Shown in pieces: positions 1-38,870 of a stretch of DNA of 38,870 nucleotides. The first letter of the stretch is position 1; each line of letters begins with the position of its first letter. Source of the DNA: Patescibacteria group bacterium (GTDB lineage: Bacteria > Patescibacteriota > Microgenomatia > UBA10105 > UBA927); NCBI GenBank assembly GCA_018821245.1, contig JAHJMO010000032.1, positions 1-38,870 of the forward strand, read 5' to 3'. Both the position numbers and the translations under genes were made by a program. The notes below the pieces were generated by a model. The model saw only the letters and a list, made by a program, of their open reading frames with translations. It was not told the DNA's origin and ran no database searches.

Positions 1-68
1 TCAACGTCACAAGTCGATCCAATATAATATTTCCCTCCTATTGATTTAAGTATATACACGCAGTGCAT
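1..68 (-). CDS. GIY-YIG nuclease-like ORF, partial (continues past window start)
   Basis: Minus-strand ATG at 68 encodes MHCVYILKSIGGKYYIGSTCDVD..., identical to the start of the ORF at 157-405; open to the window edge. Confidence 0.7.
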   Translation of the reverse strand, partial: MHCVYILKSIGGKYYIGSTCDV

Positions 69-176
69 ATTCGGCCTTGTCCCGACCCCGATACGATCGT
101 GGTCGAGGATCCTCGTCCCGTCTTTCGGGACGGGAAAAGGGCCGCGTCCTTGGCCGCTAGACGATGGCGCCAAATA
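1..176. repeat. Direct repeat copy 1 (176 bp; partner 338-513)
   Basis: Near-identical to 338-513 (one difference seen, T100 vs G437). Covers the start of the GIY-YIG ORF and its hairpin-rich leader. Confidence 0.95.
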
Positions 177-405
177 TAAGCTTGTCAATTGCTATCCTCT
201 TTTTCCATGACTTTATCTCTTTTTCCCGCTTCAATGTTTCAATTTTTGTACCATATTGCTCCGTATAAACGAGTCTCCATGGTCTATATGCTTTGGTTGA
301 TCGCACACTACCGTTATTGTGTTTGCATATCCGCTTATCAACGTCACAAGTCGATCCAATATAATATTTCCCTCCTATTGATTTAAGTATATACACGCAG
401 TGCAT
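157..405 (-). CDS. GIY-YIG domain small nuclease (YhbQ/UPF0213-like)
   Basis: ORF 157..540 trimmed to the Met of MHCVYILKSIGGKYYIGSTCDVDKRICKHNNG; GIY-YIG-type motif YIL...YYIG. The ORF track's 45-residue N-extension is translated hairpin leader. Confidence 0.8.
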   Translation of the reverse strand: MHCVYILKSIGGKYYIGSTCDVDKRICKHNNGSVRSTKAYRPWRLVYTEQYGTKIETLKREKEIKSWKKRIAIDKLIFGAIV

Positions 406-513
406 ATTCGGCCTTGTCCCGACCCCGATACGATCGGGGTCGAGGATCCTCGTCCCGTCTTTCGGGACGGGAAAAGGGCCGCGTCCTTGGCCGCTAGACG
501 ATGGCGCCAAATA
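338..513. repeat. Direct repeat copy 2 (176 bp)
   Basis: See 1-176; period 337 bp. Confidence 0.95.
470..508 (-). pseudogene. tRNA-Glu-like 5' half in GIY-YIG leader
   Basis: Minus strand GGCGCCATCGTCTAGCGGCCAAGGACGCGGCCCTTTTC resembles acceptor + D-arm + start of the anticodon arm of tRNA-Glu; no matching 3' half. A second copy lies at about 133-171. Confidence 0.55.
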
Positions 514-666
514 AAAATCTACTAATCTACAAATATACAAATCTACAAATATGTAAGAAAAAGCTCTTATATTTTAGCAAATAGCAAGGGAAAAAGGAAT
601 TTATACCGCCTAAAAGTGGTCTCGTTTGAAAATTAATAATTAAAAATTGAAAATTGAAAATTTAAA

Positions 667-1242
667 TTATGGTTTTTTATAGCACCTTCTGCAGCGTGCT
701 TGATAGTTTTTAATTTTTCCGACAAGCGAAGGATCTGCTTTATGCGGATCTACGGTTTTTCCTTTGGAAATGCGTTTATGGTACACTGCCTCTTCTCCAC
801 AGATACTGCAAATAGCCGATAATTTCGTCACTTTATCTGCCATGGCCATAAGAGTTGGGACTGGAGTAAACGGTTGACGGTTAAAGGTCATGGCCAATCC
901 GGCAACAATCACGTGTTTACCGCGATTTAGTAATATATCGATCACGTCAATTAGTTTCTCGCCAAACCATTGTGCTTCGTCTATAGCCACTATCTGCGTT
1001 TTGTTATCGACCATGTCCAGTATTTGACATGCGTTTCCGACCATTTCAGATTCAAACGACAGTCCTGCATGCGAAAACAGTTTTTTGTCAAAACCGTATC
1101 TTGTATCTATTTGATGCTTAAAGACGCGGATATTCTTTTTGCCTATGGCAGCACGTTTTACCTGACGGATAAGTTCTTCTGTTTTGCCGCAATACATCGG
1201 TCCTGCAATGACTTCCAGATACCCAATTCGTCTGTTATCCAT
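667..1242 (-). CDS. tdk: Thymidine kinase
   Basis: P-loop GPMYCGKTEELIRQVKRA, DEAQWF, zinc-site Cys pairs CSICG...CRRC. Start at 1242 chosen because TACAAT lies 6 nt upstream. Confidence 0.93.
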   Translation of the reverse strand: MDNRRIGYLEVIAGPMYCGKTEELIRQVKRAAIGKKNIRVFKHQIDTRYGFDKKLFSHAGLSFESEMVGNACQILDMVDNKTQIVAIDEAQWFGEKLIDVIDILLNRGKHVIVAGLAMTFNRQPFTPVPTLMAMADKVTKLSAICSICGEEAVYHKRISKGKTVDPHKADPSLVGKIKNYQARCRRCYKKP

Positions 1243-1328
1243 GCTCTCATTGTACATGAAACTGGTCTGATAATTCAAACGCTTATCTCTATGTTTTAAT
1301 GATGCTGTTTCGTATTATTTTTATATAC

Positions 1329-1356
1329 TTGACGTAACCTATCCATGATATATGAT
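1329..1356 (+). promoter_or_regulatory. Candidate promoter TTGACG-N16-TATGAT
   Basis: TTGACG 1329-1334, TATGAT 1351-1356; overlaps the ATG at 1352, so the ATG at 1382 is the likelier start. Confidence 0.5.
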
Positions 1357-1381
1357 GAGTATATTCGGGTTTCTTTCGGAT

Positions 1382-1639
1382 ATGTCTGTTTCTCTCAATG
1401 AATCAGTGTCGGTTGCTTTGGTAACGGATTGTTTCAAAAAAACCGTTCTCCCGTCTCTCTTGTATTGGCGCGGCAGGCGTCTCGTTATACGCAAAGTCGG
1501 TCTTCATCATACATATCGGTCCGGCGCAACGCTCATTCACGTCTTTTCGGTAACGGACGGAGCTAATTTTTACCGTTTAGAGTTTAATACGGAATCATTG
1601 GAATGGAAGCTGGTAGAAATAGATAGTAATGAAATATGA
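1382..1639 (+). CDS. Small protein coupled to Y-family polymerase (DUF6504-like by eye)
   Basis: ORF 1352..1639 (start revised); stop overlaps ATG of 1636; pattern ...LLYWRGRRLVIRKV...FSVTDGANFYRLEFN..LEWKLVEID. Confidence 0.6.
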   Translation: MSVSLNESVSVALVTDCFKKTVLPSLLYWRGRRLVIRKVGLHHTYRSGATLIHVFSVTDGANFYRLEFNTESLEWKLVEIDSNEI

Positions 1640-2961
1640 GCGACAATATGTTTCAGAATGAAGGGTTTAACCCTGCGCCAGCCACAACTATGCATATAGA
1701 TTTGAATTCCTGCTTTGCCAGTATCGAACAGCAGGCAAATCCCTTACTTCGGGGTAAACCGTTGGTTGTGGCGGCATACACGACCCCACGGGGGTGTATT
1801 TTGGCAGTTTCCCGTGAAGCTAAAAAACTAGGGATAAAAACCGGCATGCGGGTAGCGCAAGGCCGGGCATTGAGCCCCGGGCTCGTGGTTCTGCCGCCTG
1901 ATCCGGAGAAATACCGCTTCGTCAACCGCAAGCTCACTGCACTTCTTGCTTCCTACACGCCTTCGCTCACCGTTGCCTCTATTGACGAAATGGTGATGGA
2001 CTTGGTTAACACACCGATTCTGGACCAAACAATTCGGGCAAATAACAATAGAGCAATACAGCAATATAACCATATCCCACGAGACTTGGTAGAGGTTGCC
2101 ATGGTGGATATTGCTTTGGAGATAAAAAAACGCATTAAGCAGAATATAGGTGAGTGGCTGACTGTCTCTATCGGTATTGCCCCAAACCGTTATCTGGCCA
2201 AACTTGGCAGCGGGCTTCACAAGCCGGACGGCCTCGATATTGTCGCCAAACAAACGATAGATCAGGTACTTTCCGGTCTTCGTCTGGAGGATCTGGTGGG
2301 AATTAAGGAGGGGTATGGAGGCAGGCTCCGTCGTTTTGGCATTTCCACACCCATGGCTATGTATCGGGCCTCGGTCAAAACACTGGTTACCGCTTTCTCC
2401 TCCATCATAGGCCGCGATTGGTGGTTGTGGCTCCACGGGTGGAATTCTTCCGGCTATTTTGACCAAGATACTAGAGGATCGATCAAAAGCATCGGCCATT
2501 CATACGCGCTTCCTGAGCCTTTAGTACCCGGAGATGAACGCTTGCACCGGATCCTTGCTCAACTTGTCCATAAAATAGGCAGGAGACTTCGCTTCCACAA
2601 GCTTCATGCTTACGGGGTTGCCGTCCAGTGCCTGTTGAGTCCGGGCGATTTTTGGCAGAGGCGTTCTGTCGGAAAGGTAGTGCTTTGGACAAACAACGAG
2701 CTTTACCAAAGGGCCCGAAGCATTCTTTTGCAGGCTCCCGACCGGCCAGTCCGGATTCTTGCCGTCACATCGTTTGGGCTACGTCCTGATGACAGGCGGC
2801 AATTGGATCTTTTTGACGGTGGAGAAAAACGCCATCTTACGGAAGCTCTTGACCGGATCGAGGATCGCTGGGGAGATTTCACCATTACCTCCGGCCGTAT
2901 GCTTGGTTTGGAACAGAAGGTGCTTGACCGCATTGCCTTCGGCAAGATTTTAGCGGACTAA
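1636..2961 (+). CDS. Y-family DNA polymerase (DinB/Pol IV-like)
   Basis: MHIDLNSCFASIEQ, SIDEMVMDL catalytic acidic motifs, IGIAPNRYLAKLGS, 441 aa. Confidence 0.93.
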   Translation: MSDNMFQNEGFNPAPATTMHIDLNSCFASIEQQANPLLRGKPLVVAAYTTPRGCILAVSREAKKLGIKTGMRVAQGRALSPGLVVLPPDPEKYRFVNRKLTALLASYTPSLTVASIDEMVMDLVNTPILDQTIRANNNRAIQQYNHIPRDLVEVAMVDIALEIKKRIKQNIGEWLTVSIGIAPNRYLAKLGSGLHKPDGLDIVAKQTIDQVLSGLRLEDLVGIKEGYGGRLRRFGISTPMAMYRASVKTLVTAFSSIIGRDWWLWLHGWNSSGYFDQDTRGSIKSIGHSYALPEPLVPGDERLHRILAQLVHKIGRRLRFHKLHAYGVAVQCLLSPGDFWQRRSVGKVVLWTNNELYQRARSILLQAPDRPVRILAVTSFGLRPDDRRQLDLFDGGEKRHLTEALDRIEDRWGDFTITSGRMLGLEQKVLDRIAFGKILAD

Positions 2962-3007
2962 AAGCACATCGTGCTTTACACGCTTCAAGTAACACAAATT
3001 TGGAGTA

Positions 3008-3036
3008 TTGACAGATGCAGGCCGGGCTGATAATTT
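3008..3036 (+). promoter_or_regulatory. Candidate promoter for riboswitch-metK
   Basis: TTGACA 3008-3013 followed by TGATAATTT (GATAAT at 3029, or TAATTT at 3031 with N17). Confidence 0.6.
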
Positions 3037-3053
3037 AAATCTAACAATTGAAT

Positions 3054-3170
3054 AGTATCAAGAGCGGTGGGGAGTGATTTCGCACGATGATCCACCCGGC
3101 AACCCTTTTCGACAGAGGCGGACTTGAGGGTGCCAAAACGAGACCCCGATAACTATCGGGGATTGATATG
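3054..3170 (+). ncRNA. SAM-I (S-box) riboswitch aptamer
   Basis: P1 TATCAA(3056-3061)/TTGATA(3163-3168); AAGAGCGGTGGGGA...GATGATCCACCCGGCAACCC...GGGTGCCAAAACGAG; P4 CCCCGATAACTATCGGGG; directly upstream of metK. Confidence 0.9.
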
Positions 3171-3192
3171 CCCAACAGGGAAAAGGCACAGG

Positions 3193-3215
3193 CTCTCCGG
3201 TTGGAGAGTTTTTTT
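3193..3215 (+). terminator. Rho-independent terminator (riboswitch expression platform)
   Basis: CTCTCC-GGTT-GGAGAG followed by TTTTTTT; between the aptamer and the metK RBS. Confidence 0.88.
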
Positions 3216-3243
3216 CGTTATTTTGGGCAGGAAAGGAAACATC

Positions 3244-4353
3244 ATGAAAACGACGTTTACATCAGAATCGGTAGCCGCGGGTCACCCGGATAAAATTTGC
3301 GATCAGATATCGGATACCGTAGTTGATGAAGCCCTACGAATCGATCCGCGATCACGGGTAGCTGTGGAGACGCTGGTTACCACAGATAGGATCGTCATGG
3401 CAGGGGAGGTGACTTGTCCCAAGAAAATCAATTATCGGTTGCTTGCAAGAAGTGTTGTCAAGTCGCTTGGCTATACCAAGAGTGTCTACTGTTTTACCTA
3501 CCGCTCACCTATTTCCGTGTATATCCACGAACAGTCTCCGGATATAGCAGCAGGGGTCGATAACGGAGGAGCAGGAGATCAGGGCATGATGTTCGGATAC
3601 GCAACGCAAGAAACTCCCGAATACATGCCTCTCCCCATTGTGCTTGCACACCGACTGGTTGAGCACATGGACCGGATGCGCGAAACCGGCAAAATGCCGT
3701 ACCTTCGGCCGGACGGCAAAAGCGAGGTCAACGTTGTATATACAAACGGAAAACCTGTGTTGGTAGAGACTATTGTTTTGGCTGTACCGCACGACCCGGA
3801 TATCAAAAATAATGAGGTGAAGGCAGACTTGATCCGCCATGTGGTCCGTCCGGTTCTTGAGTTGTATCGATTGGCACTGCCAAATAAAACAAACATTATA
3901 TTCAACGGTACAGGAAAATGGGAAATCGGCGGACCAGCGTCCGATACCGGTGTGACGGGCAGAAAAATTATTGTGGATACATATGGGGCGTTTGCGCGGC
4001 ACGGAGGCGGATGCTTTTCCGGCAAGGACCCGACAAAAGTAGACAGAAGCGGCGCGTATGCATGCCGGTATATTGCCAAAAACATTATCGCGGCGGGACT
4101 AGCGGACCGATGCGAGGTGCGGGTCGCCTACGTTATCGGCAAACGCGAACCTATCGCAAAAGATATAGATTGCTTCGGTACCGAGAAGAAACCAATACGT
4201 GCCATCACTTCGTATGCGTGGAATCTATTGGACCTAAGTGTCCCCGGTATTCTTGAGGGTCTTAATCTTCGCAGGCCGATTTACAGGGAAACTGCCAGAT
4301 ACGGACACTTTGGCCGTGATAGCTTCCCCTGGGAACGTATCGCATCCGTATAG
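3244..4353 (+). CDS. metK: S-adenosylmethionine synthetase
   Basis: MKTTFTSESVAAGHPDKICDQISD..., GVDNGGAGDQGMMFGYA; ATG 3244 preceded by AGGAAAGGA. Confidence 0.97.
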   Translation: MKTTFTSESVAAGHPDKICDQISDTVVDEALRIDPRSRVAVETLVTTDRIVMAGEVTCPKKINYRLLARSVVKSLGYTKSVYCFTYRSPISVYIHEQSPDIAAGVDNGGAGDQGMMFGYATQETPEYMPLPIVLAHRLVEHMDRMRETGKMPYLRPDGKSEVNVVYTNGKPVLVETIVLAVPHDPDIKNNEVKADLIRHVVRPVLELYRLALPNKTNIIFNGTGKWEIGGPASDTGVTGRKIIVDTYGAFARHGGGCFSGKDPTKVDRSGAYACRYIAKNIIAAGLADRCEVRVAYVIGKREPIAKDIDCFGTEKKPIRAITSYAWNLLDLSVPGILEGLNLRRPIYRETARYGHFGRDSFPWERIASV

Positions 4354-4354
4354 T

Positions 4355-4383
4355 TTGTTCCGCGTGTCACTTTGGGGTATACT
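4355..4383 (+). promoter_or_regulatory. Candidate promoter TTGTTC-N17-TATACT for nadC
   Basis: -35 4355-4360, -10 4378-4383, ATG 12 nt further on. Confidence 0.5.
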
Positions 4384-4395
4384 CGGAGAAGGTGC

Positions 4396-5256
4396 ATGCT
4401 ACCAGCGACGCGGATTATCCCCACTATTATTGATCGAAGCATCAAAAACGCTTTGAAGGAAGATATCGGGAGCGGAGACATAACTACCACCGCTACTATT
4501 TCTGCGTCACGTGTTCTTGAAGGATTTTTCCTCGCGAAAGAAGCCGGCATCATCGCCGGTCTCGAAGTGGCGAGACGAGTCTTTTTCCTGTCCGACCCCA
4601 ACATTGTGTATAGAGCAAACATAAGCGATGGCACCCCGGTAAAAAAGGGAACAATTCTTGCGTCCGTTCAGGGTTCAGCAAAATCAATACTTTCTTCAGA
4701 ACGCGTGGCATTGAATTACCTGCAACGAATGTCAGGCATCGCCACACAGACGAGGAGGTTTGTATTGGCTGTAAAGGGCACCGGTGCAATTATACTTGAT
4801 ACGCGTAAAACAGCCCCAGGACTTCGGGTCTTCGATAAATGGGCAGTGAAGCTCGGCGGAGGACACAATCACCGATTTGGACTCTTTGATATGGTTTTGG
4901 TCAAAGACAACCACATTGCAGCTGCCGGCGGTATCACGAATGCGGTGCGCGCACTGCGTCGAAAGAGCCGGAAACCAATAGAAATTGAGGTCACTACCAT
5001 GGAACAACTTCGGGAAGCTGTTTCTCTTCGACCGGATCGAATTATGCTCGACAATATGAGTGTCGCGCAGATGAAAGAGGCGGTGAGGCTCGTAGGGAGC
5101 AAAGTGCCGCTTGAGGCTTCAGGTAATGTAAATCTGAAAAATGTCAGTAATATAGCCAAAACCGGCGTTACCTATATCTCCATCGGCAGTTTAACCCATT
5201 CCGTCAAAGCTTTAGATATTAGTTTAGAAATGAAACCCTATGTCCATGGCACATAA
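4396..5256 (+). CDS. nadC: Nicotinate-nucleotide pyrophosphorylase (carboxylating)
   Basis: LDTRKTAPGLRVFDKWAVKLGGGHNHRFGLFDMVLVKDNHI; EIEVTTMEQL. Confidence 0.96.
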   Translation: MLPATRIIPTIIDRSIKNALKEDIGSGDITTTATISASRVLEGFFLAKEAGIIAGLEVARRVFFLSDPNIVYRANISDGTPVKKGTILASVQGSAKSILSSERVALNYLQRMSGIATQTRRFVLAVKGTGAIILDTRKTAPGLRVFDKWAVKLGGGHNHRFGLFDMVLVKDNHIAAAGGITNAVRALRRKSRKPIEIEVTTMEQLREAVSLRPDRIMLDNMSVAQMKEAVRLVGSKVPLEASGNVNLKNVSNIAKTGVTYISIGSLTHSVKALDISLEMKPYVHGT

Positions 5257-6289
5257 GAAGACCACATACCAATATCTGCATGATAAATTTGGTGATCATG
5301 CGCCAGATTTTGAATTGACCCTCAAGGCTGAGCTCGTCGATGAGATCCAGACGCTCAAAAAAACACGTAATGCCGTGGTGCTCGGTCACAACTACATGGA
5401 ACAAGTCTTATATGACACTATTCCTGACTTTCGCGGTGATTCGCTAGCATTATCTCGCCAAGCTGCGCAAACGGACAAAGATGTCATAGTGTTTTGCGGT
5501 GTTAAATTTATGGCTGAGACTGCAAAAATTTTAAATCCAAATAAAACCGTTCTTATCCCCTCACTCAAAGCAGGCTGTTCTTTAGCAGAAAGCATCACCG
5601 CCGGTGATGTTCGAGAACTTCGCAAACGGTTTCCGGGCGTCCCAATCGTAAGTTACGTGAATACCTACGCCGACGTAAAAGCAGAAAGCGACGTATGCTG
5701 TACCTCAAGTAATGCCGCCCAGGTCGTGCGCCTGACTCTTAAAAAATGGAAGAGCGACAAAGTAATTTTTTTGCCGGACGAGTTTTTGGCAAGAAACGTG
5801 GCGCAGGAACTGGGCGTATCCATTATCATCCCAAAAAAAATAGCTTCAGCGGGCACACGGACTGCTCGTGGCCAGCTTGTCGGTTGGACTGGACGCTGTG
5901 TGGTGCATGAACAATTTACTACCGAGGATATTAAGCGGGTCCGCACGGAATATTCCGACGTTCTGGTTTTTGCTCACCCCGAATGTAGTCCAGATGTAAT
6001 CCGAGCTTCTGATTTTTCTGGAAGTACAACGGCTATGATTAACGAAGTGAATAAGCACCAGGGCAAACCGATTTTACTCCTGACTGAATGTTCAATGGGC
6101 GATAATATTATTGCGAGTAATCCTCAAACAAATATCCTGCGTCTCTGTATGGTGCGCTGCCCCTATATGAACCAAATCACGCTTAAAGACACGCGCGACG
6201 CACTCAAGTATATGCAATACCAGGTGCATGTGCCAGAGAATGTTCGTGTGAAAGCGGAAATAGCCGTACAACGGATGATAGCAATTTGA
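5240..6289 (+). CDS. nadA: Quinolinate synthase A
   Basis: LGHNYMEQVLYD, GDSLALSRQAAQTDKDVIVFCGVKFMAETAKILNP, VSYVNTYADVKAESDVCCTSSNA; overlaps the nadC 3' end. Confidence 0.96.
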   Translation: MSMAHKKTTYQYLHDKFGDHAPDFELTLKAELVDEIQTLKKTRNAVVLGHNYMEQVLYDTIPDFRGDSLALSRQAAQTDKDVIVFCGVKFMAETAKILNPNKTVLIPSLKAGCSLAESITAGDVRELRKRFPGVPIVSYVNTYADVKAESDVCCTSSNAAQVVRLTLKKWKSDKVIFLPDEFLARNVAQELGVSIIIPKKIASAGTRTARGQLVGWTGRCVVHEQFTTEDIKRVRTEYSDVLVFAHPECSPDVIRASDFSGSTTAMINEVNKHQGKPILLLTECSMGDNIIASNPQTNILRLCMVRCPYMNQITLKDTRDALKYMQYQVHVPENVRVKAEIAVQRMIAI

Positions 6290-6318
6290 ATGAAATATAT
6301 GGAGGAAAGGATTGAAAG

Positions 6319-7500
6319 ATGAAAGACCATCGCCCGCTTGCAGATATTCTTAGACCGCAAACACTCGATGAGGTTGTTGGTCAAGACCATCTCGTGGGGA
6401 AGTACGGTATTGTACGAAAGATGCTTGCCTCTGATTTTCTCCCTTCAATGATTTTCTGGGGACCGCCTGGATGCGGTAAGACCACCCTCGCCTATCTTCT
6501 GGCCTACCTCACCAACTCACGCTTCGTTCCTCAATCTGCAGTGACAACAACCTTATCAGAGGTCCGCTCAATCATAAAAGAGGCCGATAGGTTACTTAAA
6601 ACAACTGAGCGACGAACCGTTTTCTTTCTTGATGAAATGCATCGCTTTAACAAAGCCCAGCAAGACGCACTTCTTCCCCATGTAGAAAAAGGCACGATTA
6701 TTTTTGTAGGCGCGACCACCGAAAATCCTTCCTTTGAAGTAATCTCTCCACTGCTTTCCCGCTGCCGCGTTTTCGTGTTAAACCCATTAACCGGTGGCGA
6801 ACTAAAATTAATCGCCGACCGGGGATTAAAGTGTTTAAAGATGAAGATAAATAAAGATGCTTTAAATTTTTTGCTAGAAATTGCTAATGGTGATGCCCGC
6901 GCGATTTTAACTATTTTGGAAATCGCCGCACAGTTACAGCCTTTAAAGGCCAGGCTTTTAAAGGTAACAGATATCGAGGAAGCTGCGCAGCGGAAAACGC
7001 TGCAATACGATAGGGCTGGGGAGGAGCACTACAATACTATAAGCGCTTTTATAAAGTCGATGCGTGCAAGTGACGTTGATGCCGCGCTCTACTATCTGGC
7101 ACGGATGATAGAAGCGGGCGAGGATCCGTTGTTTATCGCCAGACGTATGGTCGTGTTTGCATCCGAAGACATCGGCATGGCACAGCCTACTGCGCTTGTT
7201 GTGGCTAATACTGTTTTTGATGCGTGTAACAAAATCGGGTATCCCGAGTGTCAGGAGAATTTAGCCCACGGGGTTGTATATTTGTCCCTCGCCAAAAAGG
7301 ACCGCAGTGCGTATGACGCCTATTTCAGGGCTCTTGAGGATGTCAAAGTATACGGAAATCTTCCCATACCGCTTCCTATACGTAACGCACCAACCAAACT
7401 TATGAAACATTTGGGGTATGGCAAAGGATATGAAAAATATCCGACAGAGAGTTTATTGCCTGATAGAATAAAGGGGAGGAAGTATTATAATGGTAAGTAG
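6319..7500 (+). CDS. rarA: Replication-associated recombination protein A (RarA/MgsA AAA+ ATPase)
   Basis: GPPGCGKTTLAYLLA, FFLDEMHRFNKAQQDALLPHVE, FVGATTENPSFEV. Confidence 0.95.
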   Translation: MKDHRPLADILRPQTLDEVVGQDHLVGKYGIVRKMLASDFLPSMIFWGPPGCGKTTLAYLLAYLTNSRFVPQSAVTTTLSEVRSIIKEADRLLKTTERRTVFFLDEMHRFNKAQQDALLPHVEKGTIIFVGATTENPSFEVISPLLSRCRVFVLNPLTGGELKLIADRGLKCLKMKINKDALNFLLEIANGDARAILTILEIAAQLQPLKARLLKVTDIEEAAQRKTLQYDRAGEEHYNTISAFIKSMRASDVDAALYYLARMIEAGEDPLFIARRMVVFASEDIGMAQPTALVVANTVFDACNKIGYPECQENLAHGVVYLSLAKKDRSAYDAYFRALEDVKVYGNLPIPLPIRNAPTKLMKHLGYGKGYEKYPTESLLPDRIKGRKYYNGK

Positions 7501-7504
7501 GTGC

Positions 7505-7627
7505 ACCCGCCTACGCTTACTTTGAGACTTTTGGAGTACTATTCGTACACGTCACAAAGAGCGCGTGAGCGGCGGGTCTAAGAAACTCTAAATTCTCGCT
7601 TAGGAAAGCGAATCATTAAGAGTTTCT
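7505..7627 (+). ncRNA. Candidate structured cis-RNA, copy A
   Basis: Nested helices ACCCGCC/GGCGGGT, ACGC/GCGT, CTTTG/CAAAG, GAC/GTC, GTAC/GTAC with TATTC loop, then AGAAACTCT/AGAGTTTCT; homologous to 16904-17013 with compensatory changes. Confidence 0.8.
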
Positions 7628-7645
7628 AAGAGGTGGTGATGAAGA

Positions 7646-7903
7646 ATGGATATCCAAATCGGTAAGGTAACGCATTATTACGACAAAATCGGAGTTGCAG
7701 TCGTTGACGTCGTCAAACAACCGTTAAAAGTTGGTGATACCGTTAAAATTTCTGGGCACGATAGCGAGTTTACACAGGCTGTTGGATCGTTACAAATTGA
7801 GCACGAAAAAGTTCCAAAAGTTGCGGCAGGGACTACCTGCGGAATGAAGGTAGATCAGCCGGTGAAAGAAGGCGACGCGCTGTATTTGGTCAGCCAAAAG
7901 TAA
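7646..7903 (+). CDS. Small beta-barrel protein resembling EF-Tu domain 2 (translation elongation factor-like)
   Basis: 85 aa: IGKVTHYYDKIGVAVVDVVKQPLKVGDTVKISGHDSEFTQAVGSLQIEHEKVPKVAAGTTCGMKVDQPVKEGDALY. Confidence 0.65.
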   Translation: MDIQIGKVTHYYDKIGVAVVDVVKQPLKVGDTVKISGHDSEFTQAVGSLQIEHEKVPKVAAGTTCGMKVDQPVKEGDALYLVSQK

Positions 7904-7998
7904 AACTTCCGGGCTTTTGTATGATCGAATGACATACGCAAAAAAAGGCCACAGAAACTTGCAAAAGGTTCCGGCTATTGTGTATAAGGTATTCATCT

Positions 7999-8376
7999 AT
8001 GCAATTCGTGTTCGCTCCGGATGTACAAAAAATATTGCGCAAAGTTCTGACAAACACACCGTTTGACTATGTTCTTGCAGGGCAAATTGTCTGCATGCGC
8101 AGCTTAGGATCCTCAAGCAGGGCTCGGGCGCGCATTTGGAGCTTCCCGCGCGTATGGCAGATTGCCCTTGGTCAAAAGCCCCACTATGTGATAGAAGTCC
8201 TTTCCGAGCATTTTGACCAATTGAGTCCCGACGACAAAGTTCGCGTCATTATTCACGAGCTTATGCACATCCCGAAGAATTTTTCCGGAGCTCTTGTACC
8301 GCATCGTGGAATTCACAAAAAAATAAATAACCATGCAGTAGAAAAAATTTTCACTATGTACGAAAGATCTGTATAA
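7999..8376 (+). CDS. Putative zinc metallopeptidase (phage-metallopeptidase-like domain)
   Basis: HELMH motif in VRVIIHELMHIPKNFSGALVPHRGIH; ATG at 7999. Confidence 0.65.
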   Translation: MQFVFAPDVQKILRKVLTNTPFDYVLAGQIVCMRSLGSSSRARARIWSFPRVWQIALGQKPHYVIEVLSEHFDQLSPDDKVRVIIHELMHIPKNFSGALVPHRGIHKKINNHAVEKIFTMYERSV

Positions 8377-8386
8377 GCAATACTTT

Positions 8387-9094
8387 ATGATTACCGTTTT
8401 ACATGGAGATGACACAGTCGCTTCAAGAAACGAACTGAACCACCGAAAGCGTGCGGCAGGACAAGCGGATATTCTTAAGTTAAACGGCGCCTCTCTTGAT
8501 GAACCGACGCTTGTTCAGGCTTTGGAGTCACAGTCGTTTCTTGCTGATAAAAAAATCGTCGTCATCGAGCAATTGCTTACACACCTTGGCAGGAAACAGA
8601 AATCCTCCGATAAAATACTCGACTATATTATACATGCTCCAGCTGATCTCGAAGTCATTCTTTGGGAGCCCCGCGAAATCTCCGCTGCGATCCTAAAAAA
8701 ACTCGGCAAAGAGGCAGTTGTAAACATCTATATGCTCCCCAAAGCGGTCTTTACGTTTCTTGATAATCTGCGGTTAAATAATTCGCCGTATTTACTGAAA
8801 CTTTTGATGCAAACTATTGAGACTTACCCTCCCGAAGTCGTTTTTACCATGATTGTTCGACGAATTCGCCAGCTTATTATGGTCAAGGACGGCGTACCTC
8901 CGGACAATCTCCAGGCATGGCAGGTATCACGTTTGACAAACCAGGGAAAGTCATTTACGCTGGTACAACTGCTGGCTATGGAACGACAGCTTCTTGCGAT
9001 TGAGTACAGTATAAAAACAGGTAATGCAGCCTATGACCTTGCGCAACTTATGGAGCAGTGGGTCATTCAGCTATCGGAGGTACGGCATGAATAA
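8387..9094 (+). CDS. holA: DNA polymerase III delta subunit-like (divergent, short)
   Basis: MITVLHGDDTVASRNELN...LESQSFLADKKIVVIEQL...; HolA-type layout; 235 aa. Confidence 0.65.
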   Translation: MITVLHGDDTVASRNELNHRKRAAGQADILKLNGASLDEPTLVQALESQSFLADKKIVVIEQLLTHLGRKQKSSDKILDYIIHAPADLEVILWEPREISAAILKKLGKEAVVNIYMLPKAVFTFLDNLRLNNSPYLLKLLMQTIETYPPEVVFTMIVRRIRQLIMVKDGVPPDNLQAWQVSRLTNQGKSFTLVQLLAMERQLLAIEYSIKTGNAAYDLAQLMEQWVIQLSEVRHE

Positions 9095-10505
9095 GCAAAT
9101 TCCTGACCATGTATTTCGGGGATATGATCTCCGTGGACTTGTGGGGAGCGAACTGGATGAAGAGAGAGTCGAGATGCTAGCCCGCGGCTATGCCACCTGG
9201 TTACTGCAACGAAGAATTTTTGATTGTGTCGTAGGGTATGATTGCCGGCTTTCCGGTCCTTCTTTCAAAAAAGCTATCGTAAAAGGATTAACGAATTCAG
9301 GAATTACTGTTTATGATATCGGGATGACTCTGTCCCAAATTTGTTACTTTGCACAATATTATTTTCGTACACGAGGCATGGTGATGATTACCGCTTCCCA
9401 TAATCCGAAGGAATACAACGGATTTAAGTTTGGTACCGGATTTTCTGAAACCATGCTGACAGACGAAATCATAGAATTACGGGATGTAGTAAAATCCGCC
9501 GCTTTTACGACAAGAGAACCAAAAGGGCAACACATACAAAAAGACATAAAACAATTATACATAGACGATTTGTTTCGTCATGTCGGACCAATTCGACCGT
9601 TTCGCGTTGTGGTCGACGCATGTGCTGCCACCCCCGGCGTGTTTATGCCGGATATTTTGCGGCAGGCCGGTTGCGAGGTTATCGAACAAAATACCAAGCC
9701 TGACGGAAACTTCCCGGTCGGCACACCGGATCCAACAGAGAGCGAGGTACAAGAGCGGCTGGCTAAACGTGTCGTTTCGGAAAAGGCTGATCTCGGATTT
9801 TCCTACGATGCCGATGGAGATCGTGTGGGGATCGTAGACAGCGAGGGCTCTCTTATCTGGAATGATGTATTTGTTTCTATCTGCGCTATAGACGTCTTGG
9901 ATTTTTTGCCCGGAGCGCGCATTGTCTATAACACTCTGTGTTCCAAGCAGGTTGACGAGGTGATTAGAAATCATGGCGGAATTCCGATTATCTGGAAAAC
10001 CGGCCACTCATTCATCAAGGCAAAAGTAAAAGAAGAAAGGGCGGCTTTCGGCGGAGAGCTCTCCGGACACTTCTTTTTCGTCGATAACTTCTACGGCCAT
10101 GATGACGGGGCCATCGGCACGCTTCGATTGCTTGCGTACTTAACGCGTGTGAATAAATCATTACACCAAGTAGTCAGCGAACTCCCGCATTACGTTTCAA
10201 GCCCTGAAATCAAGGTTGGCTGTGCGGACGACGTTAAGTTTTCTATCGTGAGCAACCGTATTGCAGCGCAGATTAAAAAATTGTACCCGAGGGCTAAATA
10301 CGTAGAAATAGACGGTGTGCGCATGGATAGAGACGAAGAAATGCTTATCGTCCGGGCGTCTCAAAACGGTCCGTATTTGACTGTTAAATTTGAAGCTAAA
10401 ACGCAAGAATCATATGACCAACTCAAGCATCAAGTTCGCGACATTCTTCATTCATTTCCTGAAGTCGATTTTTCTAAAGGAGTAAACACAAAGGCGTTAG
10501 ATTAA
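9087..10505 (+). CDS. Phosphomannomutase/phosphoglucomutase
   Basis: FRGYDLRGLVGSELDEE, MITASHNPKEYNGFKFG, YDADGDRVGIVD, GGELSGHFFF. Confidence 0.95.
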   Translation: MNKQIPDHVFRGYDLRGLVGSELDEERVEMLARGYATWLLQRRIFDCVVGYDCRLSGPSFKKAIVKGLTNSGITVYDIGMTLSQICYFAQYYFRTRGMVMITASHNPKEYNGFKFGTGFSETMLTDEIIELRDVVKSAAFTTREPKGQHIQKDIKQLYIDDLFRHVGPIRPFRVVVDACAATPGVFMPDILRQAGCEVIEQNTKPDGNFPVGTPDPTESEVQERLAKRVVSEKADLGFSYDADGDRVGIVDSEGSLIWNDVFVSICAIDVLDFLPGARIVYNTLCSKQVDEVIRNHGGIPIIWKTGHSFIKAKVKEERAAFGGELSGHFFFVDNFYGHDDGAIGTLRLLAYLTRVNKSLHQVVSELPHYVSSPEIKVGCADDVKFSIVSNRIAAQIKKLYPRAKYVEIDGVRMDRDEEMLIVRASQNGPYLTVKFEAKTQESYDQLKHQVRDILHSFPEVDFSKGVNTKALD

Positions 10506-10518
10506 AAAATTGGAGCAT

Positions 10519-11592
10519 ATGAAAGATTTAGACAATATAGCTGCGATGAAAAAGATTGACCTTTCGGGGGTACTGGAGTCTACCGCAAAGTTTGCCGACC
10601 AATGCCAGCAGGCGTGGAATGAATCATCTACACTGCGGTTTTCCGAAAAATACGATCACATATACAACATCGTTGTCTGCGGTATGGGCGGATCACGATT
10701 TACGCCGAGGACCATAAAAGAACTGTATCTGGATCGCATCAAAGAGCCCTATGAAATCGTAGAAGATTATACGCTGCCCTCCTATGTTGATAAAGACACA
10801 CTCGTCATCCTTTCCTCGTATTCGGGTACCACGGAGGAGGTGGTCTCTTGCGGTTACGAGGCTATCAAGCGCGGCGCAAGAATTTCTGCAGTTACATCCG
10901 GCGCGAAAATCGGTGAAATGCTAGAGGAGTATGACAGCGTCGGTTACGTATTTAAGCCCATACACAATCCCTGTGGGCAGCCCAGAATCGGCAGCGGCTA
11001 TATGCTTATGGGACATTTAGGTCTCTTATACGCGCTTAAGCTTATAGATTTTGATACGAAGGACGTAAGCAATGCCATTGATTTTGCTCGAACATTATCT
11101 GCCCTCTACCAATCCAGTGTCTCATCCCGTGATAATACTGCTAAACAACTGGCCCTGTTTTTGAAAGACAGACACCCGTTTATCATCACGGCGGAATTCC
11201 TTAAAGGATTCGGAAATTGCTTTTCCAATCAAATCAACGAGACTTCGAAAATGATATCAGACTACCGTTATATCTCTGAACTCAATCATCACATGCTGGA
11301 TGGCCTAAAACACCCCGAAACGCTTCATCAGAATGGAGTTTTTCTTTTTGTCCTATCCCCGCTGTATAGCGAGCCGATCCGGAAGCGTTTTTCAATTACA
11401 AAAGATGTCGTTGAGAAGCAGAACGTTACTACACGGGAAATCCGCCTGACGGCACCGACCAAACTCGCGCAGGTACTTGAAGCCTATACGCTTTCGGGTT
11501 TTACAACGTTTTATATGGCTATGCTTTATGATACCGACCCCGCAGCGATTCCGTGGGTAGATTATTTTAAGAAGAAACTTGCCGGATCCTAA
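10519..11592 (+). CDS. Bifunctional phosphoglucose/phosphomannose isomerase (SIS domain)
   Basis: VVCGMGGSRFTPRTIKEL, VILSSYSGTTEEVVSCGYEA. Confidence 0.9.
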   Translation: MKDLDNIAAMKKIDLSGVLESTAKFADQCQQAWNESSTLRFSEKYDHIYNIVVCGMGGSRFTPRTIKELYLDRIKEPYEIVEDYTLPSYVDKDTLVILSSYSGTTEEVVSCGYEAIKRGARISAVTSGAKIGEMLEEYDSVGYVFKPIHNPCGQPRIGSGYMLMGHLGLLYALKLIDFDTKDVSNAIDFARTLSALYQSSVSSRDNTAKQLALFLKDRHPFIITAEFLKGFGNCFSNQINETSKMISDYRYISELNHHMLDGLKHPETLHQNGVFLFVLSPLYSEPIRKRFSITKDVVEKQNVTTREIRLTAPTKLAQVLEAYTLSGFTTFYMAMLYDTDPAAIPWVDYFKKKLAGS

Positions 11593-11630
11593 GGGTTGCA
11601 CATCCAGCAAAAATTCTCCATACTAGATAT

Positions 11631-13919
11631 ATGACCAAGAAATTTGTCGTCTGGTTTCAGGATGTTGGAAAAGAAGATATCGATATGGTCGGAGGTAAAG
11701 GCGCTAACTTAGGGGAAATGACAAGAGCCGGATTTCCGGTACCTCCCGGTTTTATCGTGACTGCTCATGCATATAATACATTTCTTGAGCGTTCCAAAAT
11801 CAAAGACAAGATTTACAATCTCCTTTCGGATCTGGATGTGGGAGACAGTGTCGCCCTGGCAAAAGCATCCAGCTCCGTTATAAAACTTATATGCAGGACT
11901 TCATTCCCCCGCGACATTGCCGCAGAAATCATACAGGCCTATTTTAAGCTCGAGCGGGGAATTTTCAAAAATCCTCTTGTTGCGGTCCGATCTTCAGCTA
12001 CTGCTGAAGATCTCCCGACCGCATCGTTTGCCGGTCAACAGGCCACATTTTTAAATGTCGCAGGGGAAGCAAATGTTATCGAAAAAGTAAGAGAAGCATG
12101 GGCCTCTCTCTTTACCGCGCGTGCTATTTTTTATCGTGCCACGAACAAATTTGATCATTTTAAGGTGGGTATTGCCATTCCAGTACAGAAAATGGTTTCG
12201 GCAGATACTTCCGGGATCATGTTTACCGTCGATCCCGTTACAAACGACAAATCAAAGATAGTCATTGAGGCAATATACGGCCTTGGCGAAATGATCGTGC
12301 AGGGAGCAGTAACTCCTGATCATTACGAGGTCGACAAAAAGAGCGGTTCAATTCTTTCAAAATCCGTTCACTTTCAGGAAAAAACGATGTTCCGCAAAAA
12401 CATGCGGACGATAATACAACCGCTTCGTAAATCCAAAGGTGCCAGGCAAAAAATTTCTGATGCTCATATTCTTGCGCTTGCAAAATTCGGTAAAAAATTG
12501 GAGGCTCATTATTATTTTCCGCAGGACTGCGAGTGGGCGATAGAAAAAAATCAACTGTATATCGTGCAAACAAGACCTGTTACTACCCTTCGACTCGCTG
12601 ACGCTCACTCAGGGCAAGCTACACAAAGAGTTTACCCTGAAGCAACTTTGCTACTGAAGGGTGATCCTGCAAGTCCCGGACTGGCATCGGGCACGGTCAA
12701 GTGGCTATCCGGCCCAAAAGAAATTCACAGAATTAACCGGGGAGACGTGCTCGTCGCTGAAATGACAAATCCTGATTATGTACCTGCCATGCGCAAAGCT
12801 GTTGCTATTGTTACAGAACGCGGTGGACGCACATCTCATGCTGCTATCGTCTCGCGCGAACTTGGGATACCTGCGATAGTAGGCGCCAAAAACGCTCGCC
12901 GAATCCTCAAGAATGGGGCTGTCGTGACAGTCAACGGATCGCTCGGAGAGGTATACAAAGGCGCTGTTCTATCTCCAAAATCTCAATCATCCGTCCATAC
13001 TTCTATCGCAACAAACAATATTCAGACAGCTACAAAAGTATATGTAAACCTTGCCGAACCTTCGCGGGCAGAGGCTGTTGCCAAGTTAGGCGCCGATGGT
13101 GTCGGACTTCTGCGTGCTGAATTTATGATTGCGGATATCGGCGTACACCCCAGAAAATTTATAGCTGATAAACGACAGCACGTATTTATACATAAATTAG
13201 CCGATAGCCTGGAAACCATATGTTCAGCGTTTTCTCCCCGTCCTGTTATTTATCGGGCAACAGACTTCAGAACCAACGAATACCGCAATCTCAAGGGTGG
13301 AGCTCAATACGAACCTCCCGAAGACAATCCCATGCTTGGTTTTCGTGGTGCTGCCCGATATGTGGCGGATTCAAAAGTATTTGATTTGGAACTGGAGGCG
13401 ATAAAACTTATACGAAACAAAAAAAACCTCAAGAATCTCTCTCTCATGATCCCTTTTGTCCGCACGCCGAAGGAATTGTTGGATGTCAAAAAAATCGTGG
13501 CCTCCAACGGATTATTTCGGTCACCATCCTTCAAATTATGGATGATGGTCGAACTTCCGACAAATGTTATAAGTCTTGAAAAATTTCTTGATGTCGGCAT
13601 AGACGGCGTATCAATAGGTTCCAATGATCTGACGATGCTTATCCTGGGTACCGATCGGGACAATAGTGAAGTAGCGCATATATTTAATGAAATGGATGAG
13701 TCACTCCTGTGGGCTTTTGAGCGTGTAATTAAAATTTGCAGTAAACGCAAAGTTACCGTTTCGATGTGCGGCCAAGCTCCGTCAGATTATCCTGAACTTG
13801 TCGATAAACTTGTTTCTTGGGGTATCACAAGCATTTCCGTCAACCCTGACATAATAAATAACGTCAGAATGACGGTGTATGAAGCTGAAAAGAAGCATAT
13901 TTTGTCAAAATCCAGGTAA
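11631..13919 (+). CDS. ppsA: Phosphoenolpyruvate synthase
   Basis: VGGKGANLGEMTRAGFPVPPGFIVT, AVRSSATAEDLPTASFAGQQ, GGRTSHAAIVSRELGIPAIVG, IGSNDLTMLILGTDRD. Confidence 0.96.
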   Translation: MTKKFVVWFQDVGKEDIDMVGGKGANLGEMTRAGFPVPPGFIVTAHAYNTFLERSKIKDKIYNLLSDLDVGDSVALAKASSSVIKLICRTSFPRDIAAEIIQAYFKLERGIFKNPLVAVRSSATAEDLPTASFAGQQATFLNVAGEANVIEKVREAWASLFTARAIFYRATNKFDHFKVGIAIPVQKMVSADTSGIMFTVDPVTNDKSKIVIEAIYGLGEMIVQGAVTPDHYEVDKKSGSILSKSVHFQEKTMFRKNMRTIIQPLRKSKGARQKISDAHILALAKFGKKLEAHYYFPQDCEWAIEKNQLYIVQTRPVTTLRLADAHSGQATQRVYPEATLLLKGDPASPGLASGTVKWLSGPKEIHRINRGDVLVAEMTNPDYVPAMRKAVAIVTERGGRTSHAAIVSRELGIPAIVGAKNARRILKNGAVVTVNGSLGEVYKGAVLSPKSQSSVHTSIATNNIQTATKVYVNLAEPSRAEAVAKLGADGVGLLRAEFMIADIGVHPRKFIADKRQHVFIHKLADSLETICSAFSPRPVIYRATDFRTNEYRNLKGGAQYEPPEDNPMLGFRGAARYVADSKVFDLELEAIKLIRNKKNLKNLSLMIPFVRTPKELLDVKKIVASNGLFRSPSFKLWMMVELPTNVISLEKFLDVGIDGVSIGSNDLTMLILGTDRDNSEVAHIFNEMDESLLWAFERVIKICSKRKVTVSMCGQAPSDYPELVDKLVSWGITSISVNPDIINNVRMTVYEAEKKHILSKSR
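12585..12662. repeat. Palindromic element inserted in frame in ppsA (78 bp)
   Basis: Bounded by ACCCTTC (12585-12591) / GAAGGGT (12656-12662) with nested palindromes (CCCT..AGGG, AGCAA-CT-TTGCT); encodes TLRLADAHSGQATQRVYPEATLLLKG in an interdomain linker. Confidence 0.7.
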
Positions 13920-15206
13920 ATGAATAGACAGGTAGTTACTGACTCAAAAATATATTCGATAACCGCACGCGAAATTCTCGACTCGCGTGCAAATCCTACT
14001 GTCGAAACACAGGTTATCCTCAATAGCGGCTACCGCGCCATAGCTTCTGTTCCGGCTGGCGCGTCATTGGGCAAATACGAAGCTGTGGAACTTCGGGATA
14101 AAGATCCCAAACGCTTTGGTGGTATGGGCGTTCTTCAGGCTGTTCGCAATGTCAACGGGCCCATAGCCTCAAAACTTCGCGGAATGGACGCACGCGACCA
14201 GCATACGATTGATCAAACCATGGTTACCCTCGACGGTACTACCGACAAACATGCCTTGGGAGCCAATAGTATCTTGAGTGTTTCACTGGCCGTTGCGGGA
14301 GCGGCTGCAGCTTGTGCGAAAATACCTTTATACACATATCTCAACGCCATATTTCAAAATTACTACAAGACCGGCATAAATACAATTCCAACGCCAACAT
14401 TCAATGTCATAAACGGCGGCAAACACGGGACAGGCAACCTGGATTTTCAGGAATTTCATGTTGTACCGGCCACGGCAAAGCCATTTTCTGAAGCGCTACG
14501 GATCGGTGCAGAGATTTATCACTCGGTTAAAAAAATTCTCATCTACCGCAATGCCGTTCATTCCGTAGGTGACGAAGGCGGATTTGCCCCTGATCTATTT
14601 ACCAATACGGACGCGCTTGAGATGATCGTAGAGGCAATACGGGCAACGCCATACCGCTTCGGCACCGATGTTTTTTTGGGACTAGATGTTGCGGCTTCAC
14701 ATTTCAAAAAGGAAAAGGGGTATCAAATTAAAGACAGGCCTGCGTCATTTTCCGGTAAAGAATTTATAGAATATTTCAAAAAAATGCATGAAGATCACAG
14801 ATTGTTGTTGCTTGAAGATCCGCTCAATGAAGATGACTGGGATGACTGGAAAAGCCTTACAGAGGAGCTTGGAAAAGACATCTTGATCATAGGGGACGAT
14901 TTGCTGGCTACCAATCTAATGCGCCTGCAAAAAGCGATAGATGAAAAAGCATGCAGCGCAATACTTCTCAAGCCGAACCAGATCGGAACGTTATCGGAAT
15001 TTTTTCAGGTTACGGCGCTTGCCAAAAAGCATGAGATAAAGTGCATCGTATCCCACAGAAGCGGCGAGACCAATGATTCATTTATTGCGGATCTGGCTGT
15101 TGCTATTCAATCTGAATATGTCAAATTTGGTGCACCCGCTCGAGGAGAACGGGTGGCAAAGTACAATCGTTTATTGCAAATTGAAGCAGAGTTGAATCTC
15201 AATTGA
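13920..15206 (+). CDS. eno: Enolase
   Basis: ITAREILDSRANPTVETQV, SVPAGASLGKYEAVELRD, GDEGGFAP, SHRSGETNDSFIADLAVA. Confidence 0.97.
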   Translation: MNRQVVTDSKIYSITAREILDSRANPTVETQVILNSGYRAIASVPAGASLGKYEAVELRDKDPKRFGGMGVLQAVRNVNGPIASKLRGMDARDQHTIDQTMVTLDGTTDKHALGANSILSVSLAVAGAAAACAKIPLYTYLNAIFQNYYKTGINTIPTPTFNVINGGKHGTGNLDFQEFHVVPATAKPFSEALRIGAEIYHSVKKILIYRNAVHSVGDEGGFAPDLFTNTDALEMIVEAIRATPYRFGTDVFLGLDVAASHFKKEKGYQIKDRPASFSGKEFIEYFKKMHEDHRLLLLEDPLNEDDWDDWKSLTEELGKDILIIGDDLLATNLMRLQKAIDEKACSAILLKPNQIGTLSEFFQVTALAKKHEIKCIVSHRSGETNDSFIADLAVAIQSEYVKFGAPARGERVAKYNRLLQIEAELNLN

Positions 15207-15237
15207 CACATTGTCGCATTGTTTCACTGATGACAAA

Positions 15238-15267
15238 GCAATGTAGCAATGTAGCAATGTAGCAATG
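15238..15267. repeat. Tandem repeat (GCAATGTA)3-GCAATG running into the gpmI start codon
   Basis: GCAATGTAGCAATGTAGCAATGTAGCAATG; the last ATG (15265) is the gpmI start. Confidence 0.95.
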
Positions 15268-16899
15268 AAACCATTTGTTTTAATTATTCTTGACGGATGG
15301 GGGCTGGCGCCGCCAGGTCCGGGCAACGCAATTTCCCAGGCAAAACTTGTTAATATCCCGCATTTCTGGTCATCCTACCCGCATACACAGCTTACTGCCT
15401 CCGGAATGGCTGTGGGCCTGCCGCCCGGAGAGGATGGGAATACAGAAACCGGACACCTCAATATCGGCGCCGGCAGAATTGTTTACCAGGACCTTCTCAG
15501 GATTAATCAATCAATCGATGACGGCTCCTTTTTCCGAAACAAGGCATTTGAAGACGCCGTCAGTTATGCAAACTCCCGTCATTCCAATATTCACCTTCTG
15601 GGGCTTATGAGTGACAGCGCAGTCCATGCAAACATAAATCATCTTGTTGCTCTTTTGGAGCTTATCAAACGTCAAAATTGTAGCTGTCCCGTATATATCC
15701 ATGTATTTACCGACGGACGGGATTCTCCGCCCAAATCATCCAAAAGATTTCTGACTAAGATACAGGATGCTTGCCAGGAGTTAGGGATCGGAGTGATCGC
15801 TTCAATCATCGGCAGGTATTATGCTATGGACCGTGATCTTCGGTGGGAAAGAACACAACTGGCGTATGAGGCTCTGACTCAAAATATCGATCGGGTTGCA
15901 CCTTCGGCTGAGGCGGCTATAGACCAGGCGTACGCAGAGGGAAAAACCGACGAATTCTTAGACCCTACGATAATACTTAACAAAAACGGCGTTCCGTATC
16001 CGAGAATCAAAGACGGTGATTCAGTCGTGATGTATAATTTTCGGATTGACAGGCCCAGACAGTTTACGCGAGCGTTGGTATTACCCGACTTCGAACAACA
16101 TGCACTACCTCAATCATTTGATCCGTATGCTGTAAAATATTTTCATAAACACATAATTGATGTTCCGGTACGCTCAAAACCTTTTACCAGATCAGTCGTC
16201 CTTTCTCATCTGTTTGTCGTTACTATGACAGAATATGAAAAGAACCTTCCTGTGTCATCTGCATTCCCTCCGATTCCGGTAGCCACGCCAATCGGGAAAG
16301 TTTTTTCTGATCATAATCTTCAACAACTTCATGTGTCTGAATCAGAAAAAGAACGATTTATAACATACTATTTCAACGGATTACGGGAAGAACCTTTTGG
16401 CGGTGAAGATCGCTTAATCGTCCCTTCTCCAAAGGTGGCTACATACGACCTATGCCCGCAGATGTCCGCATATACCGTCACTCAAAAGCTTCTCGACATG
16501 CTTTCTACGGGAAAGTATGCATTCGCTGTCGTAAATTTTGCAAATCCGGATATGGTAGGACATACCGGAAATATCCGGGCGGCCATTGAAGCATGTGAAG
16601 TTGTCGATCGCTGTGTGGGAGATATCGTAACAAAGACCTTGGAAATGGGAGGGGCTTGCTTCATAACCGCTGATCATGGTAACGTAGAAGAAATGCTGAC
16701 ATCAGATGGTTCCATGGATACGGAACATTCTCTATTTCCCGTTCCATTTATGGTTATTCACAGTCGTTTTCAGGGATATCCGCTAAAGCTTCCCCCGGGC
16801 AAGCTCTCTGACATCGCTCCGACAATACTCTCATACGCGGGGATACCTATTCCAAACGAAATGACCGGACAAAATTTAATGGCAGACGTACAGATATGA
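15265..16899 (+). CDS. gpmI: 2,3-bisphosphoglycerate-independent phosphoglycerate mutase
   Basis: LIILDGWG, GNTETGHLNIGAGRIVYQDL, HVFTDGRDSPP, NPDMVGHTGN, ITADHGNVEEM. Confidence 0.96.
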   Translation: MKPFVLIILDGWGLAPPGPGNAISQAKLVNIPHFWSSYPHTQLTASGMAVGLPPGEDGNTETGHLNIGAGRIVYQDLLRINQSIDDGSFFRNKAFEDAVSYANSRHSNIHLLGLMSDSAVHANINHLVALLELIKRQNCSCPVYIHVFTDGRDSPPKSSKRFLTKIQDACQELGIGVIASIIGRYYAMDRDLRWERTQLAYEALTQNIDRVAPSAEAAIDQAYAEGKTDEFLDPTIILNKNGVPYPRIKDGDSVVMYNFRIDRPRQFTRALVLPDFEQHALPQSFDPYAVKYFHKHIIDVPVRSKPFTRSVVLSHLFVVTMTEYEKNLPVSSAFPPIPVATPIGKVFSDHNLQQLHVSESEKERFITYYFNGLREEPFGGEDRLIVPSPKVATYDLCPQMSAYTVTQKLLDMLSTGKYAFAVVNFANPDMVGHTGNIRAAIEACEVVDRCVGDIVTKTLEMGGACFITADHGNVEEMLTSDGSMDTEHSLFPVPFMVIHSRFQGYPLKLPPGKLSDIAPTILSYAGIPIPNEMTGQNLMADVQI

Positions 16900-16903
16900 T
16901 ATT

Positions 16904-17013
16904 ACCCGCCTATGCTTACTTTGCGACTTTTCAGTATTATTCATACACGTCGCAAAGAGCGCATGAGCTGCGGGTTTAAGAAGCACTAAACTCAATAATC
17001 GTTAAGTGCTTCT
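16904..17013 (+). ncRNA. Candidate structured cis-RNA, copy B
   Basis: ACCCGC/GCGGGT, ATGC/GCAT, CTTTGCGAC/GTCGCAAAG, GTAT/ATAC with TATTC loop, AGAAGCACT/AGTGCTTCT; aligns with 7505-7627. Confidence 0.8.
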
Positions 17014-17028
17014 AAAAAAGGAGGGTCC

Positions 17029-18144
17029 ATGAAAATAACCATTTCCGTAATTAAGGCAGATACAGGATCAGTAGGCGGACACAACCGCCCAAGTGACGCA
17101 ATGTTTGACGAAGCTAAAGAGCGCGTGAAGGATGCCATAAAGAATCGGCTTTTGATTGACGGTAATGTCACGTATACAGGCGATGACATAGCACTTCTTA
17201 TGACGCATACACGGGGTGCGGACAATAGCGATATTCATAAATTTGCGTGGGATACATTTGTCGAAACGACCAAGGTCGCCAAAGGTCAGGGGTTATATGG
17301 AGCAGGACAAGACCTTCTCAAAGATGCTTTTTCAGGAAACGTGCGCGGCATGGGCCCGGGGAGCGCTGAAATGGAGATCGAAGAACGCACTGCCGAGCCA
17401 TTTATCGTATTTGCAGGGGATAAATGTGGTCCGGGAGTATTTAATCATGCGTTATTTTCCGCTTTTGCTGATCCCTATCATAACGCGGGCTTACTTCTGG
17501 CGCCTGACATGCGTGCAGGGTTTACGTACCGTATCATGGACGTCAATCACACAGAAAACGATAAAGTGATTACGTTGACGGTGCCACAAGACTATTATGA
17601 CGTCGCATGCTTACTGCGTGATCCCAATCGCTATATTATCGAATCCGTAGTCGAGAACGCGACAGGTTTAACGGCGGCTGTCGCCTCTACTAGCAGACTT
17701 CATAATATCGCAGGTAAGTATGTGGGCAAAGACGATCCGGTTGCAATAGTCAGGAGCCAGAAACAATTTCCCTCAACCGGAGAAATCCTATCACCGTGGG
17801 CAGTTGCTCAATACACGCTTGGCGATAATAGGGGATCGCATCATGTAGCGGTCATGCCGGTCAAACAGAATTCCATCATTTCATTTTTTGACGGTCCAAC
17901 TATTATGTCTGCAGCCGGGTACTGCGTTCATGAAGGCAGGTTAACAGAAGCTGTAGATCTCTTTGATCAGCCATTCTGGGATTTTATACGCGAAAAAGCG
18001 GCGAAGAAAACGCTTGCTATGCGCGAACAAGGATTCTTTAACCCGGCTATGGGACCGCAGGATGAAATGGAATACACAGGCGTGATGGAAAACCTGAAAC
18101 GTCTGGATGCAAAATTTGTGAAAGGTGACGATTCTGCCAAATGA
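17029..18144 (+). CDS. Fructose-1,6-bisphosphate aldolase/phosphatase (archaeal-type FBPase)
   Basis: MKITISVIKADTGSVGGHNRPS, GDDIALLMTHTRGADNSDIHKFAWDTF, GQGLYGAGQDLLKDAFSGNVRGMGPGSAEME. Confidence 0.94.
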   Translation: MKITISVIKADTGSVGGHNRPSDAMFDEAKERVKDAIKNRLLIDGNVTYTGDDIALLMTHTRGADNSDIHKFAWDTFVETTKVAKGQGLYGAGQDLLKDAFSGNVRGMGPGSAEMEIEERTAEPFIVFAGDKCGPGVFNHALFSAFADPYHNAGLLLAPDMRAGFTYRIMDVNHTENDKVITLTVPQDYYDVACLLRDPNRYIIESVVENATGLTAAVASTSRLHNIAGKYVGKDDPVAIVRSQKQFPSTGEILSPWAVAQYTLGDNRGSHHVAVMPVKQNSIISFFDGPTIMSAAGYCVHEGRLTEAVDLFDQPFWDFIREKAAKKTLAMREQGFFNPAMGPQDEMEYTGVMENLKRLDAKFVKGDDSAK

Positions 18145-19874
18145 AGGAAGAAATCTATAGTAAGAATACTGCCAAAAGTGTTGCTCCTGCGAATCTCGAA
18201 AACTACGAGAAAGCAGCAAGCAGCTTTACGTGGAAGCAAGCACGATCATACGTTGATTGGTTTAACGGCGGCAAGATAAATGCTGCGTATAACGCAGTGG
18301 ATAGGCACACACAAACATGGCGAAAGAACAAAGTGGCGCTCTACTGGGAAGACGAAGCAGGGAATGACAAAAAATTCACATTCGAAGAACTATCGCTTTT
18401 ATCAAACAAAGTAGCAAATATTCTCAAAGATTTTGGCGTGGAACGCGGAGACAGGGTATTTCTCTTCCTGCCAAGGATTCCGGAGCTTTACTTTTCATTC
18501 TTGGGAATTCTTAAAATCGGTGCAATAGCAGGAACTCTCTTTAGCGCATTTCAGGAACAAGCTCTTGCCGACAGGCTGGAAAATTCCGGTGCGAAAGTAC
18601 TGATCACTACTAAAGAACTGAAACCACGCGTCGATGCAATCCGTAAAAAGTTACCGGATCTTGTCCATGTCCTTGTTGTAGACGACGAATACTTCACAAA
18701 GAGTCTTGAACGTGCTTCGGACACACTTCGTATCGCCCACATGGACCCGGATGACTATGCGTTTATGCTCTACACCTCGGGAACTACGGGTAAGCCTAAA
18801 GGGGTCGTCCATTCACACCGGGCAATACTCCAGGAACACATGACCGCATATTGGGTATTGGATTTACGAGATGACGATACGTATTGGTGTACTGCTGATC
18901 CCGGATGGGTGACAGGAATTGCCTACGAAATACTTGGCAGTTGGAGCAATGGGGTAGCGGCCATTGTCTATGCAGGACGTTTCAATCCGGATCGTTGGTA
19001 CAAGCTTCTGGATAAATATAATGTAACCGTCTGGTATACGGCTCCCACCGCAATCCGCATGCTTATGGCACCCGGCAACGAGCTTGTCAAAAAGCATAAC
19101 CTTTCTCACCTGCGGCATCTCTGTTCGGTAGGCGAGCCGCTCAATCCAGAAGCGATCAAGTGGGGGATAAAAGTGTTTGGACTTGCCTTCCATGACACCT
19201 GGTGGCAGACGGAGACAGGTGCTATTTGTATCGCCAACTACCCCTGTATGGATATTAAGATCGGATCCATGGGCAAGCCCATTCCGGGGCTGACTGCCGC
19301 TATCGTTGATGACGAGGGTCATGTGGTTGGAACAAACCAGGAAGGGAATATAGCCCTAAAGCCTAAATGGCCGTCCTTGATGCGCACGATCTGGCGACGG
19401 CCGATTAAGTATAAAAGTTACTTTATGAATGGGTGGTACATAACCGGCGATAGAGGAATGGTAGACAAAGACGGGTATTTCTGGTTTATCGGAAGAGCAG
19501 ACGATGTCATAAAGACAAGCGGTGAGCGCGTAGGTCCTTTTGAGGTCGAATCCGCGCTTGTGGAGCATCCTTCTGTCGTTGAAGCGGGTGTCATCGGCAA
19601 GCCCGATCCGATGCGCGGAGAAATCATAAAAGCCTTCGTCGTGCTGGAAGCGAGTCAAAAGTCAAAAGTCAAAAGTCAAAAGTTCGCCGATGCGTTGAAA
19701 GAAGAATTAGCCATGTATGTCAAAAAGCACCTTGCAGGTCACGCCTATCCGCGTGAAATAGAATTTATTGACAAGCTCCCCAAAACGAGATCCGGCAAAA
19801 TCATGCGGAGAATCCTCAAAGCCAAAGAAATGGGGTTACCAGTTGGGGACACATCAACATTAGAAGAATTTTGA
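18141..19874 (+). CDS. acs: AMP-forming acetyl-CoA synthetase/acyl-CoA ligase
   Basis: YTSGTTGKPKGVVHSH, DTWWQTETGAICI, GRADDVIKTSGERVGPFEVE, PKTRSGKIMRRILKA. Confidence 0.93.
   Translation: MKEEIYSKNTAKSVAPANLENYEKAASSFTWKQARSYVDWFNGGKINAAYNAVDRHTQTWRKNKVALYWEDEAGNDKKFTFEELSLLSNKVANILKDFGVERGDRVFLFLPRIPELYFSFLGILKIGAIAGTLFSAFQEQALADRLENSGAKVLITTKELKPRVDAIRKKLPDLVHVLVVDDEYFTKSLERASDTLRIAHMDPDDYAFMLYTSGTTGKPKGVVHSHRAILQEHMTAYWVLDLRDDDTYWCTADPGWVTGIAYEILGSWSNGVAAIVYAGRFNPDRWYKLLDKYNVTVWYTAPTAIRMLMAPGNELVKKHNLSHLRHLCSVGEPLNPEAIKWGIKVFGLAFHDTWWQTETGAICIANYPCMDIKIGSMGKPIPGLTAAIVDDEGHVVGTNQEGNIALKPKWPSLMRTIWRRPIKYKSYFMNGWYITGDRGMVDKDGYFWFIGRADDVIKTSGERVGPFEVESALVEHPSVVEAGVIGKPDPMRGEIIKAFVVLEASQKSKVKSQKFADALKEELAMYVKKHLAGHAYPREIEFIDKLPKTRSGKIMRRILKAKEMGLPVGDTSTLEEF
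19653..19680. repeat. (AGTCAAA)4 tandem repeat inside acs
   Basis: agtcaaaagtcaaaagtcaaaagtcaaa; encodes SQKSKVKSQKF. Confidence 0.95.
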
Positions 19875-19900
19875 AAAGAAACTTATAAATTGATGAAACA

Positions 19901-20659
19901 CTAAGTATTACTTGCCTGATTCCACAGAATTACAATTTCTCCTTTGGTATCGGCAAAGTGCTGAATCGCCTGAACAATAGAGCCTCGCCAATATTCCTCG
20001 TGGACCTTCGTCAGCTCTCGATTGATCACTATTTCGGTATCACCGAACACCGTCTTCATGTCCTCAAGCGTACGTACGAGCTTATGCGGCGCACAGTACA
20101 TAATAACGGTAGGATTTTGTTTCAGTACTTTAAAACACTGAAACAGGCAGAAAAAAAGTTTACGGCGATTCGATTGTTTCTCTGGAGGGTAGCCGAGGAA
20201 GAAAAATTTATCAGCTGGAAGACCGGAGCTTGTGAGCGCCGCAAGCAATGCTGATGGTCCGGGAACACTTGTTACGGTAATACCGCGCTTTCTGGCTTCC
20301 CTAACCAGCACATAACCGGGATCAGAAATGAGCGGTGTACCTGCGTCGCTAATTAAGGCAACAGATTTACCACTCATAAGTGCTTCTACAAGAACATGAG
20401 TTATTTTTTGTTCAGTATGATCGTCGTAACGGATTAATTGTCGAATTGTTAAATTGTTGAGCAAAGCGAAATCCCGCTCTGCGGGATTAAATTGTTGAAG
20501 AACATATCCATAGCGCTTCTTTAGCTCTTGAAGTAATAAACCAGTACGGCGTGTATCCTCACAAAGTATTATATCAACTGAAAAGAGCGTCTTGACCGCA
20601 CGAATAGTTATATCAGCAAGATTTCCTATGGGCGTTGAAACGACATAGAGCGTTCCCAT
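19901..20659 (-). CDS. rsmI: 16S rRNA 2'-O-ribose C1402 methyltransferase
   Basis: MGTLYVVSTPIGNLADITIRAVKTLFSVDIILCEDTRRTGLLL, ISDAGTPLISDPG, VPGPSALLAALTSSGLP. Confidence 0.95.
   Translation of the reverse strand: MGTLYVVSTPIGNLADITIRAVKTLFSVDIILCEDTRRTGLLLQELKKRYGYVLQQFNPAERDFALLNNLTIRQLIRYDDHTEQKITHVLVEALMSGKSVALISDAGTPLISDPGYVLVREARKRGITVTSVPGPSALLAALTSSGLPADKFFFLGYPPEKQSNRRKLFFCLFQCFKVLKQNPTVIMYCAPHKLVRTLEDMKTVFGDTEIVINRELTKVHEEYWRGSIVQAIQHFADTKGEIVILWNQASNT
20449..20498. repeat. In-frame hairpin/direct-repeat element inside rsmI
   Basis: TTAAATTGTTGA repeated at 20449-20460 and 20487-20498, flanking hairpin AATCCCGC-TCT-GCGGGATT. Confidence 0.75.
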
Positions 20660-20665
20660 GGTCAG

Positions 20666-20671
20666 ATTATA
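20666..20671 (-). promoter_or_regulatory. Extended -10 (TGGTATAAT) 6 nt upstream of the rsmI ATG
   Basis: Minus strand TGGTATAAT-CTGACC-ATG. Confidence 0.65.
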
Positions 20672-20674
20672 CCA

Positions 20675-20702
20675 TTGCTCTTGCCTGCCGGTATGGTATG
20701 AT
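20675..20702 (+). promoter_or_regulatory. Candidate dedA promoter TTGCTC-N16-TATGAT
   Basis: TTGCTC 20675-20680, TGGTATGAT with -10 at 20697-20702, ATG at 20711. Confidence 0.55.
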
Positions 20703-20710
20703 GATTTTCT

Positions 20711-21397
20711 ATGGAATTTTTCCCGTTATTCGTTGATTTTATTCTGCATCTGGATACGCATTTGGCTCAAATCGTTAGTCAATATGGGGCTTTAACCTAC
20801 GTAATCCTGTTTTTGATTGTATTTGCCGAAACCGGCTTTGTGGTAACGCCTTTTCTTCCCGGCGATTCGCTCTTGTTTGCCGCCGGCGCGATTGCATCGC
20901 TGGGATCTCTCAATATAGCTTTTATAATTTTACTTCTAATTATAGCGGCGGTAGCCGGAGATACGTTCAATTACTGGATTGGGCATTATATGGGAAGGAA
21001 AATCGTCGATAATCCAAAAATTACGTTTATCAATCAGGAGCATATCGATAAAACGGAGCAGTATTATAAAAAATACGGCGGCAAAACCATTATCCTCGCC
21101 AGATTTATTCCGATTCTGAGAACATTTGCCCCCTTTGTGGCCGGAGTAGGTACGATGCACTATTCCAAATTCATTCTCTACAATGTCGTAGGCGGCGTGA
21201 TTTGGGTAACTCTTTTTACTCTGCTGGGGTATTTCTTCGGCAATCTGCCGTTTATCAAGGAAAATTTCCATTACGCCGTATTTGCAATAATCGGGCTATC
21301 GCTCGTTCCCATAATGTATGAATACATTCAGCATAAGCGGAATCCCGATGTTCCCGGTATCCCGATGAAAAAACTTGAGAAAGTAATCAATGAGTGA
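20711..21397 (+). CDS. DedA family (SNARE-associated/VTT domain) membrane protein
   Basis: FAETGFVVTPFLPGDSLLFAAGA, GRKIVDNPKITFINQEHIDKTEQYYKKYGGKTIILARFIPILRTFAPFVAG. Confidence 0.92.
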   Translation: MEFFPLFVDFILHLDTHLAQIVSQYGALTYVILFLIVFAETGFVVTPFLPGDSLLFAAGAIASLGSLNIAFIILLLIIAAVAGDTFNYWIGHYMGRKIVDNPKITFINQEHIDKTEQYYKKYGGKTIILARFIPILRTFAPFVAGVGTMHYSKFILYNVVGGVIWVTLFTLLGYFFGNLPFIKENFHYAVFAIIGLSLVPIMYEYIQHKRNPDVPGIPMKKLEKVINE

Positions 21398-21419
21398 CGG
21401 AACCGGGATGACAAACGCA

Positions 21420-22043
21420 TCAGACAAACTTACGGATTAAACCTACGACTTTACCCTGAATTTTGACGTGCGTCGTAAAAATTGGAGACATCTGTGAATT
21501 TGCGGGCATGAGCTTAATTCGTGCTTTTTCGAAGTAAATGCGTTTAAGCGTTGCCAAACCGTTTGGAAGAAGTGCCACTACGATATCGCCGTTTTGTGCT
21601 TCCTGCTGATGCTGTACGACAACGTAATCTCCGTCATATATGCCGTCATCTATCATAGAACTGCCTTTAACCTGAAGCACGTAACTGGCTTTTTGGGAAG
21701 AAACCATGGTGGGGGACACTTTCACATAAAAATTTGGGTCAGTATAGGGTTCAAGCGGTGAACCTGCCGCAATATACCCTAATACCGGCAACTCGACAGC
21801 TGCCTCTGTAGCGCCTGACCTGAAGTGCTCGTGCACGATTTCAAGGCCTCTTGCGGTTCCGTCTAATTTTTTGATAAACCCCTTCTGCCGGAGACGGTCT
21901 ATGTGTTCATGAACTGTCGCTGGGGATGACACATGCAGCGCATCGCCGATCTCCTTTAAGGTCGGAGCGTATCCGAATCGCTGGATAAACTGTGCGATAA
22001 AATCGAGCAGTTGTCGTTCTCTCGGGTATAATATTGCTGGCAT
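21420..22043 (-). CDS. lexA: LexA repressor (S24 autoprotease)
   Basis: Winged-helix N-terminus RERQLLDFIAQFIQRFGYAPTLKEIGDALHVSSPATVHEHI; cleavage AAG; catalytic GSSM and LKR. ATG at 22043. Confidence 0.95.
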   Translation of the reverse strand: MPAILYPRERQLLDFIAQFIQRFGYAPTLKEIGDALHVSSPATVHEHIDRLRQKGFIKKLDGTARGLEIVHEHFRSGATEAAVELPVLGYIAAGSPLEPYTDPNFYVKVSPTMVSSQKASYVLQVKGSSMIDDGIYDGDYVVVQHQQEAQNGDIVVALLPNGLATLKRIYFEKARIKLMPANSQMSPIFTTHVKIQGKVVGLIRKFV

Positions 22044-22107
22044 AGTGTTTAAGTCGTACAATACCGTTGGTTCATTTCAATAATTACAAAAAATACCCGA
22101 ATTGTCA

Positions 22108-22122
22108 ATACATACAATGTAT
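22108..22122. promoter_or_regulatory. Candidate LexA operator ATACAT-ACA-ATGTAT
   Basis: Perfect 6+3+6 inverted repeat in the lexA/uvrB divergent region; abuts TTGACA (minus strand) of a lexA promoter. Confidence 0.6.
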
Positions 22123-22158
22123 ATCTTTCCTATACAGTCTGGATAAATAAAGCCGAAT

Positions 22159-24195
22159 ATGGAATTTCAACTGACGTCACCATTTGCCACGGCTGTAGAC
22201 CAGCAGAAAGCTATCGATAATCTTGTTCACGGCATTGAGGCGGGCGGCAAAGAACAAGTGCTCATGGGCGTGACAGGGAGCGGAAAAACCTTTACCATGG
22301 CCAACACGATTGCCTGTGTTCAACGTCCCACGCTTGTCATATCTCACAACAAAACGTTAGCAGCACAACTCTACCAGGAATTCCGTGATTTGTTTCCCCG
22401 TAATGCGGTATCCTACTTTGTCTCATACTACGATTATTACCAACCCGAAGCATATATTCCCCAAAGCGATACGTATATTGAGAAGGAAACGGAAATCAAC
22501 GAAGAGATAGACAAACTCAGGCTTTCGGCAACGACCAATTTACTTACCAGACCAGACACAATCGTTGTAGCGTCTGTGTCTTCTATCTATAATATAGGAT
22601 CCCCACGCGAATACGGAAAATTTGTTATGGAACTGAGCGTCGGCATGCGTGTTGCCAGATCACAGATTTTTGCAAGGCTCGTCGACCTGCAATACGAACG
22701 CAATAATATAAACTTCCGTCGGGGGACGTTCCGGGTTCGCGGTGAAACAATCGATCTGTTTCCTTCATATGAGGACAGCGTATTTCGTGTCATCGTGTCT
22801 GATGATACGGTTACATCTTTAGAAAAACGCAATGCTATAACCGGACAAAAAATGGAGGATCTCACATACATATGCTTCTATCCGGCCAAGCATTATATGA
22901 CCGATCCTAAAACATACAAAGAAGTGTTTGAGACCATTCGATCGGACTTGCAAATTCGCTCTCAGGAATTACAAAACCAGGGAAAAATCGTTGAAGAACA
23001 TAGACTACGACAGCGTGTAACCTATGATCTGGAAATGATTCAGGAAGTTGGGTATGTCAACGGTATCGAGAATTATTCCCGATATTTTGACGGCAGGAAT
23101 CCCGGTGATCCGCCAAATACGCTTTTGGATTATTTTAAAGAAGCAGGGTTACGGCATTTCAACAGTCCCTCCTCGTGGCTTCTTTTTATCGACGAATCCC
23201 ACATGACGGTTCCCCAAATACGCGGCATGTATAACGGCGACAGAAGCAGAAAGCAGACGCTTATCGACTACGGGTTTCGCCTGCCGGCTGCATTAGACAA
23301 CCGGCCGCTTCGTTTTGACGAATTCATGAGAAAAATTCCGCAAACGATTTATGTATCAGCCACTCCTGATGATTGGGAAATCGAACGGGCGCTCCAAAGC
23401 TCACGGCAAATCAGATCCGCACCTCGCAATGGTATTGTTGAGCAACTTGTACGCCCAACCGGTTTAGTCGATCCGGAAGTAACTGTAAAATCGTCTGAAG
23501 GCCAAATCGAGGATCTTATCTCCGAAATAACCAAACGCGCCGATCACGGTGAGCGTGTACTTGTGACCACGCTGACCAAAACCATGGCAGAAGATTTGTC
23601 CCGTTATTTGGAGTCTAAAGGTATACGCACCCATTACCTTCACTCGGACGTCAAAACGCTTGACCGTACAACCATCTTGAGTGACCTGCGGCGTGGTAGT
23701 TACGATGTCATTATCGGCGTTAACCTTCTTCGGGAAGGTCTTGATTTGCCTGAAGTTTCGCTTGTTGCGATTCTTGATGCTGATAAAGAAGGATTCCTGC
23801 GTAGCAAAATTAGCCTTATTCAAACAATGGGCCGTGCTTCACGCCATATACGCGGATCTGTCATTCTCTACGCCGCCCGCGTCACGCAGGCGATGCGCGA
23901 CGCTGTGGAAGAGATAGGGAGGAGGAGAAATATACAACGTGCATATAACAAAAAGCATCACGTAATACCAAAGACAGTGGAAAAGCCTATCCGATCCCCT
24001 CTCGTTTCAGACACTGATGCTGCACGTAATCGGATGCAAACATTGCCTACAAAAGAGGAATTTAACGCTCTTACACCGAATGAAAAAAATAAACAAATTG
24101 CCAAACTTACAACGTACATGCGTCAGGCCGGACGAAATTTAGATTTTGAGCTTGCGCTTCGCATTAAAAACCTCATTGCCTCTCTCACCAGATAA
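22159..24195 (+). CDS. uvrB: UvrABC system protein B
   Basis: GVTGSGKTFTMA, SYYDYYQPEAYIPQSDTYIEKETEIN, FIDESHMTVPQIRGMYNGDRSRK, GVNLLREGLDLPEVSLVAILDADKEGFLRS. Confidence 0.98.
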   Translation: MEFQLTSPFATAVDQQKAIDNLVHGIEAGGKEQVLMGVTGSGKTFTMANTIACVQRPTLVISHNKTLAAQLYQEFRDLFPRNAVSYFVSYYDYYQPEAYIPQSDTYIEKETEINEEIDKLRLSATTNLLTRPDTIVVASVSSIYNIGSPREYGKFVMELSVGMRVARSQIFARLVDLQYERNNINFRRGTFRVRGETIDLFPSYEDSVFRVIVSDDTVTSLEKRNAITGQKMEDLTYICFYPAKHYMTDPKTYKEVFETIRSDLQIRSQELQNQGKIVEEHRLRQRVTYDLEMIQEVGYVNGIENYSRYFDGRNPGDPPNTLLDYFKEAGLRHFNSPSSWLLFIDESHMTVPQIRGMYNGDRSRKQTLIDYGFRLPAALDNRPLRFDEFMRKIPQTIYVSATPDDWEIERALQSSRQIRSAPRNGIVEQLVRPTGLVDPEVTVKSSEGQIEDLISEITKRADHGERVLVTTLTKTMAEDLSRYLESKGIRTHYLHSDVKTLDRTTILSDLRRGSYDVIIGVNLLREGLDLPEVSLVAILDADKEGFLRSKISLIQTMGRASRHIRGSVILYAARVTQAMRDAVEEIGRRRNIQRAYNKKHHVIPKTVEKPIRSPLVSDTDAARNRMQTLPTKEEFNALTPNEKNKQIAKLTTYMRQAGRNLDFELALRIKNLIASLTR

Positions 24196-24254
24196 GTGCG
24201 GTATAATAGGCTTGCCCCGGAATATCCGAGGAATTTTGGCTTTGTGGAATACTT

Positions 24255-27224
24255 ATGGATGAAATTATTATTCGCGGTGCGAGACAACATAATCTCAAGA
24301 ATATCAACCTTGAGCTTCCGAAGAATAAGCTCATCGTTTTTACCGGCTTATCCGGCTCGGGTAAGTCATCGATGGCGTTTGATACGATTTATGCAGAAGG
24401 TCAGAGACGATACGTGGAATCACTCTCTTCGTATGCTCGACAATTTCTGGGTGTTATGGATAAACCGGACGTCGACGCTATAGAAGGGTTATCTCCTGCT
24501 ATCTCTATCGATCAGAAGTCACGTTCGCATAACCCCAGATCAACCGTCGGAACGGTTACGGAAATATACGACTATCTTCGTCTATTGTTTGCACGAATTG
24601 GTCACCCGCATTGCCCGAACTGCCGGAAGGAAATCTCCAGGCAGTCCAGCCAGCAAATCGTGGATTCGGTAATGAATCTTATACGCTCAAGCCTACAACT
24701 GCAAAAAAAGCCGTATGTTCGTTTGTTTCTGTTGGCTCCGATTGTACGCGACAGAAAGGGAGAATTTTCCGGTCTTCTGGATAACTTGCGTGCCAAGGGA
24801 TTTCGGAACATACGCATTGACGGCCGATACGTCAATCTGGATGAGGAAATTATTCTTATTAAAACAAACAAACATACCATTGATGTCGTGTGTGACACAA
24901 TGAGCATCGACAAATCACATAGTAAACGAACAAGCGCTCACAATCCCGTGACTCAAAAGTCACCTATCGTCTCCCGAATAAACGATGCCGTAGAACAATC
25001 CTTGGAGCTTTCGGACGGATTAGTCATAGCAAGCGAGATACTCGATGCATCGTTTACCGTTCCTACAAAACCGAAAACGTGGACGGACCACATATTTTCG
25101 GAAAAATTCGCTTGTCCTGCCTGCAATATATCATTGCCGGAAATCGAACCACGATCCTTTTCATTTAATTCCCCGCACGGAGCCTGCAGCCAATGCACCG
25201 GTTTAGGAACTATAACGACCGTCAATCCGCAAGCAGTTATAAACCCGAACCTTTCAATAACCGAGGGAGGAATTTTGCCCTTTGCGAAAATATTCATGCA
25301 TGATACGTGGTATGCCCGCGTAATTATGACCGTTGCCCAAAAATACGGAATTGACGTACGGGCGCCGCTTAAGAATCTCACTGATGAGCAACGAAATATA
25401 TTGCTCTATGGAACGGACAATACGGTTCACACCGTTCATGGCACAAACAGATTTGGCGAGGAGACCCGCATAGAAGAGACATTTGACGGAATTGTGGCGG
25501 AACTCGAAAACCGTTACAAAGAAACAGATTCCGAATACGCCGCCTCTGCTATTGAGCGGTACATGTACACGCAAACGTGCCATTCGTGTAACGGAAAAAG
25601 GCTCAAAAAAGAATCGCTCACAATCACCGTCGATGGATCATCCATTGCTGATGTATCGGATATGTCCATTAGAGACGCGCTTGAGTGGGCAGGTGACATT
25701 GAGAAGCGTAAATGCAGCAGTAACTCAGGGTACGAATCTGTCGTTGCCAAACCGATTGTGAAGGAAATCGGTTCGCGATTAAGCTTTCTTAATAACGTCG
25801 GCCTCGATTACCTGACCCTTTCAAGAAGCGCACAAACACTCTCGGGAGGAGAAGCGCAACGAATACGGCTGGCATCACAAATTGGTTCAGGATTGACGGG
25901 TGTCTTGTATATTTTGGATGAACCATCCATCGGACTTCATCAGCGGGACAACAAGCGACTCATTCGAACTCTTGAGGAGTTGAGAAATCTCGGTAACACC
26001 GTTATCGTCGTTGAGCATGATCGGGAAATGATAGAATCAGCCGATCATCTTGTAGATTTTGGCCCCGGGGCAGGTAAACACGGAGGTGCCGTTGTCACAC
26101 AAGGGACTGTAAGGGAGGTCAAAAAGCATCCAACGTCTATTACTGCCAAATACCTGACCGGGAAGCGTACTGTCTCACGCTCTCCCTTTGCACAGTCGAA
26201 ATTTGAACCGAATGGGAGCATTCGACTCGTTGGAGCACGCAAAAATAATCTCAAAAATATTTCCGTAGCATTTCCATTGGGAAAGCTTATCTGCGTTTCG
26301 GGAGTATCCGGAAGCGGCAAATCCTCACTAATCGTAGAAACGCTTTATCCGGCGATACGTAAGGCTACTCTGGGAATTTCCAATCCTGAAACAGATATAA
26401 ATGATGCGATAGAAGGAGCAGACTTCATTGATAAAGCAGTCCTTATTGATCAGTCTCCTATAGGCAGAACACCGAGAAGCAATCCTGCCACCTATACCGG
26501 TGTTTTTACATACATACGGGAAATTTTTTCCGTCCTTCCGGAATCGAAAATCCGCGGATACAATCCGGGACGATTTTCCTTTAATGTCAAATCCGGCAGA
26601 TGCGAAGCTTGCGAAGGAGAAGGGCAAAGAAAAATCGAAATGCAATTTCTGGCAGATGTCTATGTCACGTGCGACGTGTGTCACGGCAAAAGATATAACA
26701 ATGAAACGCTGGAAGTCACTTATCATAACAAAAATATCGCACAAGTTTTGAACATGACCGTTGATGATGCAAAAGATATGTTTCATAATCATCCTCATGT
26801 TGCGAAAGTTTTGCAAACTATTGTCGATGTAGGGCTGGGATACATTCATTTAGGTCAGCCTGCGCCCACGCTTTCCGGCGGAGAGGCGCAACGGGTCAAG
26901 CTCGCTACGGAACTCTCGCGCAAATCTACCGGTCGCACGCTATACATTTTGGACGAACCCACAACCGGCTTGCATTTCGCAGACTTGGAAAAACTTCTTC
27001 AGGTTCTAGGCCGCTTGACATGTTCCGGCAATACAGTCATCGTAATAGAACATAATCTTGACATTCTAAAAAACGCAGACTGGATTATTGATCTGGGCCC
27101 TGAAGGCGGAGATGATGGCGGACAAGTGGTAGCGAGCGGAACTCCGCGGGACGTATCGCAGAACAGCTCTTCTTATACAGGTAAATTCTTAAAGGAAGTG
27201 ATGCGTTCGCATACACGCATATGA
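24255..27224 (+). CDS. uvrA: UvrABC system protein A
   Basis: RGARQHNLKNINLELPKNKLIVFTGLSGSGKSS, Zn-finger Cys motifs, two ABC signatures TLSGGEAQRIRLASQIG / TLSGGEAQRVKLATELS. Confidence 0.98.
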   Translation: MDEIIIRGARQHNLKNINLELPKNKLIVFTGLSGSGKSSMAFDTIYAEGQRRYVESLSSYARQFLGVMDKPDVDAIEGLSPAISIDQKSRSHNPRSTVGTVTEIYDYLRLLFARIGHPHCPNCRKEISRQSSQQIVDSVMNLIRSSLQLQKKPYVRLFLLAPIVRDRKGEFSGLLDNLRAKGFRNIRIDGRYVNLDEEIILIKTNKHTIDVVCDTMSIDKSHSKRTSAHNPVTQKSPIVSRINDAVEQSLELSDGLVIASEILDASFTVPTKPKTWTDHIFSEKFACPACNISLPEIEPRSFSFNSPHGACSQCTGLGTITTVNPQAVINPNLSITEGGILPFAKIFMHDTWYARVIMTVAQKYGIDVRAPLKNLTDEQRNILLYGTDNTVHTVHGTNRFGEETRIEETFDGIVAELENRYKETDSEYAASAIERYMYTQTCHSCNGKRLKKESLTITVDGSSIADVSDMSIRDALEWAGDIEKRKCSSNSGYESVVAKPIVKEIGSRLSFLNNVGLDYLTLSRSAQTLSGGEAQRIRLASQIGSGLTGVLYILDEPSIGLHQRDNKRLIRTLEELRNLGNTVIVVEHDREMIESADHLVDFGPGAGKHGGAVVTQGTVREVKKHPTSITAKYLTGKRTVSRSPFAQSKFEPNGSIRLVGARKNNLKNISVAFPLGKLICVSGVSGSGKSSLIVETLYPAIRKATLGISNPETDINDAIEGADFIDKAVLIDQSPIGRTPRSNPATYTGVFTYIREIFSVLPESKIRGYNPGRFSFNVKSGRCEACEGEGQRKIEMQFLADVYVTCDVCHGKRYNNETLEVTYHNKNIAQVLNMTVDDAKDMFHNHPHVAKVLQTIVDVGLGYIHLGQPAPTLSGGEAQRVKLATELSRKSTGRTLYILDEPTTGLHFADLEKLLQVLGRLTCSGNTVIVIEHNLDILKNADWIIDLGPEGGDDGGQVVASGTPRDVSQNSSSYTGKFLKEVMRSHTRI

Positions 27225-29044
27225 AGGAGACTCTTTGTAAACTATTTTTGCGTATTGTCCTTTCGGTATGTGTGTTTTTTTGTTTCGGTAGCCCAAAGGC
27301 GTATGCATCCGGAGAGTTTCAGGCAAACTACGATGTGCAATACGCTATCTCCCCTAAAGGCATAACCATAGTCACACAACACGTGACCCTTACAAATAAA
27401 CTGTCAAATTTTTATCCCCGTCAATATGCTATACGCATCGACAGCGTGAAGATTGGCAATGTTATAGCTTATGACGACGGGGGCGTCATCACTCCTGTCA
27501 TTACTCAGGATGGCCAAAAAACCGAAATACAATTGACGTTTAATACACAAGTTATCGGCATCGATAAGGAACTACGCTTTACGCTGCGATACGAAAACGG
27601 CGATGTCGTCACAAAAAACGGCAGTATATGGGAAATCCAAATTCCCGGAATCACCGACGATTCCGATATTACGCAGTATACAGTATCACTAAACGTTCCA
27701 CCGACATTCGGACCAAATGCGTATATGACACCACTTCCGTCTTCCGGGCAAAAATGGACCAGGGAGCAATTAATTCATGGAGGTATCTCCGCGGCGTACG
27801 GAGAAAAACAGAATTATATTCTTTCACTTTTTTATCATATATCAAACCCGCAGGTTATCGATCGCGCAGTGGAAATCGCACTTCCATCCGACAGTCCCTA
27901 TCAAAAAGTGGCGATTCAGTCAATCACTCCGAAGCCGCAAAATATTGTGCGGGATGAAGACGGCAATTGGCTTGCCAGGTATGCACTTTCTCCCATGCAA
28001 CAGCTCGACATAAAAGCGGAGCTGGCAATACAAATCTATTTGCGTGCACAAGAGGACGTTCCCTCCGGGAACATAGATACGTCAAAGTATCTGGCGCCTA
28101 TGAAATATTGGGAAACCACTGACCCGCGGATTATTGAATTATCTCAATCTTTACGCACACCTCGACAGGTATATAACTATGTTGTACGCACGTTATCATA
28201 TGACTATAATCGGGTGACCCAGCCGTTTGAACGCAAGGGCGCACTTGCCGCACTTAGTAATCCCGATAACTCACTGTGTTCGGAGTTTACCGATTTGTTT
28301 ATCGCTCTGGCGCGGGCTTCGGGTATTCCTTCACGGGAAGTCGTTGGGTATGCATATACGACGAATACGCGCCTTCGTCCGCTTTCTCTTGTGGAGGACA
28401 TTTTACACGCGTGGCCCGAATATTATGATTTTGATAAAAAACTTTGGATCCCCATCGATCCCACATGGGCAAATACAACCGGAGGCGTAAACTATTTTGA
28501 CAAACTCGATTATAACCATATTGTTTTTGCTCACCGTGGGTTATCCAGCGAGTATCCGTATCCTGCCGGATATTACCGGCGCACAGAAAAAAAAGATAAA
28601 GACATCAGCGTCACGTTCTCCGACCATTCGTTTGCAATACCCGAGCCGAAAATCAACGTTATATTCCAGTTGCCAAATACAATCACAGCGGGTTTTGCAT
28701 CACAAGGCACGTTGATCGTAGAAAATCAAACTTCGGTGAGCAATCCTGGTGTATCAATATACGTAGAGTCTCCGGATGTAGGCATTATGAAAAAATTCGA
28801 CAATCAATACTTTCCTCCGTTATCCAATATGGCATTCACAATCAATCTTCCGGCCCTCCCATATACGTATCACAAAGATATTGCCATTACCGCCAATGTT
28901 AATGAGCAAAAACATTCACATGTTGTCCATGTTCAGCCGATGTATGGAGTTGTGATTGCGTGTGTCATCGTCCTTCTGGTGACAGGTTTGTTCATCGTTG
29001 TTTTACTAAAGAAATTTCCATGGAAAAAATCAAAAAAACGTTGA
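27221..29044 (+). CDS. Membrane-anchored, secreted transglutaminase-like (cysteine protease fold) protein
   Basis: N-terminal signal peptide; Cys/His/Asp triad context LCSEFTDLFIALARASGIPSREVVGYAY...HAWPEYYD...IPIDPTW; C-terminal TM and basic tail. Confidence 0.85.
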   Translation: MKETLCKLFLRIVLSVCVFFCFGSPKAYASGEFQANYDVQYAISPKGITIVTQHVTLTNKLSNFYPRQYAIRIDSVKIGNVIAYDDGGVITPVITQDGQKTEIQLTFNTQVIGIDKELRFTLRYENGDVVTKNGSIWEIQIPGITDDSDITQYTVSLNVPPTFGPNAYMTPLPSSGQKWTREQLIHGGISAAYGEKQNYILSLFYHISNPQVIDRAVEIALPSDSPYQKVAIQSITPKPQNIVRDEDGNWLARYALSPMQQLDIKAELAIQIYLRAQEDVPSGNIDTSKYLAPMKYWETTDPRIIELSQSLRTPRQVYNYVVRTLSYDYNRVTQPFERKGALAALSNPDNSLCSEFTDLFIALARASGIPSREVVGYAYTTNTRLRPLSLVEDILHAWPEYYDFDKKLWIPIDPTWANTTGGVNYFDKLDYNHIVFAHRGLSSEYPYPAGYYRRTEKKDKDISVTFSDHSFAIPEPKINVIFQLPNTITAGFASQGTLIVENQTSVSNPGVSIYVESPDVGIMKKFDNQYFPPLSNMAFTINLPALPYTYHKDIAITANVNEQKHSHVVHVQPMYGVVIACVIVLLVTGLFIVVLLKKFPWKKSKKR

Positions 29045-30348
29045 GAAGCATCCCTCATTGTCCCGGCGTCTATATCTATAAAGATAATTGCGGCAATATT
29101 CTGTATGTTGGTAAAGCAGTGGATTTATCCAGACGGGTACATCATTATTTTAGTGCCTCTACCAAGCAGTTTCCAAAACTATCCCATCTTGTAGAACAGA
29201 TTTCTTCAATCGAAATCCGCAAAACGGTAAGCGAATTTGACGCTCTGATTCTTGAATCCCAACTCATCCGCCGCTGTCAGCCCAAGTACAACGCCATAGC
29301 AAAAGACGACAAAAGCCACTTGTATGTGCTTTTGATGCTTTCTGAAGAGCTTCCCCATGTCACGTTGGTCAGAAAAACAGAACTTCCACCCCGCAGAAAG
29401 GATTATTGGTTTGGCCCATTTCAATCAGCGAGGACTGCGCGATATTTGCTCCGCACTATTCGCCAAAGCACGCCGTTCTGCACGCAAAAACGGAGAGACG
29501 GGCACCCGTGTTTTTACTGCCTCTTGGGCATGTGCAACCCTTGTCCGTCTGTCATATCGCGCATGAGCGATATACGCGACAGAAAACAGTCTGTCGCCCG
29601 ATATCGCAAAAACATTCTCCGTCTTCGGGACATTCTCATGGGAAAATCAACCGCAGTGATCAGGCAAATGAACCGGTCATTGTCTCTCTATATATCCTCC
29701 GAATCGTATGAAGAAGCTTCGTTTTTGCAAAAACAAATTCATGCGCTCAATATGATGCTTGCCCATCGGTATAGTTCCGGAAGCGATATACAAAGCGAAG
29801 AAGTGCCCGCAGACGATCGCGGACGCATACGCATAAACGGCCTTAAGAATATTCTGGAGCAATTCTTTCCCGATATTAAGAAACTTAACCGCATTGAATG
29901 CGTCGATATTTCCCATACGTTCGGAACGTATGCCGCAGGGTCGATTATTGTTTTTTCCCAAGGCCTCCCAAACACCTCTGAATATCGGCGTTTCCGAATA
30001 CGCGGATTGCTGCGGCAAAATGATGTTGCGATGATGCGTGAAGTAATCTCACGCCGTTTAACGCATAAAGACTGGCCCCTCCCTGATCTTTTTGTCGTGG
30101 ACGGAGGAAAAGCCCAAGTTCAGGCTGTCCTCTCGATACTTGAACAAAACGAACTAAATATTCCGACTATAGGGCTCGCGAAGCACTATGAAGATATTGT
30201 CCTAAAAGACAGCTCTTCGTTCCGAACCATTCGCATTCTGCCTGCTCACCCGGCACTTCACCTTCTAATGCATCTTCGCGATGAGGCCCATCGGTTTGCC
30301 GTATTCTATCATCGTCGCATGCGGACTGCTGAGTGGATCAGAACGTGA
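29020..30348 (+). CDS. uvrC: UvrABC system protein C, short form
   Basis: CPGVYIYKDNCGNILYVGKAVDLSRRV (GIY-YIG), UVR-like segment, ECVDISHTFGTYAAGSIIVF and DLFVVDGGKAQ, ends just after RDEAHRFAV..HR. Confidence 0.93.
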   Translation: MEKIKKTLRSIPHCPGVYIYKDNCGNILYVGKAVDLSRRVHHYFSASTKQFPKLSHLVEQISSIEIRKTVSEFDALILESQLIRRCQPKYNAIAKDDKSHLYVLLMLSEELPHVTLVRKTELPPRRKDYWFGPFQSARTARYLLRTIRQSTPFCTQKRRDGHPCFYCLLGMCNPCPSVISRMSDIRDRKQSVARYRKNILRLRDILMGKSTAVIRQMNRSLSLYISSESYEEASFLQKQIHALNMMLAHRYSSGSDIQSEEVPADDRGRIRINGLKNILEQFFPDIKKLNRIECVDISHTFGTYAAGSIIVFSQGLPNTSEYRRFRIRGLLRQNDVAMMREVISRRLTHKDWPLPDLFVVDGGKAQVQAVLSILEQNELNIPTIGLAKHYEDIVLKDSSSFRTIRILPAHPALHLLMHLRDEAHRFAVFYHRRMRTAEWIRT

Positions 30349-30395
30349 GGCACGTTGACCGGCCTGCCTTCTATCTGATACCATCAGACGCATAC

Positions 30396-30800
30396 ATGAA
30401 ACATTTTGTCAGAATGTTAATGTTCAGCGTATTTTCCCTTTGGATAACAAGCGAACTTCTGCCTACATTGACCATAAGTGGAGGCATTCAGAACATTCTC
30501 TCAACGGGTATAGCCTTAAGCTTTCTTATGTTATTTGTCAGACCGCTTCTTAAAATTCTTTTCATACCCATCAACGTATTAACGCTTGGCTTTTTTTCGT
30601 GGTCTATCAACGTCATTGTTGTGTATATCCTCACGCTTCTTGTCCCTGCTATACAAGTACATGCGTGGATGTTTCCGGGGATTTCGTGGGGCGGGTTTGT
30701 GATCCCGCCGATCCATCTTTCATACTTCGCATCACTAATCTTTACGTCTCTTGTCCTTTCATCAGTCCTAAACGTGTTATACAGTATTAGCGAAGATTGA
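30396..30800 (+). CDS. Phage holin family IV/YvlD-like membrane protein
   Basis: Four hydrophobic segments; ISGGIQNILSTGIALSFLMLFVRPLLKILFIPINVLTLGFFSWSINVIVVYIL. Confidence 0.8.
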   Translation: MKHFVRMLMFSVFSLWITSELLPTLTISGGIQNILSTGIALSFLMLFVRPLLKILFIPINVLTLGFFSWSINVIVVYILTLLVPAIQVHAWMFPGISWGGFVIPPIHLSYFASLIFTSLVLSSVLNVLYSISED

Positions 30801-30807
30801 GTGTCTT

Positions 30808-31818
30808 ATGAAAAAACGCACAGGAAACACACGGATTGTCTGCATTGGAGGCGGCACAGGAACCTTCGTGACGCTACGCGGTCTTAAAAAATATCCGTGC
30901 CAGCTATCTGCTATCGTAACAATGAGCGACAGCGGCGGCAGCAATAAAAGGATTCGTGACGAGTTCGGCCTCCTTCCTACATCCGACATTCGTCAATGCT
31001 TCATAGCTCTTTCTGATGAAAACGGCGGTGTAGGAATACTTCGTCGGTTATTTATGTACCGATTTGAAAAAGGAACCGGAATTTCCGGCATGACATTCGG
31101 AAATCTTTTTATGGCCGCACTTTCCGACATTGCCGGTTCTCAAAAAGAAGCCATACAACAAACGGGGAAGGTGCTTCGCATCCACGGAAAAGTAATCCCT
31201 GTATCATTTACAAACACCAATCTCGCAGCTACATATGATGACGGTCACGTTGTCGGAGAAGAACATCTTATAGATGAACCGCCGCACGACGGGCGTATGC
31301 ACATTACGGATATTTACCTCAAACCAAAAGCAGAGGCTAATCCCGATGCCCTCGCCGCCATAGAAAAGGCCGTTCTTATAGTTTTGGGGCCCGGCGATCT
31401 GTACACAAGCGTTATACCGAATTTTCTCGTTTCGGGCATACCAGGTGCGCTCCGCCGGTCAAAAGCTGTCGTTGTGTATGTATTGAACCTCATGACTAAA
31501 TACGGACAAACATACGGCTTTACAGCTCAGGACCACATTCGCGTCCTGACGAAATATATCAATCGTTATCCGGACGTAGTGCTTATAAATAACGCACCCC
31601 TTCCTCATCACGCGCTAACCCTTTATGCTAAAAATCACGAATATCCCGTAGTTGACGATATCCCGACGCATGCTACATACAATGTCATACGGGCCAATCT
31701 AGTCAGTCAACATGTGTACTCAAAAGCATCCAGCGATGCGCTCGTACGCAGCCTCATTCGGCATGACAGTGAAAAGATTGCCAAGACACTCATATCGATA
31801 GAGCAAAGGAGGAAATAA
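30808..31818 (+). CDS. yvcK: YvcK/CofD-like gluconeogenesis factor
   Basis: RIVCIGGGTGTFVTLRGLKKYPCQLSAIVTMSDSGGSNKRIRDEFGLLPTSDIRQCFIALS. Confidence 0.93.
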   Translation: MKKRTGNTRIVCIGGGTGTFVTLRGLKKYPCQLSAIVTMSDSGGSNKRIRDEFGLLPTSDIRQCFIALSDENGGVGILRRLFMYRFEKGTGISGMTFGNLFMAALSDIAGSQKEAIQQTGKVLRIHGKVIPVSFTNTNLAATYDDGHVVGEEHLIDEPPHDGRMHITDIYLKPKAEANPDALAAIEKAVLIVLGPGDLYTSVIPNFLVSGIPGALRRSKAVVVYVLNLMTKYGQTYGFTAQDHIRVLTKYINRYPDVVLINNAPLPHHALTLYAKNHEYPVVDDIPTHATYNVIRANLVSQHVYSKASSDALVRSLIRHDSEKIAKTLISIEQRRK

Positions 31819-31820
31819 TT

Positions 31821-32036
31821 ATGAAAACATTCGTGATATTCGCTCAAATTATCGTCGCCGTGATTCTTTCTGTTCTCGTATTACTGCAATCTAGTAAAGG
31901 TGGGCTTGGAAATACATTCGGCTCCTTGGATTTTTATCGAACACGAAGAGGAGCAGAAAAAGTCGTTTTTTTGGGCACAATTATCTTTGCAGTAATATTT
32001 CTCATGCTGTCTATTGTCAATCTTTTAATTCAATAA
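31821..32036 (+). CDS. secG: Preprotein translocase subunit SecG
   Basis: 71 aa, two TM segments, LLQSSKGGLGNTFG. Confidence 0.88.
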   Translation: MKTFVIFAQIIVAVILSVLVLLQSSKGGLGNTFGSLDFYRTRRGAEKVVFLGTIIFAVIFLMLSIVNLLIQ

Positions 32037-32061
32037 TAGGCAGGTATGATCTTTGTATTGT

Positions 32062-33405
32062 ATGATCGTGCATAGAAAAACACGCTTTGTTTTCCTTCTT
32101 TTGTCAGAGCTGGCCAGAAAATACACACGAGCACTTGTTTTTGGATTTATCATCGGAGTATTAAGTTCGCTTATATTTTGGCGTCTGTATCCAACTATCC
32201 GCTCATCTTGGTCAACAACGGCTATACGAATCGGTATCGTCGGCGAATTTACTCCCTCGACACTTCCTCTGTATATCCAACGCCAAATAAGCGAGGGCCT
32301 AACCACGTTGTCTCCCGACAGCACAGCTCTCCCGTCGCTTGCGGAGAGTTGGGAAGCAACAGACAGTGGAAAAACATACGTATTTCATTTATCGACAAAT
32401 TACCGATGGCATGACGGAAAAAAGGTCATAGCGGAAGACATTAACTACAATATTAAAAGTATTACATTCTCTACTGTCGACGATCATACGCTGAAAGTTT
32501 CACTGGCCAATCCTTACAGCCCGCTTCCCGCTCTTCTCTCCAAGCCCATTTTCAGATCAGGACTGTTGGGCTTTGGTTCGAATAGAATCGCCTCGATCCG
32601 GCTCAAAGGTGATAAAGTTCAGAATCTTAAGATTGTACCTGTGGAACCGCAAAACGGCAAAACCAAAATTTATCGATTCTTCCGTACGGAGGCTTTAGCA
32701 ATACTTGCATATAAACTCGGTGCCGTCGACATTCTGGAGGATATAAGCGGATCCCCTTCAGTCACCGCGTGGGGATCCATGCGTGTTGAAGCATCCGTAC
32801 ATTATGATAAGATCGTCACGATATTCTTTAATGTCACAAATCCTTTATTAAAGGATAAGGCCATACGGCAGGCTTTAGCCTACGCAATTCCTGATCTTCA
32901 GGAGGAGCGAGCATATTCTCCAATTAGCAAAACATCTTGGGCTTATAGCGATCGTTCTAAAAAATATAATCCCGACCCTGAACACGCGAAAATTTTGCTT
33001 AAGCAAAATTCGCTCTCAAGTAATGTAGAGCAGATGACTATCTCCACATTTGCCCCATATCTTAATGTAGCCCAAAAAATTGCAAATCGCTGGACAGAGA
33101 TAGGTTTACCAACAAACATACGGGTAGAAAATTCCATTCCGGGAGACTATCAAATGCTTCTCGGGACTCAGGAAGTACCGCCGGATCCCGATCAGTATCC
33201 TTTCTGGCACTCCACACAAAGGCAGACGAATATCACCGGCTATGCTAATGTGAAAATCGATAAACTTCTTGAGGATGGACGCCAAGAGGGAAATCAGGAG
33301 GAACGGAAAAAAATATACGCCGACTTCCAACGCTATATGACGGAAGACGTGCCGGCTATTTTTCTTTATTATCCCGCAAGCTATACGATTACGCGCGGCC
33401 GTTGA
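32062..33405 (+). CDS. Membrane-anchored extracellular solute-binding protein, family 5
   Basis: GEFTPSTLPLYIQRQISEGLTTLSPDSTALPSLAESWEATDSGKTYVFHLSTNYRWHDGKKVIAEDI; N-terminal TM. Confidence 0.87.
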   Translation: MIVHRKTRFVFLLLSELARKYTRALVFGFIIGVLSSLIFWRLYPTIRSSWSTTAIRIGIVGEFTPSTLPLYIQRQISEGLTTLSPDSTALPSLAESWEATDSGKTYVFHLSTNYRWHDGKKVIAEDINYNIKSITFSTVDDHTLKVSLANPYSPLPALLSKPIFRSGLLGFGSNRIASIRLKGDKVQNLKIVPVEPQNGKTKIYRFFRTEALAILAYKLGAVDILEDISGSPSVTAWGSMRVEASVHYDKIVTIFFNVTNPLLKDKAIRQALAYAIPDLQEERAYSPISKTSWAYSDRSKKYNPDPEHAKILLKQNSLSSNVEQMTISTFAPYLNVAQKIANRWTEIGLPTNIRVENSIPGDYQMLLGTQEVPPDPDQYPFWHSTQRQTNITGYANVKIDKLLEDGRQEGNQEERKKIYADFQRYMTEDVPAIFLYYPASYTITRGR

Positions 33406-33453
33406 TAGGGAAGCCGTTGTTTTCGGGTGTAAATTTATATACAATAGCTTCAC

Positions 33454-33535
33454 GGCCGCTTAGCTCCCGCCGTCAAGGCCTGGACTGTAGTTCAGCAAGG
33501 CGGGGGGGGGTAGAGCACTGTTTACACCAGCCCGA
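33454..33535 (+). pseudogene. Degenerate tRNA fragments
   Basis: GGCCGCTTAGCTC (tRNA 5' end-like), then GGACTGTAGTTCAGC..(G9)..TAGAGCACTGTTTACACCAG resembling a tRNA-Val(TAC) 5' half; no T-arm or 3' acceptor. Confidence 0.5.
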
Positions 33536-33542
33536 CTTGAAT

Positions 33543-33614
33543 GGATCCGTAGCTCAACGGTAGAGCGTTCGGTTTACATCCGAAAGGTTAGAGGTTCGAA
33601 ACCTCTCGGGTCCA
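33543..33614 (+). tRNA. tRNA-Val (TAC)
   Basis: Acceptor GGATCCG/CGGGTCC, anticodon arm TTCGG-TTTACAT-CCGAA, T-arm GAGGTTCGAAACCTC. Confidence 0.96.
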
Positions 33615-33619
33615 CATAA

Positions 33620-33692
33620 GCCGAGGTAGCCAAGTCGGTCAAGGCGCCTGTCTGAAAAACAGGTTATGTCAGTTCGATTCTGACCCTCGGCA
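33620..33692 (+). tRNA. tRNA-Phe (GAA)
   Basis: Acceptor GCCGAGG/CCTCGGC, anticodon arm CCTGT-CTGAAAA-ACAGG, T-arm GTCAGTTCGATTCTGAC. Confidence 0.95.
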
Positions 33693-33701
33693 CTAACATT
33701 C

Positions 33702-33730
33702 GTTTCCTTTGACTCGAAGGGGACTTTTTT
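33702..33730 (+). terminator. Rho-independent terminator after tRNA-Phe
   Basis: GTTTCCTT-tgactcg-AAGGGGAC (two G-U pairs) followed by TTTTTT. Confidence 0.65.
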
Positions 33731-33893
33731 GTCAAGAGCACTACGTTAGTGCAGGCACATTGTAAACAGAAAGCCGTCGACCATAGGAATTGATGTATTA
33801 CGAAGCATGTCAACAAAAAGGATTAGCCCTGAGGAGAGAAAGTTTCTTGAAGACAACAAAAGGTAAATTACAATTAAAAAAACTGTTTGAGAA

Positions 33894-33965
33894 GCGGCGG
33901 TAATTCAGTGGTAGAATGCTTCCTTGCCAAGGAAGTTGTCGGGGGTTCGAGTCCCCTCCGCCGCT
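33894..33965 (+). tRNA. tRNA-Gly (GCC)
   Basis: Acceptor GCGGCGG/CCGCCGC, anticodon arm CTTCC-TTGCCAA-GGAAG. Confidence 0.96.
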
Positions 33966-34005
33966 CAAAAGTAGGTTATATGTCTGTTCCTGTCCCGCAC
34001 AGAGC

Positions 34006-34076
34006 TTCGGGATCGTCCAATGGTAGGACAACAGCCTTTGGAGCTGTGAATCTACGTTCGAATCGTAGTCCCGAAG
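34006..34076 (+). tRNA. tRNA-Gln (TTG)
   Basis: Acceptor TTCGGGA/TCCCGAA, D-stem GTCC/GGAC, anticodon arm ACAGC-CTTTGGA-GCTGT, T-arm CTACG-TTCGAAT-CGTAG. Confidence 0.95.
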
Positions 34077-34208
34077 CCTTGTGCGGGATCACCTATACAT
34101 CACCCGTCGGGTGAGAAAGGGTGAGAAAGCCTATACAATCTTCCTTGAGGCGTGATTCTTGTACGAGTTGGGAAGTCATAGTTGTCCGGAGATTCTATAC
34201 AATAACTC

Positions 34209-35363
34209 CTATCTATTATTTAACATGTATGGAAGATTTTTACCTAAAAAAATCACTCCCCATTTATTCGGACCATTATCAATTCGGGATGCGCGTAGTA
34301 TAGTAACGATTCCGTGATATGGTTTTTTTCGTCTTTCATATTGTTCGTTCATAATCTCCTGAACAGGACCTCCTCCGTTTAAATAAAAACGTGTTTCGTT
34401 ATTTGGATCGTGAGTGCCATACAACCGAATATGCGGTTCATTAAATTGTTCTCTTCCTGTACTCATAATGATTCCGAAATCCCCGCTCGTGAACCGGCCT
34501 ATAGATAACATATCCTTTTGGGTATTTGCCATATAATTTGTATCAGGTGGGGGCAGTAATCCAAACGAAGGAGCGCCAATTCGAATAAAAAGCGGTACCT
34601 GTCGCATATCGGCGAGTGTTACTGCTTCAACAAGTGAATGTGATGTCGCTATAGCAACACCAACTTCATCTAAATTCGGTTTTGCAACACCCCGCTCGTC
34701 ATCAATTATCATATCACCTGCTATTGATGTGTACGCGGCGAGGCAATCATCAATACGGCGTAATTTTTTACCAACCATCGAAATTCCCATCCGTTCTTTT
34801 ACCTTCGTTGCACCGACACTGATAAACGGTATTAAGGTTGTTACTATATCCCGATACCTCTTTTTATCTTCTTCTGTTAGAATATTCCATTTCATATTTC
34901 CGATAGCAGACAGCTGTTTTACTTCATTGGATTGTGATCCATGGAATACTTCAATGACAATTGGGACTCCGGTTCCTACTCTCACCGCACGGACAATCGG
35001 CGATCCGCTGGCATGAGTACTTTCTGAAGCGAGAAGATGTGCTGCTTGTTCAAATCCTATGGGAACACTGTTTTCAAAGATAAACCCTTTATCGTCCATC
35101 CATTGCGTCAACGCAAAAGGCTTTAATTCCGTACCTGATAATTTCTTTGTAAGAACGTCCCCAAACAATGCCTGCGCGTCTCCGTGTTTGCCTTCCCCGT
35201 GCCAACCCTTAGGAACTACAATTTCCTTTCCAATTTCTGCTATCTCCACACGAACTTGTTTATGCCACTCCGTTTTCATGTATTCTTCAATTTCCCAAGG
35301 ATTTCCCGGAGATAACTCATGATGAAGCATCTCATTTGCTGAATGACGGTTTTCCATTGTCAT
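34209..35363 (-). CDS. Hypothetical protein (384 aa)
   Basis: Long ORF with RBS (AAGGAGAAGCACATG) preceded by a terminator/leader ORF; family not recognised. Confidence 0.8.
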   Translation of the reverse strand: MTMENRHSANEMLHHELSPGNPWEIEEYMKTEWHKQVRVEIAEIGKEIVVPKGWHGEGKHGDAQALFGDVLTKKLSGTELKPFALTQWMDDKGFIFENSVPIGFEQAAHLLASESTHASGSPIVRAVRVGTGVPIVIEVFHGSQSNEVKQLSAIGNMKWNILTEEDKKRYRDIVTTLIPFISVGATKVKERMGISMVGKKLRRIDDCLAAYTSIAGDMIIDDERGVAKPNLDEVGVAIATSHSLVEAVTLADMRQVPLFIRIGAPSFGLLPPPDTNYMANTQKDMLSIGRFTSGDFGIIMSTGREQFNEPHIRLYGTHDPNNETRFYLNGGGPVQEIMNEQYERRKKPYHGIVTILRASRIDNGPNKWGVIFLGKNLPYMLNNR

Positions 35364-35380
35364 GTGCTTCTCCTTTTTAT

Positions 35381-35402
35381 AAAAAAAGAGCCTTTCGGCT
35401 CT
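35381..35402 (-). terminator. Rho-independent terminator in the leader of the 384-aa gene
   Basis: Minus strand AGAGCC-GAAA-GGCTCT-TTTTTT, ending about 20 nt before the ATG. Confidence 0.85.
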
Positions 35403-35472
35403 ACCAATACGACTGCTGGAAACGCTTTCGTTTACTATTTATGATGACATACAAAAAAAAATCAAGTTGCAC
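35401..35472 (-). CDS. Putative 23-aa leader peptide (GTG start) MQLDFFLYVIINSKRKRFQQSYW
   Basis: AGGAGG (35482-35487) 9 nt upstream of GTG; stop TAG overlaps the first base of the terminator stem. Confidence 0.5.
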   Translation of the reverse strand: MQLDFFLYVIINSKRKRFQQSYW

Positions 35473-35495
35473 GCGTTGTTACCTCCTGAGTTTAT

Positions 35496-35524
35496 ACTTT
35501 ACTCATTTATTTCAACTCCGTCAA
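35496..35524 (-). promoter_or_regulatory. Candidate promoter TTGACG-N17-TAAAGT
   Basis: Minus strand; upstream of the leader peptide. Confidence 0.6.
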
Positions 35525-35582
35525 CAGGAAAAATAGAATAATCTTCACAAAAACCATTCCTGTTATACACTCATGCGATATC

Positions 35583-35687
35583 ATGAGTGCACTTAATGAT
35601 AGCAGGTTAGAACACTTTATTCAACAGGTTGAGGCTATCCGGCAATCCTATACAGCTGCTGGTATTCTTACTAACGTGTTAGTCTAA
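35583..35687 (+). CDS. Possible 34-aa small ORF MSALNDSRLEHFIQQVEAIRQSYTAAGILTNVLV
   Basis: ATG inside inverted repeat CACTCATG-N6-CATGAGTG; converges with the HAD gene; no homology recognised. Confidence 0.3.
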   Translation: MSALNDSRLEHFIQQVEAIRQSYTAAGILTNVLV

Positions 35688-36815
35688 TGCCGGTATAAAC
35701 CGATCCTGAATTTGCTCTAAAATATCATTTGTTGCCTGTGGTCCATGATACCCTTCTGATCGAACGACGAGATTTTTTGTTTTATCTGGATTCTCATGCA
35801 TTTGATCTTTCGGGCCTACAAAACCGAAAGCAACGTCAAGAAATTGATTATTAGCAATCCTCGGACGGGAAAAAAGAAAATCAGCATACCCATCTCCAAT
35901 AGCAATTGATCTTGAGGCAAGATCTTCGACTGTTACAGTTTTACCTCTTCTTATTAAACTTTCTCGCGTCTGATTCAATATCATTCCTATTGCCCAATCC
36001 TTATCCAACGGAATTCCATTTACTACCGGTGCGATATTTATGGCAGTTGAAACGGGAGACAAGATAATATCTTCGTGATAGTTCCAATACTGCAAAAATT
36101 TATTAATAATTTCCGCTGCCAAAAGTATTTTTGCTTGTCTTTCGGGCGAAATTCTGCCCTCTGCATCTCTTACGACTTCAGCAGTACCTATAAGTTCTTT
36201 AGTGTCGCTCCAAATAAAATCAGGGAGTTTGATTTCTGGATTAAGGTCATGAGGTCTAAATGGACAAAAACACCGTATGCCATTAGCATCTTTGATCACA
36301 AAATGCCTTGAAGGCGGACGTGTATTTCCATCAGCCGGAAGTAGATCTCTTGTCTGTAAGAAAAAACTCGCAATTCTTGATCGCAAACTACTATTAATCA
36401 GAGGATGATCTCTAATTCCTTCATATTCCCGTGGTTCGCCGGAAATTGGATCCATAGACATTAAGCCTAATTCCGGAAAATAATGGATGTTAGGTAAAAC
36501 TGAATTAATATCAATGCCTTCTTCATGGGCAACTTGATCAAATATGGGTTTTAAATTTTCCTCTAACCAAAAACGATCGCGTCCGGTAATAAAGTTATGA
36601 TTAACTCCTTGATTAGCTGTCTGTAAAATAGTTTGTATTATTCTTGGATCAGGTATATCCCGATCAGTTATCGTTCCGTCTACGTCCCAAAAAACAGTAT
36701 CTATTTTTTCTGGCAATGCTTCCTTTCCTCTCGGATATTCCAAATGCGGAATTATTCCAGTTTCCTTAGTTAAAAGAGAGTCAGGCAGATTCAAACGCTC
36801 ATGGGAATTATTCAT
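35679..36815 (-). CDS. HAD-superfamily hydrolase-like protein
   Basis: VFWDVDGTITDRDIPDPR (motif I), SIAIGDGYADFLFS (motif IV-like). Confidence 0.75.
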   Translation of the reverse strand: MNNSHERLNLPDSLLTKETGIIPHLEYPRGKEALPEKIDTVFWDVDGTITDRDIPDPRIIQTILQTANQGVNHNFITGRDRFWLEENLKPIFDQVAHEEGIDINSVLPNIHYFPELGLMSMDPISGEPREYEGIRDHPLINSSLRSRIASFFLQTRDLLPADGNTRPPSRHFVIKDANGIRCFCPFRPHDLNPEIKLPDFIWSDTKELIGTAEVVRDAEGRISPERQAKILLAAEIINKFLQYWNYHEDIILSPVSTAINIAPVVNGIPLDKDWAIGMILNQTRESLIRRGKTVTVEDLASRSIAIGDGYADFLFSRPRIANNQFLDVAFGFVGPKDQMHENPDKTKNLVVRSEGYHGPQATNDILEQIQDRFIPALD

Positions 36816-36865
36816 ACAGGTTAGATAATTATAGCATAATAGCAGTCTATCTCAACTCACATGTT

Positions 36866-37276
36866 TTATTGAATTCCTTTAAGGACGGATTCCATGTCCA
36901 CGGAAAACCGAATACTCTGTGTCAAGCGTGCTCCGCCGGGAGTTGTTGCAGGAGAGGGAGTACCGAAAAAATATCCGCCAAGCAGAGGACGTTCGTTATT
37001 TTCATAAGAACTAATTTTCAGAGACCAAAGTCCATCGTCCATTTCGGCTGTTCCTTTTGCTTTAACCTCTTCCATAAGAAGTTTAAACGTATCAAGGGGA
37101 ATCTTTATATAATGCTCATATAAGCGGGCGTCTTCCCGATCGTAATCTCCGTGTTCAAAAACAACGTTGTCTCCTTCACGATACATAGTCCCATAACTTT
37201 CGTTATACCCACGTGATCCCCATTCATAGAATGTTGAACGTTGGACGTGAGGCGCAGTTTCCTTTAACGGTTTCAT
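36866..37276 (-). CDS. Hypothetical protein (136 aa)
   Basis: ORF same strand and directly upstream of the HAD gene; no family recognised. Confidence 0.6.
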   Translation of the reverse strand: MKPLKETAPHVQRSTFYEWGSRGYNESYGTMYREGDNVVFEHGDYDREDARLYEHYIKIPLDTFKLLMEEVKAKGTAEMDDGLWSLKISSYENNERPLLGGYFFGTPSPATTPGGARLTQSIRFSVDMESVLKGIQ

Positions 37277-37364
37277 ATCGAGAGATTAGAGCTCTATTAT
37301 AGCACACAAACAACTATTGTCAATTATCCAGTCTCAAAACACGTCAGAATTGTCCTCGGGATGG

Positions 37365-37370
37365 TATAAT
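37365..37370 (+). promoter_or_regulatory. Extended -10 (TGGTATAAT) 6 nt upstream of ATG 37377
   Basis: TGGTATAAT-AGGCCC-ATG. Confidence 0.65.
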
Positions 37371-37376
37371 AGGCCC

Positions 37377-38546
37377 ATGCAGCAATACAAAGAACAAGAC
37401 TCACGACCGAATATTCATTGGGAGATCAAATCCAGACAGCCAAAGTCTCATGAAGGAGATCTCCACGGTGTGCTGTTTTTAGACGTTGATGGGACGCTTA
37501 CCCGGCCGGGAAGTATGTACGCCATTGACAATGAGTCGCTCGACGTCGTCAAACAATTTGTCTATCGCGGGGGAACGTGCATATTTAATACCGGTGCAAC
37601 ATTAGGGAGACTGGAGCGTACGGTTTTTAACCCATTATTTGGTCTTTTGGATGAGATAACTTCGGTAGAAGTAGCAAAAAAGATATTCCAGGAACGCATC
37701 ATCGCCGCACCGGAAAACGGCTCTGCGGTCTGTTTGAATACCGATGTCAGAATAGTTGAAAACGAATTGAATTTCCGCTGGCAGGTACTGCATTTTTTGG
37801 AAGTTCCTACAAAACAAAAACTTCGTGACGTCATCCAACAGGAACTTGTGCCTCTTTTTGAAAATTCGTTTGTTGTCGGGAATGCCCCGGAAGATGAAAA
37901 CCCGAGACAATATATTTTGAGCTGGAAAGGAATAACCGACACGTTAAAACAGGTGGCTATGATACAGGAAAAAATAATTCCCAACCATCCGGAGGTCGAT
38001 TGGGTACATATTGCCATGAAGGCAGCACGCAAAACAATTGATTTCGTGCATAGCGACTCCGGTAAGAATAATTCAACGGAATGGATACTTCAGGAAGTAG
38101 GATCGCTTGAAGGTCCGGTCTTGGGTTTCGGAGATTTGGGTGACGAATTTTCCCGAGTCATTCCCACCATCAATGTCAACCGCAATAAACCGAACGAATT
38201 CAGAAGGCGGGGTATGCCTGCGATGGAATTAAACCGCTGGAAACTGTTGGGTGAGGACGGGTATGTAGTGTTAGCTGAAGGGAAAAATGCAATTGTCCGG
38301 AATAAAAAGACGGATAACGAAATTCAGGTATTACGGGATACGCAAGGCGAGATTATTTATGCCAATCAGTCAGAAAACGGCTCTATGGTTCCGAATCTTG
38401 ATGGAGGAGGATATCCGGTAGAAATACAGCCTTTTTACGGACCCAATACGCCACCTGCATACAATGGGGATGCGGGGAAGGGAACAGCCTTGATATTGCG
38501 GGAGCTTATGGACCGCGGATATTTTTCTATCAAAAGAAACAGGTGA
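37377..38546 (+). CDS. HAD-superfamily hydrolase-like protein
   Basis: GVLFLDVDGTLTRPGS, FNTGATLGRLE, LGFGDLGDEFSRV; ATG 37377 rather than upstream TTG 37317. Confidence 0.75.
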   Translation: MQQYKEQDSRPNIHWEIKSRQPKSHEGDLHGVLFLDVDGTLTRPGSMYAIDNESLDVVKQFVYRGGTCIFNTGATLGRLERTVFNPLFGLLDEITSVEVAKKIFQERIIAAPENGSAVCLNTDVRIVENELNFRWQVLHFLEVPTKQKLRDVIQQELVPLFENSFVVGNAPEDENPRQYILSWKGITDTLKQVAMIQEKIIPNHPEVDWVHIAMKAARKTIDFVHSDSGKNNSTEWILQEVGSLEGPVLGFGDLGDEFSRVIPTINVNRNKPNEFRRRGMPAMELNRWKLLGEDGYVVLAEGKNAIVRNKKTDNEIQVLRDTQGEIIYANQSENGSMVPNLDGGGYPVEIQPFYGPNTPPAYNGDAGKGTALILRELMDRGYFSIKRNR

Positions 38547-38563
38547 AAAATATCCTTGTAGAT

Positions 38564-38870
38564 TTAAAAATCATTGAATGTTTTGCCGGTGGTAGGTTTT
38601 TGAGCCTGCTCTTTTCTTTCTTCGTCAACTAATTTTACTAATTCTACAATAGAATCAAGCACAGTTTCTTCTGTTTGTTTATTTCTCGCAGCCGACCGTG
38701 CTTCGTTTTCGTACCATTCAGCCATTCCCTCGCTCCTCTGGCCGAATAGACGATCATTTTCAGCTGCATACATAATTTCAGCCAATGGATCAAACCGGAC
38801 TTCAGCCAATGGAGAATCTGCCAATTCTCTAAGTTTTACATACAGAAGATGAAACTCTTCTGTGCTAAGA
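38564..38870 (-). CDS. Hypothetical protein, partial (open through window end)
   Basis: Frame of ORF 38564..38824 stays open upstream to the window edge (...LSTEEFHLLYVKLRELADSPLAEV...). Confidence 0.6.
   Translation of the reverse strand, partial: LSTEEFHLLYVKLRELADSPLAEVRFDPLAEIMYAAENDRLFGQRSEGMAEWYENEARSAARNKQTEETVLDSIVELVKLVDEERKEQAQKPTTGKTFNDF

Follow-up and report, generated by a model that had tools for sequence, protein, structure and literature searches.

The structured element that follows rarA in the window (the whole 38,870-nucleotide stretch of contig JAHJMO010000032.1 analyzed here) is probably one copy, which we call copy A, of a dispersed, non-autonomous mobile palindromic repeat of the Microgenomatia that works much as the Rickettsia palindromic elements (RPE) do. 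Copies of this repeat form a family with a common structure, occupy sites that are empty in related genomes, and interrupt both RNA and protein genes. Regulation of the next gene cannot explain why copies lie in RNase P RNA, in reading frames, and in both orientations; a mobile palindrome can, because gene junctions, helix tips, and the surface loops of proteins are places that tolerate insertion in tight genomes. A sequence-only reading had proposed copy A as a novel cis-regulatory motif, and in so far as this meant a conserved, covarying structured element with many homologues, the proposal stands; the link to the downstream gene is not supported.

Two Copies of the Repeat in the Window

The window holds two copies of the repeat, A and B, whose parts and neighbors are listed here.

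6319..7500, + strand: rarA (mgsA-type AAA ATPase), the upstream neighbor of copy A (Pfam MgsA_C, 1.5e-50)
7505..7577, + strand: copy A hairpin 1, the conserved core of the repeat (from the sequence; model R2, 85.8 bits, E = 2.4e-23 in its own genome)
7505-7511/7571-7577, 7513-7516/7563-7566, and 7520-7524/7555-7559: helices P1, P2, and P3 of copy A
7526-7528/7551-7553 and 7536-7539/7545-7548: helices P3b and P4 of copy A, with loop TATTC at 7540-7544
7578..7630, + strand: copy A hairpin 2 (CUAAGAAACUC...GAGUUUCUAAG), variable and at times missing in the family (from the fold)
7581-7589/7619-7627: helix P5 of copy A
7646..7903, + strand: 85-aa EF-Tu-domain-2-like/U32 C-terminal-like protein, downstream of copy A
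16904..16975, + strand: copy B hairpin 1, 4 nt past the gpmI stop codon (R2, 92.7 bits)
16976..17015, + strand: copy B hairpin 2 (UUAAGAAGCAC...GUGCUUCUAA) (from the fold)

The hairpin of copy A begins 4 nt downstream of the rarA stop codon at 7500, and helices P1 to P5, as originally drawn, are all present at these positions. Hairpin 1 is made up of P1, the UUA/AGC internal loop, the P3 stem, and an apical part that reads UUUUGGA-GUAC-UAUUC-GUAC-AC. The second copy was confirmed at 16904–17015, matching copy A with 86% identity across 91 nt (E = 2e-23), and its hairpin 2 terminates right before the ribosome-binding site of a fructose-bisphosphate aldolase/phosphatase gene (ATG at 17029; NF041126, 8.4e-151, slightly below the model cutoff). 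The 85-aa protein behind copy A has sub-threshold Pfam matches to GTP_EFTU_D2 (1.5e-4) and Peptidase_U32_C (6.9e-4). Separately, two overlapping ORFs at the contig end (window positions 3–540) carry the same repeated N-terminal sequence, GIY-YIG-like by eye, as the result either of duplication in tandem or of an end effect in the assembly.

Fold and Covariation

Both copies fold better than their dinucleotide shuffles (z = −2.96 for copy A and z = −4.96 for copy B), and in a search of Rfam 15 with both copies no family reached the gathering threshold, the weaker matches being chance ones; the original impression had been that the element resembles no familiar riboswitch class. Hairpin 1 is imperfect and approximately 72 nt long, and the two hairpins together span approximately 125 bp. 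In an alignment of 28 copies, 94.5% of cells pair, compared to 77.7% in shuffles and 30–45% in slid structures, and both sides have changed in 19 of the 24 pairs, with 101 double-change cells against 26.7 ± 4.4 in shuffles. The same picture emerges from 72 distinct copies (both-side changes in 23 of 24 pairs; 366 double-change cells against 113.6 ± 8.0), in an alignment that was fitted to the covariance model and is hence biased toward it. The compensatory changes first proposed from two copies thus extend through the family at a level far above that of shuffled sequences: stem sequence varies widely between copies, while the fold is kept.

The TATTC loop and the TTA/AGC internal loop singled out in copy A prove to be conserved unpaired parts of the whole family, which comprise UUA facing AGC close to the base, UUUUCA facing AC under the tip, and the UAUUC loop, with CCUUA...GCGG as a variant tip. 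Hairpin 2 follows hairpin 1 in most operon copies, and is optional: of two near-identical rplL copies, one (L018) has hairpin 2 and the other (L019) lacks it, the gap falling exactly between two CTAAG repeats. In five copies (L092 2617-2708, L057 5734-5824, L100 70-158, L067 2569-2663, and L095 2249-2355) the apical loop holds a GC-rich palindrome, CCGCC...GGCGG, often together with GGACAGGC, which is a different small repeat nested inside the hairpin repeat.

All structural conclusions rest on the corrected covariance model R2, as matches of the first model, R1, depend mainly on sequence and P1; the two agree where both were run (10 copies by R1 against 9–11 by R2 in the own genome of copies A and B). 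The genomes used were all assembled from metagenomes, and Ns occur in a few of the hairpin-2 stretches.

Internal and apical loops conserved within covarying helices, in an element with no Rfam match, are also what one would look for in a metabolite-sensing riboswitch controlling the downstream gene. We nevertheless regard such a riboswitch as extremely improbable, as the copies have no coherent regulon and no common expression platform (there is no U-tract, and the ribosome-binding site is free), hairpin 2 is dispensable, many copies are reversed or intragenic, and genomes of approximately 1 Mb carry as many as 19 of them. Caution is in order before such repeats are annotated as riboswitches.

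Distribution across the Microgenomatia

The 1.08-Mb genome from which the window comes contains 10–11 copies by R2, and a pattern scan with the apical core recovers eight, against zero in the reversed-pattern control. A lack of further homologues upstream of genes was to have counted against the motif; the covariance models find many homologues across the Microgenomatia, often just before a ribosome-binding site. When the exact core was scanned against 85,462 genomes, matches fell almost only in Microgenomates-named records (Gottesman-, Levy-, Roizman-, Curtiss-, Woese-, Davies-, Collier-, and Blackburnbacteria) or in records unnamed at that level, and there were zero matches in 2.9 million viral contigs or in plasmid and phage records. 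In a sample of the phylum, 13 of 380 genomes match; 11 of these belong to the class of the own genome, and two (G157 and G271, with 2–5 copies) lie outside the Microgenomatia, where the copies were perhaps acquired by transfer or placed by wrong binning. Copies per genome range from 0 to 19 across the family and from 0 to 8 inside one genus (R1 counts). We count as evidence for a mobile repeat that the element is multi-copy, limited to a lineage, and present in numbers that differ widely between relatives. A literature search of open papers returned no account of this hairpin repeat of Microgenomates, which is apparently undescribed so far.

Gene Junctions and Orientation

The surroundings of 162 distinct flanked copies, counted approximately with a simple ORF caller, show 67 copies whose neighboring genes both run along the element, 33 whose neighbors both run against it, and 27 and 26 that are flanked by divergent and by convergent genes, respectively. 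Forward copies often start 3–8 nt past the upstream stop codon or overlap it, and are followed by a ribosome-binding site or by the 5′ end of the tmRNA. Among the genes behind them are rplL, ssrA, nusA, dnaK, bS21, groES, and a DUF4870-like gene (names partly assigned by eye), and rplJ>rplL, smpB>ssrA, grpE>dnaK, and HIT>bS21 (names read from the sequences) are recurrent junctions. Where a tRNA lies close on the right (12 copies), 11 of the 12 copies face its 3′ end and are thus reversed, and other copies adjoin the terminator of a convergent gene. Orientation is therefore biased, being forward between operon genes and reversed beside tRNAs. The upstream flank of the copies shows neither conservation nor −10 enrichment, which led us to reject the idea that a promoter of its own or a target motif precedes the element. 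Three copies adjoin a cobalamin riboswitch or sit at its margin (L114 4743-4973, L152 328-595, and L157 6864-7062), and one, on a Levybacteriota contig (L166 260-355), is located approximately 25 nt upstream of a 16S rRNA gene.

These positions bear on the possibility that the repeat is a cis-acting RNA element of operon 5′ leaders (an mRNA processing, stabilization, or translation enhancer element), with all other copies as by-products. In that case hairpin 1 would be the binding site of a protein, possibly a double-strand RNase, that determines where the downstream mRNA has its 5′ end. The many forward copies squeezed between a stop codon and the next ribosome-binding site are in keeping with this proposal, as is the fact that the products of rplL, ssrA, dnaK, and bS21 are probably needed in larger amounts than that of the gene upstream. 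However, approximately one-third of the copies between co-directional genes are reversed, most relatives have the same junction without a copy, and further copies lie within RNase P RNA and coding sequence, so that we consider this explanation unlikely. What an element regulating its neighbor would lead one to expect, namely a constant orientation before a coherent set of genes, is not what is seen; a tie to the EF-Tu-domain-2-like gene is likewise unsupported, with copies in both orientations beside unrelated genes, tRNAs, and terminators, and inside RNase P RNA, GlmS, and a membrane protein.

Filled and Empty Sites

The junction at which copy A lies is itself empty in most relatives. Among approximately 17 relatives checked, the junction between rarA and the EF-Tu-D2-like gene is filled in three (G000, G001, and G004), each time with both hairpins, the stop codon of rarA in G001 being provided by the element. 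Empty sites at this junction were compared by way of the rarA 3′ end, which in them approaches or overlaps the EF-Tu-D2-like gene's ribosome-binding site. The smpB/ssrA junction is likewise filled in three genomes; in others it is empty, with the smpB stop codon directly adjoining the 5′ end of the tmRNA. In four genomes, reversed copies at the gyrB 3′ end lie between 25-bp direct repeats of that 3′ end, which are identical at 19–22 of 25 positions. In these gyrB copies (L030, L085, L094, and L097), the last gyrB codons form the 3′ arm of hairpin 2; these codons differ between the genomes, yet in each of them the 5′ arm is a match to the 3′ arm.

Copies inside RNase P RNA and Protein Genes

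Rfam alignments place copies within RNase P RNA at P3, forward in L107 and reversed in the own genome and in L103, and at another helix in L037. The RNase P RNA of the own genome (G000:C5:38111-38559; L047 2540-3070) contains two copies: the one in P3 is reversed, and the other, in a later helix, runs forward. In the GlmS of L170 (TIGR01135, 4.5e-178), the element is read in frame as an insert of approximately 25–30 aa, which falls in the gap between two stretches that align to the solved enzyme. In G024, a reversed element is in frame within an 879-aa membrane-protein ORF, with a related segment in G026, and homologues of this protein in other genomes have a short loop without the inserted segment. 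The GlmS and membrane-protein inserts use the same strand and the same frame, giving xADxxxxEPSTNSSEKxxxKxRR. Antisense ORFs across several other copies were judged spurious, GlmS and the membrane protein being the exceptions.

We suggest that the repeat spreads as DNA by insertion, with its hairpin form probably being recognized by some enzyme, and that it would persist where it does no harm: immediately behind stop codons and ahead of ribosome-binding sites, next to terminators and the ends of tRNAs, at the helix tips of structural RNAs, and in the surface loops of proteins. On this view it would have no dedicated regulatory role. Copy A may still act locally on translation or mRNA stability.

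Candidate Mobilizers and Age of the Copies

Genes for RAYT-like Y1 transposases occur in 50 of 59 relatives, and REP elements are likewise intergenic hairpins, so that the repeat might be a REP-type palindrome moved by these abundant enzymes. Y1 gene number does not correlate with copy number among the relatives, however (G041 has seven copies and zero Y1 genes, G044 has 18 Y1 genes and zero copies), and by eye no Y1 gene was recognized among the listed gene neighbors of the copies, which makes this origin very unlikely. Reverse transcriptases are absent from most carriers. Both enzymes were rejected as the mobilizer for want of correlation with the copies, and none was identified among these candidates. 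Y1 (REP-type) genes are in their own right unusually common in the class (G044, G036, G010, G001, and others), reaching 18 per genome.

Copies within one genome are no more alike than copies from different genomes (0.668 and 0.669, respectively), and there is therefore no sign of recent bursts; a recent burst within the own genome is likewise unsupported. Same-locus copies from different genomes, by contrast with chance expectation, are nearest neighbors in 9 of 28 cases (1.0 expected), and compensatory changes preserve their pairing, an indication of constraint at the site. Taken together with the biased orientation, this indicates that many copies are old and that their fold has been kept where they stand, making a local role in transcript processing or translation a live rival. 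The excess likeness at shared loci, with pairing kept, also speaks for a cis-acting RNA; against one stands the finding that the loops on the element strand are equally conserved when the opposite strand is transcribed. Non-random orientation, absent recent bursts, same-locus likeness, and the lack of a mobilizer among the enzymes examined are what we count against a mobile repeat.

An RNA acting from one strand is expected to show a wobble bias of G-U over A-C. In the inner helices of the repeat, G-U outnumbers A-C by 44 to 31, compared to 60 to 18 in tRNA stems (Fisher p = 0.024). This weak excess and the equal loop conservation in copies forward and reversed to transcription fit recognition at the DNA level, and are suggestive rather than proof. 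Upkeep of the fold and retention across genera at rplL, nusA, and ssrA leave room for function, and a class-wide element that moves as a folded DNA hairpin and has been co-opted as an mRNA/RNA boundary or processing signal (before rplL, bS21, ssrA, nusA, and dnaK) and as an RNase P helix is a possible, if doubtful, reading. The RPE-like mobile repeat remains our preferred one.

Comparison with Known Systems

Small hairpin repeats inside an essential ribozyme and conserved proteins are best known from Rickettsia. A separate family in the uncultured, streamlined Microgenomates, with an elaborate fold and compensatory evolution in place, offers a natural experiment in the tolerance or use of small mobile hairpins by the genomes that carry them. 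RPE are hairpin repeats of 100–150 bp; some lie between genes, others interrupt protein genes in frame, and others are inserted in the genes for tmRNA and RNase P RNA (PMC2229807). The present repeat resembles them as a small palindromic hairpin of the ~100–150 bp class with many dispersed copies (~125 bp, 10–11 copies), through in-frame insertion in protein genes (GlmS of L170; the membrane protein of L105/L296), and through insertion in structural RNA genes (RNase P RNA in the own genome, L103, L107, and L037). It differs in its lineage, its complex conserved internal loops with heavy class-wide covariation, its frequent second hairpin, and its position beside, not inside, tmRNA. This likeness, drawn from descriptions of RPE, is one of kind, and we claim no descent.

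Correia/NEMIS, ERIC, RUP, and CIR are small non-autonomous intergenic repeats that are transcribed as hairpins, CIR having two arms and NEMIS hairpins in mRNAs being cut by RNase III (PMC2229807). The Microgenomates repeat is similarly small, non-autonomous, and found between genes, but shows no conserved terminal inverted repeats, TA ends, or flank, and has a deep structural conservation across genera. With REP/RAYT systems it shares being an intergenic hairpin in Y1-rich genomes, whereas its copy number is independent of Y1 genes, some carriers having none. Integron attC sites are also hairpins of conserved shape and variable stem sequence; unlike these, our repeat is, to judge by eye from its sequences, dispersed beside housekeeping genes, without cassette arrays or RYYYAAC/GTTRRRY boxes, and attC identity was rejected once the core boxes, sought by eye, were not found.

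Finally, large helix extensions in Patescibacteria RNase P RNA have already been noted (PMC8172020); here, at two positions of the own genome's RNase P RNA, such an extension turns out to be a dispersed repeat, and the repeat may explain some of the unusual RNase P RNA helix extensions in these bacteria.
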